Source of the DNA: Accumulibacter sp.
Lineage (GTDB): Bacteria; Pseudomonadota; Gammaproteobacteria; Burkholderiales; Rhodocyclaceae
Length of the DNA: 33,046 nt
Direction: 5' to 3'
Assembly: GCA_031257115.1 (NCBI GenBank)
Contig: JAIRPF010000026.1
Span: 1 to 33,046, forward strand
This document shows, piece after piece, positions 1 through 33,046 of the stretch. The notes under the pieces were generated by a model. The model was not told the DNA's origin, made no database searches, and saw only the letters and a program-made list of their open reading frames with translations. Every line of letters starts with the position of its first letter. Within the stretch, counting starts at the first letter, position 1. Position numbers and translations under genes: made by a program.

Positions 1-1056
1 GAAGTCAAAGGCATCGCTGGTATCGAGTCCGCGCTTTTCGACGGCTGGATATTCAGTGCCAATGCCGAAAATCAGCGCAAGCTGGAGCACGACGCCATGC
101 TCAACGCGCTGGAAAATTACGTCGCCGAACGCGGCTCCGCCATGCAGAAACTCTATGAGCGGCACCGCGAGGAAATCATCGCCGATCTTGGCCGCTATGT
201 CATCAACTCCGTGAAAATCCGGGACTGGGAGGACAAAGACCGGCATACACGCGGCATCGAAATCCGCGCCACCATCGACGTGGCCGCCCTGCAAGCCAGG
301 CTGGACAGCAACGCGGCCATCTCGTCGATCTCCGAAGAAGAAAAATCTCCTCTGGTGGTGGTTTTCATGACGCGCGAGCAGGAATCCGTGCAGGAGTTCG
401 ACGACCGCAGACTCAGACGCGGCCGCAGAAGCATCCAGCAGGGCGGCGAATACCGCGAGGAAACCGAAGAAGGTGAATCCATCCGGCGCGGTTCGGTCAA
501 AACCCACGGCTACGGCAGAGCGGAAGCGGGCGTTTCCGTGACAGCCGCCGTGGAAACCGGCGGCAGCCGCGTCCGCAGAAACGGCAGCGTCACCTGGAAA
601 GTTGAAACCCGCAGCGATGAACTCAACTCGGTCATGAACGACATTTTCAGCGACGCCGGATACGCGGTGTACGAAGCAGACGAAATTCCCGGTCTGCCAC
701 TTGAAAAAATCCGAAAAGAATTCAGAACAGCCAACGAACTTTCTCCCGGCATACGGCAGGCCATGACCGCCAGCGTCAGGCAGAACGACGTTTTCTATCT
801 GGTCTACGGCACGCTGGATGTGGGCGCGCGCGAACGTGACCCGGCAAGCGGTCTGGTTCGGGCGTATGCCAGCGTACAGGGCAAGGTGCTGGATTTGCGC
901 GGAAAACTGCCGCGCACGGTGGCGTCTGCGCTGATGGGGCCTTACGCCGGATTGGGGCCGACAGAAGATGTCGCGCGCCTCAATGCCCTGAAGGAAGCCG
1001 CCGCGCGCGCGGCGCAGGAAATCAGCAACAAACTCAATCTCAAGGCGGTACGCTGA
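1..1056 (+). CDS. FlgT/LPP20-like envelope protein, 5'-truncated by the window edge
   Basis: The frame is open from base 1, so the true start lies outside the window; 351 residues are visible. I do not recognise a named family with certainty. The early part has the pattern of a FlgT-N/LPP20-like fold: a helix with ALENYVAERG, then YVINSVKIRDWEDKDRHTRG and a beta strand IEIRATIDVAAL. A middle part begins PLVVVFMTREQ and carries a very Arg/Glu-rich stretch (RRLRRGRRS, then EETEEGES). A later alpha/beta part (DELNSVMNDIFSDAGY, then VFYLVYGTLDVG) ends in a helix rich in alanine. The stop is about 40 bases before the next gene, a lipoprotein, so the two are probably co-transcribed with the FlgT/CsgG-like gene after that. 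An envelope role is inferred from these neighbours. The signal peptide, if any, is outside the window. Confidence 0.6.
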   Translation, partial: EVKGIAGIESALFDGWIFSANAENQRKLEHDAMLNALENYVAERGSAMQKLYERHREEIIADLGRYVINSVKIRDWEDKDRHTRGIEIRATIDVAALQARLDSNAAISSISEEEKSPLVVVFMTREQESVQEFDDRRLRRGRRSIQQGGEYREETEEGESIRRGSVKTHGYGRAEAGVSVTAAVETGGSRVRRNGSVTWKVETRSDELNSVMNDIFSDAGYAVYEADEIPGLPLEKIRKEFRTANELSPGIRQAMTASVRQNDVFYLVYGTLDVGARERDPASGLVRAYASVQGKVLDLRGKLPRTVASALMGPYAGLGPTEDVARLNALKEAAARAAQEISNKLNLKAVR

Positions 1057-1097
1057 ATCCGCGGCCCGGTTTTTCATCTGTTCCAATGGAGGCAGTA

Positions 1098-1751
1098 ATG
1101 TTTCAGAAAATCATGCGCGTGTCGTTTCTCCTGGCTCTTCTGGGCGCGATGCCAGCCTGCCAAACGCTGAACGTCATTGATACCGTCACCGGTATGGCCG
1201 ATACCGAAAAATCCGGCAAGAAATCCGGGATGCCCGCCGCCGCCGGGGTTGGAGGAATATTGGTCGCCGATTTCGTCGTCGCGCAAAAACTCGTGCTGGA
1301 CGCGCAGATTTCATTCGCGCAAGCCTTCAATCTCAACGACCAGGCAAAACTCTTGCAGGCGGAAAAGCAAGCGCTTTCTTCCGGCAGTATCGACAAGACA
1401 AAATTGCAGAAAACGCAATCCGTCAGCGAGAACGCGCAAAAGGCCATTGAAGAGAAAATGGCGAAAAAGGCTTCCATGGATTCCTCCTCCAAAGGCAAAT
1501 ATGCGCGCGGCCTGGTTTCGCTCACCGGTGCGATGGGCATGACGAAGAAGCTCTCCAATGACGCGAAGGATTTCGCCTCGGCATCCGGAGTCGGCGCGCT
1601 GACCTCGCTTTTCTCCGCGGATGCCGCCGTTTACGTGGCGACGGGGATGCCCGGTTATCTTGTCAATCTCGCCAGCGCCACGAAATCCGCGCTCTCCTTC
1701 GGCAAGATGATGGACATCAAGCTGCCCAAAAATGCCGACTCGCTGTTGTGA
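1098..1751 (+). CDS. Putative lipoprotein with a module shared with the next gene
   Basis: A 217-residue protein. The start at 1098 is preferred over an in-frame ATG at 1086 because GGAGG (1088-1092) sits at proper spacing before it. The N-terminus is a lipoprotein-type signal: basic FQKIMR, hydrophobic VSFLLALLGAM, then PAC as an imperfect lipobox. A hydrophobic glycine/alanine stretch (AAAGVGGILVADFVVA) follows. A charged helical segment (residues about 90-132) is nearly the same as the C-terminal tail of the FlgT/CsgG-like protein downstream. The rest is Ala/Ser/Lys-rich and ends in SADSLL-like sequence. No known domain was recognised. By context it is probably a subunit or chaperone of an envelope assembly with the flanking genes. 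Confidence 0.7.
   Translation: MFQKIMRVSFLLALLGAMPACQTLNVIDTVTGMADTEKSGKKSGMPAAAGVGGILVADFVVAQKLVLDAQISFAQAFNLNDQAKLLQAEKQALSSGSIDKTKLQKTQSVSENAQKAIEEKMAKKASMDSSSKGKYARGLVSLTGAMGMTKKLSNDAKDFASASGVGALTSLFSADAAVYVATGMPGYLVNLASATKSALSFGKMMDIKLPKNADSLL
1365..1493 (+). repeat. Copy A of a 129-bp intragenic duplicated module
   Basis: Codes for 43 residues of the lipoprotein (from KQALSSGSIDKTKLQ to KASMDSSSK). It matches 3831-3959 at 32 of 43 residues and closely at DNA level, in the same reading frame. The predicted product is a charged, probably coiled-coil segment. Confidence 0.85.
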
Positions 1752-1796
1752 GAAAAATAGCGGCAAGTGGCTGGCTTTTCCGTATTTTCGATTTGA

Positions 1797-3989
1797 ATGG
1801 ATATCCTGATGACGCGCGTCACTCGCAGAACCGCTTTTGCGCTGGTGTTTGCCGGCATTCTTCTTTCTGCCCGCGGGAAAACGGAAGAAGCGCCGGAAGC
1901 CCGGTTCCAGACCCAGACCCAAATTCAAACACAAACCCAGGCGCGGACGACCGTCAGCCAAACAGTCGCCTCCGCCGCGCCGCTGGTGGAAGAAAAGCCT
2001 CTGCGCGCCGCGCCGGATTTCGGCGGCAATGCCGTGGTCTCGCGCGAAGCGGACGGCATCGGCGAAACGCCGGAAGCGGCGGTGCTCGCCGCGCTGCAAT
2101 CGGCCGTGGCGCAGGTGAATGGCGGCCCCGTCGCCAGCCATTTCCGGAAGCTGGCGCTGGAAAAAGGGGGGCGGAACGCGGGAAACATCCAGCCCGGCGG
2201 CATCAGCGAACTCGTGGCGGCTGCCTCGGAAGGCATGGTGCTGGGTTACGAAATCCTCTCGCGGGAGGAGGTCGAAAAGGTCGACAAGGACTCCGTCATC
2301 TGGACGCGCGAGGTCGATGCATCCGAGGAGATGGCTGCGGAAATCGACGAGAACTCCGTCACCCGGACGCGCGGGAGCAATGCGTCTGGCGGAACGGGGG
2401 GCGCCGGCGTTGCCGTGACGCTCAACGCCGACGCGAGAGGCCACTTCCAAACCGCCTGCATCCTGAACGGCGTGGCGGTGCAATGCCTGGTGGATACCGG
2501 CGCGAGTGTCGTTGCAATCAGCGCAAAAACCGCCGCTCGCCTGAATCTCGACATCACCGGGGCACGGGAATCCTTTGCGCAAACGGCCACCGGCACGGTA
2601 AAAACTTTGTCCCTGAAACTCTCCAGCGTTCAGGTCGGCAACATCACTCTGAACGACGTGGACGCCACCGTCATGCCGGGAGAAGGCGATACCCTCCTCG
2701 GCATGAGTTTTCTGAACCGCGTCAGCATGGAAAAGGACGAGAAGGGCGGCACCATGACGCTGCGCAGGGGCGCGGGCAAGAAACTCCATGACGGTGCAAG
2801 AAGAGCCTCCGGCGAAACCGGAACCAAGCGCGCGGGCAAGGCTGTCTTCCAGCGTGGCGGCATGGCGCGGGAATCGGAATTTCTCGGCCACGAGAAAATC
2901 CGCTACTGGAAAGTCCGCGTCCGCGCGCAGATCGCCCAGTACCGCGCGCCGGAAGAAAAGGGACGCCCGAAAATCACGGTGGCGATGCCGCGCGCGAAAA
3001 GCGGCACTTATCCCGTCGGCGACCAGCGCGTCCGCGCGGAAGATGTGGCGCGCGCCATCCAGCAGGAACTGGTGGATATTCTGACCCAGACCCAGCGCTT
3101 CATTGTGCTGGACCGGGATTTTGACGCGGAGACCGATGCCGAATTCGCGCGCATCGCGGAGGGCGGCATCCGCGCGGCGGACAGCGCCCGTCTGGGACAG
3201 CGCTTTGCGACCGATCTCATTCTGATTCCGGTCATCGAGCGTTTCGAGTATCCGCGCCATGAGCGCGCGCTGCGCATGTCCGATCGCAAGCTCGTCTCCT
3301 ATTCCGGCGGCGGGCGCGTCTCCCTGCGGCTTCTGAACGCCGCCACCGGAGAAATCGTGCTCTCCGACGGTTTTGAGCACACTCTGCCCGTCACCGCGCC
3401 CAGCACGCTGCCGCGCGAGATCGACGGCAAGAATATGGCCAAAATGATGATGAAAGCGTTGACCAGCAAAATTGGCCAAGCCATTGTCGGCGGCATTTTC
3501 CCGATCTCGGTGGTTCAGCTTTCGGGCGATCAAGTGGTGTTGAGTCAGGGCGGCGACGCCGTGCAAACCGGAGAACGCTGGCTGGCGGTCACTCTGGGCG
3601 AAGCGCTCACCGACCCGCAGACCGGACGCTCTTTGGGACGCAATGAAATTCCCTGCTGCACAATCCGCATTGACCGCGTTGCCGCGCAAACGGCGTATGG
3701 CACGATCGAAGAAGGCGCGGCAAAACCGGGGAGCACGTCTTTCCGTCCCGGCAGCATCGAGCTGCGCGCAAAACGCGCGCCGGGGGAACTCGTGGCCGCC
3801 GCTCAAAAAACCCCTGATCAGAAAACAGAAAAGAAAACGCTTTCTTCCGGCGGCATAGACAAGTCGAAACTGCAAAAAGCGCAATCCGTCAGCGAGCGGG
3901 CGCAAAAGGTCATTGACGAAAAAATGGCAGACAAAGCTTCCAGGAATTCCTCCTCCAAAGCCATTCAGAAAGAAGAGGAAGACTGGTAA
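1797..3989 (+). CDS. FlgT/CsgG-like envelope protein with an inserted retropepsin-type aspartic protease domain
   Basis: 730 residues if started at 1797; an in-frame ATG at 1809 gives a better signal peptide (TRVTRRTAFALVFAGILLSARG). Order seen: Gln/Thr-rich linker; a FlgT-N-like half (EAAVLAALQSAVAQVNG to GYEILSREE, residues about 90-158); an acidic linker with an imperfect repeat; a clan AA retropepsin domain (about 203-321) with catalytic VDTGAS at Asp233 and the closing LLGMSFLNRV motif; a basic linker; the strand YWKVRVRAQIAQY (about 370), which would complete the FlgT-N fold; a CsgG/FlgT-M-like part (AEDVARAIQQELVDIL, RFIVLDRDFDAE); and a FlgT-C-like beta domain (PISVVQLSGDQVVL). The tail is a copy of a module from the upstream lipoprotein. 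Bacterial retropepsins with VDTGAS and LLGMSFL match the TIGR02281 type. Placement in the periplasm or outer membrane is inferred. Confidence 0.75.
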   Translation: MDILMTRVTRRTAFALVFAGILLSARGKTEEAPEARFQTQTQIQTQTQARTTVSQTVASAAPLVEEKPLRAAPDFGGNAVVSREADGIGETPEAAVLAALQSAVAQVNGGPVASHFRKLALEKGGRNAGNIQPGGISELVAAASEGMVLGYEILSREEVEKVDKDSVIWTREVDASEEMAAEIDENSVTRTRGSNASGGTGGAGVAVTLNADARGHFQTACILNGVAVQCLVDTGASVVAISAKTAARLNLDITGARESFAQTATGTVKTLSLKLSSVQVGNITLNDVDATVMPGEGDTLLGMSFLNRVSMEKDEKGGTMTLRRGAGKKLHDGARRASGETGTKRAGKAVFQRGGMARESEFLGHEKIRYWKVRVRAQIAQYRAPEEKGRPKITVAMPRAKSGTYPVGDQRVRAEDVARAIQQELVDILTQTQRFIVLDRDFDAETDAEFARIAEGGIRAADSARLGQRFATDLILIPVIERFEYPRHERALRMSDRKLVSYSGGGRVSLRLLNAATGEIVLSDGFEHTLPVTAPSTLPREIDGKNMAKMMMKALTSKIGQAIVGGIFPISVVQLSGDQVVLSQGGDAVQTGERWLAVTLGEALTDPQTGRSLGRNEIPCCTIRIDRVAAQTAYGTIEEGAAKPGSTSFRPGSIELRAKRAPGELVAAAQKTPDQKTEKKTLSSGGIDKSKLQKAQSVSERAQKVIDEKMADKASRNSSSKAIQKEEEDW
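3831..3959 (+). repeat. Copy B of the 129-bp intragenic duplicated module
   Basis: Codes for residues about 679-721, just before the last nine residues (AIQKEEEDW) of the FlgT/CsgG-like protein. It is the same module as 1365-1493. In the lipoprotein it is internal; here it is a terminal tail, so the likely direction of copying is from the lipoprotein gene to this one. Confidence 0.85.
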
Positions 3990-4055
3990 TCCCCGAACTT
4001 TCCCGGGCACGCGCCCGGCAAGGTCTTCATTATTTCCGCTGAAAGGAATGACATC

Positions 4056-4190
4056 ATGCGAGGCGCTTTCCGCAAAAGTTTTCTTGTTCTGGGTTTGTTT
4101 GTCTGTCTGACCGGCTGTGGCGGCATGAGCCGAGTGGCACAGAATGACGCGCCGCCCTCCCCGGCGCGGGAAAGCGCGGCTCACGCCTGA
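4056..4190 (+). CDS. Small lipoprotein (44 residues), possibly frameshifted
   Basis: A short gene with an AAAGGA ribosome site (4042-4047) 8 bases before the ATG. The product starts MRGAFRKSFLVLGLFVCLTGC, a textbook lipoprotein signal peptide with lipobox LTGC (Cys21), followed by only 23 residues rich in Pro/Ala. It comes 66 bases after the FlgT/CsgG-like gene and probably ends the same operon. Just before its stop, the +1 frame reads on as LTPDIRRKFEETLNNTA to a stop at 4231-4233, which looks coding; a single indel near 4165-4180 may have cut a slightly longer lipoprotein short. Function unknown. Confidence 0.6.
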   Translation: MRGAFRKSFLVLGLFVCLTGCGGMSRVAQNDAPPSPARESAAHA

Positions 4191-4374
4191 CATCCGCCGC
4201 AAATTCGAGGAAACTCTGAACAACACAGCCTAAAAATGGATTCTCCGCATTTCACCGCGAGGACTTTGTGTTTCGAGCGGTTTTCCTGCTGTGCCACGCA
4301 GTTATCGGCGGATACCCCTGCCTTGCGGGCGCGGCAAATCTGTTTATTTTCGTCCGGTTTAATTTTTGCCTTCC

Positions 4375-4440
4375 ATCGTGCCCGCCGTGGTTAAAATCTC
4401 GATCTTCGTCGTATCCGTCATGGTTAAAAGGTTCAAGCAA
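4375..4440. repeat. Decayed CCGTGGTTAA-type spacer repeat
   Basis: The spacer contains CCCGCCGTGGTTAAAAT and, 30 bases on, TCCGTCATGGTTAAAAG. The same words (CCGTGGTTAA, CACGGCGG) recur near 9318-9370, 11892, 12096-12170 and 12265-12350. This looks like a family of degenerate intergenic repeats with no coding content. Confidence 0.5.
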
Positions 4441-4450
4441 GGTTTTCGGT

Positions 4451-5215
4451 ATGAAATTGCGCATCGGAGTGGATTTGGGCAGCACGGCCATCAAGGCCGT
4501 CGTCGCCGGGGACGGTGAAATTCTTTGGCGCGGGCGGACGAATACCGCGCCGGGGCAGGAAGCGCACGCCATGCGGCTGATCGAATCCGGCCTGCGCGAC
4601 CTCGGCCTGGCGATGGACGCCGTCGACGGCATCGCCGTCACCGGCTACGGCAAGAAGCTGTTTGCCGGCGCCAGCGTCCGGGTCGACGAGATCGGCGCCA
4701 ACGCCGCCGGGCTGTTCCGCCTGAGCGGCGGCGCGGCGCGGACGATCATAAACATCGGCGGGCAGGATTTGAAAGCCCTGCGTCTCGACGAAAACGGCCG
4801 GGTCCAGGATTTCAGGATGAACGACAAATGCGCCGCCGGCACCGGGCGCTTTTTCGAGCTGGCGGCGCGCTTGCTCGATACGCCGCTCGCCGAGTTCGGC
4901 CCCTTGAGCCGGCAAGGCCGGCTGGATCTGGAATTGAGCAGCACCTGCGTGGTTTTCGCCGAAAGCGAGATGGTTTCGCTACTGGCGCGCGGCACGCCCA
5001 GGGAGGAAATCCTCAAGGCGCTGCACAGGTCGGTCGCCCGCCGCGCGGCCGGTCTCGCCGGACGCCACGTTTCCGGCCCCGTCTGGCTGGACGGCGGCCC
5101 GGCCAAAAACGCGGGACTGGTCGAGGCGCTGGAAGACGAATTGATGACCGAGATCAGGGTGCTCGAAGAACCGCAGCACACCGTCGCTTACGGCGCGCTG
5201 CTGGCGCTGGAATGA
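4451..5215 (+). CDS. 2-hydroxyacyl-CoA dehydratase activase (BadF/BadG/BcrA/HgdC family)
   Basis: A 254-residue ASKHA-fold ATPase. Enzymes of this family hydrolyse ATP to drive one electron from a bridging [4Fe-4S] cluster into 2-hydroxyacyl-CoA dehydratase or benzoyl-CoA reductase. Seen here: phosphate-1 motif IGVDLGSTAIKAVV (residues 5-18), the glycine-rich INIGGQDLKAL, and the two cysteine motifs for the cluster shared in the homodimer, NDKCAAGTGRFFE and STCVVFAESE. The C-terminal ATPase motif is VWLDGGPAKNAGL. Length fits the short HgdC type. The start at 4451 begins right at the conserved domain; upstream in-frame codons run through repeat-like DNA. No dehydratase subunit is nearby, so its partner must be elsewhere. 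It is convergent with the next gene, with 3 bases between stops. Confidence 0.88.
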   Translation: MKLRIGVDLGSTAIKAVVAGDGEILWRGRTNTAPGQEAHAMRLIESGLRDLGLAMDAVDGIAVTGYGKKLFAGASVRVDEIGANAAGLFRLSGGAARTIINIGGQDLKALRLDENGRVQDFRMNDKCAAGTGRFFELAARLLDTPLAEFGPLSRQGRLDLELSSTCVVFAESEMVSLLARGTPREEILKALHRSVARRAAGLAGRHVSGPVWLDGGPAKNAGLVEALEDELMTEIRVLEEPQHTVAYGALLALE

Positions 5216-5218
5216 CCG

Positions 5219-5776
5219 TCATCCGGGCGAGCGCAGCAGGATCCACAGGGCGCCCTCGCCGCCGTCGCTGGGCGGGGGATGGCAGAACGCCAGAACGTCC
5301 TTGCTGCGCGACAGCCAGCTTTTGACGAGCTGGCGCAGGATGCCCGCGCGCCCCGGCGAACCGTGGCCCCGGCCATGCACGATGCGCACGCAGCGCCGGC
5401 CCTGGCGCACCGATTCGGCGAGAAAGCGGGCGACTTCCTCATGGGCTTCGCGCCGGTTGAGGCCATGCAGGTCGATGTGGTTGCGGATCGTCCATCGCCC
5501 CCGCCGCAAATCGCGCAGTACGCTGCGCGGCAGGCCGGGGCGCAGAAAGGCGTCGGCCTCGCCGATGGCGAGCAGGTCGTCGATTTCGAGCGGCCCGGAC
5601 AGGGATTCGGCGATGGCGGCCGCCTCGTCGAGTTCGCGCTGGCGCGGGCGCGGACTGGGCTTGGACCGCTCGTGCACGACCCGTTCCGCCACCTTCAACG
5701 GACGGGCGTCCGCGACGGCGGCGTGGAAATCGGCGACTTCATCGGGCGATGGCTGATGACGCGAGTTCATTGTCAT
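5219..5776 (-). CDS. Smr-domain protein (MutS2-C-terminal-like DNA nuclease family)
   Basis: 185 residues. The N-terminal 90 are charged and probably flexible (ERSKPSPRPRQRELDEAAA). The C-terminal half is an Smr domain: IDLHGLNRREAHEEVARFL followed by CVRIVHGRGHGS, then a helix (ILRQLVKSWL), and the final strand GALWILLR. Stand-alone Smr proteins (SmrA/YdaL type) are nicking endonucleases or nucleic-acid binding proteins; the HGxGxGS loop and the LHG motif needed for this are both present. A second ATG two codons in (5770) is an equally possible start. About 275 bases of spacer separate it from the XRE regulator, on the same strand. Confidence 0.88.
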   Translation of the reverse strand: MTMNSRHQPSPDEVADFHAAVADARPLKVAERVVHERSKPSPRPRQRELDEAAAIAESLSGPLEIDDLLAIGEADAFLRPGLPRSVLRDLRRGRWTIRNHIDLHGLNRREAHEEVARFLAESVRQGRRCVRIVHGRGHGSPGRAGILRQLVKSWLSRSKDVLAFCHPPPSDGGEGALWILLRSPG

Positions 5777-6050
5777 GTGGAAAACGGGCGCTCGATCACG
5801 CGGACGCCTTGCCCCGGCGAAAGGCGAAAACCTTGCCCGCAGAATTCACGGAGGAAAGCCGGAATTCTAAAAGGTTTTTGCGCGGCGTTGCCGTATCCCG
5901 TTTCACGAGACCCGCTTTCGTCCGTCCCGCGCCCTTCGGGCTTGCCGTGGCGTCCTCCGTGGCCAATCGCTTTCCTTGGAGCGTTTTCCGCAAAATGCTT
6001 GCCTGCGCTGCAAAGGAACAGACGAAAAACGCCATGACCGCTTTTTCTTT

Positions 6051-6401
6051 TCAGTCGCGCAGATAGTTGCAGGTCGACTTGACCAGGTCGAGAACGAAAC
6101 TCCTGTCGGTTTCGTTGAGATCGGCGATCCAGGCGCTGATCAGGATCGCCTGGTCGCTGGGCCGTACCGTGTTTTCGCCCAGCAGGTCTCCGACGCCCGC
6201 TTGCAGGGACTGGCTGATCTTTTCCAGGGTCAGGAGCGACGGGAGCGTCGCGCCGCGCTCGAAACGCGAAATCGTCTCGGTGTCCACGCCCACGCGCTCG
6301 GCGAGGTCGGACTGCGTCCAGCCCCTCGCCTTGCGCAAGACGCCGATGTTCGCGCTCAGCCGATGCGCCATTGACGATTCCGAACGTTTCGATCCAGCCA
6401 T
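6051..6401 (-). CDS. XRE-family helix-turn-helix regulator
   Basis: 116 residues from ATG 6401, chosen because GGAG lies 9 bases upstream; a TTG start at 6416 would overlap this site. The N-terminal half is a Cro/CI-type HTH: LRKARGWTQSDLAERVGVDTETISRFERG, then LPSLLTLEKISQSLQ. The C-terminal 50 residues (DQAILISAWIADLNETDRSFVLDLVKSTCNYLRD) form a short helical domain, probably for dimerisation. It is divergent from dcuC, and a perfect 7-bp-arm palindrome overlaps the proposed dcuC -35 element, so it likely controls dcuC and the M20 hydrolase gene. The effector is unknown. Confidence 0.88.
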   Translation of the reverse strand: MAGSKRSESSMAHRLSANIGVLRKARGWTQSDLAERVGVDTETISRFERGATLPSLLTLEKISQSLQAGVGDLLGENTVRPSDQAILISAWIADLNETDRSFVLDLVKSTCNYLRD

Positions 6402-6520
6402 ATTTGTCGACTCCAAGGGCGACAGATTCTACACAAAACGCCCATGGGCATGTAAGCCCGCCGCTGTTGCGCGCCAATAATCCAGCCGTTTCGACACAAC
6501 AAAATTTATCGAATACAATA

Positions 6521-6537
6521 TCAACAAAAATTGTTGA
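6521..6537. promoter_or_regulatory. Palindromic operator candidate for the XRE regulator
   Basis: TCAACAA-AAA-TTGTTGA is a perfect inverted repeat with 7-bp arms and a 3-bp spacer, in the AT-rich gap between the divergent XRE and dcuC genes. It overlaps the proposed dcuC -35 box. A further ACAACAA half-site lies at 6496-6502. Confidence 0.5.
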
Positions 6538-6562
6538 CTCGGCGAATTTTGTGATACAGAAT
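6534..6562 (+). promoter_or_regulatory. Putative sigma70 promoter of dcuC
   Basis: TTGACT (6534-6539), a 17-base spacer and CAGAAT (6557-6562) lie about 60 bases before the dcuC start. The match at -10 is imperfect. Position relative to the palindrome suits repression. Confidence 0.4.
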
Positions 6563-6624
6563 CCCCGCCTGCCGCGATCCATCACGAAAACGCGGCGGTC
6601 AAAATCAATTCAAGGGGAAAAATC

Positions 6625-8007
6625 ATGTTATCCGTCATGCCTTGGGTGGCCATCCTGGTCACGATCATTGCCGCTTACGGAATCATCAAGAACTACAAGA
6701 CCCACATGGTGCTGTTCTGCGCCGGATTCGCGCTGATCGTGCTCAGCGTGATCGCCGGCAACCATGACATTCTGCCGAAGGGCGCGAAATCTTCGGGAAC
6801 CCTCGTCTTCGACATCTTCGATCTGTTCCGCCTCATTTCCATCCGGCAGATTTCGGGAATCGGCTTTCTCATCCTGATCGCCGGCGGCTTTTCCACCTAC
6901 ATGGAACGCATCGGCGCGGCCGGCAAGCTGGTGCAGATTTGCGTGGAACCGCTGCGCTTCATCAGGAATCCCTACATCCTGCTGCCTTTCGCTTTCCTGA
7001 TCGGTCACGCCCTCGGCGTCGTGGTGCCCAGCGCCGCCGGGCTGGCGATGCTGCTGATGGTCTCCATGTTTCCGCTGCTGGTCGGCCTGGGCGTCACGCC
7101 GCCCGCCGCCGCCGCGATCATCGGTTCCACCTTGTGCATGAGCTACCCGCCCACCAGCCCGATGTCCATCCTGGCCGCCAAAACCATCGGCACGGAACCG
7201 GTCGCGCTCCTGATTCAATACCAGTTGGCCCTGGCCATTCCGGTGGCGCTCGTCATCGCCGTCCTGCACGGCTTCGTGCAGCGTTATTTCGACAAAAAGG
7301 AGGGCCTCGCCAGCTCGGCCGTCGCGGTCGAAACGCAATCCCGCTCCGATCCGAGGGTGGCCGCGCTGCCGGGCTATTACGCCCTGTTCCCGCTCGTCCC
7401 GCTCGCGCTGCTCGTCGTCTTCAACAAGCTGGTGTGGAAAACCATCGTTCTCGACACGTCTACCGCCATGATCGTCGGCTGGTTCCTCGCCATCGCCGTC
7501 GATTTGCTGCGCAACCGCGACATCAAGAAGACCTTCGACGACAGCATGGCGATGTTTTCCGGCATGGGGGCGATCCTCACCTCCGTCGTATCCCTGATTT
7601 TCGTCGCCGATTTCTTCTCCAGCGGCTTGCAGGCCAGCGGTCTCATCAACCTGCTGATGGACGCCGCCAAGGCCAGCGGCACCGGAGTGACGGGCAGCAC
7701 CGTCGTGCTTTCGGCCTGCGTCGGTTTCATCGCCCTGCTGACGGGCAGCGGCGTCGCCGCCTTCACCAGCCTGGTCGGCCTGGTGCCGCCGCTGGCCCAG
7801 TCCGTGGGCGGAGACCCCGGCGCCATGATCCTGCCGATCCAGTTCGCCTCGGAAATGATCCGTCCGGTCTCCCCGGTGGCCGGCGTAATCATCATCGTCG
7901 CCGGCGCGGCGAAAGTGTCGCCCGTCTCCATCGCCAAGCGCGAAGCCATTCCCATGGGCGCCGGCATGATCGCCATCCTGGTGTTGAACTACGTCCTGTT
8001 TACCTGA
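6625..8007 (+). CDS. dcuC: DcuC-family C4-dicarboxylate transporter
   Basis: 460 residues, the usual DcuC length (about 460), with 12 or so hydrophobic segments throughout. Family features seen: the early IKNYKTHMVLFCAGFAL segment, GFSTYMERIGAAGKLV followed by a P-L-R-F-I loop, FVQRYFDKKEG in the central cytoplasmic loop, and the C-terminal LTGSGVAAFTSLVGLVPPLA and IRPVSPVAGVIIIVAGAAKVSP. DcuC carriers move fumarate or succinate across the inner membrane, chiefly in anaerobic growth; some relatives carry other acids, so the substrate here is uncertain. The start is preceded by AAGGGG. An M20 hydrolase follows after 38 bases and probably shares the transcript, so the imported compound may be the hydrolase's substrate or product. 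Confidence 0.85.
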   Translation: MLSVMPWVAILVTIIAAYGIIKNYKTHMVLFCAGFALIVLSVIAGNHDILPKGAKSSGTLVFDIFDLFRLISIRQISGIGFLILIAGGFSTYMERIGAAGKLVQICVEPLRFIRNPYILLPFAFLIGHALGVVVPSAAGLAMLLMVSMFPLLVGLGVTPPAAAAIIGSTLCMSYPPTSPMSILAAKTIGTEPVALLIQYQLALAIPVALVIAVLHGFVQRYFDKKEGLASSAVAVETQSRSDPRVAALPGYYALFPLVPLALLVVFNKLVWKTIVLDTSTAMIVGWFLAIAVDLLRNRDIKKTFDDSMAMFSGMGAILTSVVSLIFVADFFSSGLQASGLINLLMDAAKASGTGVTGSTVVLSACVGFIALLTGSGVAAFTSLVGLVPPLAQSVGGDPGAMILPIQFASEMIRPVSPVAGVIIIVAGAAKVSPVSIAKREAIPMGAGMIAILVLNYVLFT

Positions 8008-8045
8008 CAATCACGGCAAGCGTTTTTCCAAAGGAGATTTCCGTC

Positions 8046-9287
8046 ATGAGCGATATCGATAGCGTCCTCGCCAAATTGCTGGCCGACGAGAAAATGCGAA
8101 AAGCCCTGAAATTCCTCGAAGACGACGAAGCCGCCACCTTCGCCGAACTGCGGGAAATGGCGCGGGTTCCGGGCGAGACCTTCCATGAAAGGGAAGGGCG
8201 TACCCCCATGTACCAGGCCAAGCTGGAGAAATACGGCGCCGATTCCGTCGAAGTCGATGAAATCGGCAATGTCCTCGGCTATGTCGACGGCGACGCGCCG
8301 CGCCCGAAAATCATGCTCGACGCCCACCTCGATACCGTGTTCGCCATGAGCGAACCCATTGAAATCAAGGAATTGGGCGACGGCAGATACAACTGCCCCG
8401 GCATGTCCGACGACACGGCCTGCCTCGCCATGGACCTCACGGTATTGCGCGCCATTCGCCACGCCGGACTCGTTCCTCACGGCCGCGTCATGATTACCGG
8501 CACGGTGCGCCACGAGGGCGAAGGCGATCTCGGCGGCATGAAAACCCTGTTTGCCCGCGACAAAACCATCGACGCCTGTTTCTGCTCGGAAACACTGACC
8601 AAGCCGGGCGCCATCATCGACACCGCCATCGGCGTGCATCGCTACGAACTGGTTTTCAAAGGGCCGGGCGGCCATAGCTGGCTGGACTGGGGACGGCCCA
8701 ACCCGATCCAGGCGCTCTGCCGCGCCGGGGCCGCGCTCTCCGAATTGCGGGCGCCGGCCGAACCGAAGACCAGTTTCAACCTGGGCACCGTCACCGGCGG
8801 CACCACGGTCAACGCCATTCCCGCCGAATGCCGGGCCAAACTGGACATCCGCTCGGTTTCGGCCGATGTCCTCGACGCCCTCGACGCGCAAATCCACAAA
8901 CTGGTCGATGAAGCGGTGGCGGCGGAAAACGCCCGCTGGACGGGCGACCCGGTGACCGTGGAATGGCGCCGGATCGGCGATCGCCCGGCGGGCAGCGTTC
9001 CGCCGGATTCCCTGGTCGTGCAACTGCTGTGGAAAGCCACCGAAGCGGTCGGGCTGACACCCAGCCATTGGCCGCCGCTGGGCACCAACGCCAATATCCC
9101 CATCAGCATGGGCATCCCCTCCACCGGCTTCGGCGGCGGCGGCATCGGTGGCAACCTGCACTCCCCGACCGAATGGTACAGCCCGCAACACAGCGCCAAA
9201 CACGCGCAACGCATCCTGCTGACAGTATTCGCCATGACCGGACTGAAAGGCGTCACCGAACCGCTGGCGAAGATCCGCGACGATTGA
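8046..9287 (+). CDS. M20-family metallo-hydrolase, variant active site
   Basis: 413 residues; AAGGAG precedes the ATG. The M20 fold is clear: LDAHLDTVF with zinc ligand His94 and Asp96, the bridging aspartate in GMSDDTACLAM, the lid-domain start VHRYELVFKGPGGHSW, TVTGGTTVNAIPAECRAKLDIR, and the last ligand in NLHSPTEWY. M20 enzymes remove amino acids or acyl groups from peptides and acylated amines. At the general-base/metal pair, where relatives have Glu-Glu in GEEGxGDLxG, this protein reads RHEGEGDLGG, so the base position appears to be His156. In place of the usual STDxN it has GTNAN. Activity may be altered; the fold is otherwise complete. Co-transcribed with dcuC. Confidence 0.82.
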   Translation: MSDIDSVLAKLLADEKMRKALKFLEDDEAATFAELREMARVPGETFHEREGRTPMYQAKLEKYGADSVEVDEIGNVLGYVDGDAPRPKIMLDAHLDTVFAMSEPIEIKELGDGRYNCPGMSDDTACLAMDLTVLRAIRHAGLVPHGRVMITGTVRHEGEGDLGGMKTLFARDKTIDACFCSETLTKPGAIIDTAIGVHRYELVFKGPGGHSWLDWGRPNPIQALCRAGAALSELRAPAEPKTSFNLGTVTGGTTVNAIPAECRAKLDIRSVSADVLDALDAQIHKLVDEAVAAENARWTGDPVTVEWRRIGDRPAGSVPPDSLVVQLLWKATEAVGLTPSHWPPLGTNANIPISMGIPSTGFGGGGIGGNLHSPTEWYSPQHSAKHAQRILLTVFAMTGLKGVTEPLAKIRDD

Positions 9288-9385
9288 CGAAAAACGGCGC
9301 GAACATCATCCGCGTCCGCCGTGGTTGACTGCCTTTATAACCACGGCAAACACGGCGGACACGGCGAAAAACAAGGAAAAACCTC

Positions 9386-9554
9386 GTCATTCCCGCGCAA
9401 GCGGGAATCCAGGAACATACCTACCGGCGCGAAGCGCCGCAAGCCAAACCTCCCTCCTGAGGGAGGTATCACGCCGAAGGCGTGACGGAGGGAGTCGGGC
9501 GGTTGAATCATCAAACGCGGAGAAACACGTCATTTCCGCGTTCGCGGGAATGAC
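9386..9554. repeat. Composite dispersed repeat (R1 half, R2, R1 half)
   Basis: The 530-base gap before the YhcH-like gene holds no gene. At 9386-9411 is an R1 end (CGTCATTCCCGC, GCAA, GCGGGAATCC). At 9427-9515 is R2 (CTCCCTCCTGAGGGAGG, then ATCACGCCGAAGGCGTGACG and GGCGGTTGAATC). At 9528-9554 is a second R1 stem. The same R2-spacer-R1 order recurs at 29448-29552. The first 60 bases of the gap (9318-9370) contain the CACGGCGG-type 9-base repeat. The rest, to about 9800, shows nothing recognisable. Confidence 0.75.
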
Positions 9555-9817
9555 GACATTCTTGGGGAAAGTGGCTCGCGCGGTAGTCCGACTCGCGTCT
9601 ACCGGTATCCGTCGACAAGAATGCCGGCGCGGGGCAATCTCATTTTCAAACCGTTCGCGCCGCGAAGACGGGCTGTGGGCAACGCCTTGGCACGGCGAGG
9701 CGAAACCGGCGAAGGCGCGGGCGATTCAGGAATGGAATCGGAGGATAATGGCCGGGTTTACGACGCGCGCCGGATGAGAACGGCGCATTTTACAATCCAC
9801 GCAAAGGAGAATCCTTC

Positions 9818-10294
9818 ATGATCGTAGGCCGTATTTCCGATGTAGCGGCGCAACGCGGCGTCTTGCCCGGCGCGATCGTTCAGGCCCTGGAAGCCGTGCG
9901 CAAGGTCGACCTTGGCGCGCTGGCGCCGGGGCGCTATGAAATCGAGGGCGACAAGCTGTTTTACCTGGTTCAGGACGCCGAACTGCGCACACTGACGGAA
10001 AGCCGCGCCGAGGCGCACCGCAAATACGCCGACATCCAGATCCCGTTCAGCGCCCGCGAACGCTACGGCTTCGCCCTGCCGCAAGCCGGCCTCGCGCCCA
10101 GCGACGATCAGTTCGAGGCCAAGGACCTGGCGTTCTACCCGCCGCCCGCCGGCGAATGCTTCATCGACGCCGCTCCCGGCGACTATCTGGTCTTTCTGCC
10201 CTGGGAACTGCATCGCCCGTGCGTGATCGTCAATAACCGGGAAACAATCCGCAAGGCCGTCGTCAAGGTGCATGGCAGCCTGCTGGGAATGTGA
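9818..10294 (+). CDS. YhcH/YjgK/YiaL-family protein
   Basis: 158 residues, normal for the family, with AAAGGAG well placed before the ATG. The protein is a cupin-like jelly roll: GRYEIEGDKLFYLVQD, then EAHRKYADIQIPFSARERYG, and the metal-site region FIDAAPGDYLVFLPWELHRPCV ending VVKVHGSLLGM. The conserved E-x-H-x3-D-I-Q element and the late P-x-E-x-H-x-P element are both present. Relatives include the EbgC beta subunit and YiaL; they probably act on sugar or sugar-acid anomers. It stands alone between repeat-rich spacers. Confidence 0.85.
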   Translation: MIVGRISDVAAQRGVLPGAIVQALEAVRKVDLGALAPGRYEIEGDKLFYLVQDAELRTLTESRAEAHRKYADIQIPFSARERYGFALPQAGLAPSDDQFEAKDLAFYPPPAGECFIDAAPGDYLVFLPWELHRPCVIVNNRETIRKAVVKVHGSLLGM

Positions 10295-10380
10295 GCCACG
10301 ACGGTGAACCACGGCCAGCGGGCGATCCGCACGCGCGCTGTCCACTGCGGCAACCGCCCGCCGCCGGGATCGCGCGAAAC

Positions 10381-10510
10381 GCCGCAAGGTAAACCTCCCT
10401 CAAGAGGGAGGCCAAAGCCTCCGAAGCGTTGCGCCGCAAGCCAAGCCTCCCTCACGGGGGAGGTGTCGCGCCAAAGGCGTGACGAAGGAAGTTCGGCGGT
10501 TCAGTCTCCG
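10381..10510. repeat. R2 dispersed repeat, two tandem partial copies
   Basis: Two blocks of the R2 family: CTCCCTCAAGAGGGAGG near 10395, and CCTCCCTCACGGGGGAGG near 10445 followed by TCGCGCCAAAGGCGTGACG and GGCGGTTCAG. Another R2 stem (CTTCCTCAAGAGGGAGG) is near 10590. The gap 10295-10791 has no gene that I can support. Confidence 0.7.
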
Positions 10511-10614
10511 AAGCCGTCCGTTCTCCCGAACAGCTTCTTGCTCTCGACACAACAGCCCGACTCCTTCCGACTCGCGGTCTTGCCGCGAGCCACCTTCCTC
10601 AAGAGGGAGGTTTT

Positions 10615-10683
10615 GAACGGAGCGCGGGCGTGACGCCCGCAAAAAAAACGGACAAAGCGGGCGTCACGCCCGCGCTCCACGTT
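10615..10683. repeat. R3 inverted repeat with 22-bp arms
   Basis: Arms that begin GGAGCGCGGGCGTGACG and are perfectly complementary over 22 bases flank a 16-base A-rich loop. Each arm is itself partly self-complementary (GGGCGTGACGCCC). A shorter member of the family lies at 18281-18315. Confidence 0.75.
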
Positions 10684-10791
10684 CCAGCCCGGCCTGCCGC
10701 GTTCAAGCGCCCGGTTTCTTTCTCGACAGACCAGATCCTCCCGGCCCGCGGCTTCGCCGATCCCCGGTGTTGCCGTTTTCCTGCCGCCGCG

Positions 10792-10992
10792 TCATCCGGC
10801 GCGCCGCCGGTTCGGCCGCGGTTCGGCGTCGCGCGCCTTTTTTTGCTCCAGCCGCGCGTTCTTGCCGGCGTCGAAGAACACGTAGCGTCCGTACAGTTCG
10901 CAGCCCTTCATGCCTGGATCGCAGGGCAGGTTCTTGACCTTGCCGCAGCGGCCGTCCAGTTCGTGCGGGCAACTCCAGGCGCCTCCGGTCAT
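10792..10992 (-). CDS. Small cysteine-rich conserved protein (66 residues)
   Basis: Start chosen at ATG 10992, with GAGGT 6-10 bases upstream. The product begins MTGGAWSCPHELDGRCGKV and goes on KNLPCDPGMKGCELYGRYVFF, then a basic tail with RRR near the end. Four cysteines in the order C-x7-C-x6-C-x6-C, with CPHE and PCDPGMKGC, suggest a metal or Fe-S binding knuckle. From memory, similar small hypothetical proteins occur in betaproteobacteria; I do not know a function. The upstream frame stays open far beyond this start but looks non-coding. It is divergent from the cupin gene. Confidence 0.65.
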   Translation of the reverse strand: MTGGAWSCPHELDGRCGKVKNLPCDPGMKGCELYGRYVFFDAGKNARLEQKKARDAEPRPNRRRAG

Positions 10993-11127
10993 CGCGTTTA
11001 CCTCGTGGGGTTCGAAATCGTGATTGTCCGCGCGGGCCGTTCCCGGTTCAAGCGGGAGCGGAAGATTTGATCGTCCGCCGCCGATCCGCGTATGCTTGAG
11101 CGATTTTCCCTCCCAGGAGTTCCCGCC

Positions 11128-11457
11128 ATGCAAATATCGGATATTCCGTTTGGAACGACCGATTGGGCCGCGATAGCGCCCACCGAGCATCCCGGCGAGC
11201 GCGGCAGGGCGCTCTGGCGTACCCGTCGGTTCGGCGACATCCGCGTGCGCATGGTCGAGTATTCGCCCGGCTATCTCGCCGATCACTGGTGCTTGAAAGG
11301 GCACATCCTGCTTTGCGTCGAGGGCGAACGGCATACCGAACTCAAGGACAGGCGCGCCTTCACGCTCAAGCCCGGCATGAGTTACCAGGTAGCCGACCAA
11401 GCCGAGCCGCACCGCTCGTCTACGGCTCGCGGCGCCAGGCTGTTCATCGTGGATTGA
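11128..11457 (+). CDS. DHCW-motif cupin-fold protein
   Basis: 109 residues. The start at 11128 follows AGGAG (11116-11120) and begins MQISDIPFG, as in the family. The single-domain cupin carries YSPGYLADHWCLKGHILLCV, the region that names the family, then ELKDRRAFTLKPGMSYQVAD and EPHRSST, and ends LFIVD. Histidines in DHW, GHI and PHR could bind a metal. The reaction is unknown. It stands alone, convergent with arsC, with 17 bases between the stops. Confidence 0.85.
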   Translation: MQISDIPFGTTDWAAIAPTEHPGERGRALWRTRRFGDIRVRMVEYSPGYLADHWCLKGHILLCVEGERHTELKDRRAFTLKPGMSYQVADQAEPHRSSTARGARLFIVD

Positions 11458-11474
11458 CGGTTTACGCGGCGGGA

Positions 11475-11858
11475 TCAATCGCCGGCGTCGAGCAGTTCCA
11501 GGACTTTTTCCGGCGGCCGGCCGATGACGGCGCGCTTGCCGCGCACGGCGATCGGGCGTTCGATCAGGATCGGATGCGCGGCCAGTGCATCGAGCCATTG
11601 TTCCTCGTCCAGCGTCTTGCCGGCGTAATTTTCCTTGAACACGCTTTCCCCGCGCCGGACGAGTTCGGAGGGCTTCATGCCCAGTTTTTTCAACAGCTCG
11701 CGGAGTTCTTCCCGGCTGGGCGGCGTTTTCAGATACTCGACGATCCGCGCCTCGACGCCTTTGCCCGCGACGATTTCGCAGGCCGAACGGCTTTTCGAGC
11801 AGCGGGCGTTGTGGTAGATGACGAGTTCCTGGGCTTTCCCCTTGCATTTGCAGGCCAT
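11475..11858 (-). CDS. arsC: ArsC-family arsenate reductase-like protein
   Basis: 127 residues from ATG 11858, with GGAG upstream. The thioredoxin-fold ArsC signature is seen: LVIYHNARCSKSRSACEIV with the catalytic cysteine at about residue 20, EYLKTPPSREELRELLKKLGM, the acidic segment LDALAAHPILIERPIAV with the arsenate-binding arginine, and GRPPEKVLELL at the end. Glutaredoxin-linked ArsC reduces arsenate to arsenite. A short extra N-terminus (MACKCKGKAQE) with two cysteines precedes the usual start. No arsenite pump or ArsR is nearby, so a housekeeping YfgD-type role is possible. Confidence 0.85.
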   Translation of the reverse strand: MACKCKGKAQELVIYHNARCSKSRSACEIVAGKGVEARIVEYLKTPPSREELRELLKKLGMKPSELVRRGESVFKENYAGKTLDEEQWLDALAAHPILIERPIAVRGKRAVIGRPPEKVLELLDAGD

Positions 11859-11961
11859 GATGTCTCCATGAAAGCGAATCCGGGAGATAGTTAACCACGG
11901 CGGATGCGGGAAACGCAAGTTCGCGCGGCGGCGCGTTTTGGCATCGACCGCCCGCGCATTC

Positions 11962-12087
11962 CCGTCGTTCCCTTGGCAAGCGGGAATCCGGTTCCTTGTT
12001 TTCAGCCCGAAGGGCCGTGAATTCAAAGGATGCGGCGCTCCGCGCCGGAAGGTACGAGCTGGATTCCCGCGTTCGCGGGAATGACGG
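11962..12087. repeat. R1 element, full MITE-like copy
   Basis: About 126 bases with inverted ends: the left end reads CGTCGTTCCCTTGGCAAGC then GGGAATCCGG; the right end is CTGGATTCCCGCGTTCGC then GGGAATGACGG. Inside are CAGCCCGAAGGGC and the hairpin GGCGCTCCGCGCC. It has the same plan as 29526-29649. Half copies lie at 9386, 18389 and 32828. It codes for nothing convincing. Confidence 0.75.
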
Positions 12088-12095
12088 GGCCTTTT

Positions 12096-12350
12096 TCGTT
12101 TTTCACCGTGTTCGTCGCGGTCAAGGTTTTGCTTTTCTCCGTATCCTCCGTGGTTAATCTTGCTTTTTATGCGCTGGATTCCCGCGTTCGCGGGAATGAC
12201 GGCTGTGATGGAACCGGCGGAGGCGACGGCGAACCGGATACCGGCAGGCAAGGGCGTGACGGGGGGGCCTTGCTTTTCGCCGTGCCCGCCGTGTTCGTTG
12301 TGGTCAAGTTTTTCGCTTCTGCCTTTCGCCGCGCCTGCCGTGGTTATCCC
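12096..12350. repeat. Degenerate 9-base tandem repeat (CCGTGTTCG type) with an R1 stem
   Basis: The gap 11859-12492 has no gene. Besides the R1 element it contains CACCGTGTTCGTCGCGGTC at about 12105 and CCGTGCCCGCCGTGTTCGTT at about 12281. These show a 9-base period of the form CGCCGTGNN, ending CCGTGGTTA. A further R1 stem is at 12173-12202. The period gives false open frames with His-Gly-Glu repeats. Confidence 0.6.
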
Positions 12351-12492
12351 GGTTTTGCTTCTGGGGTTTGCAATTCTTCCGGCGTTCCATATCATTTTCG
12401 GAACATCGGTCCAAAGTGGCGTTCGTAATTCCGGTGCGTCGTTGGCGGAGGCGCTTTTCAAACCGTGCGTTGCCGGAACCTGGAGCTTTGTG

Positions 12493-13932
12493 ATGCCCGA
12501 CATGGTATCGCCCGAAATGCTTCACGATTACGAGCGGATTCGCAGCCTTGCGATGCCGTCGTTGTTCGAGAGCCTCGAAGACCTTTGCAAGGGGACGGTG
12601 ATCGTCGATCGCAACGCGCGCATCGTGTGGATCAACGAGCGTTACGCGACCCTGCTGGGCGCGAAATCGGCGGCGGACGCCATCGGCCGGGAGGTCGAGG
12701 AGGTCATTCCTTGCAGCCTGATGCGCAAGGTGGTGACGACGGGACATTCGATTCCGCTCGATCTCATGGAAGCGAACGGAAAGACCTTCGTGGTGATGCG
12801 CGCGCTCCTCAGGGACGAGCGTGGCGAGATCGTCGGCGCGGTCGGGTTCGCGCTCTTCGACCAGGTCCAGCCGCTCAAGCCGTTGTTCGTCAAGCTGGAG
12901 GCCATCCAGCAGGAACTGGCGATGAACCGGAGGCGGCTGGCCGAGGAGCGGTGCGCCAAGTACAATTTTTCCAACTTCGTCGGTTCCAGCCCGGTGTGCG
13001 TGGAAGTGAAGCGGCAGGCGAGGCGCGCGGCCCAGCTCGACACGACGGTCCTGCTGCTGGGCGAAACCGGGACGGGCAAGGAATTGCTGGCGCACACCAT
13101 CCACGGGGCGTCGACGCGCGCCGGAAAGCCGTTCGTCGGCGTGAACGTCGCGGCCATTCCGGAGACGCTCCTGGAGACCGAGTTTTTCGGCGCCGTTTCC
13201 GGGGCCTGCACGGGGGCCGACAAGCGCGGGCGCAAGGGCAAGTTCGAGGTGGCCGACGGCGGAACGCTGTTCCTCGACGAGATCGGCGACATGCCCCTGC
13301 AACTCCAGTCCAAGCTGCTGCGCGTGTTGCAGGAGCAGGAATTTGAGCCGGTCGGCTCGGATCAGGTGAAAAGCGTGAACGTGCGGGTGATCGCCGCGAC
13401 CAGCGCCGATCTGCAAAAGCGGGTGGCGCGGGGGACGTTCCGCGCCGACCTCTACTATCGCCTCAACGTGCTCCCCATCCGCGTTCCGCCGTTGCGCGAG
13501 CGTACCGCCGACATGGGCGCGCTCTGCGAGTACGTCCTGGAGCAGATCGGACAGCGGACGGGAATGACGCACCTCGATCTGTCGCCCGACGCGATCGATC
13601 GTCTGTGCCAGTACCGCTGGCCGGGCAACATCCGGGAATTGCGCAACGTCCTGGAAAAGGCGGTCATGCTCTCGGACAAGAACTGGCTCTCGGCCGAGGA
13701 TCTGGAGGGCGTCCTGCCCGTGGAGGCGGGCGGCTGGCGGTCGGGCGGCGCGTCGGCGGCGGGCGGGGTGTCCTCGTATGCGCGAGCCGTCGAGGAGTTC
13801 GAGCGGGAGTTTTTGTCCAACGCGCTGTCCGTCGCGCGCGGCAAGGTCGACGAGGCGGCCCGGATCCTCGGCCTGGCGCGCGCCACGCTCTACCGGAAGC
13901 TGAAAACCTACGGCCTGCTGTCGCAGGAATGA
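12493..13932 (+). CDS. PAS-domain sigma54-dependent activator with altered GAFTGA loop
   Basis: 479 residues; GGAG lies 7 bases before the ATG. Order: PAS-type sensor (residues about 20-130, GTVIVDRNARIVWINERY), a linker helix, the AAA+ domain with Walker A GETGTGKE (190-197), Walker B TLFLDEIGDM, the arginine-finger region FRADLYYRLNVLPIRVPPLRER and sensor II WPGNIRELRN, then a Fis-type HTH (KVDEAARILGLARATLYRKL). Such proteins use ATP to open sigma54 promoters. The loop that touches sigma54, normally GAFTGA, reads GACTGA here (Cys239), and the preceding FGxExG has become FGAVSG. By position it should control the permease, CoA-transferase and SDR genes just downstream. A loss or change of function is possible. 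Confidence 0.9.
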   Translation: MPDMVSPEMLHDYERIRSLAMPSLFESLEDLCKGTVIVDRNARIVWINERYATLLGAKSAADAIGREVEEVIPCSLMRKVVTTGHSIPLDLMEANGKTFVVMRALLRDERGEIVGAVGFALFDQVQPLKPLFVKLEAIQQELAMNRRRLAEERCAKYNFSNFVGSSPVCVEVKRQARRAAQLDTTVLLLGETGTGKELLAHTIHGASTRAGKPFVGVNVAAIPETLLETEFFGAVSGACTGADKRGRKGKFEVADGGTLFLDEIGDMPLQLQSKLLRVLQEQEFEPVGSDQVKSVNVRVIAATSADLQKRVARGTFRADLYYRLNVLPIRVPPLRERTADMGALCEYVLEQIGQRTGMTHLDLSPDAIDRLCQYRWPGNIRELRNVLEKAVMLSDKNWLSAEDLEGVLPVEAGGWRSGGASAAGGVSSYARAVEEFEREFLSNALSVARGKVDEAARILGLARATLYRKLKTYGLLSQE

Positions 13933-14179
13933 GACGGCATCCCGGTTTTGAGATTGTTTTACCGATCAACCGCTTAATGATTTCTTAAGTTTTCCTTTAT
14001 CTCATTGTTGATACGGCGTGGAGGGCGTTTGTGGCCGATTTTTCCCTCCATGAATAAAAACATCAATCGATTCAATGTGTTGAGAATTGTGGCGCGTCTT
14101 TTGCCGGGAGATGCCCATAAGCAGCTCCAGGCTTGCGAGAGGATGCCTGGGATGGACGGAAACATCGGCATTGACCGGG

Positions 14180-14346
14180 GAGGGCGGTCGCATTTGTCCA
14201 AACCCCTGGTGCAAGGGAAGAGTCCAGGGCTTCACGCGGATTTCTTCATCGTAAAACTGACTCCGGTTTGAAACCCCGCCCTTCAGGGCGGTGCGAAGGC
14301 TGGAACCCCGGCTTGGAAGGCCGGGGTTTCGACCGTGGCTACTTGG
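14180..14346 (+). ncRNA. Highly structured non-coding segment, possible transposon-associated (IS605/IscB-type) RNA remnant
   Basis: Three hairpins occur in a row: CCCTGG/CCAGGG (about 14204-14230) around CAAGGGAAGAGT; CCGCCCTTCAGGGCGG (about 14276-14293) preceded by TTGAAACC; and AACCCCGGC/GCCGGGGTT (about 14306-14332). A looser GGGG/CCCC stem follows near 14346-14366. The TTGAAACCCCGCCCTTCAGG type hairpin is familiar from the ends and guide-RNA scaffolds of IS200/IS605-type elements. I recall the whole pattern as HEARO-like, but cannot confirm it. No TnpB or IscB gene is present. The gap 13933-14468 holds no convincing protein gene. Confidence 0.4.
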
Positions 14347-14378
14347 GAGGGGTGCCAACCCCTTCCAGGTTCGTTCAC

Positions 14379-14404
14379 AGCGACAGGCATGAATGCCTGT
14401 CGCT
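14379..14404. promoter_or_regulatory. 26-bp palindrome upstream of the permease gene
   Basis: Arms AGCGACAGGCAT and ATGCCTGTCGCT are perfectly complementary (12 bp) around a GA. It lies 65 bases before the permease start. It may be an operator or the end of the structured element. A sigma54 -12-like TTGCT follows at 14411, but its -24 partner is poor. Confidence 0.4.
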
Positions 14405-14468
14405 AATTAGTTGCTATTCAGGGCGTCATCGATGCCTATAACAGCGAAACAAACGGAGGATTAATCTC

Positions 14469-15804
14469 ATGATTGGCGTAATCGGCATCATCCTGTCTCT
14501 CGGCCTGCTCATGTACCTCGCGTACCGGGGCATCACCGTTCTCATCCTGGCTCCGATACTCGCGCTGGTACGTGTTCATGCCCAACCTGGCCAACTATGA
14601 GCATGTTCTTCCCCGTCTTCCTGCTCGGCGCGGTATTCGGCAAGGTGATGGAAGACACCGGCTCGGCCAAGGCCATCGCGCGCGACATCACCCCGCGCGT
14701 CGGCAAGGAGCGCGTCATCCTGGCCGTCGTGATTTCCTGCGGCATCCTGACCTACGGCGGCGTATCGCTGTTCGCCGTGGCCTTCGCGGTCTATCCGATC
14801 GCCGCGCACCTGTTCCGGGAAGCGGGCATTCCGAAGCGTCTGGTCGCGGGCTCCATCGCCCTGGGCGCGTTCACCTTCTCGATGACCGCGCTGCCCGGCA
14901 CGCCGCAGGTCCAGAACGCCATCCCGATGCCGTTCTTCAAGACGACCGTGTTCGCCGCGCCGATCCTCGGCATAATCAGTGCCCTCCTGATGCGCGGGCT
15001 GGGCGTCTGGTGGCTGCAAAGCGCGCCAAGAAGGCCATGACGGCTGGCGAGGGCTACGGGCTCCATCCGAACGAAGTGGTCAAGCAGTTCGACGACGCCA
15101 ACCTGCCAAGCCTTACCGTGGCGCTCATGCCGATCATCCTCGTCCTGATCCTCAACTTCGTTCTGAGCGGGACCGTCTTCTCGGCCGACGCAACAGGCTT
15201 CGACTACCTCAAGGCCAAGCCGTTCTCGACGAGCCTGGGCGCCGTGCGCGGCATCTGGTCGCTGGTCATGGCGCTGGTGGCGGGCATCATCTTCGCGGTC
15301 GCGATGAACTGGAAACGCTACACCAACGTCAAGGAGAGCATCAACGCCGGCGTGTTCGGGTCGATGCTGCCGATCCTCAACACCGCGAGCGAAACCGGTT
15401 ACGGCAACGTGGTGAAGACGCTTTCGGCCTTTGCCATCGTTCAGGCGGCCATGATGGGGCTTTCCGACAATCCGCTGATCACCTCGGCGCTCGCCACCAA
15501 CGTGCTGGCCGGCATCACCGGGTCGGCCTCCGGCGGCATGAGCATCGCGCTGGGCGCGATGGGCGAGACCTTCTACCAGCAAGCGATCGCCAAGGGCATC
15601 AATCCGGAAGTCCTGCAACGCGTGGTCTCCATCGCGTGCGGCGGCCTCGACACGCTGCCGCACAACGGCGCGGTGATCACCCTGCTCGGCATCACGCAAT
15701 TGACGCACAAGCAAAGTTACGCCGACATCGGCATGGTGTGCTGCGTCATTCCGGTGCTCGTCTGCGTGGTGGCCATCATTCTCGGCACGATGGGCGTGGT
15801 GTGA
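14469..15804 (+). pseudogene. GntP-family permease, frameshifted
   Basis: The start is well marked (GGAGG at 14455) and the first 33 codons read MIGVIGIILSLGLLMYLAYR and so on, a typical GntP start. A segment of roughly 15-20 codons then seems missing, and VFMPNLANY appears in a second frame (14572 on). The third frame takes over from 14597 (MSMFFPVFLLGAVFGK to ALLMRGLGVWW). The frame changes again near 15007-15020 and runs intact to the stop (AGEGYGLHPNEVV to VVAIILGTMGVV). GntP carriers import gluconate-like acids or 3-hydroxybutyrate with protons. The neighbouring CoA-transferase and SDR favour a hydroxybutyrate-type substrate. Codon-level similarity is high on each side of the breaks, so inactivation is recent or these are sequencing errors. 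Confidence 0.8.
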
Positions 15805-15813
15805 GTTTTCGCC

Positions 15814-15842
15814 CGGCGGGAACCCGGCATGGGTTCCCGCCG
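15814..15842 (+). terminator. Hairpin after the permease gene
   Basis: CGGCGGGAACCC and GGGTTCCCGCCG pair perfectly (12 bp) around a 5-base loop, 10 bases after the stop. The following CCTTTCGGCTTTCG is only weakly T-rich, so it may attenuate rather than stop transcription. Confidence 0.5.
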
Positions 15843-15874
15843 CCTTTCGGCTTTCGATTCGTTCAGGTGCGGAC

Positions 15875-17345
15875 ATGACTCAATCGACTCAAGCAAGCAA
15901 GATCGTTTCGGCGGCGGAAGCCGCGCGGGCTGACGCTGGTCTACGCCGCGGGGCAGGGCGACGGCAAGGATCGCGGACTCAACCATTTCGGCCACGACGG
16001 CTTGGTCAAGCGCGTCGTCGGCGGCCATTGGGGCCTGGCGCCCAAGCTGCAAAAGCTGGCCATCGAAAACCGGATCGAGGGCTACAACCTGCCGCAGGGC
16101 GCCGTCGCCCAATTGTTCCGCGCCATCGCGGGACATCAGCCCGGCGTGATTTCGCGCATCGGACTCGGCACCTTCGTCGATCCGCGCTTCGGCGGCGGCA
16201 AGATCAACACGATCACGCAGGACGAGCTGGTTCGCCTGATGGAGATCGACGGGCAGGAATATCTGCTCTACAAGGCTTTCCCGATCAACGTCGCCCTGGT
16301 TCGCGGCACCACCGCCGATCCGGACGGCAACATCACCATGGAGAAGGAAGCCCTGACGCTCGAAGGCTTGTCGGTGGCGACGGCGGCGCACAATTCGGGC
16401 GGTATCGTCATCGCCCAGGTCGAGCGCGTCGCCGACCGCGGCACGCTTAATCCGCGCCAGGTCAGGATTCCCGGCATCCTGGTCGACTACGTGGTCGTGG
16501 CCGAAAAGCCCGAATACCACATGCAGACCTTCGCCGAACAGTACAACGCGGCGTATGCCGGCGAGATTCGCGTGCCGATGTCGTCGATTCCCAGAATGGA
16601 GCTTTCCGAGCGCAAGATCATCGCCCGGCGCGCGGCCATGGAATTGCAGCCCGACAGCATCGTGAACCTCGGCATCGGAATGCCGGAAGGGATTTCCGCC
16701 GTGGCGGCCGAGGAAGGCATCGTCGACCTGATGACCATGACGGCGGAGCCGGGCGTGGTCGGCGGCGTGCCGGCGGGCGAGCTGAGTTTCGGCGCTTCCA
16801 GCAACGCCCAGGCCATCCTCGACCAGCCCTATCAGTTCGATTTCTACGACGGCGGCGGGCTGGACGTCACCTTCCTCGGACTGGCGCAGGCCGACCGCCA
16901 GGGCAACCTCAACGTCAGCAAGTTCGGTCCCCGGCTGGCGGGCGCGGGCGGCTTCATCAACATCAGCCAGACCTCGAAGAAAGTGGTCTTCGTCGGCACC
17001 TTCACCGCCGGCAAGCTCGACGTGGCCGTGAAAAACGGCGCGCTGAAGATTCTCAGGGAAGGCGAGACCGTCAAGTTCGTCAACGAGGTCGAACACCGCA
17101 CCTTCAGCGGCGAACACGCCGCGCGCAGCGGACAAACGGTGCTGTACATCACCGAGCGCTGCGTGTTCCGGCTGATCGAGGGCGGACTGGAGCTGATCGA
17201 GATCGCGCCTGGCGTCGACCTCGATCACGACATCCTGGCGAAGATGGATTTCGTTCCCGCGATCAGCCCGGCGCTGAAAATCATGGATCTGCGGATTTTC
17301 AGGGACGAACCGATGGGAATCCGGCGGGACATCGTCGGCGGCTAG
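15875..17345 (+). pseudogene. Acyl-CoA transferase (propionate CoA-transferase type) with N-terminal deletion
   Basis: Codons from 15875 give [17 protein letters not shown], the family's usual first residues. The sequence then jumps, in another frame, to [20 protein letters not shown] at about 15921, which in relatives lies some 30 residues further on. A deletion with frame change near 15915-15925, in a GCCGCG-rich stretch, explains this. From there to 17345 the frame is intact: [18 protein letters not shown], the second-half start [15 protein letters not shown], and the catalytic glutamate motif [13 protein letters not shown]. These class I enzymes move CoA between acetyl-CoA and short hydroxy or keto acids. 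An internal ATG at 16002 could give a truncated product, probably inactive. Confidence 0.78.
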
Positions 17346-17444
17346 GCGGCGGATAGTGATATTGGCGCGATCCGCATCGGGCCGCGCTCGCCGGGCCGAT
17401 GGACGCCGACACAGACACTGGACATTCAACAAGGAGAGGAAATC

Positions 17445-18239
17445 ATGGAAATCAAGGGCAGCGTGGCCGTCATCACCGGCGGCGGGAATGGCATCGGCGA
17501 AGCCGTCGCCAAATATCTTTCGCAAAACGGCGCCAAGATCGCCATCGTCGACATGGCGCAGGACAACATCGACCGCGTCGTCAAGGACATCAAGGACGCG
17601 GGCGGCGAGGCCATCGGCGTACAGGCCAACGTGACCAGCGAGGCGGATACGGCGAAGTTCATCAAGGCGGCCGTCGAAGCGTTCGGCAAGATCAACATCG
17701 TCGTGCCGTGCGCCGGCATCATCCGCGACGGCACGATGCTGGCGCTCGACAAGGAAACCGGCAAGGTGTCGCGCAAGCTGGGACTCGACAAGTGGCAGGC
17801 GGTGATCGACACCAACCTGACCGGCACCTTCCTCACCCTGCGCGACACCGCCGAGGCGATGGTCAACGGCGGCTGGCCGGGCCTCCTGGTGACCATCTCG
17901 CCGGTCAACAAGGTTGGCCAGGTCGGGCAGATCAACTACTCGTCGGCCAAGGTCGCCGACGCGCTGATGCCCAAGATCATCATCGGCGAATTCCACATGC
18001 GCGGCATCCGCAACATCCGCTGCGTCGGCATCGCGCCGGGCTACACGGCCACGCCGATGCTCACCGGCATGAACCAGGACGCGCTGAAGGCCATCGTCGC
18101 CGACGTGCACATCGGCCGGCTCGTCGAACCCACCGAAATCGCCCGCCTGATCGGCCACTGCGTCGAAAACGAAGCGATCAACGCGACGACCCTGGAAATC
18201 ACCGGCGGATTGTGTTACCCGAAAGGCATCGCCAAATAG
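17445..18239 (+). CDS. SDR-family dehydrogenase, probably of a hydroxyacyl substrate
   Basis: 264 residues, with AGGAGAGG before the ATG. A classical short-chain dehydrogenase: cofactor loop TGGGNGIG (residues about 12-19), Asp after the second strand (IVDMA), suggesting NAD preference, PCAGI in place of NNAG, and catalytic Ser and Tyr-x3-Lys in TISPVNKVGQVGQINYSSAK with the usual 13-residue gap. A 10-residue insertion, KETGKVSRKLGLDKW, precedes the conserved asparagine helix. The end, TLEITGGLCYPKGIAK, is typical of FabG-like or hydroxybutyrate dehydrogenase relatives. It is the only gene of the permease/CoA-transferase/SDR set that looks fully intact. 3-hydroxybutyrate oxidation is an inference from context. 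Confidence 0.85.
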   Translation: MEIKGSVAVITGGGNGIGEAVAKYLSQNGAKIAIVDMAQDNIDRVVKDIKDAGGEAIGVQANVTSEADTAKFIKAAVEAFGKINIVVPCAGIIRDGTMLALDKETGKVSRKLGLDKWQAVIDTNLTGTFLTLRDTAEAMVNGGWPGLLVTISPVNKVGQVGQINYSSAKVADALMPKIIIGEFHMRGIRNIRCVGIAPGYTATPMLTGMNQDALKAIVADVHIGRLVEPTEIARLIGHCVENEAINATTLEITGGLCYPKGIAK

Positions 18240-18280
18240 ACGACCCGCGCCGCGAAGGCGGGCGCGGAACATGACCTTGG

Positions 18281-18315
18281 AAACGGAGCGCGGGCAGGAT
18301 GTCCGCGCTCCGTTT
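18281..18315. repeat. Short R3-type hairpin after the SDR gene
   Basis: AAACGGAGCGCGG and CCGCGCTCCGTTT pair perfectly around 9 bases. It shares GGAGCGCGGGC with the R3 repeat at 10615-10683. There is no T tract, so a terminator role is uncertain. Confidence 0.6.
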
Positions 18316-18388
18316 CGCATGTCTGTCCGGACTGAAAACGCCCCTGTCATTCCAACAAAAATCCCCATTATCCTCACGTCTCCCCTCC

Positions 18389-18480
18389 CGTCATTCCCGC
18401 GAAAGCGGAAATCCAGCGCGTGGAACTCCGGCGCGGAGCGCCGCTGTTTTTTGCCTCCCTCAAAAGAGAGGATTCATTCC
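18389..18480. repeat. R1 half copy joined to an R2 fragment
   Basis: CGTCATTCCCGCGAAAGCGG then AAATCCAG, the hairpin GGCGCGGAGCGCC and CCTCCCTCAAAAGAGAGG. The gap 18240-18717 has no gene; its last 100 bases are AT-rich and probably hold the sbp promoter. Confidence 0.65.
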
Positions 18481-18622
18481 AGCGCGCTGCGCGCGAATAG
18501 GCGAGCGCGCTCGTCCCGTGGATTTTCCGCTGATGGGCATTGAAACGGGCCACACGTGTATCACTCGATCCGGTTCTGAAGCGAACCGTATGCCTCGTCG
18601 CTTTCCGCCACTTCGTTCATAT

Positions 18623-18668
18623 TTATTTTATTCTAAGAAAATAAGTTTTTATTCGTGGTAAATATAAA
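18623..18668 (+). promoter_or_regulatory. AT-rich regulatory region before the sulfate operon
   Basis: TTATTTT and AAAATAA form an inverted repeat (18623-18644) and TATAAA (18663-18668) could be the -10 box. No good -35 box is seen, which fits activator control. CysB is the usual activator of such operons but is not shown by the sequence. Confidence 0.35.
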
Positions 18669-18717
18669 CACAGCCCATTTAGACTGAGCGCTCTCCAACT
18701 TTCGTGAGGATCGCGCC

Positions 18718-19806
18718 ATGTCCAGCAAGAAAAAACAGTTTCACTTCCCCCGCCTTTTCGGTTTGACGCATCATGCGCGGCAGGTTGCGCCCAGGGCGGG
18801 ATCCGGGTGGTTCCGGATTTTTGCCGGTTTGGCGGGCGCGCTTCTGGGCGCCGCGGCATACGCCGGCTCCCATGAGCTGCTGAACGTCTCGTATGACCCG
18901 ACACGCGAGCTTTACCGCGCGTACAACGAGGCATTCCAGAAGCATTACAAGGCGCTGACGGGCGACGATGTCACCGTCAAGCAATCGCACGGCGGCTCTG
19001 GCGGTCAGGCGCGGAGCGTGATCGACGGTCTGGAAGCCGACGTGGTGACGCTGGCGCTGGGTTATGACATCGATGCCATCGTCGAAAAAACGAACAAGAT
19101 CGCCGGAAACTGGCAATCCCGCCTGCCGCACAACAGCGCCCCCTATACCTCGACCATCGTTTTCCTGGTGCGGGCGGGCAACCCGAAGAAAATCAGGGAC
19201 TGGGACGACCTCGTCAAAAGCGATGTCAAAGTCATCACTCCCGATCCGAAAACATCGGGCGGCGCGCGCTGGAATTATCTCGCCGCGTGGGGGTACGCGC
19301 TGAAAAAATACGGTTCCGAGGACAAGGCGCGGGCATTCGTCGCGCAACTTTACAAAAACGTCCCCGTACTGGATTCCGGCGCGCGCGGCTCGACAAACAC
19401 TTTTGTGCAGCGCGGGCTGGGCGACGTTTTGCTGGCATGGGAAAACGAGGCCTTTCTGGTCATCAACGAATTGGGCAAGGGCAAATTTGAAATCGTCATC
19501 CCCTCGCTTTCGATTCTCGCGGAACCCACGGTGAGCGTGGTCGATGAAGTCGTCAGGAAAAAAGGCACGGCGAAAGTCGCCGAAGAGTATCTGAAGTACC
19601 TTTACTCGCCGGAAGGCCAGACCATCGCCGCCCGCAATTATTACCGCCCGACATCGCCCGAGGTCGCCCGCGCTTTCACGGCACAGTTTCCCGCGCTGGA
19701 ACTGATTTCGATCGACGGCGAATTCGGCGGCTGGCAGGCGGCGCAAAAGAAGCACTTCTCGGACGGCGGCGAATTCGACCTGATTTTCAAGAATCTGAGA
19801 AAGTAA
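18718..19806 (+). CDS. sbp: Sulfate/thiosulfate-binding periplasmic protein
   Basis: 362 residues, GAGGA before the ATG. The signal peptide is long: a 30-residue basic leader, then [15 protein letters not shown] with cleavage likely after AYA. The mature protein has the sulfate-binding family features [80 protein letters not shown] and [10 protein letters not shown]. It delivers sulfate to the CysTWA importer, whose genes follow directly: the permease ATG is 3 bases after this stop. Whether it prefers sulfate or thiosulfate cannot be told from the sequence. Confidence 0.93.
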
Positions 19807-19809
19807 TCC

Positions 19810-20676
19810 ATGCTTGATGTGACCGGAATCGCGGCGCCCGGAGCGTGGGCCAAAACCGGCAATACATCCTTGCCGGGATTTGGGCTGACGCTTGGGCTGT
19901 CGCTGACTTATCTGAGCCTGCTGCTCGTCATTCCGCTGGCGGCGCTCGCGCTCTACACGGCCAGGCTGTCGCTTCCGGAATATTGGGCAATCCTCGCGGA
20001 TGAGCGCGTATCCAGCGCTTTTTGCGTCTCGTTTCTAAGCGCCGGATACGCGGCGGTCATCAACGGTTTCTTCGGGTTCATCATCGCGTGGGCGTTGACG
20101 CGCTATGCCTTTTTCGGAAGGAAGCTGATCGACGCGCTCATCGACCTTCCATTCGCCATTCCGACCGCGGTGGCGGGTATCTCGCTCGCGGTGATGTTTT
20201 CACCGAACGGGATACTGGGAAAGATTCTGATGCCCCTGGGCATTGAAATCGCCTTTTCAAAAGCGGGTATCGTCATTGCGCTCATTTTCATTGGCCTGCC
20301 ATTCGTCGTCCGCACCGTGCAGCCGGTAATCAGGGAACTGGACCGCGAGGTCGAGGAAGCGGCCATGAGTCTGGGCGCGAATTTTGCGCAACGCTTCTTC
20401 AAGGTCATTTTTCCGTCCATTCTCCCGGCGTTGTTGACCGGTGTCGCCCTGTCGTTCGCGCGTGGAGTCGGCGAATATGCCACCATTATTTTCATTTCGA
20501 GCAACATGCCGTATGAAACGGAAATCGTGCCGCTCCTGATCGTCAAGAAATTATTGCAGTTCGACTATGTGGGCGCGTCGGCCCTGGGAAGCGCGATGCT
20601 GATTCTGGCGTTTCTGCTGCTTTTGGTCATCAACCTGCTCCAGTCATGGATGAAGCGCGACGGGAACGCGGCATGA
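19810..20676 (+). CDS. cysT: Sulfate ABC transporter permease CysT (CysU)
   Basis: 288 residues with six or so membrane segments starting at [17 protein letters not shown]. The coupling (EAA) loop that docks on CysA reads [15 protein letters not shown], followed by [23 protein letters not shown]. Other family marks are [34 protein letters not shown] and the late [17 protein letters not shown]. It forms the channel with CysW. The stop overlaps the cysW start (ATGA). Confidence 0.93.
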
Positions 20677-21509
20677 CCATCACCCTTATCGGTCGGGAAC
20701 CGCCGATCATCAAAACGGTACTGTTGACAGTCATGTTCCTTTTCCTTGGAGTGTTCATATTCATACCGCTGGTCACCATATTTTCCCAGGCATTTCAATC
20801 GGGACTGGCTGTTTACCGGAAAGCCATCGCGTCGCCGGAAGTATTGTCGTCGATCAAATTGACCCTGACCATCGCGGTTGTTTGCGTACCGCTCAATACC
20901 GTGTTCGGCGTTCTGCTGGCGTGGGCGATCACAAAGTTCTCGTTTCCAGGAAAAAGCGTTTTGACGACGCTCATCGAACTGCCGTTCGCGGTTTCTCCGG
21001 TGATCGCGGGACTGATGTTCGTTTTGCTGTTTGGCGCGCAAGGGTGGTTTGGCGAAACATTGCAGTCATGGAATGTCAAAATCGTCTTTGCCCTGCCCGG
21101 CATCGCGCTGGCGACCCTGTTTGTCACCTTTCCATTCGTCGCGCGCACCCTCATTCCGCTCATGCAGGAAATCGGCAAGGATGATGAAGAAGCCGCGCTC
21201 ACCCTCGGCGCGACGGGGTGGCAAACTTTCTTCAGGGTGACGCTTCACAATATCAAGTGGGGATTGCTTTATGGCGTCATTCTGACCAACGCGCGCGCGA
21301 TCGGGGAATACGGAGCCGTCGCCGTCGTTTCAGGTCTCGTTCGCGGCGAAACGACGACCTTGCCGCTGACCATTGGCATCCTGTTCGACGAATATGCTTT
21401 CAGCGCGGCCTTTGCCGCCGCGTCGCTCCTGACATTGCTTGCGCTCCTGACGCTGGCGCTCAAAACGATGATGGAACGGATGCTTGAACGGGAAAAAATC
21501 GATCGGTGA
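20673..21509 (+). CDS. cysW: Sulfate ABC transporter permease CysW
   Basis: 278 residues from ATG 20673, which overlaps the cysT stop by 4 bases; an upstream in-frame ATG at 20646 is less likely. Typical segments are [48 protein letters not shown], and the EAA loop [25 protein letters not shown], followed by [16 protein letters not shown]. It pairs with CysT in the inner membrane. The CysA gene starts 4 bases after its stop. Confidence 0.93.
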
Positions 21510-21513
21510 ACGC

Positions 21514-22584
21514 ATGGGTATTTCGATACGGCAAGTCCATAAGCATTTCGGTGGCTTCGTCGCCCTCGACGAAATCAACCTCGATATTCCCGAAGGAGAA
21601 CTGACGGCGCTGCTGGGGCCGTCCGGATCGGGAAAGACAACCCTTCTGCGCTGCATCGCCGGCCTTGAACGCCCCGACGCGGGTTCCATTCATTTCTTCG
21701 GCGAGAACGCGACGAACAAACCCGTCAAGAATCGTGGCGTGGGCTTCGTGTTTCAGCATTACGCATTGTTCAAGCACATGACGATTTTCGACAATGTCGC
21801 GTTCGGCCTGAGAATCCGTCCCCGCGCGACCCGTCCCGGCCGCGACGAAATCAGGGAGAAAGTCCACAAACTCCTGGCGATGGTCCAGATTGACTCGATG
21901 GCGCGGCGTTTCCCGGGCGAATTGAGCGGTGGGCAAAAACAGCGCGTGGCGCTGGCGCGCGCCCTGGCGGTCGAGCCGCGCGTGCTTCTGCTCGATGAAC
22001 CCTTCGGCGCGCTCGACGCGAAAGTGCGCCAGGAATTGCGGCGCTGGCTGCGGTATCTGCACGATGAAATGCACATTACAAGCGTGTTCGTCACCCACGA
22101 TCAGGAAGAGGCGCTCGAAGTGGCCGATCGAATCGTGATCCTTAACAAAGGAGCGATCGAGCAGGTCGGGACGCCAGAGGAAATATATGACAATCCAGTA
22201 AATCCGTTCGTCTATGAATTCATGGGCAGGGTCAATCTGTTCCACGCGCGTTTTCGGCGGAATGAATCTGGAGCGGAAGGCAAGGCGGAAATGGCGCCTG
22301 GGCAACCTCCGGTTTCGCTCTTTATCCGGCCACACGATATAGAACTGCAACGCCATGACGAAGACGGGAAAGGGATAGCGGCAAAAATAATTGCGCACAA
22401 GGTACTTGGCAACCGGGTCCGCGTCGAACTGCTCACTCCGGAAACCGGGGAAAAAATCGAAGCCAATATCGATAGAAAAACGTGGAGAGACTCGAAATTC
22501 AATACCGACGACAGCGTTTATTTCAGGATACTTGGCGCGAAAGTCTACAAACCCGACGCGACATGGAGCGACTATGTTATCTGA
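21514..22584 (+). CDS. cysA: Sulfate ABC transporter ATPase CysA
   Basis: 356 residues from ATG 21514; a TTG at 21484 would overlap cysW. All ABC motifs are present: Walker [11 protein letters not shown]-loop [12 protein letters not shown], signature [15 protein letters not shown], Walker [14 protein letters not shown], and the H-loop VTHDQEEAL. The C-terminal regulatory domain contains [12 protein letters not shown] and ends TWSDYVI. It powers sulfate import. Its last 11 bases overlap the start of cysH, which suggests translational coupling of uptake and reduction. Confidence 0.94.
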
Positions 22585-23242
22585 AACGCTGCTGGCCGTT
22601 CTTGAGAATCTGAATGGAAACATTGCGCTTGCGTTCAGCCATCAGGCGGAAGATGTCGTGGCGCTCGCTCTTCTGAAACGCCATGTGAAAAGACCTTTCG
22701 GAGTCTTTACCCTCGATACAGGGAAAAACTTCGAGGAAACGAAGCCGTTTCACATGCAGGTCGAATCATTCTTCGATATCCGCATCGAGCAATATTTTCC
22801 GAACGCCGATGAGGTCGCGGCGCTGGAGGCCGATCTGGGCGAATGGGGCATGAGAGGCGGCCTGGACGAACGCAAGCGTTGCTGCCAAATCCGGAAAGTG
22901 AATCCGCTGCGTCGCGCGCTGTCCGGTAAAACGGCATGGTTGACGGGATTGCGCGCGGAGCAATCCATCACGCGCGAGCATATTGCCGAGATCGAATACG
23001 ACGGCGCGTTCGGATTGCTGAAATTCAATCCCCTCGCGCACTGGACCGCGCGGCAAGTGTTCGCTTATATCGACGAAAACAGGCTGCCCCTGCATCCGCT
23101 TTATCGGCAAGGTTTCAAGAGTATCGGATGCAAACCCTGTACCCGCGCCGTCCGGGACGATGAAGACGCGCGCGCGGGCCGCTGGTGGTGGGAAGCCCCT
23201 GAGCACAAGGAGTGCGGATTGCATATCAAGGAAGCGCGATGA
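22574..23242 (+). CDS. cysH: Adenylyl-sulfate (APS) reductase, thioredoxin-dependent
   Basis: 222 residues from ATG 22574. The two cysteine pairs that hold a [4Fe-4S] cluster are present (Cys103-Cys104 in [12 protein letters not shown], Cys186/Cys189 in GCKPCTRAV), together with the catalytic C-terminal cysteine in ECGLH (Cys214). This marks it as an assimilatory APS reductase rather than a PAPS reductase. The nucleotide-binding start is [18 protein letters not shown]. It reduces APS to sulfite with thioredoxin. This agrees with the lack of a CysC kinase domain in the CysN protein. It overlaps cysA at one end and cysD (ATGA) at the other. Sulfite reductase genes are not in the window. Confidence 0.93.
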
Positions 23243-24117
23243 ACAAGCTCGAAAAACTGGAGGCGCAAAGCGTTTACATTCTGCGTGAAGCCTATAAATC
23301 GTTCAAACGATGCGGCATGTTGTGGTCCATCGGAAAAGACAGCACGGTATTGTTGTGGCTCGCCAAGAAAGCTTTCTACGGTCATGTCCCGTTCGACCTC
23401 ATTCACATCGACACAAGTCTCAAAATCCCGGAGATGATCGAATACCGGAACAAGATCGTCAGGGAATTGAAACTTCGCCTGGTCGTTGGGGAAAACAAAG
23501 CGGCTTTGTCCGAAAACAAAACGTTCATGAACGGCCTGGACAGGATAAGCTGCTGCAAGCTCCTGAAAACCGATGCCTTGAAACATACGCTCGACGGCGT
23601 TTGGGAACGCCGGATATACGATCCGCATCGCGACGTTTGGGAGACTTTTCCTTCCGCCGAACCTTATCAGGCGGTTATCGTCGGGGTCAGGAGCGACGAG
23701 GAGGGTAGCCGTTCCAAGGAAAGGGTTTTCTCCGCCCGCGATGAAAAAAGCGAATGGGACGCAAGCCGTCAGCCTCCCGAACTCTGGAATCTCTACAAAA
23801 CGGAATTCGCGCCGAAAACGCATGTCCGCGTCCATCCTTTGCTTGAATGGACGGAATTGAATGTTTGGGAGTACATCGACAGGGAAAAGATCCCCGTCAT
23901 TCCCATTTACTTTGACCGTGGGCGCGGGACTCGCTACCGTTCGCTCGGCTGCCATCCCTGTACCGCCCCGGTCGAATCGCAGGCAAAAAATCCCGCGGAA
24001 ATCGTCAGGGAACTGGTTGAAGGAAAGTTCCGCAATATCGCCGAGCGTTCCGGTCGCGCCCAAGACAAAGAAGGCGGTGGTACGCTTGAAATTCTGCGCC
24101 GGGAAGGATACATGTAA
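23239..24117 (+). CDS. cysD: Sulfate adenylyltransferase subunit 2 (CysD)
   Basis: 292 residues, start overlapping the cysH stop by 4 bases. CysD marks: [36 protein letters not shown] with the PP-loop [58 protein letters not shown], and [13 protein letters not shown] followed by [14 protein letters not shown]. It makes APS from ATP and sulfate with CysN. The CysN gene starts on the base after its stop. Confidence 0.95.
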
Positions 24118-25494
24118 ATGACCGACAAACCGCTGGAACGGATGGACATCGTCATTACCGGACATGTCGACCACGGCAAAAGCACGCTCATTGGCCGACT
24201 GCTCGCGGACACACGCGCGCTGCCCGACGGCAAGCTCGAAAGTGTCCGGCAGTCCTGCTCGCGGAATGGGCGGGTATTTGAATATTCCATGCTGCTCGAC
24301 GCCTTGGAGGATGAACAAAGGCAGGGAATCACCATCGACAGCGCGCGCGTTTTCTTTAAAAGCGAGAGACGCGAATATGTGTTGATCGACGCGCCCGGAC
24401 ATATTGAATTCCTGCGCAATATGCTGAGCGGCGCCTCCCGCGCGGTCGCCGCGCTCCTGGTGATCGACGCGCTGGAAGGCGTTGCCGAGAATTCGAGGCG
24501 GCACGGGCTTTTGCTTTCGCTGCTCGGAATCAACCAGGTCGTCGTGGCGATCAACAAGCTCGATCGCCTCGACTATGATGAATCCGCCTTTCGGCGGGTA
24601 AAAAACGAATATGAAGCATATCTCGATTCCCTGGACGTCAAGCCCGTTGCTTTCGTCCCCGTTTCCGCCCGCGAGGGGAAAAACCTGATGTATCGCGCGC
24701 CGGAGATGCCGTGGTATCAGGGAAAAACGATACTCGAGGTTTTGGAGGGGTTTCAAAATGCCCCGGTGGAAGAAGACGCGCCCTTCACGATGCCGTTGCA
24801 GGACATTTACCGCTTCAGCAATAACGACGATGACCGCCGCATTTATGCCGGGACGATTGCCAGCGGGAAAGTCAGACGCAATGATCTTGTTCGCTTTTTG
24901 CCTTCCAACAAGGAAGCGCATGTCAGGACGATAGAATCATGGAACGTGCCGGAAAAAACGGAGGCCACCGTCGGCGAGGCCGCCGGTTTTACGCTGCTTG
25001 AAGACATCTATGTCAGAAGCGGCGAGGTTCTCGTCAAGGCCGATGAGAATCATCCCGTCGTCGTTGCGACGAAAATCGCGGCCAGCATGATTTGGCTGGG
25101 TTCCGAGCCATTCTCGTTCGAGAGAAATTATCTATTCAAGCTGGGCAATACGAAAACACAGGTCCGGCTCGAAAAAATCGAAAGAATACTTGGCGATGCG
25201 CCGGATGGCGATTATTATGGATTGCGGCGCAACGAATGTGGAAATGTCATCCTGGGACTTTCCAATCCCGTGGCGCTGACAAGGTTCCAGGAAAATTTTA
25301 TCCTCGGACGCTTTGTAATCGTCGACGGATTCGATGCCGCCGGCGGCGGCATCGTGCTCGCGCCTCTCATCGATTCCGGACAAGACTCGTCGAAAACACT
25401 GGAATTCGAAGAAGAACTTTTTCTCCTGCTCAGAAAACATTTTCCGCACCGTTTCAGAAATTCCGGCGGCAATCATCAGGATTATTCCATTTAG
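24118..25494 (+). CDS. cysN: Sulfate adenylyltransferase subunit 1, GTPase (CysN)
   Basis: 458 residues. An EF-Tu-like GTPase with G1 GHVDHGKST (residues about 15-23), G2 region [21 protein letters not shown]3 DAPGHIEF, G4 NKLD, and G5 region [10 protein letters not shown], followed by two beta-barrel domains ([20 protein letters not shown]). It couples GTP hydrolysis to APS formation by CysD. The length matches stand-alone CysN; no APS kinase (CysC) is fused, in keeping with the APS-type CysH. It is the last gene of the operon. No clear terminator follows. Confidence 0.94.
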
Positions 25495-25878
25495 ACCAAT
25501 TTCACCTTGAAATATTCTAGGGGACTGACCAGAGCAGAGGATCATTTCTGATGATTTCAAGCGGTAGATGATAAATACGATTGAGATGATGGTCAACCCG
25601 AAGAGGTTTTTCCTATCCCATGTCTACAAGATCTTTCCGCTTTTTCCTTGCCAACGTCGAGCACTGCCTGGATTGCTTCAAGGTAAACAACGGATTTGAC
25701 GAAGGGGCGATAGAACACCCGCAACCCGCACGCGCAAGTATCGGTGGCGGTTTCTGATACGCAATCATTTTTTGTCAGATTCATGCTCTGTGTGGTGTAA
25801 TCAAGATGTTCCTGATTTGAAAAGTTCATATTTTGTTTTCAAAGTTCTGCGCCTGTGCGGTAACGACTTTGTATTTCG
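25495..25878. other. AT-rich spacer, no supported gene
   Basis: Between cysN and ogt the base composition falls and no known family is seen. A minus-strand frame at 25593-25829 (78 codons, MNFSNQEHLDYTTQ, then DTCACGLRVFYRPFVKS) has no good ribosome site; it could be a small gene or relic. Confidence 0.4.
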
Positions 25879-26463
25879 CTAAGACTTTTCGGGTTCATGC
25901 TGGTCTCCATAGCTGGTTTCGAGTGCCGTACCCTTTTTAGGCATAAACAATCGGGACATATCGACGCCCTCTAATTCAAGCAGCTTAATCTTTCTTTGAA
26001 CACCGCCGGCATAACCCGTCAAGCTGCCGTTTGCGCCGACAACCCGGTGGCAAGGAATAATAATCGATATGGGATTATGACCGACCGCCCCGCCTATCGC
26101 TTGGCTGGACATGCTTTCCCTGTTCATTTTTCTTGCCATTTTCTTTGCAATATCGCCGTAAGTGATGACTTTTCCATATGGTATTTCGCATAAAATGCTC
26201 CAAACGCCTTGCCGGAAATTCCCGCCAATAGGGGCCAATGGCAGTTCAGAAACAACAGGCTTTTCACCCGCAAAATATCGGTCCAACCATTTTTTCGCGG
26301 CGTCAAATATCGGCATATTATTGTTCGTGGTCATAGCTTTCGCTATGGCACCTCCATGATATTTCTGCCCTTCCATCCACAAGCCGACAAGGTTTTTGCC
26401 ATCACTGCCGCAAGCAAGCGTTATCGTTCCTATTGGAGAATGAAGTACCGTTGAATAGAACAT
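25879..26463 (-). CDS. ogt: Methylated-DNA--protein-cysteine methyltransferase
   Basis: 194 residues. The suicide DNA-repair enzyme moves the methyl group of O6-methylguanine to its own cysteine. Seen: N-terminal MFYSTVLHSPIGTITLA, the helix-turn-helix region FRQGVWSILCEIPYGKVITYGDIA, and the active site GHNPISIIIPCHRVVGANG with Cys138, then LTGYAGGVQRKIKLLELEG. It lies 13 bases after the ada/alkA-type gene, with AAGGG before its ATG, so the two form an operon. AT-richer than the sulfate operon and the Isc genes, it was probably acquired by transfer. Confidence 0.93.
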   Translation of the reverse strand: MFYSTVLHSPIGTITLACGSDGKNLVGLWMEGQKYHGGAIAKAMTTNNNMPIFDAAKKWLDRYFAGEKPVVSELPLAPIGGNFRQGVWSILCEIPYGKVITYGDIAKKMARKMNRESMSSQAIGGAVGHNPISIIIPCHRVVGANGSLTGYAGGVQRKIKLLELEGVDMSRLFMPKKGTALETSYGDQHEPEKS

Positions 26464-26476
26464 TTTCTCTCATCCC

Positions 26477-27955
26477 TTATAATGTGTTCCACAAATTGAC
26501 AGTAGCATAACTGCGCCACGGCCGCCACGCGTTCGCAATATTCAGCAGCTCTTTCGTTGAATGATTCGGAAGCGCTTTTTTTACGCCCATGTCTGTTTCA
26601 AGGAAAGAATCCGTCCATTCCATGGCGCGCATAGCGATATACTGCGCCGTCCAGCTCCCGATGCCGCGAATTTTCATCAGCTTTTTCATTTCTTCCTCCG
26701 GTTGAACGCAAACCCCCAAATCAATCTCTCCTTGTGCCAATGCCCGCGCCAATTCACGAATCGTTCTGGATCGCGCCCCTGTAACGCCTAAAGCGCCAAG
26801 ATTGTTTTTAACGTCATCACCCATCGCAAGAATAATCTCTGGTGAAGGGAAAATATAACCCAAGCCTGCTATATCTTCCTGAATGGGCGTACCGTATGTA
26901 TTTACAATCCTCGCCGCCAGCGTGCCTGCCGCCTTTACAGTGATCTGTTGTCCAAGCACCGCGCGAACCGACATTTCAAAAACATCAAAGCAACCCGGAA
27001 GCCGTGTCCCCAGAACACATAGACCAGGGCGTATTTCGTTCATGCTTTGAAGCGTTTCGTATATCGCATAAGGGTCAGAGTACAAGTCGAACAAATGCCG
27101 CACTCTTGCCAAAACTTGCGGCAAAACAGGGAGTAAGGTTTCGCTTATTGTGACAGTCAAGGCGTTTTGCCCGGGTTTGTGACCTACCCGCATCCAACCA
27201 ACCACCGATTTCCCTTCGGCAGTTTCCAATTGTACGGTGCGCATATATTCGCCATCATGAACCAACTCAACACCCTTTATCGCCCGGTCTCCGAAAAAAT
27301 TCAGTATTTGCGCCCAACGATAAGGAGGGCGATAACCCAGAGTCAGGGTAATATCGTTGTTTTGCCTTTTTTCTTTCGTTTGCTTTTCCCTTAACCCTGT
27401 CGGGGAAAGACGGTAATATTTCTTGAAAAGGTCATTGAAACGGCGCAAACTGCCGAAACCGGAAGCCATTGCGACTTCAAGCACCGATAAATTCGTGTCA
27501 GTAAGCAAATTTTTAGCAAGGAGCAAACGGCACGTTTGCAGATACTGGACAGGCGGCACATTGTATTCCGCTGTGAATACCCGGCGCAAATGCCTGTCCG
27601 TACAGCCAAGCTGTCCGGCCATGTCGTCTAATTTTTGTCCGCTCCCGCACTCTCCCTCTAGCATTCTCGCCGCTCTGTATGCCAAATCAGTGGTAGCGTC
27701 GGTAACTGAATGGCCAGGGGCAAGTTCGGGTCTGCACAAAAGACACGGACGGTATCCAGCTTGCTCGGCTTCTGCCGCGGTATGGTAAAAAGTACAGTTT
27801 TCGGCTTTGGGCTGTTTTGCCCGACAAACAGGGCGACAATATATCCCCGTGGACGATATGCCGACGAAGAAACGTCCATCAAAGCGGACGTCCTTTGCCT
27901 TGAACGCCTCATACAAGCCACCGTCATTTATCACCATATTTATTTCCACATCCAA
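26477..27955 (-). CDS. Ada-AraC-AlkA fusion: methyl-responsive regulator and 3-methyladenine DNA glycosylase
   Basis: 492 residues (486 if started at the ATG at 27937). Order: an Ada-type zinc domain with Cys40, Cys44, Cys71 and Cys74, in the same spacing as Ada's metal site whose first cysteine takes methyl from phosphotriesters; an AraC-type HTH (LDDMAGQLGCTDRHLRRVF to FGSLRRFNDLFKKYY); the AlkA N-terminal domain (LTLGYRPPYRWAQILNFF); and an HhH-GPD glycosylase domain (VRAVLGQQITVKAAGTLAARIV, hairpin KIRGIGSWTAQYIAMR) with catalytic Asp455 in LETDMGVKKAL. It senses alkylation damage, likely activates itself and ogt, and excises alkylated bases. Complete, with low GC for this window. Confidence 0.92.
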   Translation of the reverse strand: MDVEINMVINDGGLYEAFKAKDVRFDGRFFVGISSTGIYCRPVCRAKQPKAENCTFYHTAAEAEQAGYRPCLLCRPELAPGHSVTDATTDLAYRAARMLEGECGSGQKLDDMAGQLGCTDRHLRRVFTAEYNVPPVQYLQTCRLLLAKNLLTDTNLSVLEVAMASGFGSLRRFNDLFKKYYRLSPTGLREKQTKEKRQNNDITLTLGYRPPYRWAQILNFFGDRAIKGVELVHDGEYMRTVQLETAEGKSVVGWMRVGHKPGQNALTVTISETLLPVLPQVLARVRHLFDLYSDPYAIYETLQSMNEIRPGLCVLGTRLPGCFDVFEMSVRAVLGQQITVKAAGTLAARIVNTYGTPIQEDIAGLGYIFPSPEIILAMGDDVKNNLGALGVTGARSRTIRELARALAQGEIDLGVCVQPEEEMKKLMKIRGIGSWTAQYIAMRAMEWTDSFLETDMGVKKALPNHSTKELLNIANAWRPWRSYATVNLWNTL

Positions 27956-28059
27956 CTTTTTTAGATTGTATTACGTTTTCCATAAATATCTCGCTGCTTT
28001 CGGACATGGTATTTGGGTGGGTATTTTAACTGACAGGGTGAGGGACAGGAAAAGCCCAC

Positions 28060-28780
28060 TTGGCAATTCAAAAAAACGAATGGGAAATCTTGCAAGCATG
28101 CGAACCTCAGCCCGCCAAGGCGTCTCTTCCGGCATCGGCCCTGCCATCTTCGGCACGCTCTCCGGCGGTCGGCAACGATACGACACGGGTTCGCATATTC
28201 ACATGTCCGGCCGTCACTGTTGGCCGGGCTGTTCCGGTGCGCCAGCCTGACGCCGGGACGCTTGACGGTGGGCGCATTTTCTGAATACGGCACACGGATT
28301 CCTGCGACACCTATAATTCTTTCAGCAACGCGGTTTCCGTGTACGGCGACGGCAATACGTACCACATTGGTGGCGGCATTCTGGGCCGTATGGACTTTGT
28401 GAACACCGGGCCAAGCATATATACATGCCGAAGCGTCAGACCGGACAGGCGCGGGCTACATCTGAAACATCATGGACGCCGCTTCTCTCGACCTCTACGG
28501 CGATACTTCTGGATGCGGCAGGAAGGCGACTCCATGCGCCTGTCCACTGGTGCCCCCGGAAATTCAAGGACACGGACTTCTCCCGCCCGCGCTTCGACGG
28601 ACGTACGCGAGCCGCGACGAATGGCTATGACACAGACTCGCCATCCCCGCGCGGCGATACCGGCATTGGTCCTTCAATCTCTCGCAGACAGTGCCGCTGT
28701 CGTTTGACCTTGAGGCGCGGGGCCATGCGAGGAAAAGTGAGGGGGTGACCGGGACATTGCAGGCCAGATTTGAATTTTAG
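28060..28780 (+). pseudogene. Autotransporter beta-barrel domain, multiply frameshifted
   Basis: Pieces in three frames read in the order of an autotransporter C-terminal barrel: IFGTLSGGRQRYDTGSHIHM (about 28150), LTPGRLTVGAFSEYGT (about 28250), SVYGDGNTYHIGGGILGRMD (about 28335), YFWMRQEGDSMRLSTG (about 28505), ATNGYDTDSPSPRGDTGIG (about 28620), and EGVTGTLQARFEF-like codons ending with Phe at the TAG (28778-28780), as outer-membrane proteins do. The known domain would be about 270 residues; only part remains, with several frame changes and internal losses. No passenger domain is left. It adjoins the transferred repair genes. Confidence 0.75.
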
Positions 28781-29317
28781 CGGCGTACCATAAGCAAATA
28801 TCCGACCATACTCATGCGTAGCGCGGCGTCGATAACGACGGTTCGCGCCGCGCTCGTTCTTATGCCCTGAAAACCGCGCCCGCCGCCATCGGCCCGTCAA
28901 TTTTTCCCCCTCTTCCTTCCTCCTGTTCGTCCAATGCGTTCAATAGCCTTCCGCAACGTCCCGAAAATTTAGGGGTATTCGCAGGGGTAAAAATTTTGGG
29001 TCTTGACTGGTACACCGAAAACAGCTTTACAAGCTGACGAAATTTTGCCCTCGGGCGAGAAAGTTTTCACTGGCCAATTTGGGAGTTCGCTTTGAGGAGC
29101 ATAGGGAAAATATCACCGCGTAGGTGTCACGCATCGAAGCGGCATCACCTGTAAGGATGCTGTCACCTTCTCATGCGGCGGGCGTCAGGGGCGAGCGCGG
29201 CGCGGCCCGCCGTTTCCGACGCCGCGCCGCTCATGTGATTTCTTGTCAAAAAACATAGACGCTGCCGCGGCAAATGTCATGACCGCCCCGGAGAACCGGA
29301 ATCCTTGCCCCGGATGC
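28781..29317. other. Spacer with no recognisable gene
   Basis: About 540 bases of mixed composition. No frame gives a known protein and no ribosome site with a convincing frame was found. An AT-rich patch lies near 28970-29060. It may be further relic DNA from the broken autotransporter region. Confidence 0.5.
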
Positions 29318-29449
29318 TCATGGCGCGGCCGGTTTTCCCTTGCTGGTTCCGGTCGAGCCAGTTCCGGCGGGAGGTTTCGCCATGAGATAGGCCGCGGCCT
29401 TGCCGTTTTTCTTCTCCAGCGCCACATCCAGAGGCAAGCTGCCGTCTGC
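29318..29449 (-). pseudogene. Ankyrin-repeat protein C-terminal fragment
   Basis: Read on the minus strand, 43 codons give ADGSLPLDVALEKKNGKAAA then YLMAKPPAGTGSTG and a stop at 29318-29320. The DGSLPLDVALEKKNGKAAAYL part is a clear last ankyrin repeat. Codons before it are replaced by an R2 repeat starting at 29450, so the gene has lost its 5' part. Confidence 0.6.
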
Positions 29450-29512
29450 TGGGAGGTGTCGCGCCGAAGGCATGACGGAAGGAGTTTGGCGGTTGAATTC
29501 CCAAACGCGAAC
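29450..29512. repeat. R2 dispersed repeat
   Basis: GGGAGGTGTCGCGCCGAAGG, then CATGACGGAAGGAGT and GGCGGTTGAAT, as at 9450-9515 and 10445-10505. It borders the ankyrin fragment and runs into the R1 element, as it does in the composite at 9427-9554. Confidence 0.7.
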
Positions 29513-29525
29513 AAACAGGGAAAAT

Positions 29526-29649
29526 CGTCATTCCCGCGCAGGCGGGAATCCAGTTGATTATTCCAGCCCAAAGGGCTGCAAATTAAAAAGATGCGGCGCT
29601 TCGCGCCGGAAAGTAGACGCTGGATTCCCGCTTCTGCGGGAATGACGGG
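29526..29649. repeat. R1 element, full MITE-like copy
   Basis: About 124 bases. Left end CGTCATTCCCGCGCAGGC then GGGAATCCAG; right end CTGGATTCCCGCTTCTGC then GGGAATGACGG, so the ends are inverted copies. Inside are CCAGCCCAAAGGGCTG and the hairpin GGCGCTTCGCGCC. Same plan as 11962-12087. Confidence 0.8.
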
Positions 29650-29683
29650 AAAAGGAACGGTCATCACTTGAACCGGAAACGCT

Positions 29684-30196
29684 CTAATCGGTCGTCCGAT
29701 TCGGGTAAGCGGCGCTTTTTCCGGCCACGGCGTCGATCAGTCCACGCCCCGCCGCCTCGCACAGATCGAGTACGCGCTCGAACCCTTCCGCGTTGCCGTA
29801 ATAGGGGTCGGGAATTTCCCGCTGCCCCGCCCCGCCAGCGAAATCCATGAACAGCCCCAGTCTGTCGCGCAGGTCGGGCGGGCACCTGTCGCGCAGGTAT
29901 TCCAGATTTTGACGATCCATCGCCAGGATACGGTCGAACCGGGCGAAATCCCCGTCGACCAGCCGCCGGGCGCGCAGGCCGCCGAGGTCGTAGCCGCGTT
30001 TCGCCGCGGCCTTTACCATGCGCGGGTCCGGGCGTCCGCCTTCGCCGTGGGCGTGCGTACCCGCCGAATCGGCCTCCAGGACGCGCGACAGCCCCGCTTT
30101 TCCGGCCTTCGTTCTGACGATGGCCTCGGCGGCGGGCGAACGGCAGATATTGCCCATGCAAACGAACAGGATTCTGTATTTTTTCATCTGTTTCAA
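29684..30196 (-). CDS. Low-molecular-weight protein-tyrosine phosphatase
   Basis: 170 residues (167 if started at the second ATG-Lys, 30187). The phosphate loop is VCMGNICRSP, with nucleophile Cys13 and Arg19 in the C-x5-R-S pattern, near the N-terminus as the family requires. The general-acid loop is IPDPYYGNAEGFERVL. Middle marks are SAGTHAHGEGGRPDPR and FDRILAMDRQN. It removes phosphate from tyrosine or low-mass substrates. The length is slightly above the usual 150-160. It lies 94 bases after iscX on the same strand and may be read through from the Isc genes. With no exopolysaccharide genes near, a housekeeping role is likely. Confidence 0.93.
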   Translation of the reverse strand: MKQMKKYRILFVCMGNICRSPAAEAIVRTKAGKAGLSRVLEADSAGTHAHGEGGRPDPRMVKAAAKRGYDLGGLRARRLVDGDFARFDRILAMDRQNLEYLRDRCPPDLRDRLGLFMDFAGGAGQREIPDPYYGNAEGFERVLDLCEAAGRGLIDAVAGKSAAYPNRTTD

Positions 30197-30290
30197 ACCG
30201 TCGATAAATGTTCCGGATTCGATGACGCCGGCGGCCCGCCAAACGTCCGGCGCGGTGATCCTCTTTGCCCGGCGGCGCGCTCCGGCATCG

Positions 30291-30485
30291 TCACCGCGCC
30301 TCGTCCATCCACGCCTGCTGGACGGCTTCGAGGATTTTTTCGCCGCAACGCCGGTGATCGTCGTCGAAGCCCGGCAGTTCCTCGATCCAGCGCATCAGGT
30401 CGACGAAATTCACCCTGGCCGGATCGACATCCGGGCGCGCCTCGGCCAATCCGACGGCAATCTCGCCGACATCCGTCCATTTCAT
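30291..30485 (-). CDS. iscX: Fe-S assembly protein IscX
   Basis: 64 residues, the normal size. Begins [20 protein letters not shown] and contains VNFVDLMRWIEELPGFDDD, then CGEKILEAVQQAWMDEA at the end, the acidic face used to bind IscS. IscX modulates cysteine desulfurase activity and may carry iron. Its ATG overlaps the ferredoxin stop by 4 bases (ATGA), as expected in the isc operon. Confidence 0.93.
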   Translation of the reverse strand: MKWTDVGEIAVGLAEARPDVDPARVNFVDLMRWIEELPGFDDDHRRCGEKILEAVQQAWMDEAR

Positions 30486-30823
30486 CGTTTTCTCTCCTTG
30501 ACCATGTTGATCGAATAACGTGGAATCTCGACGACCAGCGGCGTCCCGGCGACGAGCGCCTGGCAGGAGAGCCGCGAATGGGGTTCCAGCCCCCAGGCTT
30601 TGTCGAGCCGGTCCTCTTCCTCTTCCCCGGCGGGCGCCAGCCCCTCGAATCCTTCCCGGACGACGACGTGGCACGTCGTGCAGGCGCAGGACATTTCGCA
30701 GGCGTGTTCGATGGGGATTCCGTTGTCGACCAGATTCCGGCAGAGTGACTCGCCTTCCTTCGCCTCGATGACCGCGCCTTCCGGGCAGATTTCGGCGTGC
30801 GGCAGTACGATGATTTGCGTCAT
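30482..30823 (-). CDS. fdx: ISC-system 2Fe-2S ferredoxin
   Basis: 113 residues. Cluster ligands are in [15 protein letters not shown] (C-x5-C-x2-C) and the distant SRLSCQALV. The segment [20 protein letters not shown] is a hallmark of Isc-type adrenodoxin-like ferredoxins. It supplies electrons for Fe-S cluster building on IscU. The start overlaps the hscA stop and the stop overlaps the iscX start, each by 4 bases, so the three are translationally coupled. Confidence 0.95.
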
Positions 30824-32721
30824 GCGCGCTCTCCCGCTTTTCCGGCGGCGTCCAGGATGTCGAGTTCCTCGATCCGCTTTCCGGCCATCGCCCGCCGGAT
30901 CGTCCTGTCCATGCGCCGGGCGGCGAAAGCGCGGGTCGCCGTTTCGAGGTCGTTCATCGCCCGCGCGATCTGGCGGCGATCCTCGCCCAGGGCCGCAGCC
31001 TGCAGCCGGGCCACCGCGATTTCGATCGCCTTGTGCTGATCGTCCGCCAGCAAGTCGCGGTCGTTCCTGACGGCCGACTGGACGGCTTCGATCAGGCGCT
31101 GCGCCTCGACCTGCGTTTCTTTCAGCGCGCGCCGCAGCGCGTCGTCCTTCGAGTGGGCCAGCGAAGCCTTGAGCATGGTGGCGACCTCGTCGTCCGACAG
31201 CCCATAGGAGGGCTTGACCGCGACGCCGGCTTCCACGCCGGAGGTTTGCTCGCGCGCCGTCACGGCCAGCAGGCCGTCGGCGTCGACCTGGAAAGTCACG
31301 CGGATGCGCGCGGCGCCGGCCACCATCGGCGGAATGCCGCGCAACTCGAAACGCGCGAGCGAACGGCAATCCGCCGCCAGCTCGCGCTCGCCCTGCACGA
31401 CGTGCAAGGCCATCGCCGTCTGTCCGTCGCGGAAGGTCGTGAATTCCTGGGCGCGCGCCGCCGGGATCGTGGAATTGCGCGGGATCAGCTTTTCCACCAG
31501 TCCGCCCATCGTCTCGACGCCGAGGGAAAGCGCGGTGACGTCGAGCAGCAGCCAGTCGTCCCCCGCGCCGCGATTGCCGGCCAGCAGATTGGCCTGCGTC
31601 GCCGCGCCGAGAGCGACCACCTTGTCGGGATCGAGATTGTTCAGCGGCTGGCACCGGAAAAACTCGCCGACGGCGCGCTGGATCTGCGGCATTCGCGTCG
31701 CCCCGCCGACCATGACCACGCCCTTGACGTCGGCGACCGTCAGCCCCGCGTCGCGCAGCGCCTTCCTGACGGGGCCGATGGTCTTGGCCACCAGCGTCCG
31801 GGTGATCTCGGTAAAAATCTCGGTGGTCAATTCGAGATCGACCAGTTCGCCGCTGGAGAGGCGCGCGCCGATCGGCGCCACGCCGTGGCCGGTCAGGTAT
31901 TCCTTGGCCTCGCGCGCGCACGTCCGCAGCAGGCTCGCGTCCTCGGCGGACAGGGGTTTCAGGCCCGCCGCGTCGAGAATCCAGCAGAAAATGCGATGAT
32001 CGAAATCGTCGCCGCCCAGCGCCGAATCGCCACCCGTCGCCAGCACCTCGAAAACGCCGCGCGAGAGCCGGAGAATCGAGATGTCGAAAGTTCCGCCGCC
32101 CAGATCGTAGACCGCGTAGACGCCTTCCGCGGCGTTGTCCAGGCCGTAGGCGATCGCCGCGGCCGTCGGTTCGTTGAGGAGCCGCAGCACGGAAAGCCCG
32201 GCCAAGCGGGCCGCGTCCTTGGTCGCCTGACGCTGCGCGTCGTCGAAATACGCCGGCACGGTAATCACCGCGCCCACCAGCTCGCCACCCAGCGAACGCT
32301 CGGCGCGCAAACGCAGGACGCGCAGGATTTCGGCGGAAACCTCGACCGGGCTTTTCACGCCGGCCGCCGTCCCCAGCCGCACCATGCCCGGCGCGTCCTG
32401 GAATTCGTAGGGCAGCGATTCCCGATGGGCGAGGTCCCGGAGGCCGCGCCCCATGAAACGCTTGACCGAGGCGATCGTGTTGCGCGGATCGCGCGTCTGC
32501 TCGGCCAGCGCCTCATGCCCGACGCGAACCGTTCCGTCCGGAAGATAGCGCACGACCGACGGCAGCAAGGGGCGGCCAAGCTCGTCGCTCAACACCGCGG
32601 CCAGACCGCTGCGCACGGCTGCAACCAGCGAATTGGTCGTCCCCAGGTCGATGCCGACCGCCAGCTTGTGCTGATGCGGCGCGGCGGATTCACCGGGTTC
32701 GGCGATTTGCAGGAGAGCCAT
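30820..32721 (-). CDS. hscA: Fe-S assembly chaperone HscA (Hsp70 family)
   Basis: 633 residues, a little longer than usual (about 620) because of the N-terminal leader before [18 protein letters not shown]. Hsp70 marks: phosphate 1 [49 protein letters not shown], and the linker/substrate region [20 protein letters not shown], then a helical lid rich in arginine. With HscB it helps pass clusters from IscU to targets by an ATP cycle. It overlaps fdx. The usual hscB neighbour is absent from the 325 bases upstream that the window shows; instead there is repeat DNA. GGATGA precedes the ATG. Confidence 0.95.
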
Positions 32722-33046
32722 TTTTCATCCATGAAAAGCAAAACATGGAGATTGTATCGAATGACGCCGGGGCCGGCGAAGTCAGTTTTCCCCGCGAAGG
32801 GCATTTTCGATCCAGCACGCACCGGCTTGCGGCGCTTCGCGCCGGAGAGTACGCACTGGATTCCCGCTTTCGCGGGAATGACGGAGAGAGGGGCGGGCGG
32901 TGGCGGTTCGCGTGGGGTGCGGAGCGTGATTTCCAGTGCTTGCGGATTTCCGAAACAAGATTTTTGGTTCGCGCTGGAAATTTTTTTCTGCCTCGCCATT
33001 GGATTCGCCGTTTCACATGGATAAAATGGATAGCCGTGGTATGTCT
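32722..33046. other. Spacer upstream of hscA with an R1 half copy
   Basis: No gene is seen. At 32828-32883 is an R1 half: GGCGCTTCGCGCC followed by CTGGATTCCCGCTTTCGC and GGGAATGACGG. AT-rich DNA at 32950-33046 could hold a promoter for hscA, but no clear boxes were found. Confidence 0.6.

Follow-up and report, generated by a model that had tools for sequence, protein, structure and literature searches.

The open reading frame P0001 is predicted from its sequence to encode a retropepsin domain (residues 207-321) lodged inside a protein of the FlgT/CsgG type. Both parts are of known kinds, and their nesting is new within the genomes, plasmids and phages searched. The best explanation that we can offer, to which we would give a probability of about 0.42, is a periplasmic protein that is activated by assembly and cleaves itself or a partner. 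Bacterial retropepsins are mostly small stand-alone proteins and their switching-on is poorly known; a retropepsin in an oligomer-forming scaffold would be a natural design for assembly-triggered proteolysis. Furthermore, the gene offers a clear case of an enzyme entering another protein, with a host loop that was long and presumably disordered in relatives beforehand.

Gene organisation and operon context

The window, i.e. the whole stretch of DNA analysed, is one complete contig of 33,046 bases from a draft genome of 3.36 Mb in 212 contigs, and P0001 lies near the contig end. The features of P0001 and of its operon partners are as follows.

1..1056, +, P0002, operon partner; 5' end cut by the contig start, frame open from base 1
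1086..1751, +, P0003, secreted operon partner with homologues in relatives
1797..3989, +, P0001, fusion ORF of 730 aa, with Met5 (1809) as the likely start
1809..1874, +, signal peptide region MTRVTRRTAFALVFAGILLSAR, with Arg26 at the lipobox Cys position
2019..2270, +, N-terminal domain, first half (aa 75-158, through YEILSREE), 55-61% identical to homologues
2281..2386, +, 43-bp tandem duplication in the loop, just 5' of the protease (copies 2281-2323 and 2344-2386)
2340..2801, +, insert (aa 182-335) by comparison with locus L060, which has about 29 loop residues here
2415..2759, +, predicted TIGR02281 clan AA retropepsin domain (aa 207-321), from profile, motifs and fold
2865..2945, +, second bracketing strand (aa 357-383, ...YWKVRVRAQIAQY), from alignment and AF2 model
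2949..3776, +, CsgG/FlgT_M-like middle and FlgT C-terminal-like part (aa 385-660), from CsgG, FlgT and TsaP matches
3828..3963, +, copied piece of P0003 in the C-terminal linker, from protein and DNA similarity
3972..3986, +, C-terminal EEEDW, fitting the acidic-x-Trp end of the family

The frame of P0001 runs across 730 codons with neither stop nor frameshift; a frame of 971 aa on the antisense strand (1311-4226, -) was set aside as a shadow of P0001. The ORF, the VDTGAS motif with Asp233 and the LLGMSFL motif had all been correctly located in an earlier note on this DNA.

P0001 comes third in a conserved operon of three genes for exported envelope proteins, P0002-P0003-P0001, whose order recurs in Stenotrophomonas and in many Burkholderiales. 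P0002 is 51% identical to positions 1318-2295 of L060, the closest syntenic locus, which comes from a Zoogloeaceae MAG, and homologues of it were present in 83 of the searched sequences; neither P0002 nor P0003 matched a Pfam family. In L060 the operon is followed, at a distance of about 2 kb, by a gene for the flagellar hook capping protein FlgD (6791-7561). No flagellar gene was recognised in the window.

The product of P0001 is presumably exported, as its signal peptide supports. A lipobox pattern was matched automatically in 75 of the 77 homologues that were long enough to judge; the lipobox Cys is lost in P0001, where Arg26 (CGC, 1872-1874) stands in its place (LLSARGK vs LLSACGK). The signal peptide of P0003 ends with Cys (MPACQT); in nearly all homologues of P0003 a Cys-free A-x-A site of signal peptidase I type is present instead, L028 and L105 being the exceptions. 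It is possible that the lipid anchor moved from P0001 to this operon partner.

The C-terminal linker of P0001 contains a 136-bp segment (3828-3963) similar to positions 1362-1497 of P0003 and in the same frame, with 70% amino-acid identity to the translation of 1356-1496. The conserved acidic-x-Trp end is kept after this tail insertion (EEEDW). In each of the 75 homologues whose C terminus is complete, a low-complexity linker leads to a closing acidic stretch with Trp (DDPNW, DDKW, EDW), possibly a docking signal. The lipobox loss and the tail insertion could be signs of relaxed constraint. It should be added that the lost Cys, the P0003 piece in the tail and the confinement of the fusion to one genome are observations beyond those of the earlier note.

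The retropepsin domain

Residues 207-321 match the NCBIfam profile TIGR02281 with an E-value of 7.2e-27 and 94 bits, above its curated cut-off of 57.95 bits, and the Pfam family gag-asp_proteas with an E-value of 5e-23. Given these profile scores, VDTGAS (residues 232-237, with the predicted catalytic Asp233 encoded at 2493-2495) and LLGMSFL (residues 300-306, 2694-2714) are not chance motifs, and the protease unit proposed in the earlier note is real. Ten stand-alone TIGR02281 proteins share 31 invariant columns, of which P0001 keeps 29; it has the commonest residue in only 30 of the 92 other columns, which is the pattern expected if an active fold is maintained. At the two remaining invariant positions, P0001 has Thr in place of Asn in the flap (TATG for TANG) and Lys in place of Arg near the end of the domain.

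Modelled alone with AF2, the domain reached a pLDDT of 81. The top nine Foldseek matches of this model were APRc structures, followed by SIV/HIV proteases and Ddi1, with TM scores of 0.79-0.81 to APRc and an rmsd of 1.9 Å to 5c9f_A; APRc was also the best match in a sequence profile search (E 3.5e-21). The domain with Asp233 is retropepsin-like in its predicted fold, and we regard the protease as an intact-looking predicted retropepsin of the TIGR02281/APRc type.

Stand-alone TIGR02281 proteins, about 43-50% identical to the catalytic domain of P0001, occur in 174 of 323 genomes of the class, and the genome itself encodes exactly one further TIGR02281 protein, a stand-alone one of 244 aa on contig C18. 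A recent copy of the latter was rejected as the source, for it shows 44% identity and was not grouped with the P0001 domain in a weakly supported tree. The P0001 protease branch in the tree measures 1.59 vs a median of 0.28, its placement being unsupported. The searched genomes held no near-identical source of the inserted protease, the best match being about 50% identical. A phage origin was rejected as well, since no phage record matches; viral contigs contain distant proteases only, with 29-41% identity to that of P0001. One of them, encoded at 1838-2356 of the IMG/VR contig L125, is an apparently membrane-anchored TIGR02281-like protease of 172 aa and 41% identity; this contig has been classed as viral, yet may derive from a host. 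The GC content at third positions is 0.77 in the insert vs 0.75-0.82 in the neighbouring gene parts.

The FlgT/CsgG-type scaffold and the insertion point

Searching 300 genomes of the order with the C-terminal half of P0001 yielded a relative with 63% identity in a frame of 573 aa, and several further relatives at 31-40%. A scan of GTDB contigs added 80 homologous loci (L037-L116) from Stenotrophomonas, Xanthomonas, Herbaspirillum, Comamonadaceae, Pandoraea, Variovorax and others. Each of the 34 aligned family members has a CsgG match with E <= 1 (best 1.9e-12), and LpoB, FlgT_M and LPP20 are matched by 26, five and two of them, respectively. P0001 itself gives a weak CsgG match from residue 385 with 16.5 bits, under the cut-off of 20.8, and the scaffold also matches TsaP (E 0.0039). 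The scaffold of P0001 keeps 41 of 41 family-invariant columns; within the close clade it departs from 14% of the otherwise invariant columns vs 2-7% in the other members, and a good part of these departures lies in the loop.

In the AF2 model of residues 63-672, pLDDT was 85-96 over most of the C-terminal part and mostly 66-93 in the first half of the N-terminal domain, with low confidence near aa 123-131. It was below 50 over most of the insert, as no aligned relative carries it; viral proteases that were added to the full alignment came out misaligned. The best Foldseek match of the scaffold model in the PDB was FlgT in the LPHT ring (6.9e-17), followed by FlgT alone (4.0e-16), then by GNA1162 and CsgG and, at a lower rank, by PelC. 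The FlgT match covers the part after the insert, because its 313-319 columns (gaps included) are too short to span the latter. The piece before the insert likely belongs to a domain of the FlgT_N/LPP20 type. By sequence, LPP20 was detected in 2-3 members with best E-values of 0.02-0.1, and its hhalign probability was 1%, though the residues pair in the expected order. FlgT-type flanks as suggested in the earlier note are supported by the fold, with FlgT as the best match, while by sequence FlgT_N/LPP20 is seen only at E 0.02-0.1.

The pieces with YEILSREE and YWKVRVRAQI had been proposed to be adjacent strands, and in distant relatives free of the protease they are indeed joined by a turn of few residues, e.g. 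'LVSSFKVLNVTAPDKKGGSYTVDIEAKIAKF' in L084. Close relatives have at this point a Ser/Ala/Gly-rich loop of up to ~90 residues, presumably disordered, between 'LGYEILSQEEVDKVDEE..' and '..KRGASSYESDVSHKKMRSYWKV', and P0001 keeps recognisable versions of both loop ends. L060 aligns to P0001 at residues 11-181 and 336-672, with both sides of the insert falling within one frame of 566 aa, which places the insert at about 182-335, i.e. about 154 residues in place of about 29. The insertion itself was thereby confirmed, and its originally proposed width (159-368) had to be reduced. The bracketing strands are predicted by the AF2 model at aa 148-173 and 357-383. Since the loop was already variable and presumably disordered in close relatives, we consider this an insertion at a permissive site and not the interruption of a conserved core; the location between adjacent strands, as proposed in the earlier note, holds and is refined in this sense.

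Distribution and authenticity of the fusion

The fusion is present in one genome only among those searched. The motif D-T-G-[AST]-[ST] is absent from the corresponding frame in 80 of 80 homologous loci, and no other fusion was found in these GTDB loci or in 60 relatives, nor in 300 genomes of the order, 299 of the family and all 29 of the genus. No copies were found on plasmids, and no report of such a nested protease/scaffold architecture among open-licence papers. The novelty of the arrangement, as surmised earlier, was thus borne out in the searches of relatives. Furthermore, the scaffold gene is missing from the remaining 28 genomes of the genus, and in the search of 299 genomes of the family six others gave matches, all to distant versions of it (24-42%), so that the operon may have been horizontally gained.

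As to the affiliation of the contig, HscA at its far end is 78-88% identical to its counterparts in genomes of the same genus. A CysN-like GTPase (window 24118-25494) was unhelpful in this respect, its best same-genus matches being about 30-35% identical; it is probably a different or transferred type of CysN. Elsewhere in the window (9325-9777, 11475-12503, 18299-18661 and 29185-29667), phrases such as SRESGNP, IPAFAGMT and DSRLRGNDD recur in the translations of chance ORFs, which points to a repeat dispersed between genes.

Possible function and alternative explanations

One active site of a retropepsin takes two chains, as established for HIV protease, and FlgT, CsgG and PelC assemble into rings; the PDB matches of the scaffold to these proteins include ring or oligomer structures. 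Taken together, this need for two monomers and the ring-forming scaffolds suggest that the protease could be switched on by assembly. Having lost the Cys for its lipid anchor, P0001 would be a soluble periplasmic protein or be retained in the periplasm by partners. Assembly of the scaffold would then pair the protease domains of neighbouring subunits and turn them on, and the paired proteases would cut flexible segments nearby, namely the linkers at about 175-206 and 325-366 or the C-terminal tail. An alternative target would be P0003, the operon partner from which a piece was copied into the tail. That the protein cuts its own linkers, or else its operon partner, is, tentatively and at somewhat below even odds, the outcome that we expect most. 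A more specific version, drawn by analogy with the retroviral polyprotein, whose assembly activates the protease, is an assembly-gated envelope protease in which ring assembly creates active dimers and cleavage matures the ring or the operon partner; put in such detail, it is rather unlikely.

Several traits would also fit a private, drifting gene, in which a protease landed in a tolerant loop while the old role was fading, and is now a passenger or weakly used. The fusion is confined to one genome, with no scaffold gene in the rest of the genus, the lipobox Cys is gone, a piece of the neighbouring gene sits in the tail and the protease branch is long. Nevertheless, such drift is hard to combine with 730 codons free of stops and frameshifts, with the retention of all 41 invariant residues in the scaffold and of 29 out of 31 in the protease, with third-position GC in the insert like that of the rest, and with an acidic-x-Trp end preserved after the tail insertion; we consider it unlikely, but deserving of serious attention. 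Another reading is an envelope protease similar to PerP or APRc that cuts other proteins, the scaffold serving only to place the enzyme with no gating by assembly. It draws on the frequency of stand-alone TIGR02281 proteins in the class and the presence of one in this genome, and on APRc, a retropepsin embedded in the membrane whose catalytic domain is soluble (PMC4140852). However, a stand-alone enzyme is already present in this genome, and P0001 has no lipid anchor for such placement; we hold this reading to be quite improbable.

The retropepsin fold might also serve for recognition and not for cleavage, as a catalytically silent binding module. The TATG flap would be compatible with this, as would the non-proteolytic immunoglobulin binding that is reported for APRc (PMC8649778); the DTGAS and LLGM motifs are, however, intact, and we find such a module very improbable. 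Finally, a gene close to the end of a contig in a single draft genome of 212 contigs might be an assembly or binning artefact joining two genes. Yet both flanks match one homologue, L060, in one frame, both loop ends are retained, the inserted protease has no copy elsewhere (best about 50% identity), and HscA ties the same contig to the genus, so that an artefact is hardly credible. The assembly-activated protein that cleaves itself or a partner remains our preferred explanation.

Comparison with known systems

The gene family of P0001 is that of the CsgG/LpoB-like lipoproteins of Burkholderiales and Stenotrophomonas (L037-L116), with which it has the operon order and the acidic-x-Trp end in common; these proteins, unlike P0001, have no protease, their loop is short or Ser/Ala/Gly-rich, and the lipobox is present in 75 of 77. 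FlgT of the Vibrio flagellar H ring (PDB 3W1E and 8Z5N; E 4e-16 and 6.9e-17) is the best match of the scaffold. It lacks a protease and is flagellar, whereas a flagellar role of the P0001 family is only putative.

On the side of the enzyme, the stand-alone TIGR02281 proteins have 29 of 31 invariant residues in common with P0001, but they are short proteins, each with an N-terminal part and a signal or anchor of its own; among the matches listed in the class, the other TIGR02281 frames do not exceed 487 aa. APRc (RC1339) of Rickettsia conorii (PDB 5C9B, 5C9D and 5C9F) reportedly runs as a dimer and autoprocesses N-terminal to its catalytic domain (PMC4140852), which would suit the activation by assembly considered above. 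It has a bacterial retropepsin fold with DTGA and LLG motifs, like P0001; APRc is a stand-alone, membrane-embedded protein, whereas the predicted retropepsin domain of P0001 sits inside the hairpin of another protein.
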